The notes under the pieces were generated by a model that did not search any database, was not told the origin of the DNA, and saw only the letters and a list, made by a program, of their open reading frames with translations. A stretch of DNA of 64,000 nucleotides, taken from an uncultured Dehalococcoidia bacterium. Lineage in GTDB: Bacteria; Chloroflexota; Dehalococcoidia; Lucifugimonadales; UBA3495. Shown in pieces: positions 1 through 64,000 of this stretch (the first letter of the stretch is position 1; each line of letters starts with the position of its first letter). The position numbers and the translations under genes were made by a program. The stretch lies in contig OY282494.1 of the NCBI GenBank assembly GCA_958296385.1, positions 2,083,537-2,147,536 on the forward strand, given 5' to 3'.

Positions 1-121
1 ACGGCGCCAGATTCACCACCCCATCCGTAGAACGGGTGGACACAAAAGCGATGGGACGCGGCACCACCACCCCGGTCAAAATCAGGTTAAAGCGCTCGAA
101 AGTTTTCGGATCGATAATCAT
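1..121 (-). CDS. Flavin reductase-like protein (5' part only)
   Basis: Reading from the ATG at 121 towards the left edge gives about 40 codons that start MIIDPKTFERFN and continue VVVPRPIAFVSTRS. This is the usual opening of the FMN-binding split-barrel flavin reductase family, in which the PRPIA(F/W)VST motif lies near the flavin site. The gene leaves the window, so length, partner and substrate cannot be judged. It is divergent from the CoA-transferase pair. A weak GGAG lies about 12 bases before the ATG. The family call is fairly safe; a specific function is not. Confidence 0.75.
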   Translation of the reverse strand, partial: MIIDPKTFERFNLILTGVVVPRPIAFVSTRSTDGVVNLAP

Positions 122-294
122 AGGTCTTGACTCCACGATGACGTAATTCAGCAAGCATCATAACCCATTTCGCCCAACAGCGGGGTCCGGGAACTGTGTC
201 GGATGAATGGCGGGAACTGCGTCAGACGGATGTTTGACGGCGGGTGTAAAATCGGAACCACGCTTGACCGAGTAATAAGGAGACGTGAACGGGC

Positions 295-1485
295 ATGGCC
301 GCCGGCGTATTTGATGGACTGAAAGTGCTGGACTTGAGCGAGGACGTCGCCGGGTCTTTCTGCGCCCGGCTGCTGGCCGACTACGGCGCCGACGTGCTGA
401 AAGTTGAGCCGCCCGCCGGCTCAGCCATGCGCCGCGTCGGCCCCTTTTATCACGATGACCCCCACCCGGAGAAAAGCCTGTTCTTTCTAATCCTCAACCT
501 CAACAAAAAAGGCATCACCCTCAACCTGCACACCGCCGCCGGCCAAAACATCCTGCATCGGTTAGCCGCCCATGTTGACCTGGTGATTGAAAGCTACCGC
601 CCCGGCCATCTTGACAACCTCGGCATCGGCTACGCCGCCCTGTCGGCCCGCAACCCCCGGCTGGTTATGACGTCCATAACGCCTTTCGGACAGAGCGGCC
701 CCTACCGCGATTACGCCGGCGCCGAAATCGTTTCCTACGCCATGGGCATGGTTATGGGCATCAGCGGCGTGCAGGGGCGCCCGCCCCTCAAGCACGGCGG
801 CTTTCAGGCCCAGTACCAGGGCGGCCTGTTCGCCGCCGGCGCCACCGCCATGGCCCTGTTCGCCCAAGACCGCCAGGGCGTCGGTCAGCACGTTGACGTC
901 TCAATCACCGAGTGCGTGGCCTCTACGATGATGGCTACCCAGACCATCTACCCGTTCCTCGGCGGCTCCCAAATCCGGCGGCCGGATGGCACGATGTGGG
1001 AGAACCCCATGCCCTGCAAGGACGGCTGGATTATCGTCCAGGCCGGCGGCGGCGCATCGTGGGAGGACATCGCCGATTTCTTTCAGGCCCCGGAACTGCT
1101 GGAACCCCGTTTCGCCGACCGCGCCCAGCGCGTCCGCAACGGCCCGGCAATGGACGCCGTAGTCCTGGACGCCATCAAAGACCGGGAGAAATGGGAGCTG
1201 TTCCCCAAAGCCGCCGAGAAACGGATGCTGTTCGGACTGGTGCAAACGCCCCTCGAGCTGGCCGAGTGCCCCCAGCTGCAATCCCGCGATTTCTACAAAG
1301 ACGCCGAGCATCCGGTAATCGGGCGCATCAAAGTGCCGGCCGAGCTGTTCAAGATGTCCGCATCGCCTTACCAGCTCCGCATGGCCGCCCCCACCCTGGG
1401 CCAGCACAACGCCGAAATCTACGTCGACGGCCTCGGCTACGACCCCGCAACCTGGGCCGTAATGCGCCAGCTGGACGTCGTCTAG
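295..1485 (+). CDS. CaiB/BaiF family CoA-transferase homologue (likely lacks catalytic Asp)
   Basis: The 396-residue protein has the class III (CaiB/BaiF) fold signature: an N-terminal Rossmann-like segment (residues 8-40, VLDLSEDVAGSFCARLLADYG broken across the motif, then VLKVEPP) and the GVGQHVDVSITE motif near 190. Family members move CoA between carboxylic acids through an aspartyl-CoA intermediate. Aligning by eye back from the GxGQxVDV motif puts Gln173 where the catalytic Asp is expected; the neighbouring downstream paralogue has Asp there. The ATG at 295 has an AAGGAGA site 11 bases upstream. It forms a likely operon with the next gene (44-base gap). It may be a regulatory or non-catalytic partner; the substrate is unknown. 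Confidence 0.85.
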   Translation: MAAGVFDGLKVLDLSEDVAGSFCARLLADYGADVLKVEPPAGSAMRRVGPFYHDDPHPEKSLFFLILNLNKKGITLNLHTAAGQNILHRLAAHVDLVIESYRPGHLDNLGIGYAALSARNPRLVMTSITPFGQSGPYRDYAGAEIVSYAMGMVMGISGVQGRPPLKHGGFQAQYQGGLFAAGATAMALFAQDRQGVGQHVDVSITECVASTMMATQTIYPFLGGSQIRRPDGTMWENPMPCKDGWIIVQAGGGASWEDIADFFQAPELLEPRFADRAQRVRNGPAMDAVVLDAIKDREKWELFPKAAEKRMLFGLVQTPLELAECPQLQSRDFYKDAEHPVIGRIKVPAELFKMSASPYQLRMAAPTLGQHNAEIYVDGLGYDPATWAVMRQLDVV

Positions 1486-1529
1486 CCAACCCTCACTCCA
1501 ACCCACCGCCGGACACCGGGAGCATCAAT

Positions 1530-2882
1530 ATGACGTCATTGCCACTGGACGGCATCCGCGTGCTGGATTCCACCTACGTGTTTGCGCTGCCCTACACCGG
1601 CGGCCAGCTCGCCGACTTGGGCGCCGACGTCATCAAGATTGAGGGCCCGGGACGCCCCGACATCACGCGCGGCGGCGGCCTGTACGGTACTTTCCCCGAC
1701 AACGACCCCGGCGAGGACTGGTGGAACCGCCCCTCTACCTACCAACTGCTGAACCGGGGCAAGCGCTCGCTGGCGCTGGATATGTCGCAAGAGGACGGGC
1801 GCGAGATTTTCCGTGAACTGGTCAAGGTCAGCGACGTGGTGATGGAGAACTTCACCCCCCGCGTGATGCGCCGCTGGGGGCTGGACTACCCCAACCTGCG
1901 CCGCCTGCGCCCCGACATCATCATGGTTTCCAACACCGGCTACGGCCACGGCGATGGCCCCTACTCCGGCTATCCGGCGCAGGCCACCACGCAGGAGGGC
2001 ACCCACGGCCACTGCTGGGTCACCGGCTACCCCAACGACGAACCATCCAAAGCCGGCCGCTCATTCGTTGATTTCCTGTCCACCTGGAGCGCGATGCTGG
2101 CCATCGGCGCCGCCCTGCGCTACCGCAACCGCACCGGCAAAGGCCAGTGGGTGGACATCGGTATGTACCAGGCCGGCGTAATGTTTCTCTCCGAGTACCT
2201 GATGGACGCCATCGCCAACGGGCGGGCGGGCGAGCGCATCGGCAACCGCCACCCCCACCGCGCCCCCCAGGGTGCCTACCCCGCCGCCGGCGACGACCAG
2301 TGGATTACCCTGTCCGTCGGCGACAACGACGAATGGCAAGAACTGTGCCGCCTGATGGCCCGCCCCGACCTGGCATCCGACACCCAACTGTCAACCCTCG
2401 CCGGCCGCCAAACCCACCACGACGCCATCGACGACGCCATCGCCCAATGGACGCGCCAAACCGACAAGTACGAACTGATGCACCTCTTGCAGGCCCACGG
2501 CATCGCCGCCGGCCCGGTGTTAAGCGGCCGGGAAGTGCACTTTGACCCCCACTACCGCAGCCGCAACTTTCTGGAGCGGGTGGAATATCCGGAGGAACGC
2601 GGCATCGGCCCCCGGTTCCTGATGGGCCGCCCCTATTCCCTGTCCAAAACCCCCCTGCAAATCCGCGGCCCCGCGCCCACCTTCGGCCAGGACAACATCC
2701 ACCTCCTCGAAGCCCTGCTGGGCCAACCCCCCGCCCGCGTCGCGGCGTGGGCCGAACAATCCATAATCAGCAGCATCCCCACCACCGGCGAACCATCCCC
2801 CACCCTTGACCCCCAAGAGCTGGTACAACGCGGCCAACTGGCCGAATGGGACCCGGACTACAAAGCGCGGCTGGGGATATAA
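1530..2882 (+). CDS. CaiB/BaiF family CoA-transferase
   Basis: The 450-residue class III CoA-transferase starts at MTSLPLDGIRVLDSTYVFA. The open frame extends far upstream inside the previous gene, but only the ATG at 1530 places the conserved IRVLD...LADLGADVIKIEGPG opening at the N-terminus. Asp181 (in SFVDFLSTW) sits where the family's catalytic aspartate is expected, followed by GKGQWVDIGMYQ. The C-terminal half carries the GPAPTFGQDN motif typical of the family. With the preceding paralogue it may form a two-subunit enzyme acting on an organic-acid CoA thioester; the substrate cannot be read from sequence. Confidence 0.9.
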   Translation: MTSLPLDGIRVLDSTYVFALPYTGGQLADLGADVIKIEGPGRPDITRGGGLYGTFPDNDPGEDWWNRPSTYQLLNRGKRSLALDMSQEDGREIFRELVKVSDVVMENFTPRVMRRWGLDYPNLRRLRPDIIMVSNTGYGHGDGPYSGYPAQATTQEGTHGHCWVTGYPNDEPSKAGRSFVDFLSTWSAMLAIGAALRYRNRTGKGQWVDIGMYQAGVMFLSEYLMDAIANGRAGERIGNRHPHRAPQGAYPAAGDDQWITLSVGDNDEWQELCRLMARPDLASDTQLSTLAGRQTHHDAIDDAIAQWTRQTDKYELMHLLQAHGIAAGPVLSGREVHFDPHYRSRNFLERVEYPEERGIGPRFLMGRPYSLSKTPLQIRGPAPTFGQDNIHLLEALLGQPPARVAAWAEQSIISSIPTTGEPSPTLDPQELVQRGQLAEWDPDYKARLGI

Positions 2883-2933
2883 GGCCAGCGCATCGCATTG
2901 ATAAACAAAACGCAGAGTGTTACCGTAGCGGGG

Positions 2934-4355
2934 ATGCACGCGCGTAGAGTTTTCCCGCCGGTGTTGGGCAGTCGGCTCCTGCCGGCAGCGGCGGCGCTGG
3001 CATATCTCATACTGGCGCTGGGCTGCCTCCCCGGCGCCGGCGAAACCGGCAGCGGCAATCCTGCTATGTCTATCAACCGCATCGCCTATATTGACCCCGA
3101 CGGGCAGCTGGTCACAGTAGAACCCGACGGCACCGACCGGCGTATCCTTTCGACCGGCGCCGTAGCCGGCAGTGGCGCCGGCCGGATGGCCGGTATGTCG
3201 GCGCAAACCCTGTCCCCGGACGGGCTGTACAGCTGGCCGGCGTGGTCGCCCGACGGCAGCCGCATCGCCGTGTCGCTCATCAGCGGCACCTCGGCCAGCG
3301 ATGCCGAGATGAGCGTGCTGTCGCTGGAAAGCGCTACCGGCGTGGGCGGCCCGGTGTTCGTCAACCCGGCGCCCCTCACCATCGCCGACGGCACGCCCCA
3401 CTACGTCCAATGGTCGCCCGACGGCCGGCGCCTCGGCATCACGGCGGCCACGCCGGAGGGGTTGACCCTGTTCGTAGCCGACGCCAACCCCGCCGACGGC
3501 CCGCCCGTGCCGCGCAACCCGGTAGCCGTACACCGGGGCGCGCCCCTCTACTTTGACTGGGCCCCGGACAGCCAATCGCTGGCGGTGCACAGCGGCGATG
3601 AGGTGTCGGTGCTCCGCATCGACGACGCCTTTGAGATTCTGGAAGTCCAGCCCATCGCCCGCTCCAGTTCGTTCCGCACCCCCGCCTGGTCGCCCGACGG
3701 CACGCAGCTGGCCTGGTCTGCCCCCGGCGGCGACGGCGAGGCCCTCTGGCTGGGCCGCCCCGGCGAACCCGGCCAGCCGCCGCTCCGACTTACCGAAGTC
3801 ACCGGCAACTGCGCTTTCCTCTGGTCACCATCCGGCGACGTAATCGCCGTAGCCGACCGCCAGATTGAGGGCTCGCCAGCATTCCAAAACCTCCGCCTGA
3901 TTGCATCCGACGGCAGCAGCGAACGCACCGTTAAAGAGGATGATTGGGTGCTGGGCTTTTTCTGGGAACCCGGCGGGAGCAGATTGGCGTGGGTGGCGCT
4001 GAACACCGACGACCGCACGATGGAATGGCGCGTCACCAACGGCAATAGCGCTGACAGCGGCGTTGACGATAGCGATGTTGCTGCTGCTGGCGATGCCCCC
4101 GCCGGCGGCCTGCGCTTTTCGCCCAGCGGCGCAACTTTTCTGATGCTGGCCTTTTTTGACCAGTACGCCCGCAGCCATTCGCCCTGGGCGCCCGACGGCG
4201 CCGGCCTGGTGGTGGCCGGCACCCAGCAATATCTCTCCCACCGGCGCAACGGCAGCAACCCCAGCGGCAGCCGAATCTACGCCGCCGAAACCGCCCCCAA
4301 CGGCGCCCTGACCGAAATCGGCGGCGGCAGCCTCGCCGTATGGTCAACCCGATGA
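2934..4355 (+). CDS. TolB-like beta-propeller lipoprotein
   Basis: From the ATG at 2934 the protein has 473 residues. It opens with a short basic region (MHARR), a hydrophobic stretch and a lipobox ending LALGC near residue 31, so it is probably lipid-anchored outside the membrane. The rest contains at least five WSPDG/SPDG-type repeats (WSPDGSRIA, WSPDGRRLG, WAPDSQSLA, WSPDGTQLA), the mark of WD40-like TolB/PD40 propellers. These are usually scaffolds or sensors; no catalytic residues are visible. A TTG 36 bases upstream would only lengthen the signal region. It is followed 10 bases later by another lipoprotein gene, suggesting joint expression. Confidence 0.8.
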   Translation: MHARRVFPPVLGSRLLPAAAALAYLILALGCLPGAGETGSGNPAMSINRIAYIDPDGQLVTVEPDGTDRRILSTGAVAGSGAGRMAGMSAQTLSPDGLYSWPAWSPDGSRIAVSLISGTSASDAEMSVLSLESATGVGGPVFVNPAPLTIADGTPHYVQWSPDGRRLGITAATPEGLTLFVADANPADGPPVPRNPVAVHRGAPLYFDWAPDSQSLAVHSGDEVSVLRIDDAFEILEVQPIARSSSFRTPAWSPDGTQLAWSAPGGDGEALWLGRPGEPGQPPLRLTEVTGNCAFLWSPSGDVIAVADRQIEGSPAFQNLRLIASDGSSERTVKEDDWVLGFFWEPGGSRLAWVALNTDDRTMEWRVTNGNSADSGVDDSDVAAAGDAPAGGLRFSPSGATFLMLAFFDQYARSHSPWAPDGAGLVVAGTQQYLSHRRNGSNPSGSRIYAAETAPNGALTEIGGGSLAVWSTR

Positions 4356-4365
4356 CGCCCGGGGG

Positions 4366-5196
4366 ATGCTAGTTAACCCGACGGCTCCATCGCATCGCCG
4401 CCCCATGTTCCGCGCCGTCCGTTTCGCCATAGCAGCGGCCCTGCTAACGCTGGCAATGGCCGGCTGCGTCCAATCATCATCCGCAACGCCGGCCGCCAAC
4501 GTCACCCACCCGGCAATCACGCCCACCCCCACGCCCAATCCCGCCGCCATACGAAACCGGGCCGCCGCCAACCTGCGGGATTTACGCACGGCGCAGTTTG
4601 AGATTACGCACGACCCCGGCAGCATCTACGTCAACGCTTTCGGCGCCAGAATCACCGGCGCCCGCGGCACGTGGAGCGCACGGCAGGGCGCGCAAATCGC
4701 CGTTGACGCCTACCTTGTTCACGGCCCCGATGCCGGCGTTGACACCGGCGCCTACGTCCTGCTGCAAACGGTGATAACCCCCGATGGCTACTACGCAACC
4801 GACCCGCTGTCCGGCATCTGGCACCGGCAATCGGTGGCCCTGCTGCCACTTCCCGTTGCCGAGCTGAACGACATCGTAGCCGAAATGGTCGCAACCGTTG
4901 CCATCCGCGAGCCGGCCAGCCGCGACACGATTGACGGCGTTGCAACGTACAAAATCTCCGGCACTGCGCCGGCGTCAACCCTGAACTGGCTGCTGCTGTA
5001 CGCGCGGGACGGGCAATCGGTAGGCGTCACAATGTGGATTGACGCCGCTGATACGCAGCTGCGCAAGGTGCGAATCTCCGGGCCGGTAGGCCGGTTTGAC
5101 GCCCCCGACACCGTGCGGGAAATCCGGCTTTACGACCTCAACAATCCGGTTACCATTACCCCGCCGGCCGAATACGTCGACCTCACCGGCGGTTAG
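4366..5196 (+). CDS. LppX/LprAFG-like lipoprotein
   Basis: The 276-residue protein has a signal peptide with lipobox LAMAGC and then a Thr/Pro-rich linker (PTPTPNPAA). The remaining domain, with regularly spaced beta strands and phrases such as TYKISGTAPA and VTMWIDAADTQLRKVRI, resembles the LppX/LprAFG (LolA-like) fold that carries lipids in the cell envelope. The ATG at 4366 is preceded directly by GGGGG; a second ATG at 4405 gives a more standard signal peptide and may be the real start. An exporter gene follows within 8 bases, as in LprG-type operons where lipoprotein and MFS pump work together; that link is an inference. Confidence 0.7.
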   Translation: MLVNPTAPSHRRPMFRAVRFAIAAALLTLAMAGCVQSSSATPAANVTHPAITPTPTPNPAAIRNRAAANLRDLRTAQFEITHDPGSIYVNAFGARITGARGTWSARQGAQIAVDAYLVHGPDAGVDTGAYVLLQTVITPDGYYATDPLSGIWHRQSVALLPLPVAELNDIVAEMVATVAIREPASRDTIDGVATYKISGTAPASTLNWLLLYARDGQSVGVTMWIDAADTQLRKVRISGPVGRFDAPDTVREIRLYDLNNPVTITPPAEYVDLTGG

Positions 5197-5203
5197 CGGC
5201 CCC

Positions 5204-6766
5204 TTGATTCGCCGGCCGAATATCAGCCTGCCGCCCTGGGCGATGGTGTCCGTCATCGCCGCCGGCGTGTTCATCACCGCCCTTGACCAAACGGTGGTGG
5301 TTACCGCCCTGCCCGCCATAATGAACGACCTGCGGGTTCCAATCACCCGGCTGGAATCGGTCATCTGGGTAGTAACCGCCTACCTGCTGGGCTACACCGT
5401 CGCCATGCCCCTGCTGGGCCGTTTGGCCGACGTGTACGGCTACCGCCGCCTCTACCTAATATCGCTGGCCGTGTTCGCATCGGGAACCACGCTGGTAGCC
5501 CTGTCCGGCCAGTGGGCCTGGCTCAACGGCATCACGGAGCCGATGCATCAGATAGTAGCCGCCCGGATCATACAGGCCATCGGCGGCGGCGGCACCGTCC
5601 CCGTCAGCCTGGCGATTGCGGCGGCGCTGGTGCGGCCGGAGCAGCGCGGCCTGGCCCTGGGCGTAGTCGCCGGCGCCGCCGAGGCCGGCAGTATGCTCGG
5701 CCCGGCCTACGGCGGCGCCGTAATCGCAATCTGGGGCTGGCGCGCCATATTCTGGCTGAACGTGCCGCAGGCGGCGCTGATTGCCGTCGCGCTGCTGTTC
5801 GTGTCGAAACGGCAACTTGCGGGTTCCCGACTTGGCGATACCAGAATGGACTATCCGGGAGCGGCAACGCTAACCGTCGGCTTGGCCCTGCTGTGCCTGG
5901 CCCTGGCCCATCAGGGACTATTCCGGGCCTCATCGCCGGTTCCATTCGGACTACTGGCCGGCTTTGCGGCAACGGCCGGCATTTTTTACCTGCTGGAACG
6001 CCGCCGCGCGCAACCGCTATTCCCCGCCGTACTGTTCCGGACGTGGACATTTCTGACCGCCAACGCCGCCCAACTGCTGGTGGGCGTTGCCCTGATAATC
6101 GCAATGGCGACGACGGTCATTATGGCCAACACGGTAATGGACGTGCCGGAACGCCCGGTAGATTCGTTCACCGCCGCCCTATGGCTGCTGCGGATGACGG
6201 CCACCATACCCCTCTGCGCCATCGCCGGCGGCCTGCTGCTGCGCTGGCTGGACGCCCGCTGGGTGACAATCCCCGGACTGGCGTTGACGGCGTTTGCCAT
6301 GTTCCGCTTGAGCAGCTGGCCCATCGCCATCGCCGAGCCCCAACTAACGCTTGACCTGGTTACCGCCGGCATCGGCTTCGGGCTGGTCATCGCCCCGCTC
6401 ATGCACCGGGCCATCGCCGCCGCGCCGCCGGAATACCGGGCGGTATCGGCATCGGTGATAGTGGTAGCGCGGATGCTGGGAATGACCCTGGGCATGGCGG
6501 CGCTGTCGGCGTGGGGCGTCAACGAGTTTCTGGCCATCCTGACCGGCACCCCATCGCCGCTAATGACGCCGCAACCGGACGCAGCGGCCCGGGCGGCGGC
6601 GCTGTCCGAATACCAGCAAACCCTGCGGACGGCCAGCCTGTCGCTGTTCCACGACTTTTACCGGGCAGCCGGAATAATCGCCGCAACCGCCATACTGCCG
6701 GCGCTGCTGATGCGGCCCAATCCGCCGGAATCCGAGCGAGATTCTCTCCCCCCAATGTCATTCTAA
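5204..6766 (+). CDS. MFS transporter, DHA2-type drug:proton antiporter
   Basis: This is a membrane protein of about 520 residues with roughly 14 hydrophobic segments. It has DHA2-family landmarks: DQTVVVTALPAIMNDL in helix 1, GRLADVYGYRR after helix 2, and GPAYGGAV...WRAIFWLNVP around helix 5. The chosen start is the TTG at 5204, just after the LppX-like gene; ATG at 5243 is an alternative that would clip the first helix's lead-in. A lipoprotein plus MFS pair recalls the mycobacterial lprG-Rv1410 operon. The last residues (PPMSF) and the stop codon come from a partial copy of a palindromic repeat that begins at about 6754, so the C-terminus has been altered by that element. Confidence 0.88.
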   Translation: MIRRPNISLPPWAMVSVIAAGVFITALDQTVVVTALPAIMNDLRVPITRLESVIWVVTAYLLGYTVAMPLLGRLADVYGYRRLYLISLAVFASGTTLVALSGQWAWLNGITEPMHQIVAARIIQAIGGGGTVPVSLAIAAALVRPEQRGLALGVVAGAAEAGSMLGPAYGGAVIAIWGWRAIFWLNVPQAALIAVALLFVSKRQLAGSRLGDTRMDYPGAATLTVGLALLCLALAHQGLFRASSPVPFGLLAGFAATAGIFYLLERRRAQPLFPAVLFRTWTFLTANAAQLLVGVALIIAMATTVIMANTVMDVPERPVDSFTAALWLLRMTATIPLCAIAGGLLLRWLDARWVTIPGLALTAFAMFRLSSWPIAIAEPQLTLDLVTAGIGFGLVIAPLMHRAIAAAPPEYRAVSASVIVVARMLGMTLGMAALSAWGVNEFLAILTGTPSPLMTPQPDAAARAAALSEYQQTLRTASLSLFHDFYRAAGIIAATAILPALLMRPNPPESERDSLPPMSF

Positions 6767-6780
6767 GCGCCCTTTCCCCC

Positions 6781-6886
6781 AATGTCATTCTGAGCGCAGC
6801 GAAGAATCTCGATAGCGTAGCAGCGGCGTTTCCCCCAAAGCGTGCCCTGCGTCGTCGAGATTCTTCGCTGCGCTCAGAATGACAAT
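6781..6886. repeat. 106-bp palindromic intergenic repeat, copy 1
   Basis: Two arms of about 32 bases (beginning AATGTCATTCTGAGCGCAGC and ending with its reverse complement) enclose a variable centre. A truncated extra left end lies just upstream at 6754-6770. The same element occurs at 10524, 31831 and 55680. It could fold into a long hairpin in RNA and may act as a terminator or be a non-autonomous mobile palindrome. It has no coding sense of its own. Confidence 0.85.
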
Positions 6887-6946
6887 AGGGGATGGGCCAA
6901 TGATAGCGGGCGCGCCCGCAACGACCAAGTGTGCTATGGTGTGGGT

Positions 6947-7771
6947 ATGCAGCTGAAAGAGTTAGGCGCCACCGGCGTTATGGCGCCGGAGATTGGCCTC
7001 GGCACCTGGCGGTACACCGGCGGGAGTGAGCCGCTGCGCCTCGGAGTGTCGCTGGGCGCCAACCTCATTGACACCGCCGAGATGTACCGCACCGAGGACG
7101 CCGTTGGCGCCGCCATCGCCGGCATCCGCAGTCAGGTGCTGGTGGCAACCAAAGTGCTGGGCAGCAACCTGCGCCGGGATGCCGTGCTCCGCGCCGCCGA
7201 ACGCAGCCTCCGCCTGCTGTCCATAGATAAAATTGACCTGTACCAGGTGCACTGGCCCAACCCGCAAGTCCCGCTGGCCGAAACGATGGGCGCGCTGGAG
7301 AAGTTGGTAGCAGATGGCCTGGTGGATTACATCGGGGTTAGCAATTTCTCGGTTGAGGATATGCAGACGGCGCAGGCGGCCCTCCGCAACAACCCCATCG
7401 TGTCCAACCAGATTCTGTACAACCTGCGCCGCCGCAGCGCGGAAAGGGACGTGATTCCCTACTGCCGCCAGCATGATATTACCGTCATCGCCTACTCGCC
7501 GCTGGCCGAGGGTTCGCTGGCCGGCGGGCGCAACGGCGGGCTGCGCCGGGCGTTGGGAATGGGCCGCGCCCCGGACGCATTGCATCGGATTGCCGCTCAA
7601 GTTGGCAAGACGCCGGCGCAAGTCGCGCTCAACTGGGTTGCCGACCAGCCGGGGATGATTGCCATTCCCAAGTCCAACAGCGTAGAACGAACCCGCGAAA
7701 ACTGCGCCGCATCAGACTGGCACTTGACTGCCGAACAACGCCGGGAGCTGGAGCAGGCTTATCCGGTGTAG
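6947..7771 (+). CDS. Aldo/keto reductase
   Basis: The 274-residue protein has the catalytic tetrad of the aldo/keto reductase superfamily: Asp42 and Tyr47 (LIDTAEMY), Lys69 (LVATKV) and His102 (YQVHWPNP). The C-terminal NADPH-binding part has AIPKSNSVER. Family members reduce aldehydes and ketones with NADPH in the cytoplasm. The start at 6947 is chosen because the upstream extension is translated from the palindromic repeat. Its own promoter must lie in the short gap after that repeat. The specific substrate is unknown. Confidence 0.9.
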   Translation: MQLKELGATGVMAPEIGLGTWRYTGGSEPLRLGVSLGANLIDTAEMYRTEDAVGAAIAGIRSQVLVATKVLGSNLRRDAVLRAAERSLRLLSIDKIDLYQVHWPNPQVPLAETMGALEKLVADGLVDYIGVSNFSVEDMQTAQAALRNNPIVSNQILYNLRRRSAERDVIPYCRQHDITVIAYSPLAEGSLAGGRNGGLRRALGMGRAPDALHRIAAQVGKTPAQVALNWVADQPGMIAIPKSNSVERTRENCAASDWHLTAEQRRELEQAYPV

Positions 7772-7792
7772 CCGTCGGATGGGACGGCCGGA

Positions 7793-8437
7793 TTACAGGC
7801 TATAGCTGGCAATCGCCGTCCAGCTCAAGTCGGTTGCCCAGCGGCCGCCGGACCAGTCATCGCCGGCGGCGTTGGAATCAAAGCGGGTCAACGCCAGCCG
7901 CCAGGCCCGCGTTATCTGCGAAACTTTCAGCTCGTCGGTAACCGAACGGGAGAACTCCAGCGCGCCGTCAAACACGCTGTCCGGCAAGTTGGCGTGGGAC
8001 AGCAAAGGTATCTGCGGCGGGAAATCCGGCCCAAACGCGCGCCGGGCTGCCAACTCCACCGCCGGACTGCGCTCCAGCAAATCCGCCACCAGCGATTGCA
8101 GCCGGTACAGCGACTCGTTCACCACCTCCGGCGAAAAATCCAGCCAGATGTTGCCGTCAGACTCCACGGCGCGGGTAGTAGTAATACCCCGGTTGAACAG
8201 CGGAAAGCGCGGCGAAACCCGACGGTAACGGGTAGCCAACTGCTCCAGCTCCGCCGCCAAAGCCGCCTCCGCAGCGGATGCCCCATCAAGGATAAAATAA
8301 TCCGACATCGGCAAATGCACCATGTGCATCTCGGCAGCCCAGCAAGCAAACTGCCCGCAAATCAACTGCCGCGCCCGATAGACGCGCGCAGTAAAATCAG
8401 GATCGGTAAGCAGGCTGACAGCGTAACGAACGGACAT
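7793..8437 (-). CDS. Protein of unknown function, possible 2H phosphoesterase relative
   Basis: The 214-residue protein starts at MSVRYAVSLL (AGGAA 8 bases upstream). Two His-containing patches, MHMVHLPMS near residues 37-45 and SHANLPDS near 147-154, have the spacing of the paired HxT/S motifs of 2'-5' RNA ligase-like 2H phosphoesterases, but neither matches the canonical motif well. The overall length is right for that superfamily. It is divergent from the dehydrogenase gene at 8594 and convergent with the aldo/keto reductase. The function remains unassigned; the fold suggestion is weak. Confidence 0.55.
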   Translation of the reverse strand: MSVRYAVSLLTDPDFTARVYRARQLICGQFACWAAEMHMVHLPMSDYFILDGASAAEAALAAELEQLATRYRRVSPRFPLFNRGITTTRAVESDGNIWLDFSPEVVNESLYRLQSLVADLLERSPAVELAARRAFGPDFPPQIPLLSHANLPDSVFDGALEFSRSVTDELKVSQITRAWRLALTRFDSNAAGDDWSGGRWATDLSWTAIASYSL

Positions 8438-8593
8438 CAGGGGGGTTCCTAGTTTTGCGATTGCCTCAAATTGGCTATTCAATACGATAGCCGTCAAACC
8501 GCCCGCGCGCAACACCGGCGGCGGGCCGGTTTTACGCCGGACACCAATCGGTTATACTCTCTGGCGCCCCTCCCCGCGCATCCGGAGGCCGTT

Positions 8594-9595
8594 ATGCCTG
8601 ATAATCCCCCCCGCATCCTAATCACCGATTTTGTCTGGCCGTCCACGGCGCCGGAGCGGGCGGTTTTGGCTGCGGTTGGCGCGGAGGTGGTGGAGGCGCC
8701 GGATGGGTCGGAGACTACGCTGGCGGCGCTGGCGGCTGATTGCGATGGCATTATGACCTGTTTTGCTCAGGTTACGCCGGCGGTGGTGCGGGCGGCGGAG
8801 CGGTGCCGGGTGATTAGCCGCTACGGGGTGGGCGTGGATAACATCGCCGTTGACGTGGCAACCGAGCTGGGGATTCCGGTTACTTACGTGCCGGATTATT
8901 GCGTGGATGAGGTGAGCGACCACGTGCTGGCGCTGCTGCTGGCGTGGAACCGGCAGGTTGGCTTTTACGACGGCATCGCCAAAGCGGGCCGCTGGGAGGG
9001 CGTGCCGTCGCCGCATCCGCTGACCCGGCTGCGGGGCCAAACCCTGGGCATCCTGGGGTTCGGCAGAATCGGGCGCGCCGTGGCCCAAAAGGCACGGGCT
9101 TTCGGCTTGGCCATCCTAATCCACGACCCCTACCGGCCCGCCGCCGCAGCGCTGCCCGACGAGGTAGCCGCCGCCGGTTTGGACGACCTGCTGGCCGCAG
9201 CCGACTACGTAACGGTGCACACGCCGCTGGACGATGTAACCCGGGGGCTGGTGGGCGAGTCGGCGTTCCGGCTGATGAAACCGTCGGCCTATCTAATCAA
9301 CTGCGCCCGCGGCCCCATCGTGGACGAAACCGCTCTGTACGCCGCACTGCGGGATGGCCAAATCGCCGGCGCCGGCCTCGACGTAATGGAGTCGGGGGCG
9401 CCGCCGGCCAGCCACCCGCTGTTTGCCCTGGACAACGTAATCATCACGCCCCACGTCGCGTTCCTGTCCCAACAATCGGTGCTGGAACTGCAAGAGCGCA
9501 CCGCCCGCGCCACCGTGGACGTGCTGCAAGGGCGGCTGCCGGAGTTCCTCGTCAACCCGGCGGTACTGCCCCACTCCCGCGTGGCGCTCAGTTAG
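8594..9595 (+). CDS. D-isomer-specific 2-hydroxyacid dehydrogenase
   Basis: The 333-residue enzyme has the family's Rossmann motif LGILGFGRIGRA (residues 151-162) with an acidic residue after the next strand (HDPYRP), and the catalytic triad Arg239 (NCARGP), Glu266 (DVMESG) and His287 (ITPHVAF). It should oxidise or reduce a D-2-hydroxyacid with NAD(H); it resembles the phosphoglycerate dehydrogenase group but lacks the C-terminal ACT domain, so it is not a standard SerA. The ATG at 8594 has a CGGAGG site; the longer open frame upstream is rejected. Cytoplasmic; substrate unknown. Confidence 0.9.
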   Translation: MPDNPPRILITDFVWPSTAPERAVLAAVGAEVVEAPDGSETTLAALAADCDGIMTCFAQVTPAVVRAAERCRVISRYGVGVDNIAVDVATELGIPVTYVPDYCVDEVSDHVLALLLAWNRQVGFYDGIAKAGRWEGVPSPHPLTRLRGQTLGILGFGRIGRAVAQKARAFGLAILIHDPYRPAAAALPDEVAAAGLDDLLAAADYVTVHTPLDDVTRGLVGESAFRLMKPSAYLINCARGPIVDETALYAALRDGQIAGAGLDVMESGAPPASHPLFALDNVIITPHVAFLSQQSVLELQERTARATVDVLQGRLPEFLVNPAVLPHSRVALS

Positions 9596-9654
9596 AATGA
9601 TGGCCCAGCAATCATCACGATGCCAGCGATAATCACGATGCCGGAGGCGTAACT

Positions 9655-10494
9655 TTGACCGAATCAGGTTTTACCATCAGTTATCTTGGCACCGGCTCCG
9701 GCGGGAGCACCCTGCGGAATCACACCGCAATGGTCGTGGAGTGTCCCGACGGCACGCGCATCCTGCTGGACGCCGCCTCCGGCAACACCGTGCTGCGCCA
9801 CGCCGAGCTGCTGGATATGTCCCCCGTTGACTTTGACCATTGCCTGCTGAGCCACAGCCACCCCGACCACTGCGAGGGGCTGCCCCACATTGAGATGCAG
9901 CGCAGCAGCCGCAATCCGGCCGAGCAGCCGATGCGGATTTACGGTTCCGGGGAGGCGATGCTGGACATGGCAACGCTGCTGTCGTACCCGCGCCGGGGCT
10001 TGACCGTTGACCAGGACGGCGTCCGCCGCCGGGATGACCGCCGGGTATTCACGTTCCATCCGACACTGCCCGGCGAGTGGGCGCAGCTGACGCCAACCAT
10101 CCGGGCCAAGTGCGCCCCGGTGGAGCACATCGGCGGCGCCGTAGCGTGGCGGCTGGAAACCGGCGGGACATCACTTGAAACCGGCGGGGCGTCAATCGTG
10201 TTCTCCGGCGACACCCGGTGGTGTCCGTCGCTGGCGGAGCTGGCCGACGGAGCGACGCTGCTCATCCACGAGGCCATCTGCACCGAGGACAACCGCCGCC
10301 GGGCCGACGAAACGGCCCACTCCACCGCCGCCGAGGCCGGCCGGATTGCACAGCTGGCCGGCGTCCGGCAGCTCACCCTAACGCACATTGACGACGCATT
10401 CCACCACGACAGCGAACCGCTGGCCGCCGAAGCGCGCACCGTGTACGACGGCCCGGTATCCGTAGCCCACGACCTGTGGCAGCAACGCATCTAA
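9655..10494 (+). CDS. MBL-fold metallo-hydrolase (RNase Z-like)
   Basis: This 279-residue protein has the binuclear zinc motif HSHPDHCEG (His67, His69, Asp71, His72), a later FSGDTRWCPS motif with the bridging Asp, and a final TLTHID motif. That arrangement matches the RNase Z/ElaC and phosphodiesterase-like branch of the metallo-beta-lactamase fold, but the sequence does not fix the substrate. The start is a TTG at 9655 with GGAGG 8 bases before it; no ATG in frame gives a complete first strand. It follows the dehydrogenase by 60 bases and may be co-transcribed. Confidence 0.85.
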   Translation: MTESGFTISYLGTGSGGSTLRNHTAMVVECPDGTRILLDAASGNTVLRHAELLDMSPVDFDHCLLSHSHPDHCEGLPHIEMQRSSRNPAEQPMRIYGSGEAMLDMATLLSYPRRGLTVDQDGVRRRDDRRVFTFHPTLPGEWAQLTPTIRAKCAPVEHIGGAVAWRLETGGTSLETGGASIVFSGDTRWCPSLAELADGATLLIHEAICTEDNRRRADETAHSTAAEAGRIAQLAGVRQLTLTHIDDAFHHDSEPLAAEARTVYDGPVSVAHDLWQQRI

Positions 10495-10523
10495 CCCGCT
10501 CCCCCCACCAATCCTTCTCCTCT

Positions 10524-10629
10524 AATGTCATTCTGAGCGCAGCGAAGAATCTCGATGACGTAGGGTACACTTTGGGGGCAACGCCGTTGCTACGCTTTCG
10601 AGATTCTTCGCTACGCTCAGAATGACATT
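10524..10629. repeat. 106-bp palindromic intergenic repeat, copy 2
   Basis: This is the most complete copy: AATGTCATTCTGAGC at the left and AATGACATT at the right, with inner arms matching over about 32 bases and a centre containing a G-run and GCTACG. It lies between the metallo-hydrolase and nhaA, both on the plus strand, and could separate their transcripts. Confidence 0.88.
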
Positions 10630-10716
10630 GGGGGAGAATGGCAGATGGGGCAACGGTTTTTAGTGTAAAATCTCTGACGACAATCGCCGCTCAACTCAAC
10701 ACGCCAAGCCATCATT

Positions 10717-12060
10717 ATGCACGCTGAAACTACGCAACACGTTCACCCGCTGGTGCGCACCACCAACCTGCTTCAGGAATTCTCGATCCCGCTCATGCTG
10801 GGCGTCGTCATGGGGCTGGTGGCCGCCAACGTCAACTACCACTGGTATGAAACGGTGGTGGAGTTCAACCCGTTCGGCAATCACGCGTCCGTTCTGGGCC
10901 ACGAACTGACCGTCCATTTCATGATCAACGGTATGTTCATGTGCCTGTTCTTTGGGATTGCGGCCAAAGAGATTACCGAATCCACACTGCCCGGCGGGGT
11001 GCTGAACCCGCTGCGCCGGGCCATCAACCCCCTGGTGGGCACGATGGGCGGGATATTCGGGCCGGTGGGGCTTTACTTTCTGCTGGCGTGGCTGCTCTAC
11101 GGCGGCACGTCGGACTTTGGCGCCGTCGCCAACGGCTGGGCAATCCCGACGGCCACCGACATCGCTTTGGCCTGGCTGGTGGCGCGGCTGATTTTCGGGC
11201 CGCTGCATCCGGCGGTCAACTTCCTGCTGCTGCTGGCCGTAGCCGACGACGCCATCGGCCTGGGCATCATCGCCATATTCTACCCCGACCCGCAGCACCC
11301 GGTGGAACCCATCTGGCTGCTGCTGGTGGTTGGCGGCATGGCGGCGGCCTACGTGATACGGCGATTCCGGGTGCGAATGTGGCCGGTCTATATCCTCGTC
11401 GGGGGCGCGCTGTCGTGGGTGGGACTGGCCAAAGCCGGCGTTGAACCGGCGCTGGCGCTGGTGCCGATAGTGCCGTTCCTGCCCCACTCCGATTTGCGCG
11501 GCGGATTGTTCGATGAAAAGGCGCTGGTGCTGCACGACCCCGCTCAGAACGGGCCGGACGGCGAACACGCCCACGTCAAGGTTCACGCGTTGAGCGTGCT
11601 GGACCAGTTCGAGCACCAGCTCAAGCTTTTCGTGGACGTCGGGCTGTTCTTTTTCGCCTTCGCCAACGCCGGAGTCGCCGTATCCAGCATCGGCGCCGTT
11701 ACGCTGATGGTGCTGGCTGCGCTGATTATCGGCAAAGGCATCGGCGTAACGCTGTTCTCGTGGGTGGCATCGCTGCTGGGCTTCCCCCTGCCGGAGGGCA
11801 TGGGCGTGCGGCATCTGCTGGTAACCGGCGTCATCGCCGGGCTGGGCCTCACCGTCGCCCTGTTCGTAGCCGGCAAAGCCTTCCCCGGCGATTCACCCTT
11901 CCAGGAACCGGCCAAGATGGGAGCGGTGCTCAGCATCTGCTCGGCGCTGGTTGCCGGCATCATCGGCCGGCTGCTGCGGGTGAAAGGCAGTGCGGGAACG
12001 ACGCCGGACAGCGCCGCAATCAGCGATTCTACCGGACAAAATTCGCCCGCAGACAACTAG
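10717..12060 (+). CDS. nhaA: Na+/H+ antiporter NhaA
   Basis: The 447-residue membrane protein matches NhaA along its length. It has the conserved unwound helix IV region PTATDIALAW and the paired aspartates of helix V in VADDAIGLGIIAIFY, which bind Na+/Li+ and protons. NhaA exports sodium in exchange for protons at alkaline pH and supports life in saline habitats. A His-rich cytoplasmic loop (DGEHAHVKVHALS) occurs before the second half. The C-terminal tail after RLLRVKG is low-complexity. Start ATG at 10717. The small gene 50 bases downstream may be in the same transcript. Confidence 0.93.
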   Translation: MHAETTQHVHPLVRTTNLLQEFSIPLMLGVVMGLVAANVNYHWYETVVEFNPFGNHASVLGHELTVHFMINGMFMCLFFGIAAKEITESTLPGGVLNPLRRAINPLVGTMGGIFGPVGLYFLLAWLLYGGTSDFGAVANGWAIPTATDIALAWLVARLIFGPLHPAVNFLLLLAVADDAIGLGIIAIFYPDPQHPVEPIWLLLVVGGMAAAYVIRRFRVRMWPVYILVGGALSWVGLAKAGVEPALALVPIVPFLPHSDLRGGLFDEKALVLHDPAQNGPDGEHAHVKVHALSVLDQFEHQLKLFVDVGLFFFAFANAGVAVSSIGAVTLMVLAALIIGKGIGVTLFSWVASLLGFPLPEGMGVRHLLVTGVIAGLGLTVALFVAGKAFPGDSPFQEPAKMGAVLSICSALVAGIIGRLLRVKGSAGTTPDSAAISDSTGQNSPADN

Positions 12061-12110
12061 TTTCCGACCTGATACCAGCCGCCCCGACAGTTGCAAGGAG
12101 GTAACCGGAG

Positions 12111-12404
12111 ATGGCGATGATTGGCGTGCTGACGCATCATTGGGCAAAAGCGGACAAGGTGGACGAGGCCAAAGCCCTGCTGGCCCGCAACGGCCAGGCG
12201 CAAAGTCGCGCTCCGGGATACGGCGCGCGGCAGACCTTCGTATCGCTGGCCGACCCGACCAAGATTTCAACCCTGGTTACCTGGGACAGCAACGACATTT
12301 ACGACGCCTGGCGGGCCAGCCCGGAACGAGCGGCGGCAATGGCCGGCGCTGCGGAATTGTGGGCACAATCGCCCGAATCGGAGCGATTCGAGATGCAGGA
12401 CTGA
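12111..12404 (+). CDS. Antibiotic-biosynthesis-monooxygenase-like small protein
   Basis: The 97-residue protein begins MAMIGVLTHHWAKADKVDEA and has TLVTWDSNDIYDAWRASPE in its second half. This is the pattern of dimeric alpha/beta-barrel (ABM/YgiN-like) proteins, some of which are quinol monooxygenases or haem-degrading enzymes. An excellent AAGGAGG lies 9 bases before the ATG at 12111. No catalytic residues can be named. It follows nhaA and is convergent with the ATPase gene at 12410. Confidence 0.7.
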   Translation: MAMIGVLTHHWAKADKVDEAKALLARNGQAQSRAPGYGARQTFVSLADPTKISTLVTWDSNDIYDAWRASPERAAAMAGAAELWAQSPESERFEMQD

Positions 12405-12409
12405 ACGGG

Positions 12410-13390
12410 CTAACTGAGCAGGGCTGAAACGTCCATCCGCTCCGCAAGCAGCCCGGCCATCAGCTCGGCCTTGTGGGGACTGTGGGACACCACGGCCCCC
12501 ATCATATCGCCGACGGCATCGGCGGTGGCCACGGTGTTCCCGTCCACCAGCAGCACGGGGACGCTGCGCTTGGCCGCCTCCACGCGGATGTACTCGGTGG
12601 GACGCGCGCCGCCGGTAAGCACCAGGCAGCGGGTATCCTGCATCAGGCAGGCCAGCTGGATGTCGGGGCGTTCCGCACGGGTGATGACGGCCTGATGCGC
12701 GAATCGTCCAAAGTAGCCCTGGCCCGAATCCATAATGTTACCGCCAATCAGAAAGCGGCCCACCCACTCGTCCCCGTCGTCCGGCGCCAGTTCCCAGCGG
12801 CCGTTCAGATGATGGGCCAGCTGTTCCATCGTAACCGACAGCATATCCCGATTCTCCGGCAGATAGGCCAACGCCGGGATGCCGGCGGCGTTCACCTCGG
12901 CCAGCAGCGCCTCCGCATGGCTGCTGCGATAACGGGGCGTCCGGTTGATAATGATGCCGGCCAGCGCATCGCCCAGCGGAGCCACGCCGCCGGTGATTGC
13001 CGCCGCCGACAAGTCGGATTGATAGTCAAAAATTGCCAGGACCCGCGCCGGCAGCCGCGCCGCCAGCCCGGTAGTAAGCGCCGAGGTCAACCCGGAACCC
13101 GCCACCGGATTGGCAACTTCCACCAGCACATGGTCGTTAACGCCCAGCAGCGATGACACGGCATTAGCAGCGGCGTCAAGCCCGGCGGCATCATCGGTTG
13201 AAGTTACCGCCACGCCGCCGCGGAAACGGCCGGCGAAATAAACGGCATCCGGGTCAGTGCGCCCCGCGGACGACAGCGGCTTGCAGGCCGCAACGCGGGC
13301 GCCAGTCCGGGCCAAAGCGGCCGCAACGCCGGCGGCGATAGCAGTCTTGCCGGCGCCGGGTTGGTGGGATGCTGCCAGTAAAATCGTCAT
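12410..13390 (-). CDS. BioD-like P-loop ATPase with DRTGG domain
   Basis: The 326-residue protein has an N-terminal dethiobiotin-synthetase-like P-loop (HQPGAGKTAIA, Gly12-Thr16) and a CKPL motif. Its C-terminal third (ITRAERPDIQLACL, LVLTGGARPTEYI) matches the DRTGG domain that occurs next to the P-loop domain in some phosphotransacetylases and in stand-alone proteins. It lacks the phosphotransacetylase catalytic domain. DRTGG proteins are thought to be sensors or regulators; function here is open. It is followed upstream on the same strand by the two coiled-coil genes. Confidence 0.8.
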   Translation of the reverse strand: MTILLAASHQPGAGKTAIAAGVAAALARTGARVAACKPLSSAGRTDPDAVYFAGRFRGGVAVTSTDDAAGLDAAANAVSSLLGVNDHVLVEVANPVAGSGLTSALTTGLAARLPARVLAIFDYQSDLSAAAITGGVAPLGDALAGIIINRTPRYRSSHAEALLAEVNAAGIPALAYLPENRDMLSVTMEQLAHHLNGRWELAPDDGDEWVGRFLIGGNIMDSGQGYFGRFAHQAVITRAERPDIQLACLMQDTRCLVLTGGARPTEYIRVEAAKRSVPVLLVDGNTVATADAVGDMMGAVVSHSPHKAELMAGLLAERMDVSALLS

Positions 13391-13399
13391 AAGCCAGTA

Positions 13400-13801
13400 C
13401 TATTCCGAACCAACCGGCACGCGGAACGTCGGTTGGCCTTCCGCATCGTGAGTGTGGCTCGCCAACGCCTGCAACAGCTGCTGGTTGCCGCGCCGAATCT
13501 CCTCATGCAGCCCGCGAAAGCCCTCCCGCATATCGTGGTTCAGTTGGTCAACCCGGTTACTGAGTTGATCAACCCGACTGTCGAGTTGATCCACCCGGTT
13601 GTTCAGCTGGCCAACCTGACCGACGAGCTGGTCAACCCGGTTATCGAGCTGGTCAAACCGATTGCTGAGTTGGCCCGTTTCCTTGCCCAGGTGGTCAACC
13701 TGGTTGCGCAATCGGCCCAGCCAGTATGTACCGCCGGCGCCCAGTATGAACAGGCTAAGTATGCTGACTATCGCCGTGATGACGGCGGGGTCGCTAATCA
13801 T
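13400..13801 (-). CDS. Membrane-anchored coiled-coil protein, long paralogue
   Basis: The 133-residue protein starts at MISDPAVITA with one transmembrane helix (about residues 5-28), then a long coiled coil made of near-perfect heptads (QLxNRVDQL, five or so), ending EIRRGNQQLLQALASHTHD. The heptads are also repeated at DNA level as about 21-bp units. It is a tandem paralogue of the gene at 13885 with the same helix, tail and promoter. Such proteins can be oligomerising membrane scaffolds; no enzyme motif exists. Start at 13801 follows GGAGA; a longer frame is possible but only adds repeat-derived residues. Confidence 0.75.
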   Translation of the reverse strand: MISDPAVITAIVSILSLFILGAGGTYWLGRLRNQVDHLGKETGQLSNRFDQLDNRVDQLVGQVGQLNNRVDQLDSRVDQLSNRVDQLNHDMREGFRGLHEEIRRGNQQLLQALASHTHDAEGQPTFRVPVGSE

Positions 13802-13854
13802 TGCCGGCGTCTCCGAAAGGAATAGCAAAGGTTGCGCGGCGTGGCCGCTATTAC

Positions 13855-13860
13855 ATTATA
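13855..13860 (-). promoter_or_regulatory. -10 box TATAAT for the long coiled-coil gene
   Basis: On the minus strand a perfect TATAAT lies about 53 bases upstream of the start codon. The stretch from the coding start to just past this box is duplicated without change ahead of the paralogue at 14193, so promoter and leader were copied together. No clear -35 box is seen. Confidence 0.6.
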
Positions 13861-13884
13861 CCGGAGGGGCGCTTTCATCGGGGA

Positions 13885-14193
13885 TTACTCCGCACTAACC
13901 GGCATACGGAACGTCGGCTGGCCCGCCTCATCGTGCGTGTGGCTCGCCAACGCCAGCAACAGCTGCTGGTTGCCGCGCCGAATGTCCTCACGCAGTTCTT
14001 CGCGGAGCGTGCGAAATCCCTCCTGCATATCGTGGTCCAGCCGGTCAACCCGGCTGTTCAGTTGGCCCATTTCCTTGCCCGAGTGGTCAACCGGATTGCT
14101 CAGCCGGCCCAGCCAGTAGGCACCGCTACTGACGACTATGAGCCAGACGGGTATGCTGAGTATCGCCGTGATGACGGCGAGGTCGCTAATCAT
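13885..14193 (-). CDS. Membrane-anchored coiled-coil protein, short paralogue
   Basis: The 102-residue protein starts at MISDLAVITA with one transmembrane helix and then a shorter coiled coil (QLNSRVDRLDHDM, GFRTLREELREDIRRGN) and the shared tail SHTHDEAGQPTFRMPV. It differs from the neighbouring paralogue mainly by lacking about four heptads, as expected from repeat contraction or expansion. The two genes share promoter and leader sequence but are separate transcription units. Function unknown. Confidence 0.75.
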   Translation of the reverse strand: MISDLAVITAILSIPVWLIVVSSGAYWLGRLSNPVDHSGKEMGQLNSRVDRLDHDMQEGFRTLREELREDIRRGNQQLLLALASHTHDEAGQPTFRMPVSAE

Positions 14194-14246
14194 TGCCGGC
14201 GTCTCCGAAAGGAATAGCAAAGGTTGCGCGGCGTGGCCGCTATTAC

Positions 14247-14252
14247 ATTATA
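14247..14252 (-). promoter_or_regulatory. -10 box TATAAT for the short coiled-coil gene
   Basis: This is the second copy of the duplicated TATAAT, 392 bases from the first and with an identical leader down to the start codon. Upstream of the box the two copies diverge, so any -35 element or operator differs between the paralogues. Confidence 0.6.
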
Positions 14253-14294
14253 CCGGCATACCGGCGGCGGTCGCTGGCCGGGCAAGGCTGGCGG

Positions 14295-14996
14295 TTAGTA
14301 GTCGTCCACGCGGTTTTCGATGTGCATTGGGTCGAAGCCGGGGGGGAAGTTTGTTGTGTTGTCCCACTTGCCCATGGTCATATCGCAGCGGTGGAGGCTG
14401 GCCTGGTTGAAGTTTGCGCCGCGCAGGTCGGTCATAATCCACATGGAATCGCGGATTTTGGCGGCGGTGAAGTCGGCGCCCTGCATTACGGCCCGGCTAA
14501 CGTCGGCGCCGTTCAGGTTGGCGCCTTGCCAGTTGGAATCGGTCAGATTGGCGGAGCGCAGGTCAACCTCGATGGCGGTGGTTTGGCTGCAATCGGCTCC
14601 GGTTAGGTTGGCGCTGAGGAACGACGCCCGGTTGAGCCGGGACCAGCGCAGGGTGCTGCCGGTCAGGTCGGATTGCTTCAGGTCGGCCCAGAACAGGTTC
14701 ACGTTGCAGAGGGTGGTATTTGCCATGTTGGCGGCGGACAGGCTGGCCCCGCCCAGGTCGGCGCCGGTCAGGTCGGCGGCCCGCAGGTCGGTGCGGGCCA
14801 AGTTGGCTTTGGCCAGCCGGGCGTCGGTGAGGTTGGCCCCGCGCAGGTCGGCGCCGCGCAGGAACGCCTGGCCGAGGTCCAGGCCGCACAAGTCGGCGGC
14901 CCGCAAGTCCAGGGCAGTGTCCGGGTTGTCGTCGCGCCAGGCCCGCAGGGTGGCGGCGCCGGCGCGAACTATGTCCAGATGTTCGGGGTTAGCCAT
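14295..14996 (-). CDS. Pentapeptide-repeat protein
   Basis: The 233-residue protein consists, from about residue 25 on, of A(D/N)LxG pentapeptide units (LRAADLCGLDLGQAFL, GADLRGANLTDARL and so on), which fold into a right-handed square beta helix. No signal peptide or membrane segment is seen. Some pentapeptide proteins mimic DNA and protect gyrase, but most have no known role and nothing here favours gyrase protection. It lies 30 bases downstream of the selenoprotein gene on the same strand and could be the last gene of that transcript. Confidence 0.85.
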   Translation of the reverse strand: MANPEHLDIVRAGAATLRAWRDDNPDTALDLRAADLCGLDLGQAFLRGADLRGANLTDARLAKANLARTDLRAADLTGADLGGASLSAANMANTTLCNVNLFWADLKQSDLTGSTLRWSRLNRASFLSANLTGADCSQTTAIEVDLRSANLTDSNWQGANLNGADVSRAVMQGADFTAAKIRDSMWIMTDLRGANFNQASLHRCDMTMGKWDNTTNFPPGFDPMHIENRVDDY

Positions 14997-15025
14997 TGGG
15001 AACGCTGCTCAATTGGGGTTGATGC

Positions 15026-15367
15026 TCAGTTAGTCCCGATGGTCAACGGGGCCGACTGGCTGCCGGCGGCCATCATTTCGTCTTCGACGTCAAAGACGCG
15101 CTCGGCGATGGTCATTTTGAGCTCGTTGACTTTGTTGTAGCTGGGGTATTCGCCGTCCTCCTCGAAACGGTCAAAAATCTTTGCGCCGTCAAGGTAGATT
15201 TCCAGGCGGCCCCGGTCGGCCGGGGTCAGTTTGACTGCGATGTCGCCCGCGTTTTGCGAGCGCCAGAACTCGATCGCCAGCCACGTGGCGAGGCCGTGGT
15301 AGCCTCAAGGCACGCAGTACACGATGTCCACTTCAACTTTGCCAAACTCTGATCTTGTCATCGTCAT
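15026..15367 (-). CDS. SelW-like Rdx-family selenoprotein with in-frame UGA (Sec21)
   Basis: Reading from the ATG at 15367 and decoding TGA at 15305-15307 as selenocysteine gives 113 residues to a second TGA at 15026. The N-terminus is EVDIVYC-VP-U-GYHG: the CxxU redox motif after a beta strand, followed by Gly-Tyr, as in SelW/SelT/SelH (Rdx) thioredoxin-fold proteins. The later part (LEIYLDGAKIFDRF, then a C-terminal helix) also fits the Rdx fold and length. GGAG lies 7 bases before the ATG, and the gene sits 14 bases after the hot-dog gene at 15382. The frame stays open and normally coded on both sides of the UGA. A hairpin suited to selenocysteine insertion follows, and selB is in this window. 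A one-base pseudogene is the main alternative. Confidence 0.88.
15274..15291 (-). promoter_or_regulatory. Candidate bacterial SECIS hairpin
   Basis: In the mRNA, UCGCCA and UGGCGA pair as a 6-bp stem around the loop CGUGGC. Counting the U of the UGA as 1, the stem covers 17-34 and the loop's G-U lies at 24-25. That is close to the position of the loop G-U recognised by SelB in the classic fdhF element. The pairing was found by hand; no folding energy was calculated. Confidence 0.6.
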
Positions 15368-15381
15368 GCTGTAGCTCCGAT

Positions 15382-15807
15382 TTACGCGCCGATGCGGGCG
15401 GTGGCCTGTCCTACGGCGGTTTTGTCGCCGTTCTGGTTCTCGCAGTACACGTCAACGATTACCATAGTTGAGCCGTCATCCTGCGGCTCCCGGCTGTTGA
15501 GCTGGCCGTGCACCGATACGGTATCGCCGTCTTTCACCGGACGCAGAAACTTGAGGTTGACGTTGCCGCTGCGGTGAAAGTCCTCGGCGCCGACGAACTT
15601 GCGCATTGCCTCGGTGCAGAAAGCGATGCTCATGCGGCCGGAGGCGATGGCGTAGGTGGTGCCGAGGCGCCGGGACGCCAGCTCCGGGTCGTTGTGGATG
15701 TTGGAGCGGTTCAGGATGCCGCACGCCTCAAACTGGTTGATAACGTCCTGCGTGATGTGCTTGGTGATGACGGGCAGCGTGGCGCCGTCTAGCCTTGCGG
15801 ATGCCAT
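15382..15807 (-). CDS. MaoC-like hot-dog dehydratase domain protein
   Basis: The 141-residue single-domain hot-dog protein has FHRSGNVNLKFLRPVKDGDTVSV and TMVIVDVYCENQNGDKTAVGQATARI, the strand pattern of MaoC/R-specific enoyl-CoA hydratase domains. These hydrate or dehydrate acyl-CoA or acyl-ACP in the cytoplasm. The stop codon of the 15789 gene overlaps its start by 19 bases, indicating coupled translation, and the two probably make a two-subunit hydratase (FAS1-like plus MaoC). The selenoprotein gene follows in the same operon. Confidence 0.8.
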   Translation of the reverse strand: MASARLDGATLPVITKHITQDVINQFEACGILNRSNIHNDPELASRRLGTTYAIASGRMSIAFCTEAMRKFVGAEDFHRSGNVNLKFLRPVKDGDTVSVHGQLNSREPQDDGSTMVIVDVYCENQNGDKTAVGQATARIGA

Positions 15808-16214
15808 TTTTTACCCAACTCCTCCGGTTTTTTCAGCTGATAGGTACGCATTTTCTCGATGAGCCGCCCGTCCTCGTCGGTAGCGGTGGCCTCAATTACC
15901 AGGTAGGGCTTGTCGCGCCGGACGTATTTATCGTGGATGCGCCCGGTGACGAGGATTTTCTTGCCGGGAACCGGCGGGTTGTGCAGCTCAATCTCGTTGC
16001 CGGCGTTCACGCTGCCCGTCTGGTCATCGTAGGCCAGGGACAGGGACGTGGCATCGTGCTTGACGGCGATGGTGGGGAACACCGCATCGGGGTCATCTAC
16101 GGCCCGGCGGTACAAATCCACCATTTCCTGAGTAAGCACGTACTCGTAGGAACCGAGTTCCTCGCCAATTTCAACCTCGTTGTAATCAAAAAGAGGCAGC
16201 TCTTGTTCAGACAT
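15789..16214 (-). CDS. FAS1-like/MaoC N-terminal-type hydratase subunit
   Basis: The 141-residue protein starts at MSEQELPLFDYNEVEIGEEL; the ATG at 16214 follows GGAGGATT. Features such as EIGEELGSYEYVLTQEMVDLYRRAVDDPDAVFP and PGKKILVTGRIHDKYVRR (each spread along the chain) match the FAS1-like dehydratase domain that pairs with MaoC domains. It is the first gene of a minus-strand operon. The larger fused gene at 61221 is a possible single-chain counterpart. Substrate unknown. Confidence 0.78.
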   Translation of the reverse strand: MSEQELPLFDYNEVEIGEELGSYEYVLTQEMVDLYRRAVDDPDAVFPTIAVKHDATSLSLAYDDQTGSVNAGNEIELHNPPVPGKKILVTGRIHDKYVRRDKPYLVIEATATDEDGRLIEKMRTYQLKKPEELGKKWHPQG

Positions 16215-16323
16215 AGGGGAATCCTCCCGCTTACTTATTGCAGCGCTGGCCGGCAGCACGAAAGCCGCCAACACCATACCGCAGGGCAGGCCGGCAGTCA
16301 ATGGACGGCTGACGCCGGGCGGC

Positions 16324-16900
16324 GTTCCGTTTCAGGTGGCTGGGGAGAGAGTTTGTGGTTGGCTGGTATCGTTGGTATCGGGCGAATGTCCTATCGGGCG
16401 GGTGCGGTAATCGGGCTATCGGTATCGGGCGGTGCTGTGGGTTTGGTTGGTTTGGTGTCGGAGATTCAAGTCGTTGTCAGCCCTACGGCCGGAGGTTGGT
16501 ACGCAACTATTTTGGACCTTCATTTTACGTGTCCTACCTTTTTAGGGGCTGCACGCGGGCTGAAGCTCGATACCCAGCGGAGGCAGCCCACGCCGTGGAA
16601 GCGGGGATGGGACTACCCTTGCCGATTGCGATTTTTTGCTGACTGGCCGTTTTGACTTGAATCTCCGACGATGGTGCTAGCGGTGTGATGGCCCCGGTTT
16701 CCAGGGATGCCTCTTACTGAGAACGGCTGGTAGCGGGGTTGGTTGATTTGCCCGATAGATGTATCTTACACGAACCGATGTGCGCTTGCAAGAGGTTGGG
16801 GTCGCTGATTTTTAGATTTGGCGGGGGATTTTGACGGGAGGGCGTGCGCTTGGGGAGTGAGGGGGGGGACGCTGGGGGAAATGATTTCCCCCAGACCCCC
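16324..16900. repeat. Long intergenic repeat, copy 1 (no gene visible)
   Basis: The space between the hydratase start and the tRNA genes holds no credible coding sequence. From GTTCCGTTTCAGGTGG onward it matches 46047-46575, with interspersed differences outside the inner 213-bp element. Shared outer parts include GAGAACGG(C/T)TGGTAGCGGG, GATGTATCTTACACGAAC and a perfect palindrome CTGGGGGAAA/TTTCCCCCAG at 16872-16894. From 16900 to 17023 only G-rich sequence is seen. Confidence 0.75.
16457..16669. mobile_element. 213-bp element with 16-bp terminal inverted repeats, copy 1
   Basis: The left end GTCGGAGATTCAAGTC and right end GACTTGAATCTCCGAC are perfect inverted repeats. The interior has no open frame of note. 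A nearly identical copy lies at 46172-46383, with one substitution in the left terminus and short T-run length differences. The size and ends suggest a MITE; a structured RNA is an alternative. No target-site duplication is obvious. Confidence 0.6.
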
Positions 16901-17023
16901 TCGGTGTAGCATTGGGGGCAAGGGGGCTGCTGCGGCGTTGGGGTTCTGCGCTGGGCTCAGGATGGCGGCGGGGGCGGATGGGGCCGGGGCGGCGTGGTTC
17001 GGGCGGTGGTGACGGCAAAACTA

Positions 17024-17052
17024 TTGACAATTTTAGGGAAAGTCCGTAACCT
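17024..17052 (+). promoter_or_regulatory. Candidate promoter ahead of the tRNA-tuf cluster
   Basis: A perfect -35 TTGACA is followed after 17 bases by a weak -10 TAACCT. Transcripts would begin near 17059, just before a strong terminator hairpin. The -10 match is poor, so this is a moderate call. Confidence 0.4.
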
Positions 17053-17076
17053 GATTGTTGAACTGGCGAAAACCGG

Positions 17077-17106
17077 AAAGGCCCCGGAATTGCCGGGGCT
17101 TTTTTA
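17077..17106 (+). terminator. Intrinsic terminator upstream of tRNA-Thr
   Basis: GCCCCGG and CCGGGGC form a stem around AATTG, extended by AAG/TTT pairs and followed by a run of six T. No plus-strand gene lies upstream to be ended. Either it stops transcription from the repeat region or it acts as an attenuator for the promoter at 17024. Confidence 0.75.
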
Positions 17107-17154
17107 GCGTTTTCTGCGCTAGGCCCGTAGTCGCCGCCGGTTCGCAATCGCTGC

Positions 17155-17227
17155 GCCCCGGTGGCGCAATTGGCAGCGCAGCCGACTTGTAATCGGCAGG
17201 TTAGGGGTTCGAGTCCCCTCTGGGGCT
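17155..17227 (+). tRNA. tRNA-Thr (anticodon TGT)
   Basis: The cloverleaf is complete: acceptor GCCCCGG/CTGGGGC (one G-U), anticodon stem GCCGA/TCGGC with loop CTTGTAA, and T arm AGGGG-TTCGAGT-CCCCT. The anticodon TGT reads ACA and related Thr codons. CCA is not encoded. It opens the tRNA-tuf cluster. Confidence 0.93.
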
Positions 17228-17281
17228 CTCCGGCACGGGCTTGGCGAGTTCAGGTACAGTACAATCGAATACGCTACGCAT

Positions 17282-17369
17282 GGAGGGATGGGTGAGTGGT
17301 TAAAGCCACCAGACTGTAAATCTGGCGCCCTGACGGGCTTCGCAGGTTCGAATCCTGCTCCCTCCACCA
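17282..17369 (+). tRNA. tRNA-Tyr (anticodon GTA)
   Basis: A class II tRNA with a long variable arm (GCGCCCTGACGGGCTTC region), acceptor GGAGGGA/TCCCTCC, anticodon loop with GTA, T arm GCAGG-TTCGAAT-CCTGC. CCA is encoded at the 3' end. It sits between two tRNA-Thr genes as in the classic Thr-Tyr-Thr-tuf arrangement. Confidence 0.94.
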
Positions 17370-17500
17370 TCGATCAATCATCAAGCGATCAATCAACCCG
17401 CAATCAATCAATCCAAATCGCAGCAACGAGCAAGACCAGGCAGGAAACGAAATCCGGCTCAAGTTCAATCAGCCCAACAGCCCAAGTCCAGTCAGTTCAG

Positions 17501-17575
17501 GCCCAGATAGCTCAGCGGTAGAGCACGTTCTTGGTAAGAACGGGGTCGGCGGTTCGATTCCGCCTCTGGGCTCCA
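17501..17575 (+). tRNA. tRNA-Thr (anticodon GGT)
   Basis: Acceptor GCCCAGA/TCTGGGC, D arm with GCTCAGCGGTAGAGC, anticodon stem CGTTC/GAACG with loop TTGGTAA (anticodon GGT), T arm GGCGG-TTCGATT-CCGCC, and encoded CCA. The 131 bases between it and tRNA-Tyr hold no tRNA; the tRNA-Gly found here in many bacteria is missing. Confidence 0.94.
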
Positions 17576-17698
17576 CCGGCGTCAATTGCCCGCCGGGGCC
17601 GCCCGCGGGCCGGTACGGAAAAATCAGCAGCATCACGAGCATCATCACCACCACCAGCAGCAGCTCAACCTCAAAGGAGCAAGGAGAAACTCCCTACT

Positions 17699-18883
17699 AT
17701 GGCTAAGCAAGTCTTCGACCGCACCAAGCCGCACGTGAACGTGGGGACCATTGGCCACGTGGACCATGGCAAGACCACCCTGACCGCCGCCATTACGCGC
17801 GTGCTGTCTGAGGAGGGGGGCGCCAGTTTCCGCGATATGGACGATATTGACAATGCGCCCGAGGAAAAGGCGCGCGGCGTTACCATCGCCATCGCCCACG
17901 TTGAATACGAGACCGGCGACCGGCACTACGCCCACGTCGACTGCCCCGGCCACGCCGACTATATCAAGAATATGATTACCGGCGCCGCCCAGATGGACGG
18001 GGCCGTGCTGGTGGTGTCCGCGCCCGACGGGCCGATGCCGCAAACGCGGGAGCATATCCTGCTGGCCCGCCAGGTGGAAGTTCCCTCCATCGTCGTTGCC
18101 CTGAACAAGGTTGACATGATGGACGACGAGGAATTGCTGGAGCTGGTGGAGCTGGAGATCCGGGAACTGCTCAGCCGCTACGAATTCCCCGGCGACGACA
18201 CGCCCATCGTGCGCGTCAGCGGCCTCAAGGCTTTGGAAGGCGACGCCGATTCCATGAAACAGGTTCGGGAACTGGTGCAGACGATGGATGACTACATTCC
18301 GCTGCCCTCCCGCATCACCGACCAGGCTTTCCTGATGCCGATTGAGGACGTCTTTGGCATCAAGGGTCGCGGCACCGTGGTAACCGGGCGCGTGGAGCGG
18401 GGACAGCTTAGCGTGGGGCAGGAAGTGGAGATTATCCGCTCCGGCGACGTGCGCAAGACCGTGGCCACCGGGCTGGAAATGTTCCACAAGCTGCTGGATA
18501 CCACCGAGGCCGGCGACGCCGTGGGCGTGCTGCTGCGGGGCGTGGACCGGGACGAGGTGGAACGCGGGCAGGTGCTGGTTGCCCCCGGCTCGATGAAGCC
18601 GTACCGCAAGGCGGAGGCCGAGGTGTACGTGCTGAGCCAGCAGGAGGGCGGGCGGCATACGCCGTTCTTTACCGGCTACAAGCCGCAGTTTTACATCCGC
18701 ACCAGCGACATCACCGGCGAAATCGCCCTGCCCGAAGGGGTGGAGATGGTGATGCCCGGCGATAACATCACCATGACCGTGAGCCTCATCACGCCCATCG
18801 CCATTGAGGAAGGGCTGCGCTTCGCCATCCGCGAAGGCGGCCGGACTGTGGGCGCCGGCGTGTTCACCCGCCTGCTGGAGTGA
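17699..18883 (+). CDS. tuf: Elongation factor Tu
   Basis: The 394-residue protein has all GTPase motifs of EF-Tu: GHVDHGKT (19-26), the switch region around residues 55-62 ([10 protein letters not shown]), DCPGH (81-85) and NKVD (136-139), followed by the two beta-barrel domains ([13 protein letters not shown], and [10 protein letters not shown] in domain III). It delivers aminoacyl-tRNA to the ribosome. AAGGAG sites lie at 17675-17687 before the ATG at 17699. The position behind tRNA genes and before rpmG-secE-nusG is widely conserved. It is slightly shorter than the usual 395-400 residues. Confidence 0.98.
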
Positions 18884-18892
18884 AGTGACCTG

Positions 18893-19063
18893 ATGGCACG
18901 CAAATCCACCGACGCCCGGCAAATCGTCACGATGCAGTGTACGGACTGCCGCGAGCGCAACTATTCGACAATCAAGAACCGGCGCAACAACACGACCCGG
19001 ATGGAACTGCGGAAGTATTGCAGCCGGTGCCGCAACCATCAGGTTCATCGTGAAGTGAGGTAA
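18893..19063 (+). CDS. rpmG: 50S ribosomal protein L33
   Basis: A 56-residue basic protein too short for routine open-frame lists: MARKSTDARQIVTM, then CTDC, NYSTIKNRRN, CSRC and a basic end. The paired CxxC motifs mark the zinc-binding form of L33, so the cell probably does not need a zinc-free copy here. It starts 9 bases after tuf stops and precedes secE by 4 bases, the standard order. Confidence 0.95.
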   Translation: MARKSTDARQIVTMQCTDCRERNYSTIKNRRNNTTRMELRKYCSRCRNHQVHREVR

Positions 19064-19067
19064 CCCG

Positions 19068-19304
19068 GTGGCGCGAGCATCGACCAGACGACCGGCTCCG
19101 ATTTCTCCCCGCGCGGTGGGGAGAATCGGACCGATTGGCTTTCTGCGGGAAACCGTATCCGAACTGCGCAAGTCGGTTTGGCCCACCAAAGAGGAAACCG
19201 CCCGGTTGACCGCAATCGTGATTGCGCTGGCCCTGGCGATGGGTTTCTTTCTGGGGATGCTGGACCGGCTGTTCGCGGAAGTCTTTACGCGTTTCATCCT
19301 GTAA
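19068..19304 (+). CDS. secE: Preprotein translocase subunit SecE
   Basis: The 78-residue single-spanning membrane protein has a basic N-terminus, the amphipathic helix motif FLRETVSELRKSVWPTKEE and one C-terminal transmembrane helix. SecE clamps SecY in the SecYEG channel. The start is a GTG at 19068. It lies between rpmG and nusG as in most bacteria. Confidence 0.95.
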   Translation: MARASTRRPAPISPRAVGRIGPIGFLRETVSELRKSVWPTKEETARLTAIVIALALAMGFFLGMLDRLFAEVFTRFIL

Positions 19305-19454
19305 CCGCCGGCGCGGCCCCGATTGGCCAGGCGCGGCTGCCTTAAGGCAGTTTGCTCCCGGCCGGCGTGGGCCGCAGGCCCGGCGCTTTTGCGGGCTAAT
19401 GCGCTCACGGGCCGCCCGTCTCTCGTTCCGTTTGATTCCGACAGCAGGCAAAAT

Positions 19455-20018
19455 ATGACGACAATCCCATCATCCGCCGAACTCCGCTGGTACATCGTGC
19501 ACACGTACACCGGGCAGGAGGACATGGTGAAGCGGAACCTGGACTTGCGCCGGGCCAGCCTGGGCATGGACGACCGCATCACCCGCGTTGAGGTTCCCGC
19601 TGAGGAAGAAATAATCCGCAACAAGGGCGAAAGAACGTCGCAGCGGCGCAAGCTGTTCCCCGGCTACATCCTCGTCCGGATGATAATGGACGACGAAGCG
19701 TGGTTCCTGGTGCGGAACACCACCGGCGTAACCGGGTTCATATCCGCCGAGGAAGAAGGCGGCGACCGTCCCCGGCCGGTGCCGCTGGACGACCGCGAGG
19801 TTGCCGAAATACTGGACCGGGTGGCCTCCGGCGAGCCGCGGGCCGTCATCGGAATGAATCGCGGCGAAACCGTGCGCATCTCGGAAGGCCCCTTTGCCGA
19901 TATGCTCGGCCGGGTCGATGAAGTTGACGAGCACCGGGGGCAGGTTACCGTGCTGATTTCCGTGTTTGGCCGGGAAACGCCGGTCGAGCTGGATTTTATG
20001 CAGGTCGAGAAAGTCTAA
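19455..20018 (+). CDS. nusG: Transcription termination/antitermination protein NusG
   Basis: The 187-residue protein has the NGN domain ([36 protein letters not shown]) and the C-terminal KOW domain ([23 protein letters not shown], split along the chain). It binds RNA polymerase and links transcription with Rho or the ribosome. The ATG at 19455 is preferred because residues upstream of it do not belong to the NGN fold. The Shine-Dalgarno is weak. The 150 bases after secE contain a GC-rich stretch that may form a leader. Confidence 0.96.
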
Positions 20019-20073
20019 CGGTCAGTCAAGTCAGGCAGTCAGGCAGTCAAATCAGGACAAGCGGAGGCCAGCA

Positions 20074-20502
20074 GTGGCAAAGAAGGTACGGGCCATCATC
20101 AAGCTCCAGCTCCAGGCCGGCAAGGCAACGCCGGCGCCACCCGTCGGGCCGGCCCTGGGCCAGCACGGCGTCAACATCATGGCCTTCGTCAAGGATTACA
20201 ACGAGCGCACGGGCAGCCAGGCCGGAACCGTCGTGCCGGTGCATCTCACCGTGTACGAAGACCGCTCGTTCACCTTTGTAACCCGCACGCCGCCGGCATC
20301 CGACCTGCTGCGCCGCGCCGCCGGGGTGGAGAAAGGCCAGGGCGATACGACCGGCGGGCCGGTGGGGGTCATCACCAACGACACCCTGCGCGGCATCGCC
20401 GAAGAAAAGCTCAAAGACCTGAACGCCAACTCGGTAGAGCAGGCCATGCACATCATCGCCGGAACCGCCCGCAGTATGGGCATCGCAGTAGAGGGCGATT
20501 AG
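20074..20502 (+). CDS. rplK: 50S ribosomal protein L11
   Basis: The 142-residue protein has the L11 pattern: [39 protein letters not shown] spread over residues 5-45, with the Pro-rich thiostrepton-binding N-domain, and the RNA-binding C-domain (KTPPAS-like [22 protein letters not shown]). Start is a GTG at 20074 after GCGGAGG. Between nusG and rplA as is standard. Confidence 0.97.
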
Positions 20503-20553
20503 CAAACGCCGTCCCGTAATATACCGAATCTGCCGACCAGGGAGACCTGCATT

Positions 20554-21267
20554 ATGCCCAAGCACAGCCGTCGCTATAACGCCGTCGCGGAGCGCGTTCC
20601 TGAGGACGCCGCCTATCAGCCGCGTGAGGCGATTGACCTGATCAAGGAACTGTCCACCGCCAAGTTTGACGAAACGGTTGAGGTGCATCTCCGCACCAAC
20701 GCCGACGTGCGCCACGCCGAGCAGCAGGTGCGCGGGGTTACGGTGCTGCCGCACGGGTTGGGCAAGGTAACCCGCGTGCTGGTGTTCGCCAACGGCGAGG
20801 CCGCCGACATCGCGAGGCAAGCCGGCGCCGACTACGTGGGCGACGACGACCTGATTGCCCAGATTGAGGGCGGCTGGCTGGGGTTTGACGTCGGGCTGGC
20901 CATCCCGGAAGTGATGTCCAAGATTGGCCGGCTGGGCCGCATCCTGGGCCGGCGCGGACTGATGCCCAACCCGCGCACCGGAACGCTGGTGCCGGCGCGG
21001 GACTTGCCCCGCGTTATCCAGGAATCAAAGGCCGGACGCCTCGAGTTTCGCACCGACCGCACCGCCATCATCCACGGGCAGTTCGGCAAGTCGTCCTTTG
21101 AGACCGATACGCTGATGGACAACCTTACCGTCTTTATGGACTCGGTGATGCGGGAACGCCCGGAGGCGGTGAAAGGGGCGTTCATCAAATCCGCCTACAT
21201 CACGTCGTCAATGGGCCCCGGCATATCCGTGGACGTGGCTACGCTGCAAGCTCTGAAACCGGATTAA
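20554..21267 (+). CDS. rplA: 50S ribosomal protein L1
   Basis: The 237-residue protein carries the L1 signature region (IGRLGRILGRRGLMPNPRTGT over residues 129-149) and two-domain layout. L1 binds 23S rRNA at the L1 stalk and commonly represses its own operon. A good GGAGA lies before the ATG. A terminator follows at once; rplJ and rplL, usually next, are not in this window. Confidence 0.97.
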   Translation: MPKHSRRYNAVAERVPEDAAYQPREAIDLIKELSTAKFDETVEVHLRTNADVRHAEQQVRGVTVLPHGLGKVTRVLVFANGEAADIARQAGADYVGDDDLIAQIEGGWLGFDVGLAIPEVMSKIGRLGRILGRRGLMPNPRTGTLVPARDLPRVIQESKAGRLEFRTDRTAIIHGQFGKSSFETDTLMDNLTVFMDSVMRERPEAVKGAFIKSAYITSSMGPGISVDVATLQALKPD

Positions 21268-21292
21268 GCGCCGGAGCAAAACGCAGGCAACC

Positions 21293-21327
21293 CAAGCAGG
21301 GGCGGAACAGGTTTTCGCCTCTGCTTG
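21293..21327 (+). terminator. Terminator after rplA
   Basis: CAAGCAGGGGCG and CGCCTCTGCTTG pair over 12 bases (one G-U) around an 11-base loop, followed by CGTTT. The T-run is short. It ends the tuf-rplA transcript before the peptidase gene. Confidence 0.7.
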
Positions 21328-21421
21328 CGTTTGGGGGCAGGGCCGCCATCCCTGCGGGCGCGGTGCTACAATGGCGGCGTCGCAATCGCATCGCATCACG
21401 CATCTATAAGGATATGGCCGT

Positions 21422-24094
21422 ATGGTTTCCGTCGCTTTTGCCAAGCATACCCTGCCCAATGGACTGGACGTTATCCTGCATCAGGATCGTTCAATTCCGA
21501 TGGCAACCGTCAACGTCTGGTATCACGTTGGCTCAAAGGATGAGGAAGTCGGGCGCACCGGGTTTGCCCATCTGTTTGAGCATATTATGTTCCGGGGCAC
21601 CCGGCATCACAAGGGCAGCCACTTTGAGCCGCTGCAAAAGATTGGCGCTTCTCTGAACGGCTCTACCAACGGCGACCGCACCAACTATTGGGAGGACGTG
21701 CCGTCAAATTACCTGGAGCTGGCGCTGTGGCTGGAGGCGGACCGGATGGGGTTTTTGCTGGACGCGCTGGACCAGGACGGGTTTGACACCGAGCGGGACG
21801 TGGTGAAGAACGAGCGGCGGCAGAGTTACGAGAACCGCCCCTACGGGATGGCGCAGTGGCACATCCAGCAAGCCCTGTTTCCGCTGCCGCACCCGTACCA
21901 CTGGATGACGATTGGCTCGCAAGAGGACTTGGACATTGCCAGTCTGGACGACGTAAAGGACTTTTTCCGGCGGTATTACGCGCCGGCCAACGCCAGCCTG
22001 TCCATCGCCGGGGACATTGACACGGACGAGGCGCTGGAGCTGGCCGGGCGTTACTTTGGCGATTTGGAGCCCGGCCCAACGGTACGGCGCACCGGGCGGG
22101 CCGACTCGCCGCTGTCGGGGCGCATTGACTTGCAGATGCACGACCGGGTTACGCTGCCCCGGCTGTACGCGGCCTGGCCGGCGCCGGCCAACCTGTCGGG
22201 CGCGGACGCCGCCGGGGACATCCTGCGGGCCATCCTGTCCGACGGGCAGAGCAGCCGGATGTACCGCACGCTGGTTTATGAGCAGCAGCTGGCGCAGTCG
22301 GCGTCGGTCAGTTACCACGCCGCCGAGATTGCCGGCCAGTTCCGGATGGAGCTGACACCGGCCACCGGCCACACGCTGGACGAAGTGGAGGCCGCCGCCG
22401 AGCAGGTGCTGTCCAGCATCGCCGCCCGCCCGCCTACCGACGAGGAATTCGAGCGGGCCATCAACCGCATCGAGATGCAGCACTACCGCACGCTGTCGCG
22501 GGTGGGCGGCTTTGGCGGTCGTGCGGACGCGCTCAACTTTTTCAACGTGTACACCGGCGATCCCAACCGGCTGAACACGGCGATGGACGACTACCGGGCG
22601 GTTACCCGCGACGACGTGCTGCGGGTGCATCGGGAGGTGTTCGGCGCCAACCCCGCCGACGCCCGGCAGGTGCGGATGCGGGTACTGCCGGAACCCAGCC
22701 GGCACGCAGCATCGGCAACGGTTGACCGCACGGTGCAGCCGGCCGGCCGGCCTACGCCGGCCTTTGCGCCGCCCGTGCCGCAGCGGGGGGCGCTGGCCAA
22801 CGGAATGGAAGTCGTCGTGGCCCGCAAAACCGGCCTGCCCCTGGCCGCTTTCACCCTGCTGGCACGCTCCGGAGCGACGGCCGACCCGGCGGAACTGCCC
22901 GGCCTGTCGGCCTTTGCCGCCGCCATGCTCACCGAGGGCACGGGCAATTGCAGCAGCCAGGAAATCGCCGCCGCCTTTGAACACATCGGTTCCCGGCTGA
23001 CCGGCGAGGCGCGCAAGGAAATCACGTTGCTGGCCGCCGAAACGCTGACCCGTCATTTCCCCCACGCGCTGTCGCTGGCCGCCGACGTTGCGCGCAACGC
23101 CAGCTTTCCCGAACACGAGCTGGAGCGCATCCGGCGGGAACGGCTTACCGACCTGCGGCGGGCCAAAGACGACGCCGGATTTGTCGCCGACAGCAACTTT
23201 GGCAGTCTGGTGTTCGGCGCCGCCTCGCCCTACGCCCATTCCAACCTGGGCAGCGAAAGCACCATGGCAACGGTCACGCGGGCCAACCTACAGGCGGTGT
23301 ACGGGCAGGGGTTCCGTCCGGCCCGGATGTGCCTGCTGGTGGCCGGGGACATCAGCATTGACGATGCGATGGCGGCGGCTGAGGACTGCTTTGGCGATTG
23401 GACGGCGCCAGCGGAGGACATCGCCGGCATCGGCGATGCGGCCTACACCGCCGTCAGCGGCCCGGTGATTTACCTGATTGACAAGCCCGGCGCGGCGCAG
23501 TCGGTCATCCGGGCCGGTATGCCGGTGGTGGCGCGAGACCATCCCGACTTTATGCCGCTGTCAATGCTGAACTACGCCTTTGGCGGGCAGTTCTCGGCGC
23601 GTTTGAATCAGAATCTGCGGCAGGACAAGGGGTACAGCTACGGCTACAATTCGGGCATTGCGTGGTACAACGCGCCGTCGCTGCTGTCGGCCGGAGGCAG
23701 CGTGCAGACGGCGGTAACCGGAGAGGCAGTCACCGAAACGCTCAAAGAGTTCGCCGACATCAGCGGACGCCGCCCCCTTACCGATGCCGAGCTGGACAAC
23801 GCCCGCAACGGCCTGCGCCTGGGCTACCCCGCCGGATTCGAGCGCCCAGCGCAACTGCTGGCCCAACTGATGCAACTAACCCAATTCAACCTCCCCAACG
23901 ACTACTTCACGCACTTTGAGGAACGCCTGGCCAGCGTAACCCTGCCCGACACGCACCGGGTAGGCGCCCAATACCTAACCCCCACCCGCCTAACCCTGCT
24001 GGCAGTAGGCGACCGCGCACAAATAGAACAACCCCTGCGCGACTTGGGCCACCCGCTGACGGTGCTGAGCCCGGAGGGGGCGGTGGTGAGCTAA
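21422..24094 (+). CDS. M16-family zinc peptidase, two fused halves
   Basis: The 890-residue protein contains two M16 units. The N-terminal one has the inverted zinc motif HLFEH (about residues 50-54) and the downstream Glu region around ALWLEADRM, so it should be catalytic. The C-terminal unit (starting near residue 460, RGALANGMEVVVARK) lacks HxxEH and is the structural half seen in pitrilysin/PqqL-type enzymes. These peptidases degrade peptides in a closed chamber. No signal peptide is seen. AAGGA lies about 10 bases before the ATG. The BrnA-like gene begins 2 bases after its stop. Confidence 0.88.
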   Translation: MVSVAFAKHTLPNGLDVILHQDRSIPMATVNVWYHVGSKDEEVGRTGFAHLFEHIMFRGTRHHKGSHFEPLQKIGASLNGSTNGDRTNYWEDVPSNYLELALWLEADRMGFLLDALDQDGFDTERDVVKNERRQSYENRPYGMAQWHIQQALFPLPHPYHWMTIGSQEDLDIASLDDVKDFFRRYYAPANASLSIAGDIDTDEALELAGRYFGDLEPGPTVRRTGRADSPLSGRIDLQMHDRVTLPRLYAAWPAPANLSGADAAGDILRAILSDGQSSRMYRTLVYEQQLAQSASVSYHAAEIAGQFRMELTPATGHTLDEVEAAAEQVLSSIAARPPTDEEFERAINRIEMQHYRTLSRVGGFGGRADALNFFNVYTGDPNRLNTAMDDYRAVTRDDVLRVHREVFGANPADARQVRMRVLPEPSRHAASATVDRTVQPAGRPTPAFAPPVPQRGALANGMEVVVARKTGLPLAAFTLLARSGATADPAELPGLSAFAAAMLTEGTGNCSSQEIAAAFEHIGSRLTGEARKEITLLAAETLTRHFPHALSLAADVARNASFPEHELERIRRERLTDLRRAKDDAGFVADSNFGSLVFGAASPYAHSNLGSESTMATVTRANLQAVYGQGFRPARMCLLVAGDISIDDAMAAAEDCFGDWTAPAEDIAGIGDAAYTAVSGPVIYLIDKPGAAQSVIRAGMPVVARDHPDFMPLSMLNYAFGGQFSARLNQNLRQDKGYSYGYNSGIAWYNAPSLLSAGGSVQTAVTGEAVTETLKEFADISGRRPLTDAELDNARNGLRLGYPAGFERPAQLLAQLMQLTQFNLPNDYFTHFEERLASVTLPDTHRVGAQYLTPTRLTLLAVGDRAQIEQPLRDLGHPLTVLSPEGAVVS

Positions 24095-24449
24095 TATGAC
24101 CAAACCTGCTGATTTGACTGACCGGCATTTTGACGAGGTTGCGGCCGGTGAGTTGACCTTTGACCAGATTGCGGCGAAGTACGGCGAAGCAACTGCCATC
24201 AACGTGGGCATTGCCAGAGACCCGGACAATCCGGAGGTGACTGCCGCAATGTTCGCACAGGCGCAACCGGCTATTGCGGTTCATCCGCATCTGGTGGCGC
24301 AGGATTTGCGCCGCCGGCAGCAGCGGGACGGGCTGGCTAAAAGGGCAGTCAGTATTGAGCTGGACATTGACGTCCTGGCGTACTTTCTCGAGGGTGGGCC
24401 GGGTTGGGAGGAACGGCTTAATGCTGCGTTGCGCCGGGCGGTGCCGGCC

Positions 24450-25178
<729 letters not shown>

Positions 25179-25183
25179 ACTTT

Positions 25184-27712
25184 TTACTCCGTTTGCGGGG
25201 CAGTATAACGCCGGCCAGGGCGCAGCGGGCCGTGAGTTTTGACCCAGAGCGCAACGCTGTCGGTGATGTATTCTACCGTGCCGTCGCGGGCGGTGAGGAA
25301 TAGATTGCCGCCGCCAACCGCAGTTTGCAGACGTTCGGTAACCTCGGAATGAGGATGCCCAAAGCGGTTGTCCCGCCCGGCGGAGATGACGGCGCTTTGC
25401 GGATTGACGGCCCGCAGGAAGGCCGGCGTGGTGGACGTGCGGCTGCCGTGATGGGCTACTTTGAGCACGTCGGATTGCAAGGCACTGCCGTGGGCCGCCA
25501 CCAGATACCGTTCCGCATCGGCCTCAATGTCGCCGGTCAGCAGGAACGACACCTCCCCATAGGTCAGGCGCAGCACCAGGCTGGCGTTGTTGGCGGTGGC
25601 GCGCACCCCCGTCGGAAAGAAGCCGCCCGATGGAAATGACCCGCCGGGCGGCGCTAACGTCTCCAGCATTATGCCGTCATCAAGCGCCACCCGGTGGCCG
25701 GCGGCCAGCCTTGCGGATTGATGGCCGCCCAGCGCCAGCGCCGACTGCCAATGCGGGTAGAGGGCGCTGTCGGGGCTGGTCGCTCCGCTCAAAACGGCGC
25801 CGGTGCGGTAGCGGGCCAGCACGTCCAGCAGGCCGCCGGCGTGGTCGCTGTCCAGGTGGGTAACGGCTACGGCGTCAAGGGAACGGTCGGCGGCGGGCAG
25901 CAGGTTGCCCAGCACGGCCAGCGTCGTTTCGCCATCCGGGCCGCCGTCAATCAGCAGCTGTCGTCCGGACGGCGTTACTATCAGGATGGCATCGCCCTGG
26001 CCGACGTCCAGCGCATAGACGTGGAGGCGGCCGTCGGCAGTAGTATTCGCCAGCTGCGCCGCCAGCAGCACGACGACGATGACGGCCACCGGAACGGCGG
26101 CAACCAGCGCGGCGGCAATCCCGGTGGGCCGCCAGCGTTGGACGCGGCGGCTGGCCCGGCGGGCCGAGGCCAATCGCAGCAAACGCCGGGATGATGCCAT
26201 CCAGACCAGCAAGCCGAGGACGCCGTACCAACCGGCGGCGGTAATTCCGGTGAGCCATCCGGCGTCGATGGCAATCGCCGGCATCACGTCGGCAATCGCG
26301 ATGAGCCAGGACAGCGGCGCCCAGGCCAGCAGTCCGGGCGCTACCGCCAGCGCCGGCAGTAGCGAACCGACGACGGCGGTGGCGCCGGCGCCGGCCAGGG
26401 CTGCGGCCAGCGCGGGCATGGCCAGTATCGTAGCCGGCACCGACATCGCCGGAATGACGCCGAAATGCCGGACGATTAGCGGCATGGTGGCCAGCGTGGT
26501 CAGCACGGACACCGCAACCGAACCGGCCAGCAGGGTGATGCCGTACTGCGTCCATCGGGCCGGCCAAGCATCCGATGCGGCCAGCGGCGCGGTGAGCAGG
26601 GCGGATGCGGCGGCGGCGCTGGGCAGCGACAGGATGACGCCGGCCATTGCGGTAAAGCTGAGCAGGAACGACAGGCGGCCGATTAGAGCGGGTTCGATCG
26701 CCAGCATAATTGCGCCGGCCAGCAGCAGCGCGGTAACGCCCCGCATTCCGCGCCCCAGGGCGGTTTGCCCCAGCACGAAACTGCCCATAATCGCCGCCCG
26801 CACCACTGGCGGGTCCAGGCCGGACAGGGCGGCGTAGCCCCAGATTACCAGCGCAACGCCCACCGCCGCCGGCAGGCTGCCCCGTCGGAATACGGCGCGG
26901 GCGATGCCCAGGGACAAGGCCATCACCACGCCCACGTGCAGCCCCGATATGGCCAGCAGGTGCGACATCCCGGCGGTGCGAAACTCGTCCTGTACCGATT
27001 GCGGCAAGTCGCTCCGAACCCCCAGCAGCAACGCCTGCGCCAAGCCCGACTCCGGAGCCGGTATTCCGCGCTCCAAACCCTGCGCCAATGCGGAACGCAC
27101 CCGATGCAATCCGGCCAGCAGCGGCGAACCCCGGCCTACGTCATACGTCTGCGATTGGCGAGCCCAAAAGACGGCGGGAATGTTGCGCGATTCCAGATAG
27201 GCGGCGTAGTCAAAATCGCCGATGGGTTCGGGCCGCTCCAACCGTCCGGTCAAGCGCAAAGCATCGCCGTAGCGCAGATAGGGCGCGGGCCGCAGCCGGA
27301 CTAAATCATCCGGCGGGCGGGCGTACACCAGCAGGCTGGTATCGGACGGAACGCTATCGGAGTCGGCAGCATCGGATGCTATGACGCTGCCCTCGAACCG
27401 TATCAAGCCGTTCCCGATGGCGTAGGGCGCAGCAGTGACGACGACGGTTGCCGACACGTCGGCGCCGAGCGGCACGATGGGCAATGCCGGCGCTGGGGCG
27501 GATTCGGCCCGCCACAGCCCCAGCAGCAGCGCCGTTGCCAGCAGAACCGGCCCCGCCGGCAGACGCAGCAGCCGCAGGACGACTGCCCCGACCGCGCCGG
27601 CCGCCGCAATCAGCAGCAACGCCCCCGCCGGCGCCGGCCAGTTGACCAGCCACGTCGCTAGTCCGATGCCAGCGACGAATGCGGCCAGCGTCAGCTCGGG
27701 AAACAGCCGCAT
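25184..27712 (-). CDS. comEC: DNA internalisation competence protein ComEC/Rec2
   Basis: The 842-residue protein has an N-terminal membrane/OB-like part (DUF4131), the central polytopic Competence domain (AGMSHLLAISGLHVGVV is the conserved signature) and a C-terminal metallo-beta-lactamase domain with HLDSDHAGG and KVAHHGSRTST. ComEC forms the inner-membrane channel and nuclease for DNA uptake. comEA lies immediately upstream, giving a two-gene competence operon. No type IV pilus genes are in view. Confidence 0.95.
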   Translation of the reverse strand: MRLFPELTLAAFVAGIGLATWLVNWPAPAGALLLIAAAGAVGAVVLRLLRLPAGPVLLATALLLGLWRAESAPAPALPIVPLGADVSATVVVTAAPYAIGNGLIRFEGSVIASDAADSDSVPSDTSLLVYARPPDDLVRLRPAPYLRYGDALRLTGRLERPEPIGDFDYAAYLESRNIPAVFWARQSQTYDVGRGSPLLAGLHRVRSALAQGLERGIPAPESGLAQALLLGVRSDLPQSVQDEFRTAGMSHLLAISGLHVGVVMALSLGIARAVFRRGSLPAAVGVALVIWGYAALSGLDPPVVRAAIMGSFVLGQTALGRGMRGVTALLLAGAIMLAIEPALIGRLSFLLSFTAMAGVILSLPSAAAASALLTAPLAASDAWPARWTQYGITLLAGSVAVSVLTTLATMPLIVRHFGVIPAMSVPATILAMPALAAALAGAGATAVVGSLLPALAVAPGLLAWAPLSWLIAIADVMPAIAIDAGWLTGITAAGWYGVLGLLVWMASSRRLLRLASARRASRRVQRWRPTGIAAALVAAVPVAVIVVVLLAAQLANTTADGRLHVYALDVGQGDAILIVTPSGRQLLIDGGPDGETTLAVLGNLLPAADRSLDAVAVTHLDSDHAGGLLDVLARYRTGAVLSGATSPDSALYPHWQSALALGGHQSARLAAGHRVALDDGIMLETLAPPGGSFPSGGFFPTGVRATANNASLVLRLTYGEVSFLLTGDIEADAERYLVAAHGSALQSDVLKVAHHGSRTSTTPAFLRAVNPQSAVISAGRDNRFGHPHSEVTERLQTAVGGGNLFLTARDGTVEYITDSVALWVKTHGPLRPGRRYTAPQTE

Positions 27713-27739
27713 CCGGCGGTTGGCGTCGGGGTCAAGCGG

Positions 27740-28444
27740 TTAGTTTGCGCTGACGGTTATCAGGCTGCGGATGCGGCTGAGGGTGGTATCGCCGATGCCG
27801 GATACGGCGGTTACGCTGTCGGGCGCGACAAAGGGGCCGGTCTGCTCCCGGTGGGCAACGATGGCCTCGGCCCGCGCCGGGCCGATGTTGGGCAGCGTCT
27901 CCAAACAGGCGGCGGTGGCGGTGTTGATGTCCAGCGGGGTGTTGCAGCCGTTGGACGATGCGGGGGTGTTGCCGGCATCGGCGACGGTTCCGGTATTGGC
28001 GACGGTTCCGGCGGCCGCTGCCGTATCGTCTATGGTCGGGATGCGGTAATGGCCGGCGTCAACGACGTAGGCGGCCAGATTTACCCGCTCCAGCGCGGCG
28101 GATGCGGTGGGCCCGCCGGCCAGGGCCAGCAAGTCGTCCAACCGCTGGCCCGCATCCAGGGCGTACACGCCCGGATTGGCCACCGCTCCGGTGACGTACA
28201 CGGCGATGCGAGACGGCGGGGCGGGCGGCGCATCCGGCACCGCGATTGCGGCGGGGGCGGTGGAGGTCTGGCCGGCGGTGTTTGCCGTGTCAGACAAGTC
28301 TGATTGCGGGGGGATGATTTGCAAAGCATCGGCGGGGTTATCGCCCGCGCGCACGGCCAGCCAGACGGCGGCGGCCAGCAGCGACAACGCCAAAAGGCTG
28401 GCGACGGCAATCGCCAGCAGACGCTGGCCGGCAGTGGTAGTCAT
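27740..28444 (-). CDS. comEA: ComEA family DNA-binding competence protein
   Basis: The 234-residue protein has one N-terminal transmembrane anchor (LLAIAVASLLALSLLAAAVW), a SLBB domain (IAVYVTGAVANPGVYAL) and C-terminal helix-hairpin-helix motifs (LDINTATAACLETLPNIGPARAEAIV, split). It binds double-stranded DNA outside the membrane and passes it to ComEC. An Ala/Thr-rich linker lies between the domains. Start at 28444 after a GGGGGTGA site; the longer frame upstream is unlikely. The 297 bases to the divergent epimerase gene hold a small CCGGGTAGT/ACTACCGG inverted repeat and no gene. Confidence 0.92.
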   Translation of the reverse strand: MTTTAGQRLLAIAVASLLALSLLAAAVWLAVRAGDNPADALQIIPPQSDLSDTANTAGQTSTAPAAIAVPDAPPAPPSRIAVYVTGAVANPGVYALDAGQRLDDLLALAGGPTASAALERVNLAAYVVDAGHYRIPTIDDTAAAAGTVANTGTVADAGNTPASSNGCNTPLDINTATAACLETLPNIGPARAEAIVAHREQTGPFVAPDSVTAVSGIGDTTLSRIRSLITVSAN

Positions 28445-28741
28445 AACATCACCCCCCGGAGAACCGCACGCGCTACGGAACCAGCCGGCAACGGGCCCGC
28501 ACGCCAACCGCACCACCGCCTCATTGGGAAACCCAACCCCGCGCCGGCGGTAGTCAACATAACGCAGCAACGCAGATTATGACTAGTGAACCGGAAACGA
28601 GTTTTTGCGAATTTTGAGAATGTTTTAATTTGACGGGAAAGCGAACCGGGCGGACGTGCCGGGTAGTGAACTACCGGACGGTTTGATAGTATTGAACGCA
28701 CGGCGTCTAATCCCTAATGTCAACGGAGGGCAATTTGGCCT

Positions 28742-29644
28742 ATGCGGAAGTGCGTGGTAACCGGCGGGTGCGGTTTTATCGGGTCGCATCTGGTTGACCG
28801 GCTGGTTGGTTTGGGGTGTGAGGTTGTGGTGGTTGATGATTTAGCGACGGGTGACCGGGGGCGTCTTAATGCCGGCGCCGAGTTAATTGAGGGATCAATT
28901 ACCGATGCCGGGCTGCTGATTGACGCTACCAAGTCGGCCGATTGCGTGTTTCACACGGCGGCGCTGGCCCGGATTGAGCGTTCTATTGACGACCCTATCG
29001 GCACGCACGACGTTAACGTCAACGGCACGCTGAACGTCTTGCAGGCGGCCCGCGTTAACGGGGTTGGCCGGGTGGTTAATTCGTCATCATCCAGCGTGTA
29101 CGGCGACCAGCCTACTTACCTGATGCGGGAGGATATGACGCCCAATCCCAAGTCGCCCTACGCTTTGCACAAGCTCATCGGGGAGCAGTACGCCGCTATG
29201 TTTGCCCGGCTTTACGGTATGTCCATCGTGTCGCTGCGGTACTTTAACGTTTATGGGCCCCGGCAGCCGGCGGCGGGGGCTTACGTGCTGGTGGTGCCGC
29301 GTTTTGTGGCGCAGCGCGACGGGGGGGAGGCGCTGACGGTGTATGGCGATGGCCGCCAGACGCGGGGCTATACGCACGTGTCCGACGTGGTGGAGGCCAA
29401 CATACTGGCGGCGTCCGCCGATTTGCCCGCCGGCCAGCACACGGCGCTCAACATCGGGCCGCAAGAGGAAACGTCGGTTAACGACATCGCGGCGCTGATT
29501 GGCGGGCCGGTGCGGCACATCGTGCCCAATCCCCGGGGCGAGTTTGAGGAACTGCGCAAGGCGGCCGATTACTCAAAGGCGCAGCGGCTGCTGGGCTGGG
29601 AACCGCAAATATCCCTTGATGAGGGCATCAAATCCGTTTCGTAG
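28742..29644 (+). CDS. NAD-dependent epimerase/dehydratase (UDP-sugar type)
   Basis: The 300-residue extended SDR enzyme has the NAD motif TGGCGFIGSHLVDRL (residues 7-21) and the active site Ser-Ser-Ser-Val-Tyr-Gly around residue 120 with YALHK later (Tyr/Lys pair). The RYFNVYGPRQ motif is typical of UDP-glucose 4-epimerase and related sugar nucleotide enzymes. It probably acts in cell-envelope sugar synthesis; the sugar is not decided. GGAGGG lies 12 bases before the ATG. Confidence 0.9.
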   Translation: MRKCVVTGGCGFIGSHLVDRLVGLGCEVVVVDDLATGDRGRLNAGAELIEGSITDAGLLIDATKSADCVFHTAALARIERSIDDPIGTHDVNVNGTLNVLQAARVNGVGRVVNSSSSSVYGDQPTYLMREDMTPNPKSPYALHKLIGEQYAAMFARLYGMSIVSLRYFNVYGPRQPAAGAYVLVVPRFVAQRDGGEALTVYGDGRQTRGYTHVSDVVEANILAASADLPAGQHTALNIGPQEETSVNDIAALIGGPVRHIVPNPRGEFEELRKAADYSKAQRLLGWEPQISLDEGIKSVS

Positions 29645-29661
29645 CAGCGTCCCCGGCCGCG

Positions 29662-29904
29662 TTACTCAGTAGGCACGCGGGCGTTGTAGATGCGTCCGTA
29701 AAGCACGAATCCGACGATGGCGGCTACAATCAAAAGCAGGCTGATGGCGTCAAGGGCTGCCAGCGCAATCGGTATCCAGCCGCTCAGCTCAGCCGGCCCG
29801 CTCCGTAGCATCCGCAAGGCGATGGCGATGATTACTCGGATACCGACTAATGCGGCGGCGGCGATCATCAGTCGCCAACGCCAGCGGGCTAATCCGGCGC
29901 GCAT
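29662..29904 (-). CDS. Small two-helix membrane protein
   Basis: The 80-residue protein has two predicted transmembrane segments (MIAAAALVGIRVIIAIAL and ISLLLIVAAIVGFVLYG) and a basic N-terminus. Its start codon overlaps the stop of the agmatinase-like gene (TAATG), so translation is coupled. No family is recognised. The coupling and codon use make it a likely real gene. Confidence 0.6.
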   Translation of the reverse strand: MRAGLARWRWRLMIAAAALVGIRVIIAIALRMLRSGPAELSGWIPIALAALDAISLLLIVAAIVGFVLYGRIYNARVPTE

Positions 29905-30917
29905 TACGGGCCAGCGGGGGGCGCCGGGCGTGATGGGAAACGGGCGGCCAGGATGTCGGCGATTAGGCGGGCGGCTACTTGTGCGGTGAGGTCGGATACG
30001 TCGTAGGGGGGCGCAACTTCTACTACGTCCAGGGCAACCAGGTTGGCGCGCCGGACTAGTGCGGTCAGGCAGCGGCGGGCTTCCTCGTAGAACAGGCCGC
30101 CAATCTCCGGCGTGCCGGTTCCGGGGGCCTGCACCGGGTCAAGCACGTCCACGTCAAAGGTGATGTACAGATTGGGGCCGATGGGGATGCTTTCGGCGAT
30201 TGCCTCCGGGCCCCGCTCGCGGAACTGCCGGGCGGTGATTACGGCGTTGCCGTGGGCCATTGCCTCGGCGTAGGGGCCGCGGCGGACGCTGCGGATGCCT
30301 ACCGACGTGATGTTGGCGACGTGTTCCAATTCCTGGCAGCGGCGGATGGGGCTGCCGTGGGTCAGCATTGCGCCGTTGTAGTGGTGGGTGTAGTCCAGGT
30401 GGGCGTCAAAATGCACGATGTCCAGGGGGGCGTAGCGGGCTAATCCGGCTACTGCCGGGAAAGTTATGGCGTGGTCGCCGCCGAGGATTACCGGAAAAGC
30501 GCCCCGTCCGGCTACGCGCTGCACCACGCCGGCCAGCCGGTTGAAATTGTGGATGACGTCCGCCGCCGTTACGAAAACGTTGCCGCAGTCCGCCATCGTG
30601 ACGCCGCGCAGCAGCTCATCGCCGGCGTCCGCGTCAAAGAACCCATCGGCGGCCTGGCCGGCGCCGTAAGGGTCGGAGTAGGAATAGGCGCGGGGCGCAT
30701 CGCGCAGGGCGTCCGGGCCGTAGCGGGCGCCGGGGCGTCCCAGGGTGCCCTGGTCAAAGGGCATCCCGATAAAGGCAACGTCGGCGTCCAAAGCGTCAAT
30801 GTCGGCGCAGAACGGCGCGCGAAACATCGTGCGGGGGCGGGTGTCCAGCGGTTGGGCCTCGCCGGCCGGCGCGGACGGCAAATACTGCGGGCCTATGTTG
30901 AAATCATCAGTTGCCAT
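29904..30917 (-). CDS. Agmatinase/arginase family ureohydrolase
   Basis: The 337-residue protein has the manganese motifs of ureohydrolases: GGDHAITFP, FDAHLDYTH and TFDVDVLDP, in the right order. These enzymes cleave a guanidino group from agmatine, arginine or similar compounds, giving urea. The sequence around the metal site favours the agmatinase-like branch (SpeB) but does not prove the substrate. It is divergent from the enoyl-CoA hydratase relative; the short gap holds GATTATACTTG, a possible -10 region. A small membrane protein follows. Confidence 0.88.
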   Translation of the reverse strand: MATDDFNIGPQYLPSAPAGEAQPLDTRPRTMFRAPFCADIDALDADVAFIGMPFDQGTLGRPGARYGPDALRDAPRAYSYSDPYGAGQAADGFFDADAGDELLRGVTMADCGNVFVTAADVIHNFNRLAGVVQRVAGRGAFPVILGGDHAITFPAVAGLARYAPLDIVHFDAHLDYTHHYNGAMLTHGSPIRRCQELEHVANITSVGIRSVRRGPYAEAMAHGNAVITARQFRERGPEAIAESIPIGPNLYITFDVDVLDPVQAPGTGTPEIGGLFYEEARRCLTALVRRANLVALDVVEVAPPYDVSDLTAQVAARLIADILAARFPSRPAPPAGP

Positions 30918-31005
30918 AACTATCCTGCCTGTTCAGTTCCGGTCGTTAAATTGATTATACTTGACGCAGTTACGATTATCTTGTCTGAAAAAGGGAGATG
31001 GCGTT

Positions 31006-31776
31006 ATGGCGCGATTAGAGGATTACGTGGACCGCTTTCAATTCGCCAGGTTGGAGCGGCACGACGGCATTTTGCAGATGACTTTGCACAGCGACGGCGA
31101 TACGCTGCAATGGGGCGCGGGGCCGCACACCGAGCTGCCGGAGGTGTTTCATACCATCGGAACCGACCCGGATACCAAAGTCATCATTATGACCGGGGCC
31201 GGCGCTGGGTTCACCGGGCCGGCGGGCAGCAGCGCCACCGTGCCGCGCCGCACGCCGGAGCAGTGGGACGCTACCTATTGGGAGGGCAAGCACCTGCTGG
31301 GCAACCTACTGAACGTTGAAGTGCCCATCATCGCCGCCGTGAACGGGCCGGCGCTGCGCCATTCGGAACTGCCCCTGCTCAGCGACATCGTGCTGTCGGC
31401 GCCGCATACCACGTTTCAGGATTCGGGCCACTTTATGAGCGGGCTGACGCCGGGCGACGGTATGCACATCATCTACCCGCTGCTGCTGGGCATCAACCGG
31501 GGCCGGTACTTCCTGCTCACCGGCCAGCAGCTGGACGCGGAGCAGGCCCGCGATTTGGGGCTGGTGGCGGAGGTGCTGCCGCCGGCGGATTTGCTGCCCC
31601 GCGCGTGGGAGCTGGCCCGCCAGCTGGCCCAACAACCCCGCCTGGTGCTGCGCTACTCGCGCGTCCTGCTCACGCACAAGCTGAAGCAGGAACTACACGA
31701 CCTGCTGGGCTACGGGCTGGCCCTGGAGGGTTTGGGCTCCGGGCAGGATTATCTGGACCGGGGGCAAGGGCGGTAG
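31006..31776 (+). CDS. Enoyl-CoA hydratase/isomerase family protein
   Basis: The 256-residue crotonase-fold protein has VIIMTGAGAGFTGPAG in the oxyanion-hole region, IIAAVNGPALRHSELPLLSDIV, and the GRYFLLTGQQLDAEQARDLGLVAEVLP family signature (given here in parts of a longer run). Glu positions typical of hydratases are not clearly present, so it could be a hydrolase or other crotonase. AAGGGAG lies before the ATG at 31006. It ends shortly before a palindromic repeat. Confidence 0.85.
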   Translation: MARLEDYVDRFQFARLERHDGILQMTLHSDGDTLQWGAGPHTELPEVFHTIGTDPDTKVIIMTGAGAGFTGPAGSSATVPRRTPEQWDATYWEGKHLLGNLLNVEVPIIAAVNGPALRHSELPLLSDIVLSAPHTTFQDSGHFMSGLTPGDGMHIIYPLLLGINRGRYFLLTGQQLDAEQARDLGLVAEVLPPADLLPRAWELARQLAQQPRLVLRYSRVLLTHKLKQELHDLLGYGLALEGLGSGQDYLDRGQGR

Positions 31777-31830
31777 GCGGGCGCACCCGCAGATACCCGG
31801 GGTGGCCCCGGTGCCCCCACTACTCCACCC

Positions 31831-31936
31831 AATGTCATTCTGAGCGCAGCGAAGAATCTCGATGAGGTAATGCACACTTTGGGGGCAATGTCGTTGCTAC
31901 GCTGTCGAGATTCTTCGCTGCGCTCAGAATGACATT
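31831..31936. repeat. 106-bp palindromic intergenic repeat, copy 3
   Basis: This copy lies between two convergent genes, where a bidirectional terminator would be useful. The arms are intact; the centre reads differently from the other copies except for CACTTTGGGGGCAA, shared with copy 2. Confidence 0.88.
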
Positions 31937-31969
31937 AGGGGGTAGTTGGGGGCAGCGGGGCCCCGCCGG

Positions 31970-32806
31970 TTAGATGGCTTGCCAGTAGCGTTTGCCTTGC
32001 AGGGTTACTATTTTGCCGAAACCGGGGGCGGGCAGGTGTACGGCGGCTACGGGTATGCCCTCGCTTTCCAGCCGGTCCAGCACGGTGCGGCGGGTGGAGA
32101 TGGCCAGGTCGGGGATGATGTCGGCCCGCGAGGCCCAGCCGGTTTGCTGTATCTGCGCCGTGTTGTGCAGCACGTCGCCGAGGATGAGGCCGCGTTCGCC
32201 GTTGGAGTTAATCATGATGCTCATGTGGCCGGGGGTGTGGCCGGGCGTGGGCAGCGTGGTCAGCTCGCCGGTGATGCTAAACTCGCCCTCCATCCATTCC
32301 ACCAGGCCCAGCTCGGCGATGGGCCAGACGCAGTCGGGCGCGTTGGGGAACCGCTCCGGCTGCAACGCCGGGTCGTGGCTGGCCTCGTAGTCGGCGCGAC
32401 TGAAGTAGTAGCGCGCGTTGGGGAACGTGGGGCGCAGCGTGCCGCCGTCGTCGCGCAGCGTGTTCCAGCCCACGTGGTCGCGGTGCAGGTGAGTCATAAT
32501 CACGCCGTCGATGTCGTTGGGCGAAACGCCGTTGCGGGCCATGTCGTCCAGCAGCTCGCCCCAGGGCGTCTCCGGCGTGTCTTTGGCGCCCAGCCCGGTG
32601 TCAACGGCAAAAGTTTTGCCCTCCGAGCGCACCAGAAAACAGGCCAGGTTGAAACTCACCCGGCGGTCGGGCGTCAGGTGGTCGTGAAAAGGTTCCCATT
32701 CCGCGGCGGGAATATCGGGAAAGAAGTTGCAGATGTCAAAAGCCAAAGTGCCGTCGGACAGCGATGCGATCTCCACGTTGCCGATGTTCATCTTGCTGGC
32801 GGCCAT
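31970..32806 (-). CDS. MBL-fold metallo-hydrolase (lactonase-like)
   Basis: The 278-residue protein has THLHRDHVGW (zinc motif HxHxDH), TPGHTPGHMSI and LILGDVLHN, the pattern of the AHL-lactonase/esterase-type branch. It is likely cytoplasmic and hydrolyses an ester, lactone or related bond; the substrate is unknown. The start MAASKMNIGNVEI fits the family. The gene is divergent from the alcohol dehydrogenase. Confidence 0.88.
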   Translation of the reverse strand: MAASKMNIGNVEIASLSDGTLAFDICNFFPDIPAAEWEPFHDHLTPDRRVSFNLACFLVRSEGKTFAVDTGLGAKDTPETPWGELLDDMARNGVSPNDIDGVIMTHLHRDHVGWNTLRDDGGTLRPTFPNARYYFSRADYEASHDPALQPERFPNAPDCVWPIAELGLVEWMEGEFSITGELTTLPTPGHTPGHMSIMINSNGERGLILGDVLHNTAQIQQTGWASRADIIPDLAISTRRTVLDRLESEGIPVAAVHLPAPGFGKIVTLQGKRYWQAI

Positions 32807-32956
32807 AATCTAATCCCTCCGTCTGTGTTGATTTGACGGCATTTTACCACCGGACAACAGACATCTGGGCAACATCCCCCCGGCGGGCGGTTTGTTGACG
32901 CTTGCCGGCGGGCGGTGCTACCCTCGCCCAATCTTACTCGTGCGAGGAATTAGCAA

Positions 32957-34048
32957 ATGAAGGCAGCAGTTTTGCGAGAAGTCAATCAGCCCGTCGTGAT
33001 TGAGGACGTGCAGGTGGATGCGCCGGCGCCCCGGGAGGTGCTGGTGAACACCGGCGCATCGGGGGTGTGCCACAGCGACCTGCACTTTGTGGAGGGACTG
33101 TACACCACGCCGATGCCGTGCATCCTGGGCCACGAGGCCGCCGGCACGGTGGCCGCCGTGGGCGACCAGGTTAGCTACGTCAGGCCCGGCGACTCGGTGA
33201 TTATGTGCCTGTCGGTGTTTTGCGGCATCTGCGAGTACTGTATGCGCGGGCAGCCGTACCTGTGCACCAAGACCGCCGTAACGCGGGGCGGCGATGACCC
33301 GCCCCGGCTGCGCAAGGACGGCGAGGCCATCACGCAGTTTGCCCAGCTGGGTTCTTACGCCGCCGAGATGCTGGTGCACGAGAACGCGCTGGTCAAGGTG
33401 GACACCGACATACCCTTTCCGCAGCTGGCGCTCATCGGCTGCGGCGCCACCACCGGCCTGGGCGCCGTGCTGAACACCGCCCGCGTGGAGCCGGGCAGCA
33501 CCGTGGCCGTGGTCGGCTGCGGCGGCATCGGCATCCACTGCGTGCAGGCGGCGGCCCTGGCCGGCGCCCTGCGCATCATCGCCGTTGACACCACCGAGGA
33601 CAAACTCTCGCTGGCCCGCGAGTTCGGCGCCACCGACGTCATCGACGCCAGCAGCGGCGACGTGGCCCAGCGCATCCGCGACCTTACCGACGGCGGCGTG
33701 GACTACTCGTTCGAGGCCATCGGCCTGAAGCAAACCGCCGAGGATTGCTACAATATGCTGCGTCCGGGCGGCGTAGCCACCATCATCGGGATGGTGCCGG
33801 AGGGCGTGAAAATTGAGCTGGACGCCGGCAACTTCCTGCGCCGGGGGCGGGCCATCCAGGGCTGCACCATGGGCTCCAACCGCTTCCGCACCGATATGCC
33901 CCGGTTCATCGAGTTCTACCGGCAAGGCCGCCTCAAGCTGGACGAACTGGTCAGCCAGGAACTGCCCCTGTCCGCAATCAACCGGGCCTTTGCCGACATG
34001 AAAGCCGGCAGCGTCCGCCGCAGCGTGATAACCGACTTTGAGGGGTAG
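32957..34048 (+). CDS. Zinc-dependent alcohol dehydrogenase
   Basis: The 363-residue enzyme has the catalytic zinc ligands Cys38 (GVCHSD), His59-Glu60 (GHEAAG) and a Cys near 172 (IGCGATTG), the structural zinc cysteines 89, 92, 95 and 103, and the NAD motif VVGCGGIGIHCVQ. It resembles the class III/mycothiol-type alcohol dehydrogenases. It oxidises alcohols or reduces aldehydes with NAD. Its last 50 bases are duplicated, with changes, at 37237-37284, so it is the left neighbour of an assembled defence island. Confidence 0.93.
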   Translation: MKAAVLREVNQPVVIEDVQVDAPAPREVLVNTGASGVCHSDLHFVEGLYTTPMPCILGHEAAGTVAAVGDQVSYVRPGDSVIMCLSVFCGICEYCMRGQPYLCTKTAVTRGGDDPPRLRKDGEAITQFAQLGSYAAEMLVHENALVKVDTDIPFPQLALIGCGATTGLGAVLNTARVEPGSTVAVVGCGGIGIHCVQAAALAGALRIIAVDTTEDKLSLAREFGATDVIDASSGDVAQRIRDLTDGGVDYSFEAIGLKQTAEDCYNMLRPGGVATIIGMVPEGVKIELDAGNFLRRGRAIQGCTMGSNRFRTDMPRFIEFYRQGRLKLDELVSQELPLSAINRAFADMKAGSVRRSVITDFEG

Positions 34049-34143
34049 TCGTTCCCGGCTATCCGGAGGGCACAATGCGCCAGTGGGGTTTGCTTTGACC
34101 GGCATCCCGCTGGCGCATATCAGATTAGGCCAGGGAGGGGAAT

Positions 34144-34935
34144 ATGATTGAGTTTGAGCAAGCCTTTGCCGATACTGAAAAGGCCGCATCATCAACTGTG
34201 AAATCGGCTTCCGACGTGGCAAAGCTGGCCCGCGGGCTGGAGAAAGCCGCCAAAACCGGCAACATCAACGCCCTCAAAAGGGCGCGGGCGGAACTGAACG
34301 CCGCTTTGAGCGTGCTGGCGCAGGAAGTTGCCAACGCTACGCAAGCCTGGCCATATCAGCCGGATGATGAGGAAACTTACGTAAAGGAACACTTTGCGGA
34401 GGAACTGCGCAAGGTGGCCGCCGCGCAGGGGTTGGAGATTCACCGGCGGGATGAGCAGCTGATTGCCCACCCGTCAATTGTACGGGTGCTGCCCGCGGCG
34501 CGCGCCGTGCGGATTGACCGCAAGCAAGTATCTACCATCCGCCCGTCGCACCTGACCGGCCTGCTGCAAGCCAACCAGCGGAAGCCGGCACGGTTCAATG
34601 GACGCAGATTCCTCGAGGCGGTGCACAAGGCTTACCGGATGCTGTTGGGCAGCCAGGAGCCGTTGCGCCGGCTGGAGGCCGGCCGGCTGCCGCCGGTGCC
34701 TCTGGCCAACATCTACGAGGCCCTTACCCTGATGCCCGGTTTGGAGCAAGAGTACAGCCGGACGGAATTCGCCCAGGCCCTGTACCGGCTTGACGTGGAC
34801 GGGCCGCACGAAACCCGTTCCGGGGCGCAGCTCAACTTCCACAGCGGCCGCCAAAGCGCAATCGCCTTTGTTGCGCCCGACGGCCACATCATCACCTATC
34901 ACAGCATTGCTTTCTCGGAGGTGGGCAATGGATAA
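34144..34935 (+). CDS. Unknown protein of the BrxC/BrxD-like ATPase module
   Basis: The 263-residue protein is not recognised. Residues 1-65 are Ala/Lys/Glu-rich and helical (coiled-coil-like); residues 70-120 have a mixed region (EELRKVAAAQGLEIHRRDEQLIAHPSIVRVL, in parts); the C-terminal part ends in a beta-rich piece. No membrane segment or catalytic motif is seen. Its stop overlaps the start of the next gene by 8 bases, and that gene overlaps the third by 4 bases, so the three are made together. By position it may be the sensor or substrate-binding part of the module. Inference only. Confidence 0.65.
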   Translation: MIEFEQAFADTEKAASSTVKSASDVAKLARGLEKAAKTGNINALKRARAELNAALSVLAQEVANATQAWPYQPDDEETYVKEHFAEELRKVAAAQGLEIHRRDEQLIAHPSIVRVLPAARAVRIDRKQVSTIRPSHLTGLLQANQRKPARFNGRRFLEAVHKAYRMLLGSQEPLRRLEAGRLPPVPLANIYEALTLMPGLEQEYSRTEFAQALYRLDVDGPHETRSGAQLNFHSGRQSAIAFVAPDGHIITYHSIAFSEVGNG

Positions 34936-35908
34936 CACAATGCCGGTAGCGGACTGGGTGCAGTTCATCAGCAAAGAGTACCTGGAGTCGTTTATCAAGG
35001 ATGGCGGCGCGTCGGTCAAGTTTGCCATCGCGCCGGAGGAAGTGAACAACGATTTGGCGCTGGCCCTGGCTGAGCAGTCGCAAAATCTCGGCTACACATT
35101 CGTCGAATTCAATGCGGCGCACGCGCGGGCGCATATGCCGCAGGACATTTTCTTTGCCATATCCCGGCAGCTGGATTGGCGGATGCTGGCCCGCCGGGCT
35201 ATCGTTAAGTTGGCGGAGGATAAGGCTTTGCGAGTCGATGGTGTTGACCCGTCGGCGGCCGGCAGCATTTACTACGCTATCGCAACCGCCAATGACCTGG
35301 ATGGCGAATTCGTGTTGCAGGAGTTGAGAATCTCAATACTGGCGGAGGTTGCCAGGAACCGCAAAATGTCCCGGGATTTCAGGATTGCAATGAGCCAATT
35401 GTGCCTGGCTGAGAACAGCGGGCTTAGCGGTGACGACTATATTGGCCAGCCTTTGATTGGCTGGCTGACCGGGGCCAACACCCGCATCAGCAACGTGCGC
35501 CACTTCGGGGTACACACGCCAATCAACCGCACCACGGCCCGCCATTTTATGGAGTCGGCCTTTTACTGGATTCGTTACGCCGGCTATGCGGGGGTGCTGG
35601 CGCTGCTGGACAACACGCGGGTTACCCGCGCCCGCAATCCCCGTGACGGCTCCCGGCATTACACCAAAGCAATGGTGATTGACCACTACGAACTGCTGCG
35701 CGAGCTGATTGACAGCACCGACCGGCTCAGCGGCACGCTGGTAGTAGTCGCCAGCAACGCTGATTTTCTGGACGAGGATTCCCGTTCCCGCGGCTTTGGC
35801 GCTTACGAGGCGCTAATGACGCGGGTAATGAACGACGTCCGGGACAAAAATCTGGTCAACCCAATGGCGTCGCTAGTGCGCCTATCTGATGTGGAGGCAC
35901 CGCTATGA
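34928..35908 (+). CDS. Degenerate P-loop ATPase-like protein (BrxC/BrxD-type pseudo-ATPase)
   Basis: The 326-residue protein starts MDNTMPVADWVQFISKEYL. Residues 30-75 (VKFAIAPEEVNNDLALALAE, then NLGYTFVEFNAA) have the strand-loop-helix-strand layout of the Walker A region of the next gene's product but without GxxGSGKS. A later LALLDNTRVTR stands where Walker B is expected, without the DE pair. So it appears to be an inactive ATPase partner. GGAGG is before the ATG at 34928. The alignment was made by eye and should be tested by structure prediction. Confidence 0.6.
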   Translation: MDNTMPVADWVQFISKEYLESFIKDGGASVKFAIAPEEVNNDLALALAEQSQNLGYTFVEFNAAHARAHMPQDIFFAISRQLDWRMLARRAIVKLAEDKALRVDGVDPSAAGSIYYAIATANDLDGEFVLQELRISILAEVARNRKMSRDFRIAMSQLCLAENSGLSGDDYIGQPLIGWLTGANTRISNVRHFGVHTPINRTTARHFMESAFYWIRYAGYAGVLALLDNTRVTRARNPRDGSRHYTKAMVIDHYELLRELIDSTDRLSGTLVVVASNADFLDEDSRSRGFGAYEALMTRVMNDVRDKNLVNPMASLVRLSDVEAPL

Positions 35909-37170
35909 CTTTGTCCACAAACCAACTAGACTCGTTCCGGTGCCGGCAGGCTCTGGAGGCGCTGCGGAACGGCGTCCCCAATCAGGCGGCGGTGGAAATC
36001 CTGGGCTGCAATCGCCCCGAAGTTGAAAGCCGGTTTGACGACCTGTTGTTGCAGGCCATTGCTGCGGATACGTCGTCGCAGGGCACCCTGGGGATGCTGG
36101 TGTCCGGGGACTTCGGTTCGGGTAAATCCCATCTGCTTTCCTATATGGAGAACCGGGCTTTGTCCGCCGGGTTTGCGTGCAGTCGGGTAGCCATCAGCAA
36201 AGAAACCCCGCTGTACGACTTGGGGCGAGTATTCGTATCGGCCATCCAGCACGCACGGCTGCCAGGACGCACCGGCCAGTTGATGGAGGAAATCAGCGAC
36301 AAAATCAACGCGCCAACCCCGGAGTATGACCGATTCTCCCGGTGGTTAAATGTCGAGGAGAACGGCTTGCACTCGTATTTCCCGGCGACGATGCTGATTT
36401 ACGAACGCCTCAATGATGTTACGCTGCGCAGCGAGATTGAATCCTTTTGGGCCGGCGATGCCATCCGGGCGGCGCGAGTGCGGGAGGGCTTGCGCTTTAT
36501 CAGCCAGCAGGGCAGTTTCAACTTCCGCGCGCCCCGAAACGCCGACTTGCCGCCCCAGCGACTGCGCTTTGCCACCGAATTGATCAAAGGCGCCGGCTAC
36601 AAGGGGTGGGTGGTGCTGATTGACGAGCTGGAACTGGTGGGCAAATACAGCCTGCTGCAACGGGCCCGGTCTTACGCCGAACTGGCCCGCTGGCTGGGCA
36701 AAACCACCGACGAGCAGTATCCCGGTCTGATTGTAGTCGGTACGGTAACCCAGGGCTTTGAGGCCGAAGTTCTCGGTTCCTTTGGAAAAAATGACCGGGA
36801 AGTTGCCCCCAACCGGCTCCGGGAACGCAGCGATACGCTGCTGGCAGCACGGGCCGATGCCGCCATCCGGGCCCTGGAAAGCGAACCCATCCAACTGCCG
36901 CCGCCCAGCGAAACCGAGCTGAGCGACACGCTGGCAAAGCTGCGGCTGCTCTATCAGCAAGCGTATGGCTGGGATGCGCCCGCCCCGGTTCCGGAATCGG
37001 GCGGGGCCGCTTACCGCAACACCATGCGCTACAAAGTGCGCGCCTGCATCAACGAATGGGACTTGCGACGGCTCTACCCCGACGCGCAACCGGAAACCGA
37101 GGGACAAGAGTTTGAGCATCGGTACGAAGAACTGCGGGAGATGGAAGAGGAAGTTAAAGACAACGAATAG
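35905..37170 (+). CDS. BrxC/BrxD-like (DUF2791) P-loop ATPase
   Basis: The 421-residue ATPase has Walker A GDFGSGKS (residues 69-76), followed by AGFACSRVAISKETPLYDLG, and Walker B VVLIDELE near residue 234, then a sensor-like VVGTVTQGF. This layout matches the ATP-binding family that includes BREX BrxC/BrxD (DUF2791-type), proteins found almost only in phage-defence loci. No other BREX component (PglZ, PglX, BrxL, helicase) is near. Its start overlaps the previous stop as ATGA. A chimeric scar follows immediately after its stop. Confidence 0.75.
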   Translation: MTLSTNQLDSFRCRQALEALRNGVPNQAAVEILGCNRPEVESRFDDLLLQAIAADTSSQGTLGMLVSGDFGSGKSHLLSYMENRALSAGFACSRVAISKETPLYDLGRVFVSAIQHARLPGRTGQLMEEISDKINAPTPEYDRFSRWLNVEENGLHSYFPATMLIYERLNDVTLRSEIESFWAGDAIRAARVREGLRFISQQGSFNFRAPRNADLPPQRLRFATELIKGAGYKGWVVLIDELELVGKYSLLQRARSYAELARWLGKTTDEQYPGLIVVGTVTQGFEAEVLGSFGKNDREVAPNRLRERSDTLLAARADAAIRALESEPIQLPPPSETELSDTLAKLRLLYQQAYGWDAPAPVPESGGAAYRNTMRYKVRACINEWDLRRLYPDAQPETEGQEFEHRYEELREMEEEVKDNE

Positions 37171-37284
37171 CCCGGCGATGCCCGCATTTTCATCTTGACG
37201 ACGGCAACGGTTGCCGACTACGCTATTGAGCGGGCAATGAAAGCCGGCAGCGTCGCCGCAGCGTGATTATGAACTTCGAGAGGT
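37171..37284 (+). pseudogene. Chimeric scar: DUF3800 fragment joined to ADH 3' end
   Basis: Codons from 37171 to 37236 read PGDARIFILTTATVADYAIER, cut here; they match PGATRYFILTTVTVADDAIER of the DUF3800 gene at 40226. From 37237 to 37284 the sequence instead matches the end of the alcohol dehydrogenase gene (33992-34048), with one base lost and several substitutions. Two unrelated gene fragments are therefore fused between the ATPase module and mcrB. This is a recombination record, not a working gene. Confidence 0.75.
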
Positions 37285-37291
37285 GAATCAG

Positions 37292-39025
37292 ATGAGTTCC
37301 AGACGAACCGAGCCGGGCGTTGGGCGCGTGTACGATTCCGCCGCAGCGTGGGTAGAACACGCGCTGCGGCAGGACTCCTCGCTTTTTACGCCGGGCGTGC
37401 CAATCTGGTCCAGTCATTGGCTTGCGGAACTCCGCCGGCGGTTTTGGGAAAATCCGGATAACGTCGGGAGCGGTTTCCTAGACAGACTGCGAGAGCAACT
37501 AGTTGGTAGCCCGCCCGAAGTGTTTCAACTGATGGGCGAGCTACTATACTTCCATTTGCTGATTCCCAACAATCGTGCTATTAGTAGCAAGACAAAACAG
37601 AACCACATCGAGCGTGTGCTTACGGGAGCGCCGTCCGTGGTAATCCCGCCGGCCCTCGTGGCCGGCCTCGCGCCAGGCATTATCAATCCGGGACGGATTT
37701 ACACCGGAGACCGTGAGTTTCAGTTCGGATACCTTATCGAGTTTGTTCAACAGTGGAAGGAACAAGATGCGGAAGAGCAGGATCGGCTGCTGGCTGACCC
37801 TTGGGGGTTCAAAAATTTCGCGACAGAGATCAAATTCCGGAGTTCATTAATGCAAAGAGGTGGCGGCGTTTCCAGCGCACAACGGGAAGCCTTGCTCCAT
37901 CTCGTTTTTCCCGACACCTTTGAGGGGATAGTCTCAATCCGTCACAAAGAAACGATTGCCGACAGGTTTGCAGAGTTAATAATGGACGAGCCAGCAGATG
38001 ACATTGACCGGAGGTTGGCACAAATTCGGCCGGCATTTGAGGCGAACTATGGTGTCGAAGATTCTAGCTACTACCGCAATGATGTCCGTGTGGAGTGGGA
38101 CCCCAACTTTGTGCCACTATTGCCTACCGACTTGGAAGAGTTAGCCGATGAACTGCTGTGGGATGCCGGCGAGCTGGAAAAGATATTTGACGGGTTGGAG
38201 GACAAACGACAGGTAATCTTTCAAGGGCCGCCGGGCACCGGCAAGACTTACGCGGCCCGGCGTATCGCCGATTGGTACTGCGGCCAAGACGGCGACTATC
38301 GGATTGTGCAGTTCCATCCCTCGTATGCTTACGAGGATTTCATACAGGGATTCCGTCCCACGCTTACCGACGACGGCCAAGCCGGGTTCACGCTCACCGA
38401 TGGCCCGTTGCTGCAAATGGCAAAGCAGGCCGAGGCCAACCCGGATGCCACCTACATCCTCATCATCGACGAAATCAACCGGGGCAACGTGTCCAAAACT
38501 CTCGGCGAACTGTACTTTCTGCTGGAGTATCGGGATGAGGAGATAACCCTCCAGTACAGCAGCGAATCGTTCCGTCTGCCAAAAAATCTCTGGTTTATCG
38601 GCACGATGAACACCACCGACCGTTCTATTGCCCTGGTGGACGCGGCTTTGCGCCGCCGGTTCTACTTCTTTAACTTTTTCCCCGACCAGCCCCCGGTTCA
38701 AGGACTGCTACGCCGCTGGCTGCGACGGGAGAATCCTGATGCGGAATGGGTTGCCGACCTCGTTGATTTGGCGAATGGCCAGCTGAACGACCGGCAGTTG
38801 GGCATCGGGCCAAGTTACTTTATGCGGGAAGACCTGTACGAGTACTGGGCGCGCTTTATCTGGGAACAGTCGGTGCTGCCCTACATTGCGGAGCATTTCT
38901 TTGGCGAAGAGGACAGGCTCAAGGAATTCGCCTACGACGAATTGCAGTCAAAGCTGAACGTGCAACGGCCAACCCCGGATGCCGGTGACCGGATTGAGGC
39001 GGACGACGGGGATGCGACTGCTTGA
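37292..39025 (+). CDS. mcrB: McrB-like AAA+ GTPase/ATPase subunit
   Basis: The 577-residue protein has an N-terminal region of about 290 residues (SHWLAELRRRFWENPDNVGS region) that probably recognises DNA, and a C-terminal McrB AAA+ domain: Walker A GPPGTGKT (about 312-319), IQGFRPTLTDDG, Walker B YILIIDEINRGN (near 390) and IGTMNTTDRSIALVDAALRRRF (split motif). McrB motors drive McrC cleavage of modified DNA. The start at ATG 37292 follows GAGAGGTGA; the GTG at 37283 is less likely. It overlaps mcrC by 14 bases. Confidence 0.9.
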   Translation: MSSRRTEPGVGRVYDSAAAWVEHALRQDSSLFTPGVPIWSSHWLAELRRRFWENPDNVGSGFLDRLREQLVGSPPEVFQLMGELLYFHLLIPNNRAISSKTKQNHIERVLTGAPSVVIPPALVAGLAPGIINPGRIYTGDREFQFGYLIEFVQQWKEQDAEEQDRLLADPWGFKNFATEIKFRSSLMQRGGGVSSAQREALLHLVFPDTFEGIVSIRHKETIADRFAELIMDEPADDIDRRLAQIRPAFEANYGVEDSSYYRNDVRVEWDPNFVPLLPTDLEELADELLWDAGELEKIFDGLEDKRQVIFQGPPGTGKTYAARRIADWYCGQDGDYRIVQFHPSYAYEDFIQGFRPTLTDDGQAGFTLTDGPLLQMAKQAEANPDATYILIIDEINRGNVSKTLGELYFLLEYRDEEITLQYSSESFRLPKNLWFIGTMNTTDRSIALVDAALRRRFYFFNFFPDQPPVQGLLRRWLRRENPDAEWVADLVDLANGQLNDRQLGIGPSYFMREDLYEYWARFIWEQSVLPYIAEHFFGEEDRLKEFAYDELQSKLNVQRPTPDAGDRIEADDGDATA

Positions 39026-40220
39026 ACTGACCGAGTATGAACCGCATCGCTGGTCGGCTCCCCTTGACGCAAGCCTGTGGCAAGCGCTGGACAGAGCTCG
39101 CGTTGAGGTTAGGGCCGCCGCCGGTGCGGATAGCGGGTATGTCCTGACGCCGACGTCATACGTCGGCGCCGTCAATGTCGGCGATCTATCCGTAGTAATC
39201 CGGCCCAAAATACCCATTGACCGGGTGATGTTCCTGATGACTTACGCCCTTGCCCCCCGGCACTGGTGGCAAGATTGGGTAGAGCTGGCCCGGCACGATG
39301 ACATTCTGGAGGCGATTGCGATGTCTTTCGCGCTCCGCACCCGGCAGGCCATCCGGCGGGGGCTGCTGCGGGATTACCGGCGGGAGGAGGACGCCCTGAC
39401 CACCGTGCGCGGCCGCATCCGTTTTGGCGACCAGATGGGGCGCCGGTTCGGTATCCCCCTGCCCATTGAGGTTGCCTACGACGAATATACCGAGGACATC
39501 GCAAAGAACCGCCTGCTCAAAACGGCTATTCACCGGCTGGGCCACGCCTTTATCCGCTCGGCGGCCACCAAACAGCAAGTGCGCCGCCTCTGGCCCGCCT
39601 TTGATATGGTAAATCTGGGACAGTACAGCCGGGGAGCGACGCCCGATGTCACCTATACCCGGCTGGACGAACACTATCGCCCGGCAGTGGAGCTGGCGCG
39701 GCTAATCATCGCAAACTCCACCCTGGAACTCAGCGGCGGCAAAGTAGCCGGCGCCGCCCTGCTCATTGATATGAACCTGGTATTTGAGAAGTTTCTCTAT
39801 GTTGCGCTGGGGGAGGCCCTCGGCCTTTCCGCCACGCAATGGAAACACGAAGCTAGGCTTACCCTGGACGCCGGCCGGCGCATCCGGATGTACCCGGATT
39901 TGTCCTGGTGGCCGGCCGGCGGCGCATTGCCGCGCTTCGTGGGGGATGCCAAGTATAAAAGGCTGTCGCATCAAGGGTTCCAGCACGCCGACATCTACCA
40001 GATGCTGGCCTACTGCACGGCGGCCAACCTGCCATCGGGCCTGCTAATCTACGCGCAAGGCGAGGACGAACCCGTCCGGCACAAAATTAACCACGCCGGC
40101 AAAACGATAGAAGTAGCCAGCCTTGACCTGCAAGGCCAGCCGGAGCACATCCTGGCCGAAGTGCGCCAGCTTGCGGAATTGGTCAAGGCCCATGCCAGCG
40201 CGCCGTTGCCCAACGAGTAG
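39012..40220 (+). CDS. mcrC: McrC-like endonuclease subunit
   Basis: The 402-residue protein has the McrC N-terminal domain (SYVGAVNVGDLSVVIRPKI) and a PD-(D/E)xK nuclease core: YPDLSWW near 294-300 and GDAKYKR near 310-316, followed by HADIYQMLAY. Together with McrB it forms a modification-dependent restriction system. The ATG at 39012 lies inside the end of mcrB. A DUF3800 gene follows 5 bases after the stop, so it belongs to the same unit. Confidence 0.9.
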   Translation: MRLLELTEYEPHRWSAPLDASLWQALDRARVEVRAAAGADSGYVLTPTSYVGAVNVGDLSVVIRPKIPIDRVMFLMTYALAPRHWWQDWVELARHDDILEAIAMSFALRTRQAIRRGLLRDYRREEDALTTVRGRIRFGDQMGRRFGIPLPIEVAYDEYTEDIAKNRLLKTAIHRLGHAFIRSAATKQQVRRLWPAFDMVNLGQYSRGATPDVTYTRLDEHYRPAVELARLIIANSTLELSGGKVAGAALLIDMNLVFEKFLYVALGEALGLSATQWKHEARLTLDAGRRIRMYPDLSWWPAGGALPRFVGDAKYKRLSHQGFQHADIYQMLAYCTAANLPSGLLIYAQGEDEPVRHKINHAGKTIEVASLDLQGQPEHILAEVRQLAELVKAHASAPLPNE

Positions 40221-40225
40221 CCCGG

Positions 40226-40888
40226 ATGCGCAGTTACATCTACGCCGATGAATCCGGCAACTTTGATTTCAGCGATGGGCCGGGGGCTACCCGCTATTTC
40301 ATTTTGACTACGGTAACGGTTGCCGACGATGCTATTGAGCGGGATTTGCAGGAATTACGGCGCGAACTGGCCTGGGAGGGCGAGCCGCTAGCCGCCGGCT
40401 TTCACGCCACTAACGACAAACAACGCGTGCGTGATAGGGTATTTGCCGCCATCAGTCGGCACGATTTCCGGGTGGACGCTACCATTTTGGAAAAGCGTAA
40501 AATCAATCCCGCTCGGCGCACACCGGAAAGGTTATACGGCCTAGCCTGGTACTCCCATTTGTCCAGTCTGGCTCATCTGTTGGCACGAGAATCAAACGAG
40601 TTGCTGGTGATAGCGGCCGCTATTGGCACCAATGACGTGCGCTCCAATTTTCATGCGACGGTTGGCGCTATCGCGAGAGCAATCGCTCCCACCGCAACTA
40701 TGCGGGCAGAAATATGGGGGGCGGCATCCAGCCCGTTGTTGCAGGCTGCCGACTATTGCGCCTGGGCGCTGCAACGGAAATGGGAACGCGAACCTTCCGA
40801 TACTCGTTCGTATGACCTTATCCAAGACAGGATAGCGTCGGAGTTTGACGTGCTCAGGGGAAGCATCATTAATCCTCCAGAGCACTAA
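40226..40888 (+). CDS. DUF3800 protein, defence-island associated
   Basis: The 220-residue protein opens with YIYADESGNF (Asp8, Glu9) and has a C-terminal LLQAADYCAWALQRKWE. These acidic positions are typical of DUF3800, which has an RNase H-like fold and is common in defence loci and beside toxins. The exact activity is unknown. Two partial relatives lie nearby: an internal fragment at 37171 and a C-terminal remnant at 41039, so this gene family has moved or been copied at the borders of the island. Confidence 0.82.
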   Translation: MRSYIYADESGNFDFSDGPGATRYFILTTVTVADDAIERDLQELRRELAWEGEPLAAGFHATNDKQRVRDRVFAAISRHDFRVDATILEKRKINPARRTPERLYGLAWYSHLSSLAHLLARESNELLVIAAAIGTNDVRSNFHATVGAIARAIAPTATMRAEIWGAASSPLLQAADYCAWALQRKWEREPSDTRSYDLIQDRIASEFDVLRGSIINPPEH

Positions 40889-41038
40889 AACGAGCCGGCT
40901 ATCCGATTTTTGCGAGAGTGGCCAACTCTCATCGGAAGAGGCCCCGGGCCTCTTGTCACCAGCTCACCTAACGATAACAGCGTACTGCTACCAGCGGTTT
41001 CTGTCAAGTATAGTAGGGCCACCCGAAACGATTATTAA

Positions 41039-41140
41039 CGGGAACGCGCTGATGCCCTCGCTTACGCCGCAATTGCAAACAGGATCGTGTCGGAATTTGA
41101 CGTGTTCCGGGGTAGGGCCGTCAATCTCACTGGTCATTAA
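41039..41140 (+). pseudogene. C-terminal remnant of a second DUF3800 gene
   Basis: The 33 codons before the TAA at 41138 read RERADALAYAAIANRI, VSEFDVFRG and RAVNLTGH. They align with the end of the intact DUF3800 protein (EREPSDTRSYDLIQDRI, ASEFDVLRG, SIINPPEH). About half the residues agree, so it came from a diverged paralogue, not a fresh copy. The rest of that gene is gone. Confidence 0.7.
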
Positions 41141-41261
41141 AGCGAGCCGGCTATCCGATTTTTGGCGAGAGTGGCCTGCTCTCATCGGAAGAGGCCCCGG
41201 GCCTCTTGTCACCAGCTCATTCAACACGATTAACGTACTACTGCCGGCGGGTTGCGTCAAG

Positions 41262-41267
41262 TATAAT
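41262..41267 (+). promoter_or_regulatory. -10 box TATAAT upstream of selB
   Basis: A perfect TATAAT lies 81 bases before the selB start, inside the right end of the tandem duplication; the matching site in the left copy is TATAGT. No good -35 box is seen at the usual distance. Confidence 0.45.
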
Positions 41268-41347
41268 GCGGCCATCGCATCGGCATCGGCATCGTTATCG
41301 CCGCTGGCTTGCTTTGGCTGTTACGCTTGGTTTGGGTTGAGTTTGCT

Positions 41348-43213
41348 ATGTTTGTTATTGGTACTGCCGGTCATGTTGACCACGGCAAATCTACTTTGGT
41401 TAAGGCTTTGACTGACATTGACCCTGACCGGCTCCCGGAGGAGAAGGAGCGGGAGATGACGGTTGATTTGGGGTTTGCGTGGATGACGCTGCCCAGCGGG
41501 CGGGAGGTTAGCATTGTTGACGTGCCGGGGCACGAGCGGTTTATCAAGAATATGCTGGCCGGCGTGGGGGCTATTGACCTGGCTTTGCTGATTGTGGCGG
41601 CTGATGAGAGCGTGATGCCGCAGACGCTGGAGCATCTGGCTATCCTTGACTTGCTGCGTATCCGGCGGGGGCTGGTTGTCGTTACCAAGGCTGATTTGGT
41701 GGACGATGAGCTGGTGCAGCTGGTTATGGCGGAGGTGGAGGATGCGCTGGTGGATACGTCTTTTGCCGGCTGTCGGATGATTGCCGTTTCCGCTTATACC
41801 GGGCAGGGGCTGGATGAGCTGAAAGGGGCGATTGACGGCATCCTGGACGATACCGAAACGCGCCGGGATTTGGGGCGGCCCCGCCTGCCCATCGACCGCA
41901 GTTTCACCGTCAGCGGCTTTGGCACCGTCGTTACCGGCACGCTCATCGACGGCGCAATGGCGGTGGGGCAGCAGGTGGAGCTGTCCCCGTCGGGCGTGTC
42001 GGCGCGGATTCGCGGGTTGCAGAGTCATAAATCCCGGATGGACGCCAGCGCGCCCGGCGTCCGTCTGGCGCTGAACCTGTCCGGCATCTCCCGGGATGAC
42101 GTGATGCGGGGCGAAGTGCTGACTAATCCCGGCTGGCTGCAAGCGTCGCGCCGGGTTGACGCACGCCTGCGGATGGTGCGGGGCGCCCCTCATGCGCTGA
42201 AGCACAACGAGGGGGTGACGTTCCATCTCTTTACCAGCGAAACTACCGGGCGGGTGCGGCTGCTGGACGCGGACCGGCTGCCGCCGGGCGCCGAGGGGTG
42301 GGTGCAAATCCTGCTGGATGACCCGGTGCCGATGGTGAAAGGGGACTTTTTCGTGCTGCGTTCCTCTGAGGACACGCTGGGCGGCGGGCAAGTCGCCGAC
42401 CCCAGCCCCCGGCGGCGGCACCGCCGGTTTGCCGCCGACGTGCTGGAACGCCTTACCACGCTGGACGCCGGCGCCGACGAGGACGTTATCATCACGCTGG
42501 CCGACCAGCTGGGGCCGTGCAGCGTGCGCACGCTGTCGCAGCGTTCCAATCTGTCGGAGGCCGAGGTGCTGGAACGGCTGGCGGAGCTGACGGCGCAGGG
42601 GGAAACGGTGGCGCTGGGCGAGTTGGGCGCGTCGGCGGATGCGGTGGTCTATTCCCGCCGGGGGTGGGACATCGTGCGGAATCAGGCGCAGGTTGCCTTG
42701 CAAACTTATCATAATCAGTACCCGCTGCGCCGGGGGGCGCCGCCGCAGGAGCTGCGCAGCCGGCTGAAACTGCCGCAGGCGGTGTACGTCCGGGCCGCCG
42801 CCCGGCTGGGCGACGAGGGGGTTGTGCTGGACGACGGCGGGCTGGTCAAGACGCCGGAGCATCGGGTGGAGTTGAGCGACGGGCAGCAGGCGGCCGCCGC
42901 TAAATACCTGCGGGCGCTGGCCGACGAACCCTGGTCGCCGCCAACGGATTGGCCAATTGACGCCGAACTGCTGAACTACCTGCAAGACCGGGGGGACGTG
43001 GTGAAAGTCAACGAAACGGTGGTGTTCACGACGGCGGCCTATCAGGATATGGCGGCACAGGTGGTCAAGCATCTGGAGGCCAACGCCAGCGTTACCGTAG
43101 CGGACGCCCGCACCATCTTTGGGACGAGTCGCAAGTACGTGCTGCCGCTGCTGGAATACCTGGACCAGCAGCGCATCACGCGCCGGGTGGGCGATGAGCG
43201 GGTGCTGCGCTGA
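41348..43213 (+). CDS. selB: Selenocysteine-specific elongation factor SelB
   Basis: The 621-residue protein starts MFVIGTAGHVDHGKSTL. It has EF-Tu-like GTPase motifs (GHVDHGKS at 8-15, DVPGHERF, TKAD), the SelB-type TVDLGFAW switch region, beta-barrel domains (FGTVVTGTLIDG) and a C-terminal set of winged-helix domains ending RKYVLPLLEYLDQQRITRRVG. SelB brings Sec-tRNA to UGA codons marked by a SECIS hairpin. Its presence implies selA, selC and selD elsewhere in the genome. ATG at 41348 is chosen because the upstream extension is not conserved in type. The Shine-Dalgarno is weak. Confidence 0.95.
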   Translation: MFVIGTAGHVDHGKSTLVKALTDIDPDRLPEEKEREMTVDLGFAWMTLPSGREVSIVDVPGHERFIKNMLAGVGAIDLALLIVAADESVMPQTLEHLAILDLLRIRRGLVVVTKADLVDDELVQLVMAEVEDALVDTSFAGCRMIAVSAYTGQGLDELKGAIDGILDDTETRRDLGRPRLPIDRSFTVSGFGTVVTGTLIDGAMAVGQQVELSPSGVSARIRGLQSHKSRMDASAPGVRLALNLSGISRDDVMRGEVLTNPGWLQASRRVDARLRMVRGAPHALKHNEGVTFHLFTSETTGRVRLLDADRLPPGAEGWVQILLDDPVPMVKGDFFVLRSSEDTLGGGQVADPSPRRRHRRFAADVLERLTTLDAGADEDVIITLADQLGPCSVRTLSQRSNLSEAEVLERLAELTAQGETVALGELGASADAVVYSRRGWDIVRNQAQVALQTYHNQYPLRRGAPPQELRSRLKLPQAVYVRAAARLGDEGVVLDDGGLVKTPEHRVELSDGQQAAAAKYLRALADEPWSPPTDWPIDAELLNYLQDRGDVVKVNETVVFTTAAYQDMAAQVVKHLEANASVTVADARTIFGTSRKYVLPLLEYLDQQRITRRVGDERVLR

Positions 43214-43243
43214 TGCGCTCCGTCAGCACGTCGGCACGTCATT

Positions 43244-44476
43244 ATGAGCCTTGACCTGGGCAAAACGCTGGGGCAGTTGCAGGCGGCGCTGGGCGACGTG
43301 GCGGAGTCGGCCCGCCAGCGCCGGCAGCGGTTTGCGGCGGAGCTAGCACGGGCGCGGGAGATGGGGCCGGAGCCGGCCCGCCAGCGGACGCAAGCCGCCG
43401 GCGAGCTGCCTTTCGTGGTGGCCCGAACCGGCGCCGAGGGACTGCTGGACAGCATCGCGCCGCCGGAGGGGCCGCACAATTGGGCCGCCGTTTCAGTGGA
43501 CGGGTCGCACATCGACGTTGACCGGCATCTGCCCCTGTCGTGCTACCTAATCAACCTGGGCGGCTGCCGGCTGGTGTACGGTGATAGCCCCCACTGCGAC
43601 TTGTTCAGCGAGCCGGCGCTGGCGGTGCGGGATGCCGATTTGTTTCTGCGGGACGCCGGCGAACGGGCTGCCGACACGCCGATTGCCGGGCCGCTGCTGG
43701 GGGCGCTGCGCACGGTTCGGGAGGTGGAACGGCTGGCCGACGTGCTGGAGACGGCCTGTGTCAAGACGGCCCACGGCGGCTTGCCTACGCTGGCGGTGCT
43801 GGATGGCACGCTGGTGTTTCGGGATATTCAGTCGGGGAATTACCCCGGCGGCGTGGTGCAGCATCTCATCGGCAATCGTTTGGAGCCGGCGCTGGAGCGG
43901 ATTCGGCGGGTGTCGGCTGAGTCGGCGGGCGGCGTCATTTTGGCGTCGTACACCTCGCGCCCGCGCACTACGGAGGTGGTGGGCGCGCTGCGGGTTTGCG
44001 GGTGCGGGCGGGATTTGACGGCGTGCGCGCAGCAATGCACGCTGCGGCGTTCCGACCTGGAATCCTGCGCCGCGGCCGCCGGGTTTGACGACCGGGAGTT
44101 GTTTAGCGCCGTGTTGCAGCCGGGGCAGCGTTCGCCGGTGTATCAATCGGGCCATCGCGCGCGCCGAGCGTCTTTTGGCAACGCGTGGGTGCACTTTTAT
44201 TACGTGCACGCCGGCAGCGAGGTTGGGCGGGTGGAGGTGCCGGATTGGGTGGCCGACGACCCGGCGCTGCTGGGGCTGAGCCACGCCCTGCTGGTGCGGC
44301 AATGCGCGCTGGGGCAAGGCTATCCCGCCGTGATAGCGGAGGCCCACGAGCAGGCCGTGGTGACCGGACGCGACCGGCGGGAGTTTCGCAACGCAGTGCT
44401 CAACGAGCTGGAAAAGCACGGGCTGCCGGCCATCGAGTCCGCAAAATCTACGTCCAAGCGACGGCCCTGGGTTTAG
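43244..44476 (+). CDS. nurA: NurA-domain 5'-3' nuclease
   Basis: The 410-residue protein has the NurA signature VDGSHID (about residues 85-91) and AVLDGTLVFRD (about 185-195), whose acidic residues bind manganese. NurA works with the HerA pump in DNA end resection in archaea and some bacteria. The N-terminal 60 residues are a charged helical part. No herA gene is in the window. It follows selB by 30 bases, likely co-transcribed, but no functional link is evident. Confidence 0.82.
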   Translation: MSLDLGKTLGQLQAALGDVAESARQRRQRFAAELARAREMGPEPARQRTQAAGELPFVVARTGAEGLLDSIAPPEGPHNWAAVSVDGSHIDVDRHLPLSCYLINLGGCRLVYGDSPHCDLFSEPALAVRDADLFLRDAGERAADTPIAGPLLGALRTVREVERLADVLETACVKTAHGGLPTLAVLDGTLVFRDIQSGNYPGGVVQHLIGNRLEPALERIRRVSAESAGGVILASYTSRPRTTEVVGALRVCGCGRDLTACAQQCTLRRSDLESCAAAAGFDDRELFSAVLQPGQRSPVYQSGHRARRASFGNAWVHFYYVHAGSEVGRVEVPDWVADDPALLGLSHALLVRQCALGQGYPAVIAEAHEQAVVTGRDRREFRNAVLNELEKHGLPAIESAKSTSKRRPWV

Positions 44477-44556
44477 CGGACCCGGCGGCGCTACCGGCAA
44501 GCCGGTCAATCTCAATTCAATCGCAATCGCAATTCAACGAATGATGGAGGATCGCA

Positions 44557-45042
44557 ATGGGAGAACTTAATGACCTGGCAGCGTCGGTGGCGGCGTTGCT
44601 GAAAGAGCGGGGGGATTCGCTGGCGGTGTCGGAATCGTCGTGCGGGGGGCTGATTTCGGCGGCTTTGGTGTCCATACCGGGGGCGTCGGATTACTACGTG
44701 GGCGGGTCGGTGGTGTACACCCGCGTGGCGCAAAAGGGGCTGCTGCAAGTGCCGGATTCGGCGATGGAGGGCCACCGCGCCAGCACCGAATACTACGCCC
44801 TGCTCAACGCGCGGACGTCGCGGGAGGCGCTGGGCACGACGTGGGGACTGGCCGAAACCGGCGCCAGCGGGCCGACGGGCAACCGCTACGGCGATGCGTC
44901 GGGCCATGCCTGCTTTGGCGTAGCCGGGCCGGTGGAGCGTTCGCAAACGCTGGAAACCGGCGATACCGACCGGGAGGCCAATATGTGGGTCTTTGCGCGG
45001 ACGGCGCTGGCGCTGCTCGAGGAGGCAATCCGGGCCGCCTAG
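44557..45042 (+). CDS. CinA C-terminal-domain amidase (PncC-like)
   Basis: The 161-residue single-domain protein has LAVSESSCGGLISAALVSIPGAS, given in parts, and GLAETGASGPTGNRYGD. These are the active-site motifs of the CinA C-terminal domain, which hydrolyses nicotinamide mononucleotide to nicotinic acid mononucleotide for NAD recycling. The second Cys/Ser arrangement SESSCGG matches the catalytic Ser region. GGAGG lies 6 bases before the ATG. Stand-alone forms of this domain are common. Confidence 0.85.
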   Translation: MGELNDLAASVAALLKERGDSLAVSESSCGGLISAALVSIPGASDYYVGGSVVYTRVAQKGLLQVPDSAMEGHRASTEYYALLNARTSREALGTTWGLAETGASGPTGNRYGDASGHACFGVAGPVERSQTLETGDTDREANMWVFARTALALLEEAIRAA

Positions 45043-45163
45043 CGGCCCGGCCATCTGCTTGGCCCGGAGTACATCTTGGCCCGGAGTACATCGCATACCG
45101 ACTATTGCGATTGCTCCGGGCGGCACATCATCCTGGAATCTCACATCATAGAGGTACGCTGCC

Positions 45164-46039
45164 ATGCTGGTAGATTTGATTCGGATTAGCGCCGCTGACG
45201 GTATGGAGTTGGACGGGGCTTATTTTGCGCCGGCGGGTGGGGCGATGCCGCCCGGCCCGGTGGATGCGGTGCTGTGCGTCCACGGCTCCGGGCGCAATTT
45301 TTATACCGCTGCCACCGCTCAGATGGCGGATGACCTGCGCCGGTTGGGGTACGGCGCGCTGACGCTGAATACCCGGGGCCACGATACCGTTTGGGTGGAC
45401 CGGCAGACGGGGGTTGCGGAGGGCAACGCCTACGAGATTCTGGACAACAGCCGCCAGGATTTGCGGGCCGGCATTGACTATCTGGAGCGGCAGGGCTACC
45501 GGCGCATCGGGATTCTGGGGCAGAGTATGGGGGCCGTCAAGGTGGCCTACTACGCCGCGATGGAGGACGACCCGCGCTTGGCTGCCGTGCTGCCGGTTTC
45601 TCCGGTGCGGCTGTCGTGTTCCTATTATATGGAGTCGCCGGACGCTGCCGAGTTTCGCGCCAATCTGGATACGGCCGACCGGATGGAGGCGGAGGGGCGG
45701 GCGCTGGACTTGTTCAGCGTGGACTTTCCCATCAAGGAAATGTTCTCGGCGGCGTCTTATCTGGACAAGCATGGGCCGCTGGAACGCTACAACATCATCA
45801 ATCATGCGCCCCGGATTCGCGTGCCGCTGTTCGTGCTGGCCGGCTCCGAGGAGACGCACACCCGGCTTAAGGACGTGCCGCAGGATATGGTTACGGCAGC
45901 GGTGAACAGCCCGCGGGCGGAGTACCGGATACTGGAGGGCGGCAATCACTCGCTAACCAACATGATGCCGGCCGCCAGCGCCGCCGTGTCCGAATGGCTG
46001 GCCGCACTGCAACAGCAAAGTATAGCCGCCGCCGATTAA
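45164..46039 (+). CDS. Alpha/beta hydrolase
   Basis: The 291-residue protein has an oxyanion motif VHGSGRNF, the nucleophile elbow GQSMGAV and the final His in EGGNHSLTN; an Asp/Glu partner probably lies in LAGSEETHT. It is a serine esterase or related enzyme without a signal peptide. AGAGG precedes the ATG. The substrate is unknown. The repeat region follows 8 bases after its stop. Confidence 0.85.
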   Translation: MLVDLIRISAADGMELDGAYFAPAGGAMPPGPVDAVLCVHGSGRNFYTAATAQMADDLRRLGYGALTLNTRGHDTVWVDRQTGVAEGNAYEILDNSRQDLRAGIDYLERQGYRRIGILGQSMGAVKVAYYAAMEDDPRLAAVLPVSPVRLSCSYYMESPDAAEFRANLDTADRMEAEGRALDLFSVDFPIKEMFSAASYLDKHGPLERYNIINHAPRIRVPLFVLAGSEETHTRLKDVPQDMVTAAVNSPRAEYRILEGGNHSLTNMMPAASAAVSEWLAALQQQSIAAAD

Positions 46040-46046
46040 AACCCGG

Positions 46047-46575
46047 CGGCAGCCGTTCCGTTTCAGGTGGTTTTGGGTCAAGTCATAATCGTTCATCCTG
46101 TGGGAGAGATTTTGCGGTTGTCGGTATCGGGCTATCGTATCGGGCGGTGGGTTCGGTTGAGTTTGGTTGGTGTCGGAAATTCAAGTCGTTGTCAGCCCTA
46201 CGGCCGGAGGTTGGTACGCAACTATTTTGGACCTTCATTTTACGTGTCCTACCTTTTTAGGGGCTGCACGCGGGCTGAAGCTCGATACCCAGCGGAGGCA
46301 GCCCACGCCGTGGAAGCGGGGATGGGACTACCCTTGCCGATTGCGATTTTGCTGACTGGCCGTTTTTGACTTGAATCTCCGACGATGCGATGGTGCTAGC
46401 GGTTTCCCGATTCCCAGGAGCGTCCTCTGGCTGAGAACGGTTGGTAGCGGGGGTTGGTTGATTGCCCGATGGATGTATCTTACACGAACGGGTGTACCGT
46501 TTGGCAATAGGGGGGTGTCGCTGATTTTTGGGATTGGGGGGGACGCTGGGGGAAATGATTTCCCCCAGACCCCCT
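46047..46575. repeat. Long intergenic repeat, copy 2 (no gene visible)
   Basis: The 660 bases between the hydrolase and the aldehyde dehydrogenase hold no gene. Most of it matches 16324-16900: GTTCCGTTTCAGGTGG at the start, GATGTATCTTACACGAAC towards the end and the palindrome CTGGGGGAAA/TTTCCCCCAG at 46546-46568. Outside the inner element the two copies differ by many substitutions and indels. Confidence 0.75.
46172..46383. mobile_element. 213-bp-type element with terminal inverted repeats, copy 2
   Basis: The ends are GTCGGAAATTCAAGTC and GACTTGAATCTCCGAC (one mismatch). The interior is almost base-for-base the same as 16457-16669; only two T-run lengths differ. It carries no gene. The two copies lie in the same position within the longer repeat, so the pair may have been copied as a whole and the centre kept by conversion or selection. 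Confidence 0.6.
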
Positions 46576-46699
46576 CGTGGTGTTTTTACGACAGGGGGCT
46601 TGGCTTGCCGCCGGGTGCCGGGGGTAGTATTCTGCGGGTTGCCCGGCCTGCGCTGCTGCGTTCCGGCTCTGGACTTTACTATCAGGAGCATCAAGCGAG

Positions 46700-48199
46700 A
46701 TGACTACCGCTGCGGACATTCGCACTTACAACAACTTTATCAACGGAGAGTGGACGCCGTCCGATTCGGGGCGCACGTATCCGGTTTATAATCCGGCCCA
46801 TAAAGACCGGCTGATGGGGTATTTTCAGCTGTCCAATCCCGAAGACACGTTGCGGGCGGTTAGCGCGGCCGCTGCGGCCGCCGTCGATTGGGCCGATACG
46901 CCGGCGCCGGTGCGGGCTCAGGTGCTGTTCCGCGCGCTGGAAATTATGGAACGGCGGGGCGAGGAAATCGCGCGCACCATCACCGAAGAAGAGGGCAAGC
47001 CGCTGCCGGACGCGCGGGGCGAAGTCAAGCGGGCGATGAACATTATGGAGTACGCCGCCGGGGAGGGGCGCCGGATGTTCGGCTATACCACGCCGTCGGA
47101 GCTGCCCAACACAGTGGCTTACACCGTGCGCCGGCCGCTGGGCGTGGTGGGCATCATCACGCCGTGGAACTTTCCCATCGCAATACCGGCCTGGAAGATG
47201 GCGCCGGCGCTGATTTGCGGCAACGCCATCATCTTTAAGCCGGCGTCCAGCACGCCGCTGTCCGCAGTGAAACTCGTCGAGGTGTTTGAGGAGGCCGGCG
47301 TGCCGCCGGGGGTGCTCAATCTGATAACCGGGCCCGGCGGCAGCGTGGGCAACGCGCTGGTGGAATCGCCCGACGTGTCGGGCATATCGTTCACGGGCAG
47401 CACGGAGATTGGCACCGAGCTTTACACGCGGGGGGCGTCGCTGCTTAAGAAAGTGCAGGCCGAGATGGGCGGCAAGAACGCCGTCATCCTGCTGGCTGAC
47501 GCCGACTTGGACAAGGCGCTGGGCGGCATCGTGCAGGGAGCGTTCGGGTCAACGGGGCAGCGCTGCACGGCAACCAGCCGGGTCATCGTTGAGGATGGCG
47601 TCTATGACGAGTTTATGGAGCGGCTGATTGACAGCGCGTCCAAGCTGACCATCGGCGACGGCATTGAGGATGGCATTGACGTCAGCCCGCTGGCCAGCGA
47701 GTCGCAGCAGCGCACGGTAGCGGAGTACATCGCCGTGGGCGCGGCGGAGGGGGCGACGCTGGCCTACGGCGGGCGCACGCTGAGCGGCGGGGTGTACGAT
47801 GAGGGGTGGTACGTGGAACCCACCATTTTTACCGACGTTGCGCCGGATATGCGTATCGCCCGCGAGGAGATATTCGGCCCGGTGCTAACCGTGTTCCGCG
47901 CCCGCGACCTGGAGCACGCCGTAGAGATTTCCAACAGCGTCAAGTTCGGATTGTCGTCATCGGTTTATACCCGCGACATTCCCCGGGCGTTCCGCTACAT
48001 CAACACGGTGGACGCCGGGATGGTGCACGTGAACGCGCCTACCCTGGGCGGCGAGGTGCATCTGCCCTTTGGCGGCCTGAAAGCGTCCGGCGTGGGGCAG
48101 CGGGAGCAGGGCGTGGAGGCAGTGGACTTTTTCAGCGAGGTTATAACCGTGTACATTGACTACGCCGACGCGCCCCGGGAGCAGGCGCGGTTTATCTGA
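46700..48199 (+). CDS. NAD(P)-dependent aldehyde dehydrogenase
   Basis: The 499-residue enzyme has [18 protein letters not shown], the catalytic Glu in QAEMGGKNA, the catalytic Cys in GQRCTATSR and [13 protein letters not shown]. The closest-looking group is succinate/2-oxoglutarate semialdehyde dehydrogenase-like (YNNFINGEW start, [13 protein letters not shown]). It oxidises an aldehyde to an acid in the cytoplasm; the substrate is not certain. AGGAG precedes the ATG. The protease gene begins directly after its stop. Confidence 0.92.
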
Positions 48200-48973
48200 G
48201 TGCCCCGGTCCTCCGGGATGCCGGCGACGGTAGTATTGGCGGTGGCGCTGCTCTGTCTGGCGGCGGCTTGCGCTCCCAACTCTGCGGAGCTGGACGCGCG
48301 GATTGAGCGGGCCGTTGCCGCCGCCGTTGCCAATGCCCCACCAGCGGAGCTGAATTCGCTGTACCGGCAGGTTTGGCCGTCGGTGTTTTATATTGACCCT
48401 ACCGACGGGCATCACGGCACCGGCTGGCTGCTGGAGCCGGGGGTTGTGGTAACCGCCGCTCACGTGGTGGACGGGCGGGAACGGGTAATCGTGCGGCAGG
48501 CCACGCTGCCCACGTTCACCGCCGTTGTGGTGGGGATGGACGTCCGGCGCGATGTTGCCCTGCTGCGCTACGATGCGGGGCAGGCGCAGCTGGCCCCGTC
48601 GGCGATGCCGCTGGCGCTGGGGGATGCCGCCGTTGACGATATTGCCAGCGACTTGCTGGCGCTGGGCTACTCCGGCAGCGGCGTGAAACGGGAGGGGACG
48701 GTCGGGCTGCCCAAGGCCAACGCGGGCATCCTGTCGCAGATTACCAACTTTGGCCCGGACAGCTACGGGCGCAACCTGGAGATGGACGCCGCCGTTGACC
48801 CCGGCGACAGCGGCGGGCCGGTGCTCAACACCGCCGGGGAGGTCGTCGGGATGGTGCGGGCCGCCGCGCGCCAGTCGGAACGGGGGGGCCGCATCATCGG
48901 CACGTTTTACGCCGTGCACGCCGACGAAATCCGGGCGGCGGCAGCGGAGATTACAGCCGGCGCCGGTCGCTGA
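48200..48973 (+). CDS. Trypsin-like serine protease, lipoprotein
   Basis: The 257-residue protein begins at a GTG directly after the previous stop. It has a signal peptide with lipobox LAAAC (cysteine near residue 24). The S1 catalytic triad is visible: His in VVTAAHVVD, Asp in RRDVALLRY and Ser in DPGDSGGPV. No PDZ domain follows, unlike HtrA. The GTG start adds an arginine to the signal peptide; ATG at 48218 would leave it uncharged. Likely a surface-anchored protease. It overlaps the convergent DUF2203 gene by 23 bases. Confidence 0.85.
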   Translation: MPRSSGMPATVVLAVALLCLAAACAPNSAELDARIERAVAAAVANAPPAELNSLYRQVWPSVFYIDPTDGHHGTGWLLEPGVVVTAAHVVDGRERVIVRQATLPTFTAVVVGMDVRRDVALLRYDAGQAQLAPSAMPLALGDAAVDDIASDLLALGYSGSGVKREGTVGLPKANAGILSQITNFGPDSYGRNLEMDAAVDPGDSGGPVLNTAGEVVGMVRAAARQSERGGRIIGTFYAVHADEIRAAAAEITAGAGR

Positions 48974-49349
48974 ATCCGGTATCGGTGGGATGCCACCAGT
49001 CTATGTACGGCTCCCCGCGCTGCCAGCAGAGGTACACCGCTGCGCCGTCGCGGAGGGCGGGAAAGTCAACCAGGCCGCGCCCGATGTCCCGCACCAGGAT
49101 GCCGGCGTTGGTGATTTCGGCAACCGCCGTCTGCAACTGGGACGTCAGGCGGGATACCTCGTCCTCGGCAGCGGCAATCTCGGCCTCGCTGCTGGAATGG
49201 CCGTTGCTACGGCGGCGGCGCAGCAGTCCCAGCAAATGCTCCTGCCGGTCAACCAGCCGGGAGCGCACCGGGGCCATCGCGGCAAACCGCTCCTCCAGCC
49301 AGGGAACCAGCGCGTTGGCGTCATCAAGGCTAAAAACTCGCGCATCCAT
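48951..49349 (-). CDS. DUF2203 family protein
   Basis: The 132-residue protein begins MDARVFSLDDANALVPWLEERF, a typical DUF2203 opening; the middle is a helical hairpin (residues 30-85) and the end is AVYLCWQRGEPYIDWWHPTDTGF in parts. The function of the family is unknown. The start at 49349 has no strong Shine-Dalgarno. A shared short intergenic region separates it from trmI. Confidence 0.78.
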   Translation of the reverse strand: MDARVFSLDDANALVPWLEERFAAMAPVRSRLVDRQEHLLGLLRRRRSNGHSSSEAEIAAAEDEVSRLTSQLQTAVAEITNAGILVRDIGRGLVDFPALRDGAAVYLCWQRGEPYIDWWHPTDTGFSDRRRL

Positions 49350-49357
49350 AACGGCTG

Positions 49358-49363
49358 TATAAT
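49358..49363 (+). promoter_or_regulatory. -10 box TATAAT for trmI
   Basis: A perfect TATAAT lies 67 bases before the trmI start. The opposite strand of the same bases gives TATTAT-like hexamers that could serve the divergent DUF2203 gene. No clear -35 box. Confidence 0.45.
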
Positions 49364-49429
49364 ACACCAACCCCACAACCGCGCCGGCGTCGCTGCGATA
49401 AGCGGCGGCGGCGCTATGGCGGCTTTGCT

Positions 49430-50368
49430 ATGACCGATGACCAAGATTTTGCGGGACAAGATTTGACCGGACAGGATTTGTCTGGCCCAAGTTCCGATGG
49501 CCCAAGTTCCGATGGCGTTGACCGGGGCCGGTTTGCCGCCGGCGATCTGGCCCTGTTCATCGACCGGAAAGGGCGCACGTACCAGCACGCGCTGGCCGAC
49601 GGCGGCAGTTTCCATTCGCATCTGGGCGAGCTGCCCCACGACAAGCTGATTGGCGAGGCGGTGGGCGGCTGGTACGCTACCAATCGCGGCCACGTGCTGC
49701 TGGCCATCCGGCCTACGCTGGGCGATTACGTGCGGCTGATGCCGCGGGGGCCGCAGGTCATCTACGCCAAAGACCTGGGCAACATCGTAGCAATGGCCGA
49801 CATCTTTCCGGGGGCAACGGTGGTGGAGGCGGGGTTCGGTTCCGGGGCGTTGACTACGGCGCTTTTGCGGGCCGTGGGCCCGCAGGGGCGGGTTCATTCC
49901 TACGAGATTAACCCGTCGGTGGTGCCGAAAGCGCTGGCCAACGTGCAGTCGGTAATCAAAGATACATCACGATTGCAGGTGACGGTTGGCGATATTTTTG
50001 ACGGCATCGCCGAGGCCGCCGTGGACCGGGTGATTCTGGACTTGCCGGAACCCTGGCGGGCGGTGGACGCCGCCGCCGACGCGCTGATTAGCGGGGGCAT
50101 CCTGCTGTCCTTTCTGCCCACCATCCTGCAAGTGCAGGAGTTGACGCTGACGCTGAACGACGACGGGCGGTTTGCCCGGGTGGAGACCGCCGAGACGCTG
50201 CTGCGAGGCTGGAACGTAACCCGCCGCAGCGTGCGCCCGGCGCATCGGATGGTGGCCCACAGCGGGTTTATCACCACCGCAGTGCGCTGCGTGCCGCGCT
50301 ACGTGGCGCCCCGGCCGGCCGATACCGAACCGGCCGATGCGGAATCGACGGAACCGGCCGAGGACTGA
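49430..50368 (+). CDS. trmI: tRNA (adenine-N1)-methyltransferase, TrmI family
   Basis: The 312-residue protein has an N-terminal small barrel (GDLALFIDRKGRTYQHAL), a SAM-binding motif VVEAGFGSGALTTAL, the acidic SYEINP strand end and DLPEPWRAV, which match TrmI/Trm61 enzymes methylating A58 in tRNA. The first 28 residues are an acidic, repeated DLxG/SSDGP extension not needed for the fold. Start ATG 49430 has no clear Shine-Dalgarno; a later start is possible. Confidence 0.88.
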   Translation: MTDDQDFAGQDLTGQDLSGPSSDGPSSDGVDRGRFAAGDLALFIDRKGRTYQHALADGGSFHSHLGELPHDKLIGEAVGGWYATNRGHVLLAIRPTLGDYVRLMPRGPQVIYAKDLGNIVAMADIFPGATVVEAGFGSGALTTALLRAVGPQGRVHSYEINPSVVPKALANVQSVIKDTSRLQVTVGDIFDGIAEAAVDRVILDLPEPWRAVDAAADALISGGILLSFLPTILQVQELTLTLNDDGRFARVETAETLLRGWNVTRRSVRPAHRMVAHSGFITTAVRCVPRYVAPRPADTEPADAESTEPAED

Positions 50369-50380
50369 TTGCCCGTCCGG

Positions 50381-51508
50381 TCAGGGCGTCAATCCGTGAA
50401 TAGCGAACACGGCAGCGCGGATGGCGGCCACGCTTTCGTTGGCCAGCGCCTTTGCGTCGGCCCGGACGTTGTCCGGAATCTCCGGCACCTCGGTATCCCG
50501 CAGGTTGTTGCGGCCCAGGCGTTCGATGGCGGCGGTGGGGATGCGGTCGGGCCAGTCGGCGCCGCACATGATGCCGTAGGCCAGCGTCCAGCAGCGGGCA
50601 ACGGCGCCGATGTCGTAACCGCCGCCGCCGGTGGCCAGCCAGGGGTAGCCCAGGCCGCCCAGCCGCGCCACCGCCGCAACGAAACCCCGGCTGGTAACCT
50701 GCAAGTGCGTTAGCGGGTCGGTGTGGTAAGAGTCAATGCCCAGCTGCGTGAGCAGGACGTCGGGGTGAAAAGCCTCCAGCAGCGGGGGGACGATGGCCTC
50801 AAACGCGTCCAGGTAAATCTCGTCGTCGGTGTAGGGGTACAGCGGCAGGTTGACGGCGTAGCCGACGCCGGCGCCGGAGCCCGTCTCGCCGGCGAATCCG
50901 GTGCCGGGGAACAGATAGCGCCCGGACTCGTGCACCGAGATGGTGAGGACGCGGGGGTCGTCGTAGAACGCATCCTGCACGCCGTCGCCGTGGTGGGCGT
51001 CAATGTCCACGTAGGCCACGCGCAGGCCGCGATTGAGCAGGTACTTGATGGCGATTACCGGGTCGTTGAACACGCAAAAGCCGCTGGCGTGGCGCGCGGC
51101 GGCGTGATGCAGGCCGCCGCTGATGTTGAACGCCGCCGACACCTCGCCATCGGCAACCAGCCGCGCCGCCCGCAGCGTAGCGCCGGCGCTGAGCAAAGCG
51201 GCCTCGTACATCCCCGGATAGATGGGGTTATCGCCGCCCTGCGCAAACCCGAACCGCTGCGGCTGAAACCCGGTAAGCCCCAGGCTGAACGTCCGCACCG
51301 CCGCAATGTAATCCCGCGAATGAAACTCGCCAACGCTGGCCTCATCGGCCAGCGACGGCGCAACCAGCAGCGAATCCCGCCCGTCAAAAGCGCCGTAAGC
51401 ATCCAGCAGCTCAAAAGTATGGCGCAGGCGAACCGGGCGCATGGGATGGTCAGGCCGCAGCACGTGCTGGCTCATAGCATCATCATAAACAAAAGCGGCG
51501 CGGGGCAT
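50381..51508 (-). CDS. Histone-deacetylase-fold hydrolase (AcuC-like)
   Basis: The 375-residue protein has HDAC landmarks: GLHHAAARHASGFCVFND, DIDAHHGDGVQ (zinc Asp and His), GIDSYHTDPLTHL and GGGGYDIGAVAR. Bacterial members remove acetyl groups from proteins (AcuC acts on acetyl-CoA synthetase) or small molecules. The start at 51508 follows GGAGGGAGTAGT, an excellent site. It is divergent from the duplicated small-gene block. Confidence 0.9.
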   Translation of the reverse strand: MPRAAFVYDDAMSQHVLRPDHPMRPVRLRHTFELLDAYGAFDGRDSLLVAPSLADEASVGEFHSRDYIAAVRTFSLGLTGFQPQRFGFAQGGDNPIYPGMYEAALLSAGATLRAARLVADGEVSAAFNISGGLHHAAARHASGFCVFNDPVIAIKYLLNRGLRVAYVDIDAHHGDGVQDAFYDDPRVLTISVHESGRYLFPGTGFAGETGSGAGVGYAVNLPLYPYTDDEIYLDAFEAIVPPLLEAFHPDVLLTQLGIDSYHTDPLTHLQVTSRGFVAAVARLGGLGYPWLATGGGGYDIGAVARCWTLAYGIMCGADWPDRIPTAAIERLGRNNLRDTEVPEIPDNVRADAKALANESVAAIRAAVFAIHGLTP

Positions 51509-51635
51509 ACTACTCCCTCCGGGGCGTGCGGTGCGGTGCGAATGGAAACGGCCATAGAGTAGCACGGCGGGCGGCGGCGAATCATCGCTATGATAAACTG
51601 GCCCCAGGCCGGGCTTTTGGCAAGGGGAGGGCAAG

Positions 51636-51929
51636 ATGGCGAACGAATCGACCGAGGAGCGGGCTGCTCACGCGAACCGGCGCGCCGGCAGCGCGGGGAC
51701 GACGAAGGGGCGGCTGGCCACGATGTGGCGTGCGGAGTGGCCATGGATTGGCATGGCCTGGCTTGCCGGCATCTTGCTTGGAAGCGTGATGCTGTGGGGA
51801 TCCTATAGCCTGCCCGCCAGCGAAAACGCGCTGCCCGCGCTGACCGGCGGCATTTTCATGATCGTCGTTCCCGGAGCTTACACCACGTGGCGAACTTGGC
51901 AAAACTACCGGAAAAGGCAGCAACCCTGA
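51636..51929 (+). CDS. Small membrane protein, copy 1
   Basis: The 97-residue protein starts MANESTEERAAHANRRAG (basic cytoplasmic end) and has two hydrophobic helices (IGMAWLAGILLGSVMLWGSY and ALPALTGGIFMIVVPG) and a basic tail RKRQQP. It is about 80% identical to copy 2 at 52084. GGGAGGG precedes the ATG. Function unknown; no family recognised. Confidence 0.7.
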   Translation: MANESTEERAAHANRRAGSAGTTKGRLATMWRAEWPWIGMAWLAGILLGSVMLWGSYSLPASENALPALTGGIFMIVVPGAYTTWRTWQNYRKRQQP

Positions 51930-51988
51930 TGGCCGCCTCTGAAAACCCCGAAATCGCGACGCCCGATGCAGATTGGGAACGACCATAG
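51929..51988 (+). pseudogene. Truncated copy of the third small gene
   Basis: Starting from ATG overlapping the previous TGA, it reads MAASENPEIATPDADWER and then P and a stop. This equals the first 18 codons of the 127-residue protein at 52377. The duplication junction cuts it here. It is too short to be more than a remnant. Confidence 0.75.
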
Positions 51989-52083
51989 GGTAGCACGGCG
52001 GGCGGCGGCGAATCATCGCTATGATAAACTGGCCCCAGGCCGGGCTTTCGGCAACTCCGGGCTTTTGGCAAGGGGAGGGCAAG

Positions 52084-52377
52084 ATGGCGAACGAGTCAAC
52101 AGAGGAGCGGGCTGCGCACGCGAACCGGCGCGCCGGCAGCGCGGGGATAACGCGGTGGCGGCTGGCCGCGATGTGGCGTGCGGAGTGGCCATGGATTTGC
52201 ACGGCTTGGTATGCCGGCATCTTGATTGGAAGCGGACTGCTGTGGGCCGCCTATAGCCTGCCCGCCGGCGAAAACGCGCTGCCCGCGTTGACCGGCGGTA
52301 TTTTCATGATTGTCTTCCTCGGACCTTCCATCACGTGGTACATCTGGCAAGATTACCGGAAAAGGCAACAACCCTGA
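52084..52377 (+). CDS. Small membrane protein, copy 2
   Basis: The 97-residue paralogue of 51636 has the same basic N-terminus, two helices (ICTAWYAGILIGSGLLWAAY and TGGIFMIVFLGPS) and the RKRQQP end. Its TGA overlaps the ATG of the next gene (ATGA), so it is coupled to a full-length partner, unlike copy 1. The pair may form a membrane complex; unknown function. Confidence 0.7.
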   Translation: MANESTEERAAHANRRAGSAGITRWRLAAMWRAEWPWICTAWYAGILIGSGLLWAAYSLPAGENALPALTGGIFMIVFLGPSITWYIWQDYRKRQQP

Positions 52378-52760
52378 TGACCGTCTCTGAAAACCCCGAA
52401 ATCGCGGCACCCGATGCAGATTGGGAACGGCATTGGAACACAATCTGCCTCGGTATAGTCACTATTGCAACGGCCGCGATTGGAGCTGCTTTCTTTGCCT
52501 CCGACCTCGGTACCGATATTACGTCGTGGCTAAAGCTCTTTCTGGCCCTGATTGCGATAGTGGCTTACGCCTGGGTAGTTGTCCTGGCCGGACACACTAT
52601 TTTAGCGGCGCCAGCCAGCCCGGAAGGTTCAGGAACCTCCAGACGACGCCGTACTCAGTATGTTTTCCTATGTTTCCTGTTGGAGTTATTCGCGTTGCTG
52701 GAGCTGCTTTTAATCAGGGTGTGGACTGATTACTTGAGCGCGCTTACGGCCACGCAATGA
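52377..52760 (+). CDS. Membrane protein of unknown function
   Basis: The 127-residue protein has an acidic N-terminus (MTVSENPEIAAPDADWERH) and three likely transmembrane helices, including CLGIVTIATAAIGAAFFA and LFLALIAIVAYAWVVVLAG. No family is recognised. It overlaps the previous gene and also the start of mobA (ATGA), so it may be read together with the Mo-cofactor genes, though no functional link is evident. Confidence 0.65.
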   Translation: MTVSENPEIAAPDADWERHWNTICLGIVTIATAAIGAAFFASDLGTDITSWLKLFLALIAIVAYAWVVVLAGHTILAAPASPEGSGTSRRRRTQYVFLCFLLELFALLELLLIRVWTDYLSALTATQ

Positions 52761-53368
52761 ACATCGCATCCCAAATTACTGCCGTCGTTCTGGCGGGGGG
52801 GCGCAGCCGCCGGTTGGGGCGGGATAAGGCTTTGGAGCCTTTTGGCGGGGAGCCGCTCATCCGCCGGGTGATTGGCCGGGCGGTTGATGCGGTTGATGCG
52901 GTTGACGTGGTGGTGGTGGTTGCCGACGCTGCGCGGGGCGCCGCTTTGCCGCTGGACGCAGCGCACCGGGTGGCCACGGACGTCTATCCTGATAGCGGCT
53001 CGCTGGGCGGCATCTATACCGGACTGAACGCCGCCCAAACCGACTGGTCGCTGGTGGTGGCCTGCGATATGCCTTTTCTATCTGCGCCATTGCTGTCCCA
53101 TCTGGCAACGCTGACCGACGGGGTGGACGCCATCGTGCCGGAGGTGGGCGGGCGGCCCGAACCAACTCACGCCCTCTACTCGCGTCGTTGTCTGCCGGCC
53201 ATCGAGGGCCGCCTGCGGGCCAACGAGTTGAAAATCGCCGGGTTCTTTGACGACATCGCCCTGCGGCTGGTGCCGGAAAGCGCGGTGCGGGAGTTTGACC
53301 CCGAATTGCGCAGCTTTTTCAACATCAACCGTCCTGATGATTTGGCCGCCGCGCTGGAGCTGGTCTGA
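52757..53368 (+). CDS. mobA: Molybdenum cofactor guanylyltransferase
   Basis: The 203-residue protein has the MobA nucleotide-binding motif VLAGGRSRRLGRDKAL (residues 11-26), DVYPDSGSLGGIYTGL and the catalytic VVACDMPFL. It attaches GMP to molybdopterin (or the tungsten form). A run of GTTGATGCG repeats encodes DAVDAVD, a local slippage-prone stretch. It begins an operon with a MoaD-like gene and an aldehyde ferredoxin oxidoreductase; each overlaps or touches the next. Confidence 0.93.
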   Translation: MNIASQITAVVLAGGRSRRLGRDKALEPFGGEPLIRRVIGRAVDAVDAVDVVVVVADAARGAALPLDAAHRVATDVYPDSGSLGGIYTGLNAAQTDWSLVVACDMPFLSAPLLSHLATLTDGVDAIVPEVGGRPEPTHALYSRRCLPAIEGRLRANELKIAGFFDDIALRLVPESAVREFDPELRSFFNINRPDDLAAALELV

Positions 53369-53706
53369 TGGCCGTTGGCAGCGCAACGGTTTGTATCAGC
53401 GTCGAGCTGTTCGGCACCGCCCGCATCAAGGCCGGTGTTGGCGTTGTGCCGCTGCGGGTTGACGCTCCGATGACGCTGGCGCAATTTGCCAGGGCGCTGG
53501 CGCAAGAATGTCCGGCCCTGCTGGGCAATGCCCTGTGCGCTGCTGATGCCGATTCCAACGCCGTCACCATCGCCGACGGTTACGCCCTGAATCGCAACGG
53601 GCTGGACTTTCTGCCCACCAATCCTATCTGCACCGATTACAATGCGCCGCTGGATTTGCGGGGCGGCGACGTCCTTTTGCTATTGTCCAACCAGGCCGGC
53701 GGGTGA
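53368..53706 (+). CDS. MoaD/ThiS-like sulfur carrier protein
   Basis: The 112-residue protein has a beta-grasp pattern (VCISVELFGTARIKAG, LRVDAPMTLAQFARAL, LDLRGGDVLLLLSNQAGG). It ends in Gly-Gly, needed for thiocarboxylate activation. It should donate sulfur for molybdopterin. It is longer than typical MoaD (about 80) because of an inserted middle part. Its placement between mobA and the oxidoreductase suggests it serves that enzyme's cofactor. Confidence 0.82.
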   Translation: MAVGSATVCISVELFGTARIKAGVGVVPLRVDAPMTLAQFARALAQECPALLGNALCAADADSNAVTIADGYALNRNGLDFLPTNPICTDYNAPLDLRGGDVLLLLSNQAGG

Positions 53707-55692
53707 ATGATGATGTCCAGTACAGCGGCGCCGGATGCGGGCGCAATCGGGAATGACGGGCGGCGGCACGGCTACCGGGGTTATGCGCTGGTGGTGAACT
53801 TGTCCACCGGGGAGTATCGTCGGGACCCGATTGCCCCGGCGCTGCTGCGCGCTGCTATCGGCGGGATTGGGCTGGGCGTGCGGCTGCTGCATCGCTACGG
53901 CGCGCCCGCCGTTGACTACCCCGGAGAGGAGATTGACGACGCCGAACGGCTGCGCCTGCTGGATGCGGCTTTTGACCCGGACAACCCGCTGATATTCACC
54001 ACCAGCCCGCTGGTCGGCACCCGGCTTACCACGTCCAGCAAGTTTGCCGTGCTGACCCGCTCGCCGCTGACCGGATTCATCGCCGATGGCCTGTCGTCCA
54101 GCCATCTGGCCGTAGAGCTGAAACGGGCTTGCGGCGATGCGCTGGTCATCACCGGGCGGGCGGCGCAGCCCACGCTGCTGCACATTGATACCGACGGCGT
54201 TCCCCATCTGCGGCCGGCGCACGACTTGATGGGGCTGTCCACGATGGACACCGAGGCGGCGGTGAAAGCGCGGCTGGACGACGGCGGCCGGCGGCCGGTG
54301 CGCGTGGCCAGCATCGGGCCGGCCGGCGAGCGGCTGGTGCGCTTTGCCAGCATCGCCAACGACGGCGGCCGGCAGGCCGGACGCTGCGGCCCCGGCGCAG
54401 TGATGGGCAGCAAAAATCTCAAGGCCATCGCCGTGCGCGGCAATCCGGACGACGACCCGCCGGCAGCCGACCCTGAGGGTCTGCGCCGCTACGCGCGGGA
54501 CTTGAGCCGCCGCAGTCTGGGCGCCGCCACCGCCAAGTATCGGGAGCTGGGCACCGTCGCCAACGTGTCCGTTTTCAACCGGCTGGGCACACTGCCCACG
54601 CGCAACTTTCAGCAGTCAACTTTCGAGCACGCCGAGGCCGTCAGCGGCGAGCTGCTACATCAAACCCGCGCTACCCGCACGGCGCACTGCGCCAACTGCA
54701 CCATCGGCTGCGAGAAAGTATTCTCGGTGTCAACCAAAGACGGCACCGGCCAGACCGACGCCGCCGGCGTCAGCGCGCGGCTGGAATACGAGAGCCTGTT
54801 CGCCCTGGGGCCGCTGGTTGGCGTGGGCGAACCCGATGCGGTAATCCGCGCCGTGCGCAAGTGCGATGAGCTGGGGATGGATACCATCTCGGCCGGCGGG
54901 GTCATCGCGTGGGCGCTGGAAACGGCGGAACGGGGACTGCTGCCGACGCTGAATCAGCCCCATAGCTCCGGCGCAACGGGCGCTGCGGATACGCCTTTGC
55001 AGTTCGGCGACGGCGCGACGGTGCTGGCCCTGCTGGACGACATCGGACACCGCCGGGGGTTCCTGGGCGGGCTGCTGGCCGACGGCGTGCGTCTGGCGGC
55101 GGCGCGCATCGGGGGAGATTCCGATGACTGGGCAATGCACGTCAAGGGGCTGGAGATGCCCGGCTACGAACCGCGCAGCCTCAAGACGATGGCCCTGGGC
55201 CTGGCCACCACGCCCCGGGGCGCGTGCCACAACCGCTCGTCCGCCTACGACGCCGACTTCTCTCCCGACGTGAACCGCCTGGAGGTGGACGACCGGCGCG
55301 GCCGCATCGCCGCCGCCAGCGAGGATTACTCCGCTGCGCTGGACTCCCTAATCTGGTGCAAGTTCCTGCGCCGGGCTTTCGGCGATTTCTGGGAGGAATC
55401 GGCAACGGTGTACCGGATGGTAACCGGGTGGGACGATTTCAACGCCGACGAACTGCGCCAGGCCGCCGCCCAAATCGCCGATTTAAAGAAAGCCTACAAC
55501 CAGCGCTGGGGCTGGCGGCGCAGCGACGACACGCTGCCCCCCCGCACGCTGACCGAACCGCTGCCCGACGGAGTAGCCGCCGGCACCGCCCTAACCCCCG
55601 CCGAACTGGACGGGATGATAGCCGACTACTACGCCGCGCGGGGATGGGGCGTAAATGGGCGGGTGGACGCCCTACCCCTAATGTCATTCTGA
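53707..55692 (+). CDS. Aldehyde ferredoxin oxidoreductase family protein
   Basis: The 661-residue protein matches the AOR family: N-terminal domain with FTTSPLVGTRLTTSSKFAV, GRCGPGAVMGSKNLKAIAVRG in parts, a 4Fe-4S cluster motif CANCTIGC (about residues 326-333) and a fourth Cys in LIWCKFLRRAF. Family members oxidise aldehydes with a tungsten or molybdenum bis-pterin. mobA and a MoaD-like gene are upstream. The last residues LPLMSF and the TGA come from copy 4 of the palindromic repeat, so the C-terminus was rewritten by it. Confidence 0.9.
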   Translation: MMMSSTAAPDAGAIGNDGRRHGYRGYALVVNLSTGEYRRDPIAPALLRAAIGGIGLGVRLLHRYGAPAVDYPGEEIDDAERLRLLDAAFDPDNPLIFTTSPLVGTRLTTSSKFAVLTRSPLTGFIADGLSSSHLAVELKRACGDALVITGRAAQPTLLHIDTDGVPHLRPAHDLMGLSTMDTEAAVKARLDDGGRRPVRVASIGPAGERLVRFASIANDGGRQAGRCGPGAVMGSKNLKAIAVRGNPDDDPPAADPEGLRRYARDLSRRSLGAATAKYRELGTVANVSVFNRLGTLPTRNFQQSTFEHAEAVSGELLHQTRATRTAHCANCTIGCEKVFSVSTKDGTGQTDAAGVSARLEYESLFALGPLVGVGEPDAVIRAVRKCDELGMDTISAGGVIAWALETAERGLLPTLNQPHSSGATGAADTPLQFGDGATVLALLDDIGHRRGFLGGLLADGVRLAAARIGGDSDDWAMHVKGLEMPGYEPRSLKTMALGLATTPRGACHNRSSAYDADFSPDVNRLEVDDRRGRIAAASEDYSAALDSLIWCKFLRRAFGDFWEESATVYRMVTGWDDFNADELRQAAAQIADLKKAYNQRWGWRRSDDTLPPRTLTEPLPDGVAAGTALTPAELDGMIADYYAARGWGVNGRVDALPLMSF

Positions 55693-55785
55693 GCGCAGCG
55701 AAGAATCTCGATGCCGTAGCAGATACTTTGGGGGAAACGCCGTTGCTACGCTATCGAGATTCTTCGCTGCGCTCAGAATGACAGT
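55680..55785. repeat. 106-bp palindromic intergenic repeat, copy 4
   Basis: Arms begin AATGTCATTCTGAGCGCAGC and end AATGACAGT. It overlaps the 3' end of the oxidoreductase gene and provides its stop codon, in the same reading phase as copy 1's partial arm does for the MFS gene. Confidence 0.88.
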
Positions 55786-55804
55786 GGGGGCAAAGAGTGC
55801 CGCC

Positions 55805-57301
55805 ATGAATCTCCTAACTCGCAAGCGTCACGGCGTCGTCTATACGCCGGTGCCAATCGTTGAATTAATCCTGGACAATGTTTTGCCGGCGGGCGGTGCT
55901 GAGCTGGCCGCCGCATCTGTCTGCGACCCGGCGTGCGGCGATGGCGCTTTTCTAACCGCCGTTGCCGAGCGTATTCTGGCCCGGCTGTCCCGCTCCGATG
56001 CTTTGGCGGCGTTGCGCCGGCTGGCCGGTTACGATATTGACCGGGCGGCGATCATTCGCTGCCGGGCGCAGCTGGATGGCGTGCTGGCGGGCCGCTATCC
56101 GGACGCCGGCGTGGATTGGAACTTGCAGGAGCGCAATGCTTTTGACCGCGCCGCTTTTCGGGATGACAACGGCCGCTTTACGCACATTGTCGGCAACCCG
56201 CCCTACGTGCGCGTGCAACATCTGGAGCAGGCGGGGCGGCGGCGCATCGCCGGGCAATGGAGCGTCATTCGCGGCGCAACCGACTTGTATCTCATATTCT
56301 ACGAGCTGGGGCTTGACCTGCTGGGCGGCGGCGGCGTGCTGGGCTACATTGCGCCGTCCAGCTGGCTGCGGTCACAATCGGGTGCGCCCCTGCGCCGTAT
56401 GCTGTCCGGCACGCATCGGGTGCGCCGCATCATAGATTTCAGCGAGCATCAGGTTTTTGATAACGTTACCACCTACACCGCCATTACGGTTATCCAAAAG
56501 GACGGTATGCCGTCGGATATTCCGGTAGCCAGGTATGACGGCGCCCGGTTCAGCGACGCCGGCGTTATTGCGCTGCCCGCCGCCGGAGCGTCAAGCCCCT
56601 GGGTTGCCGCAACGGACGGGGAACGCCGGCGGATGCAGCAACTGGCCGCCCGCGGCCCGCGTCTAAAGGATATAGCCGACATACACGTGGGCATCCAGAC
56701 GCTGGCGGACAGCGTGTTTATCCGGCCCGTAACCGGAGCGGATTCCGGCTATCTGTACTGCCCAAGTGAGAACGGTACGATGGGGCTGGAACGCTGGATT
56801 ATGCGGGATGTCGTCAAGGCATCGGTTATGAGAGATGGGCATGACCCGGTGCGGCGGGCGGTAATCTTTCCCTACGACCGCCGGGGCCGGCTGCTGCCGG
56901 AGGACTATCTGGCGGTCAACGCGCCGGCCGCCTACCGCTGGCTGTCGGACAACAAGGCCCGGCTGCTGGGCCGGGATAAAGGACAATTCAGCCCGTCGCG
57001 GTGGTACGCTTTTGGCCGCCACGTATCCATAACGTCCGGCTTTGGCGACAAGATTTTGACCTCCGGGATGAACCGCCGCCCCAACTTTCAGCCTTGCCCG
57101 GACCCGGCGGCGACTTTCTACTCCGGCTACTGCATCAAGGCGAAACCCGGCGTTGACCAGGCGCGCTTGCTGGATGCGCTGAACTCGGATGATATGGAGT
57201 TTTTCATCCGGCAGACCAGCCGGCCGTACCAGGGGGGCTGGATGTCCTACGCCAAGTCGTTCATCAAGGATTATCCGGTGCCGCCGAACGCGCTGCTATA
57301 A
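55805..57301 (+). CDS. N6-adenine DNA methyltransferase, Eco57I/TaqI type
   Basis: The 498-residue protein has the class gamma order: GVVYTPVPIVELIL, SAM motif DPACGDGAFL (about 41-50), the acidic YDID, catalytic NPPY (132-135) and a C-terminal TaqI-like specificity part (LKDIADIHVGIQTLADSVFI in parts, ending YPVPPNALL). It methylates adenine at an unknown site. No restriction endonuclease is adjacent, so it may be an orphan. Start ATG 55805; the longer frame begins inside the repeat. It overlaps the end of convergent rsmG by 6 bases. Confidence 0.87.
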   Translation: MNLLTRKRHGVVYTPVPIVELILDNVLPAGGAELAAASVCDPACGDGAFLTAVAERILARLSRSDALAALRRLAGYDIDRAAIIRCRAQLDGVLAGRYPDAGVDWNLQERNAFDRAAFRDDNGRFTHIVGNPPYVRVQHLEQAGRRRIAGQWSVIRGATDLYLIFYELGLDLLGGGGVLGYIAPSSWLRSQSGAPLRRMLSGTHRVRRIIDFSEHQVFDNVTTYTAITVIQKDGMPSDIPVARYDGARFSDAGVIALPAAGASSPWVAATDGERRRMQQLAARGPRLKDIADIHVGIQTLADSVFIRPVTGADSGYLYCPSENGTMGLERWIMRDVVKASVMRDGHDPVRRAVIFPYDRRGRLLPEDYLAVNAPAAYRWLSDNKARLLGRDKGQFSPSRWYAFGRHVSITSGFGDKILTSGMNRRPNFQPCPDPAATFYSGYCIKAKPGVDQARLLDALNSDDMEFFIRQTSRPYQGGWMSYAKSFIKDYPVPPNALL

Positions 57302-58015
57302 CGGCTGTTTGGCCGGCACGCCTACCCGCCGGGGGTATTGGCGCGGGGTGCCGCGCGTTTTGGCCACTTGCACCAGCCAGCGGTTGGCCGGCAGGGGCGG
57401 CGCTACTGCGTCAACGGAATGGACGCCGGCGATGCGCCCGCCTACGGCGTCCAGAGCAGACCCGGCGGCGGCGGCTTCGGATGGCCCGTCCTGCCCTTTC
57501 CAGGCCAGCAGATGGCCGCGCACCCGGCACAGCGGCAGGGCGTACTCAATCAGCACCGGCAGTCGGGCCACGCCCCTGGCCAACGCTGCGTCAAATTCGC
57601 CCCGGTAGCCGGGACGGTGGGCTAATTCCTCGGCGCGCAGGGTTAGCACTTCCACGTCCGGCAGTTCCAGCGCGGCTACCAGGCGTTCCATAAACTGCGT
57701 CTTTTTGCCCACCGATTCGGCCAGGGTGAGCCGGATTCCGGGGAAAGCGATTTTGAGGGGGATGCCCGGAAAGCCGGCGCCGGCGCCAATGTCAACGACC
57801 CGCATCCCCTCGGGCCAATCGGGAATCGCCAGCGTTGCGGTGAGTGAGTCCAGATAGTGCCGGATTTGCACTTCGTCCGGGCCGGTAACGGACGTCAGAT
57901 TGGCGCGTTGGTTGCCATCGGCCAGCAGGCGGGTGTATTCGGCGAATTGGGCCAGCTGCGCGTCGCTAAGCGTCAAGCCCAATCGTTGGGAATGTTCGGC
58001 CAGCAGTTCCATCAT
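57296..58015 (-). CDS. rsmG: 16S rRNA (guanine-N7)-methyltransferase RsmG
   Basis: The 239-residue protein has the GidB/RsmG signature: ANLTSVTGPDEVQIRHYLDSL in parts, the SAM motif VVDIGAGAGFPGIPLKI, LAESVGKKTQFM and ARGVARLPVLIEY. It methylates G527 of 16S rRNA. Its ATG overlaps the enolase stop by 4 bases, so the two are coupled. Confidence 0.96.
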   Translation of the reverse strand: MMELLAEHSQRLGLTLSDAQLAQFAEYTRLLADGNQRANLTSVTGPDEVQIRHYLDSLTATLAIPDWPEGMRVVDIGAGAGFPGIPLKIAFPGIRLTLAESVGKKTQFMERLVAALELPDVEVLTLRAEELAHRPGYRGEFDAALARGVARLPVLIEYALPLCRVRGHLLAWKGQDGPSEAAAAGSALDAVGGRIAGVHSVDAVAPPLPANRWLVQVAKTRGTPRQYPRRVGVPAKQPL

Positions 58016-59331
58016 TGGGCCAAAAACCGGGCGAACACGTCCCGTCCGGCAAACCGGGCGTGCTCGCCGAGTTCCTCCTCAATTCGCAGCAGTTGGTTGT
58101 ACTTGGCCAGGCGCTCGGAGCGGGTGATGGAGCCAATCTTGATCTGGCCGGCGCCGGTGGCTACGGCGAGGTCGGCGATGGTGGTGTCCTCGGTTTCGCC
58201 GGAGCGGGCGGAGATGACGGGCAGGTAGCCGCGCTGCCGGGCCAGGCGCACGGTGTCCAGCGTTTCGGTGAGCGTGCCAATCTGATTCGGCTTGACCAGA
58301 ATGGCGTTGGCGATGCCCCGGTCGGCGCCCATCGCTAGCCGCTGCGGGTTGGTGGTGAACAGGTCATCGCCAATCAGCTGCGTACTCGTCCCCAGCCGCT
58401 CGGTCAGATAGGCCCAGCCGTCCCAATCGTCCTCGCCGGCGCCGTCCTCAATGGAGATTATCGGGTAAGTTCCGGCCCAGTGCGCCAGCAGGTCGGCCAA
58501 TTCCGTGGCGGAGAAAGTGCGCCTTTCGGCTTGCAGCGTGTAGCCGCCGGCGGCGTCCCTAAACTCGGTGGCGGCCACGTCAATGCCGATGGCGATGTCG
58601 CCGTCGCGGGCGCAGCGATACCCGGCCAGGCGGGTGGCGTCGTGGAGCAGTCCCAGCGCGTCCTCGTGGCAGGGCAGCGGCGGGCCGTAGCCGCCCTCGT
58701 CGGCAACGCCGTGTCCATAGGGGCCGGTTTGCGTCAGGATGCGCCCCACCGCCCGATGCACGTCAACGGCCATCCGCAGCGCCGCGCGGTAGGTTGGCGC
58801 GCCGATGGGGATGGCCAGAAAATCCTGCATATCCAGCCCGCCCGCCGCGTGCCGCCCGCCGCTGATGATGTTGACCATCGGCAGCGGCAGCAGGGTTGCG
58901 GATTCGCCGCCGAGATGCCGGTAGAGGGGGATGCCGGCGGCGTGGGCAGACGCGCGGGCGGCGGCCAGCGAAACGCCGAGAATGGCGTTGGCCCCCAGCC
59001 GCGACTTGTTGGACGTGCCATCCAGCTCGCGCAGTAGAGCATCCAGAGCGGCTTGTTCGGATGCGTCGGCGGGATTATCGCCGGCCAGCGCCGGGGCAAT
59101 GACGTCGTTCACGGCGGCCACCGCCCGCAGCACGCCCTTGCCGTCGTAGCGCGTCGGGTTGCCATCGCGCAGCTCAACGGCCTCATGCCGCCCGGTGGAC
59201 GCCCCGGAGGGCACGATAGCCCGCCCCAAAGCGCCGCCCCGCAGCCGCAAATCCACCTCAACAGTAGGGTTGCCGCGCGAATCCAGCACCTCACGGGCGT
59301 GGATGGCGGCGATGTGCGTTGCATCAGGCAT
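58012..59331 (-). CDS. eno: Enolase
   Basis: The 439-residue enzyme starts MPDATHIAAIHAREVLDSRG. It has PSGASTGRHEAVELRDG, the metal ligands Asp/Glu/Asp (IGIDVAATEF, ISIEDGAGEDDWDGW, LIGDDLF) and the catalytic Lys region NAILVKPNQIGTLTE, followed by SARSGETEDTTIADLAV. It is the glycolytic 2-phosphoglycerate dehydratase. AGGA lies 7 bases before the ATG; a TTG two codons earlier is possible. Confidence 0.97.
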   Translation of the reverse strand: MPDATHIAAIHAREVLDSRGNPTVEVDLRLRGGALGRAIVPSGASTGRHEAVELRDGNPTRYDGKGVLRAVAAVNDVIAPALAGDNPADASEQAALDALLRELDGTSNKSRLGANAILGVSLAAARASAHAAGIPLYRHLGGESATLLPLPMVNIISGGRHAAGGLDMQDFLAIPIGAPTYRAALRMAVDVHRAVGRILTQTGPYGHGVADEGGYGPPLPCHEDALGLLHDATRLAGYRCARDGDIAIGIDVAATEFRDAAGGYTLQAERRTFSATELADLLAHWAGTYPIISIEDGAGEDDWDGWAYLTERLGTSTQLIGDDLFTTNPQRLAMGADRGIANAILVKPNQIGTLTETLDTVRLARQRGYLPVISARSGETEDTTIADLAVATGAGQIKIGSITRSERLAKYNQLLRIEEELGEHARFAGRDVFARFLAQ

Positions 59332-59432
59332 AGTCAATCCTGCGGCGCGGCGGCCGGGGTAGGGTGGTTACGATTATACATAGGCCGGCGTATAATGGCG
59401 GCAGCAGGCTGAATCTCATATTGAGGCTAACG

Positions 59433-60002
59433 ATGACTACGCTAAAACCCCGATTGATGACCGCCGACGAATTTCTGGAGATGGCCCAAGTTCCCGGCAA
59501 ACGGTTTGAGCTAATCCGCGGGGTACTGACGGAGAAAAAAGTGCCTACCGGAAACCCGCACGCTATAACCGTATTACGAACCGGCGGCTTGCTGTTCCAG
59601 TACACGGAGGCCGCAGACTACGGCGATGCCATGTCCGGCGAACCCGGCTACCGGCTGGAAAGCAACCCCGACACCGTGCTTTGCCCCGACGTGGCGTGGT
59701 TTGCCCCCGGACGCATCCCGCCCGGCACTACCGGCTTTCCCAACCTGACGCCCGACTTGTGCATCGAGGTAGCCTCGCCCACTAACAACCGTTCCGACCG
59801 GCTGCTGTCGGACAAGGCGCAGACGTGGCTCAATTTCGGCGCGCGCGTCGTGTGGGTGCTCTATCCGGCAACGACGACGGTAGAAATCTACCGGCCCGGA
59901 ATGTCCCCGACGGTGTTGACCGAGGATGACATCCTGGACGGCGGGGCGCTGCTGCCCGGATTTAGTGTACCCGTTTGGCAGCTGTTCCGCCGTCAGAGAT
60001 AG
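59433..60002 (+). CDS. Uma2-family PD-(D/E)xK nuclease-like protein
   Basis: The 189-residue protein begins MTTLKPRLMTADEFLEM and has GKRFELIRGVL (first acidic residue), NPDTVLCPDVAWF (Asp) and DLCIEVASPTNNRSDRLLSDKAQTW in parts (Glu-x-Lys region), then FGARVVWVLYP. This is the Uma2 pattern, common in Cyanobacteria and Chloroflexota, with a restriction-endonuclease-like fold. Role unknown. The ATG at 59433 is chosen because upstream residues are not typical. Confidence 0.85.
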   Translation: MTTLKPRLMTADEFLEMAQVPGKRFELIRGVLTEKKVPTGNPHAITVLRTGGLLFQYTEAADYGDAMSGEPGYRLESNPDTVLCPDVAWFAPGRIPPGTTGFPNLTPDLCIEVASPTNNRSDRLLSDKAQTWLNFGARVVWVLYPATTTVEIYRPGMSPTVLTEDDILDGGALLPGFSVPVWQLFRRQR

Positions 60003-60035
60003 GCCGTCTGCCCAGAGTGGGCCAGCGGGAAACGG

Positions 60036-60743
60036 TTAGCCGTGGCCCTCGGATTTGATGTCGTTAAAGGTGACGCGGAGCATGAGCGCGTCGGTTTCGT
60101 TTTTCCACTGGTGATGCTCCCCCGGCGGCACCAGCACGGCATCGCCGGCGGTTACGGTGTAGTCCTGGCCCGATACGGTCAGCGTGCCGGTTCCCTCCAG
60201 CACGAACACGGTATGCTCCCACTCGTGGTTATGCCCGCCGGTATCAGGGTGGCTCACGGCGCCCGGTTGCATCGCCCCGTTGTACAGCATCAGGTAATTC
60301 GGGCAGCCGTCGCGCCCGCCCAGCAGCGTATGGCCGGTGTCGGCGTCCAGGTCGGCGTGATTGCGGATGACCGGCGGCGCCCCGCTCCCCACCTCGCTGC
60401 CGCCGGGCCGCGCATTGCCGCTGGCCGCCGATATAGGATTGATTTCAATGCGCCGGATGTTGCCATCGCCGCCGTCGTTGCGGGTAACGTGGTCAACCAG
60501 CGGCGGAATAAACATCGCATCACCGGCCTTGACCGGGTATTCCTTGCCGTCGGCCACCAGCGTACCGCTGCCCTCGATGATATAAACCTCATGCTCCCAC
60601 TCGTGAATGTGGTGCGAGCTGGCGCCGCCGGGCTCAATGACCGAGTAGGCCAGCGTAACCAGCGGCGGATTGTCGTCCGCGCTGATGAGGCGGGCCGGCG
60701 CATCGGACGGATAATCTTTGATGTTGCGAATCAGGGGTTCCAT
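60036..60743 (-). CDS. Two-domain cupin protein
   Basis: The 235-residue protein contains two similar cupin barrels. The first has SSHHIHEWEHEVYIIEGSG and the second GGHNHEWEHTVFVLEGTG; each provides His/His/Glu metal ligands, followed by PPLVDH and PPGEHH for the last ligand. Such bicupins can be dioxygenases or isomerases, but no specific match is clear. AAGGAG stands 8 bases before the ATG at 60743. Confidence 0.85.
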   Translation of the reverse strand: MEPLIRNIKDYPSDAPARLISADDNPPLVTLAYSVIEPGGASSHHIHEWEHEVYIIEGSGTLVADGKEYPVKAGDAMFIPPLVDHVTRNDGGDGNIRRIEINPISAASGNARPGGSEVGSGAPPVIRNHADLDADTGHTLLGGRDGCPNYLMLYNGAMQPGAVSHPDTGGHNHEWEHTVFVLEGTGTLTVSGQDYTVTAGDAVLVPPGEHHQWKNETDALMLRVTFNDIKSEGHG

Positions 60744-60871
60744 TTGCGGGCTCCTTAAATGATGGTGGTAATGGCGCCACCGACAGCCGGCAGCGCAACC
60801 GATTATACGGGCCGGAGCGCAGCGTGTCATTCGCTAATTGTCACTCTGAACAACCCCGGTATTCCTAATGT

Positions 60872-61069
60872 ATGCTGGGAGAGGTGGGGAAGTACGGGCC
60901 GGTGAACTGGAACGCGGGTCTGCATTCGCGGCTGCATGGCAAGCTGAATCGTCTGGGGCGACGGACGAATGGGTACACTAAAAGCGTGACGATGCTGGTG
61001 TATTCCATTTTGCTGGCCTGCTGGTACGCCAGGGGCGGGCGTTGCCAATTCAATATCCGCACGTATTAA
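60872..61069 (+). pseudogene. Possible remnant of an IS1-like transposase 3' end
   Basis: The 65-codon frame holds NAGLHSRLHGKLNRLGRRTN followed by GYTKSVTMLVYSILLACW. This resembles the end of IS1-family transposases, where a LRxRLxRLxRRTxxFSKS pattern is followed by a hydrophobic helix. The rest of a transposase is absent and no terminal repeats were found. The gap between the cupin and the MaoC gene (about 475 bases) has nothing else. Confidence 0.4.
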
Positions 61070-61220
61070 GAATACCGCCTCTTGCAAATCCGGTTGCAAA
61101 CTTGACTATAAAGTGGTGGCTGCGAAAGCGGCAAGGCGTGCCGCCATACCGCCGCCGTTCCGGTTATACTTATGCCAGTAAATCATCCCGGCCCACGCCC
61201 ATTTGACGAGGATAACCAGT

Positions 61221-62459
61221 ATGACCGAACAGCAGGATGCCCGCCAGCAGGTTGCCGAGACCCTTCCTGAGGTGGAGGGCGGCATTTCTGATGAGGCGCT
61301 GGCTGCCGCGCGCGCTATGATTGGCGTGCGGATGCGTACTGAGCAGTACGTGCGGCAGGCTAACCTGGATACTATGCTCAACTTTGTGAACGGCATTGGC
61401 GATGCCAACCCGCTGTTTCGCGACCAGGAGTACGCCGTCTATTCCAAATACGGCAGCGTCGTCGGCCACCCCTGCGCGCCCTATATGCGCCACTGGTCGG
61501 GGCGCACCCGCTGGGGGCTGCCCGGCGTCCACGGCTTTTTTGCCGGCAACGACTGGGAGTTTTTCCGCGTGCTGCGACCCGGCGATGCCGTCAACTGCGT
61601 GGAGCGGGTGCTGGACGTGCAGGAGAAGCAGAGCGCTTACTCCGGCCGGCTGGTCATCCAGTACGTGGAAACCACCTACTCCAACCAGCGCGATGAGGTG
61701 GTGGCCCGCGTGGTGGGCTGGTGTACCCGCCACCAGCGCCGCGCCTCCCGCGAGCGGGGCAAGTACGCCGACGTCCCCAAGCGCCACGAGTACACCGAGG
61801 ACGAGCTGGCCGCCATCGATGAGCAGGTGCTGCACGAAACCGCGCGCGGCGGCCAGCCCCGCTATTGGGAGGACACCGAAATCGGCGAGGAACTGCCCAC
61901 CGTCGTGCGCGGTCCGCTGTCGTTGCAGGACGTCAGCGCCTTTCTGGTCGGCACCGGCCGCTCCAGCGCGCACGGGGTGCTGCTGCGAGAGGCGATGCGT
62001 CATCCCAACCACTTTTTCCGCAACCCGGAGTCCGGCGGCGGCCTGGAGTACACCGGCATCGGCCACCTGCGCGACTCCGTAGCCGAGGCCGTGGGCGTCC
62101 CCGGCGCCTACGACTACGGCCCGCAGCGCGTGTCCTGGCTGGGCACGCTGATGACCAACTGGATGGGCGATGACGCCTTTCTGAAACGGCTGCGCGTGGA
62201 AACCCGCCGTTTCAACGTGTACGGCGACACGCAGTTTTGCAAAGGCCGCGTGGCCCGCAAGTACATCCACAACGGCAGCGCCCTGGTGGACGTGGACATC
62301 TGGGCCGAGAACCAGCGGGGCGAAGTAACGGCGCCCGGAATGGCAACCGTACTGTTGCCCTCCCGCAACCCCCACCACCCCTGGTTCACCGACGGCAGCC
62401 GCCTATCCCTGCAAGAAGCAACCCTACCGGAGGAAGCGCCGCCCATACTGCCGGCCTGA
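61221..62459 (+). CDS. MaoC-like acyl dehydratase, double hot-dog
   Basis: The 412-residue protein has two hot-dog units. The first (residues 30-170) has GDANPLFRDQEYA and GHPCAPYMRHW; the second (from about 200, RYWEDTEIGEELPTVVRGPL in parts) has ARGTEF-like positions replaced by GVLLREAMRHPNHFF. Such proteins hydrate acyl-CoA substrates. GAGGA precedes the ATG at 61221. The split pair at 15382/15789 is a possible functional analogue. Substrate unknown. Confidence 0.82.
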   Translation: MTEQQDARQQVAETLPEVEGGISDEALAAARAMIGVRMRTEQYVRQANLDTMLNFVNGIGDANPLFRDQEYAVYSKYGSVVGHPCAPYMRHWSGRTRWGLPGVHGFFAGNDWEFFRVLRPGDAVNCVERVLDVQEKQSAYSGRLVIQYVETTYSNQRDEVVARVVGWCTRHQRRASRERGKYADVPKRHEYTEDELAAIDEQVLHETARGGQPRYWEDTEIGEELPTVVRGPLSLQDVSAFLVGTGRSSAHGVLLREAMRHPNHFFRNPESGGGLEYTGIGHLRDSVAEAVGVPGAYDYGPQRVSWLGTLMTNWMGDDAFLKRLRVETRRFNVYGDTQFCKGRVARKYIHNGSALVDVDIWAENQRGEVTAPGMATVLLPSRNPHHPWFTDGSRLSLQEATLPEEAPPILPA

Positions 62460-62488
62460 TAGAATGGCAGCATCCAGGAGGGCAAAGC

Positions 62489-62800
62489 GTGGAATTCTTT
62501 CCCTGCCCTTATTTGGGCGGAATGGTAGAACTCAACGAGGAGCGGGAGCAGCACGTCCGTGAGAAACACTCCGACTTTCTCACGGAACGGCTGTATTACG
62601 TTGCCGGCGCACTGGCCGACCCGGACCGGATATTACGCAAAACGCCCGATTCCGACACAATCGTGTTCTACCGATGGTATGATGACTTGGACAAGTACGT
62701 CCTTGTTGCGGTGGTAAATCATCCTGGCCGTGACTGGATAGTCACCGCTTTTGTCACACGCCGGTTGCAAAGAGGTGAAATAATATGGCGGCGACATTGA
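62489..62800 (+). CDS. Small toxin-like protein (PBECR/DUF4258-like)
   Basis: The 103-residue protein starts at a GTG with GGAGGG before it. It has MVELNEEREQHVREKHSDFL, ALADPDRILRK, and DWIVTAFVTRRLQRGEIIW. This pattern recalls small RelE/barnase-like phage and mobile nuclease families (PBECR group). It overlaps the following DUF2283 gene by 16 bases, the layout of a toxin-antitoxin pair. Assignment is by pattern only. Confidence 0.6.
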   Translation: MEFFPCPYLGGMVELNEEREQHVREKHSDFLTERLYYVAGALADPDRILRKTPDSDTIVFYRWYDDLDKYVLVAVVNHPGRDWIVTAFVTRRLQRGEIIWRRH

Positions 62801-63156
62801 GATTCGAGCACGATGTTGTTGGCGATATTCTCTATATCGAGAAGTGCCGTCCCTACCTGGGTCAGGACTCCGACGATATTGAGGACTTCGTTATCGCCAG
62901 GCTTAACCCCAATAATGATGAGGTGGAAAGCATGGAGATACTGTTTTACTCCACCCGCATCATAAGTCGCCAGCCGCTCCGTTTGAACATCCCCGTTGCC
63001 AAAGGCGCCATCAACGGGCACCCGGCAGCGGCGGAATTCGACTGCCTGGCGCAGTCCGTCTCACCCTGGCTGACGGTGCCGCCGGACGCCGAAATCGTAG
63101 AACTATACATCCCCGGCGCATCGGCAGAGCCAGCAGCAGTGACGCCAAGCGTCTGA
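62785..63156 (+). CDS. DUF2283 protein, copy 1
   Basis: The 123-residue protein has FEHDVVGDILYIEK and SDDIEDFVIARLNPNNDEVESMEILF in parts, which match DUF2283 (D-x-L-Y-I with a downstream IxxFxxxGxxVGxEIL). DUF2283 genes often stand next to DUF4258-type toxins and may be their antitoxins. An Ala-rich tail follows. AGAGGTGA precedes the ATG at 62785. Confidence 0.7.
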   Translation: MAATLRFEHDVVGDILYIEKCRPYLGQDSDDIEDFVIARLNPNNDEVESMEILFYSTRIISRQPLRLNIPVAKGAINGHPAAAEFDCLAQSVSPWLTVPPDAEIVELYIPGASAEPAAVTPSV

Positions 63157-63193
63157 TGCGGACAAAAGGCTGACTCCCGAATCAAAGGATTTA

Positions 63194-63235
63194 GCATTAT
63201 GGGCGTTACCTACGCCAAAGGCAGCATCACCGGCC
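63194..63235 (+). repeat. Duplicated 5' end of the retropepsin-like gene
   Basis: From AGCATTATGGGCGTTACC through GGCAGCATCACCGGC this equals 63690-63731, the ribosome-binding end and first dozen codons of the protease gene. After that the match stops and the second DUF2283 gene begins. A tandem copy has lost its protease. Confidence 0.8.
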
Positions 63236-63253
63236 GGCGACGGGAGAAACGGA

Positions 63254-63679
63254 ATGGAAACGAGTCTAACATTTCAATACGACAGAATCGGTGATATTCT
63301 CAACATTGAGATACGCCCGCCTTATCAAGATCAGGAATCCGAAGAGATTGACGATTCGGTAATCGCCCGGTTTCATCCACAGACCGATATGGTGGAAAGC
63401 ATCGAGATCCTGTTTCTGTCCACGCACATTTTGGGTGATGACCCGTTCCGGCTGAACATTCCCATTACGCCCGGCGCAATCAACGGTTGGCCGGCCGCGC
63501 CGGAATTCAACTGCCTGGTTCAGCCCGACTCAAACTGGTTGACGGTGCCTAAGGCGGCCATCATCGGGATGGAACTGGACACCAGGCCGCCCCGGTTTCC
63601 GACCTATCCCGGCAACCGCCCGGCCGACATCAGCCGCTTTGAGATGGCGATTGATGGTACGATGTCGCTAACGCGCTAG
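63254..63679 (+). CDS. DUF2283 protein, copy 2
   Basis: The 141-residue paralogue of the gene at 62785 has LTFQYDRIGDILNIEI, SVIARFHPQTDMVESIEILFLS in parts, and LNIPITPGAINGWPAAPEFNCL. Its last 25 residues have no match in copy 1. It is followed after 15 bases by the protease gene, as copy 1 once was. Role unknown; possibly regulatory. Confidence 0.65.
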   Translation: METSLTFQYDRIGDILNIEIRPPYQDQESEEIDDSVIARFHPQTDMVESIEILFLSTHILGDDPFRLNIPITPGAINGWPAAPEFNCLVQPDSNWLTVPKAAIIGMELDTRPPRFPTYPGNRPADISRFEMAIDGTMSLTR

Positions 63680-63694
63680 AAAGGAGCCAGCATT

Positions 63695-64000
63695 ATGGGC
63701 GTTACCTACGCCAAAGGCAGCATCACCGGCAAAACCGAAACCCGCGAGTACGATTTTCTGGTCGATACGGGCGCCACTAAGGTTGGCATCCCGCAGGCCG
63801 ACATCGACGCGCTGGGGCTGGACACCGTGCCCAACGCCAGCGCCCGCCTGATGACCGCCGACGGCACAATCAAGGACACGCCCATCTACATCGCCGTCGG
63901 TATGCTGGAAGGAACGGGATTCGTCAACGGCGCAGTCCCCGCCGCCATGCCGCTAGTAGGCTACAACCTGCTGCAAGATTTGGGGTTCAATGTTGACCTG
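63695..64000 (+). CDS. Retropepsin-like aspartyl protease (5' part)
   Basis: The first 102 codons are inside the window. They include YDFLVDTGATKVGIP, with the Asp-Thr-Gly active-site triad of clan AA retropepsin-like proteases (as homodimers), and later PLVGYNLLQDLGF, equal to the usual (I/L)(I/L)G(x)(D/N)xLxxLG ending. So nearly the whole domain is here. AAGGAG precedes the ATG. Small bacterial proteases of this type often accompany DUF2283 or similar small genes. Confidence 0.8.
   Translation, partial: MGVTYAKGSITGKTETREYDFLVDTGATKVGIPQADIDALGLDTVPNASARLMTADGTIKDTPIYIAVGMLEGTGFVNGAVPAAMPLVGYNLLQDLGFNVDL

Follow-up and report, generated by a model that had tools for sequence, protein, structure and literature searches.

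Relationship to described SelW-like selenoproteins

SelW-like proteins form the most abundant selenoprotein family in the Sargasso Sea set, with 48 genes (PMC1088965), and in the GOS collection they are, together with SelD, the most widespread selenoprotein family, with 427 sequences (PMC2398784). A 2006 survey counted ten SelW-like selenoproteins in sequenced bacteria and noted that Cys forms were few among organisms that use Sec (PMC1794560). The GOS paper makes no mention of SAR202 or Chloroflexi (PMC2398784), and our literature search, which had most subscription journals and preprints outside its reach, retrieved no paper linking SAR202 with selenoproteins or selenocysteine. The gene described here lies in the window (the whole 64,000-nucleotide stretch of DNA that was analysed) and resembles the Sargasso Sea and GOS genes in its CxxU motif, its small Rdx domain, and a SECIS-like element directly past the UGA (PMC1088965, PMC2398784). 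Those genes came from environmental reads; for the present gene the host lineage is visible, as are three paralogues and the conservation of its neighbourhood. Since the family is already the most abundant among marine bacterial selenoproteins, the gene adds a member to a known family, and the underlying mechanism of Sec insertion is already textbook. What is gained is a reliable selenoprotein set for an abundant, mostly uncultured, and little-studied marine lineage, and a candidate host group to which SelW-like genes common in ocean metagenomes can now be tied.

By comparing family membership, UGA conservation, Sec/Cys exchange, Sec machinery, and a hairpin together with its conservation, we predict, at a probability of about 0.96, that the product is a SelW-like selenoprotein (Rdx family) from a SAR202-cluster Dehalococcoidia bacterium, into which Sec would be inserted at the UGA by means of SelB and the hairpin. 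Relatives at 57 to 88% identity are titled SAR202 cluster, Dehalococcoidia, or Chloroflexi/Chloroflexota bacterium.

A single UGA interrupts an otherwise open Rdx frame

The initial annotation had described a 113-codon frame with a single internal TGA between two minus-strand genes, and the translation agrees with it to the base. The selW-like gene (15026..15367, minus strand; 113 residues with a predicted Sec at 21) starts with the ATG at 15367, carries an in-frame UGA, the candidate Sec codon, at codon 21 (15305..15307, minus strand), and ends with a terminal TGA (15028-15026). It reads MTMTRSEFGKVEVDIVYCVP, followed by the UGA-encoded position and then GYHGLATWLAIEFW...IGTN and the stop. 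A GGAG (15375..15378, minus strand), likely the ribosome-binding site to judge from its sequence alone, lies seven bases upstream of the ATG. The ORF list holds no minus-strand ORF of at least 40 aa between 14996 and 15382, so ordinary gene calling probably skips the gene, much as had been proposed; the case illustrates how standard gene calls can drop UGA-containing selenoprotein genes. Scanned outside likely genes, the window holds 11 candidate cases of frames that a single TGA joins, of which this was the sole one recognised as a known protein.

For profile searches, the TGA was read as Cys. The resulting protein passed the cut-offs of both Pfam Rdx (PF10262; E = 2.4e-11; 44.1 bits against a cut-off of 22.6) and the NCBIfam SelT/SelW/SelH model TIGR02174 (CXXU_selWTH; E = 2.5e-9; 37.3 bits against 34.2), and with these scores the frame is not a chance one. 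It falls far under the cut-off of NF041051, the Campylobacter SelTWH equivalog (36.1 against 88). The TGA falls at the Sec position of the Rdx motif, as the initial annotation had it (YC-VP-U-GY): the translation gives C18-V-P-U21-G-Y, and homologues have Cys in that column. Among PDB sequences, the nearest solved structures are bacterial SelW-related proteins. These (PDB codes 2fa8, 2obk, 2p0g, and 2oka) and mouse SelW (2npb) share fold and family with the predicted product, at an identity of only 22 to 36%; the bacterial structures differ from the UGA-encoded protein in having Cys aligned at the Sec place.

An AlphaFold model built from 11 family sequences, good only in the best of five models (pLDDT 81.8, pTM 0.72), has the secondary-structure order E-H-E-E-E-H, with the CxxU motif where the first strand (residues 11 to 18) ends. 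All 22 top Foldseek matches of this model are SelW-related or Rdx proteins (TM 0.69 to 0.88 by target), and the modelled product has the thioredoxin-like SelW fold. C18 and U21, at this strand end, would form the CxxU redox pair of what is most likely a small cytoplasmic thiol/selenol oxidoreductase.

Conservation of the UGA and its exchange with Cys

A family search recovered a TGA-bearing match in 49 of 50 genomes, and the TGA sits at the same codon in all 48 orthologs of the SAR202 family that were read out. Codon differences from the window copy, counted on aligned codons within the genus, are 82 synonymous against 5 replacement upstream of the UGA and 172 against 57 downstream, where chance would give a synonymous share of about 22%; these counts indicate that purifying selection acts on both sides of the UGA. 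An Rdx family search of 400 genomes of the phylum gave a match in 65, the source genome included, and wherever the column of residue 21 was cleanly read it held TGA or Cys. Two genomes of the same order (G147 and G251) have YCVPCGY, with Cys in the UGA column. Because elongation factors turn up in the selB family search of each genome, a match was counted as SelB only if it reached E = 1e-85 or better. The best selB matches of these two genomes reach only elongation-factor level, so they are taken to be without SelB. Beside the source genome, 41 genomes have a TGA match; by our reading, 40 of these have a selB match at the SelB threshold, against 15 of the 23 genomes whose Rdx matches lack TGA. 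The exception, a genome of 88% completeness (G093, locus L073), has an Rdx gene with TGA and is without a strong selB match, probably because of missing sequence.

A SECIS-like hairpin downstream of the UGA

A SECIS-like hairpin (15274..15291, minus strand) spans nt 17 to 34 counted from the U of the UGA, with nt 17 to 22 paired to nt 29 to 34. Its 6-bp stem encloses a 6-nt loop that begins 19 nt past the UGA and reads CGUGGC in the window sequence (general form CGUGGN), with G in second place, and its energy is -8.7 kcal/mol. The published bacterial SECIS model has a loop of 3 to 9 nt, a stem of 4 to 16 bp, a spacing of 16 to 37 nt from the UGA, G within the first two positions of the loop, frequently with G or U next, and an MFE of at most -7.5 (PMC13188914). 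The hairpin agrees with this model in loop, stem, G, spacing, and energy, and the energy stays within the limit in 46 of 48 orthologs. A search of the gene region against Rfam at a permissive threshold matched no SECIS family. RNAfold structures of 45- or 66-nt windows vary, and only the hairpin of nt 17 to 34 is common to them. Across the 3.3-Mb genome there are two occurrences of the pattern TGA-N14..16-GCCACGTGGNTGGC, one in the selW-like gene and one in a second paralogue.

Codon use across the orthologs bears on whether the hairpin is kept. The Ala codon 6 past the UGA is GCC in 48 of 48 orthologs and the Thr codon 7 past it is ACG in 35 of 35; Ala +23 and Thr +27 vary, with four codons each. 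The pair 18-33, which joins two third codon positions, is always standard (C-G in 38, U-G in 6, A-U in 2, and U-A and G-C in 1 each), and by our reading its departures from C-G/U-G fall in at least three separate ortholog lineages. Its covariation exceeds that of all 500 shuffles (27 distinct sequences from two paralogue groups). Among the five core pairs it alone covaries, the other four being almost invariant. When the helix is slid out of register, the paired share in the 27 distinct sequences falls from 97.8% to at most 60%. In each of three paralogue groups the hairpin region is more stable than 300 of 300 synonymous-codon resamplings, a comparison that ignores shared ancestry; in the window sequence alone the hairpin is not unusual, 14% of resamplings being as stable. 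On these comparative grounds, the putative element is maintained through extreme constraint on codons, together with covariation at a single pair.

Paralogues and the Sec machinery of the source genome

The same genome has two further UGA-containing Rdx/SelW-like paralogues, at C1:1220735-1221010 (locus L042; motif YCVP-U-QH) and C1:3140854-3141042 (locus L041; motif YCWD-U-GH). Both carry TGA at the place seen in the selW-like gene and have their own conserved orthologs in relatives, with TGA in 43 sequences of the second paralogue and 15 of the third. The second has the same hairpin with a shorter stem and a marginal energy (-7.4 in the source genome), and the third, while different in sequence, has a hairpin near the same place.

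The source genome holds the full set of selA, selB, selC, and selD. The gene for the selenocysteine-specific elongation factor SelB (41309..43213, plus strand; 357 bits) lies inside the window, about 26 kb from the selW-like gene. SelA is matched at 1.7e-134. Of the 50 family genomes, 49 have a SelA match as well, and the weak matches in a few incomplete genomes may represent a related enzyme. The tRNA-Sec (selC) scores 66.4 bits and has the anticodon UCA. SelD (C1:1766127-1767047, minus strand, locus L052; 374 bits) carries its own in-frame TGA in the active-site region (HCAG-U-AAKL). Two places past the usual Sec/Cys position this SelD has Ala, unlike E. coli SelD, which has Cys there.

The SelW-like selenoprotein reading put forward in the initial annotation is supported, and each of the computational checks it named that was run came out favourably: the translation finds Rdx/SelW proteins (Pfam Rdx at E = 2.4e-11), close relatives have retained both frame and UGA (48 of 48 orthologs), homologues have both Cys and UGA at codon 21, and selA, selC, and selD are all present, with selB besides. 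The conserved SECIS-like hairpin is a feature that the initial annotation leaves unmentioned.

Alternative readings of the UGA

Cys in the UGA column of many homologues would also be expected if a Cys codon (TGC or TGT) had recently turned into TGA, leaving a dead gene, or if the base had been miscalled. This is extremely improbable and is already refuted by the conservation of TGA and frame: the 48 TGA-bearing orthologs come from separate assemblies, purifying selection acts on the frame on both sides of the codon, and three paralogues have the same TGA in the same place. A reading with two separate products, in which a 20-residue leader peptide stops at the UGA ahead of a downstream gene, can draw on the plausible ribosome-binding site and start of the first part. 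We give it hardly any credence, as the downstream part is without a common start codon early enough for the Rdx domain and the conserved strand of the fold, with its Cys, lies in the first part.

An open frame through the UGA leaves the inserted residue unspecified, and a changed code or a suppressor tRNA (tRNA-Cys or tRNA-Trp) might place another amino acid there. Such decoding, if marginally less remote than the two preceding readings, is likewise very unlikely: this gene and some orthologs also end on UGA as a true stop, the UCA-anticodon tRNA that was found is tRNA-Sec, and a tRNA-Cys with anticodon GCA is present in the source genome. The internal UGA occurs only at the Sec site, where it alternates with Cys and precedes the SECIS-like hairpin. 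It almost certainly encodes selenocysteine, and we infer its actual insertion at residue 21. In the proposed mechanism, SelB with Sec-tRNA(Sec) would bind the hairpin immediately 3' to the UGA, selenocysteine would go in at residue 21, and the ribosome would then continue to the terminal UGA.

Gene neighbourhood

The selW-like gene is preceded by two MaoC/FAS1-dehydratase-like genes on the same strand (15789..16214 and 15382..15807, minus strand, the latter 14 bases upstream) and followed, 29 bases downstream, by a gene for a pentapeptide-repeat protein (14295..14996, minus strand). Most of this order (maoC-like, maoC-like, selW, pentapeptide-repeat) is kept in relatives: at each locus examined the pentapeptide gene comes after selW, and at most loci the MaoC/FAS1-dehydratase-like pair lies ahead of it, the exceptions including one group of genomes with no such pair in the DNA around selW that was examined. 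An operon in which selW is co-transcribed with the MaoC-like genes is likely. The neighbourhood offers an entry to the function of bacterial SelW. In many SAR202 bacteria of the family there are two or three SelW-like proteins, divergent and UGA-encoded, of which one sits beside the MaoC/hotdog-type pair and the pentapeptide-repeat gene, and we raise, only as a speculative and rather doubtful proposal, that this might point to a specific, as yet undescribed selenium-dependent redox role in lipid or CoA-linked catabolism. Farther along the minus strand, 13400-13828 and 13885-14220 encode adjacent similar small proteins with VDQLxxR-type repeats and one N-terminal hydrophobic stretch each, which look like a tandem duplication.
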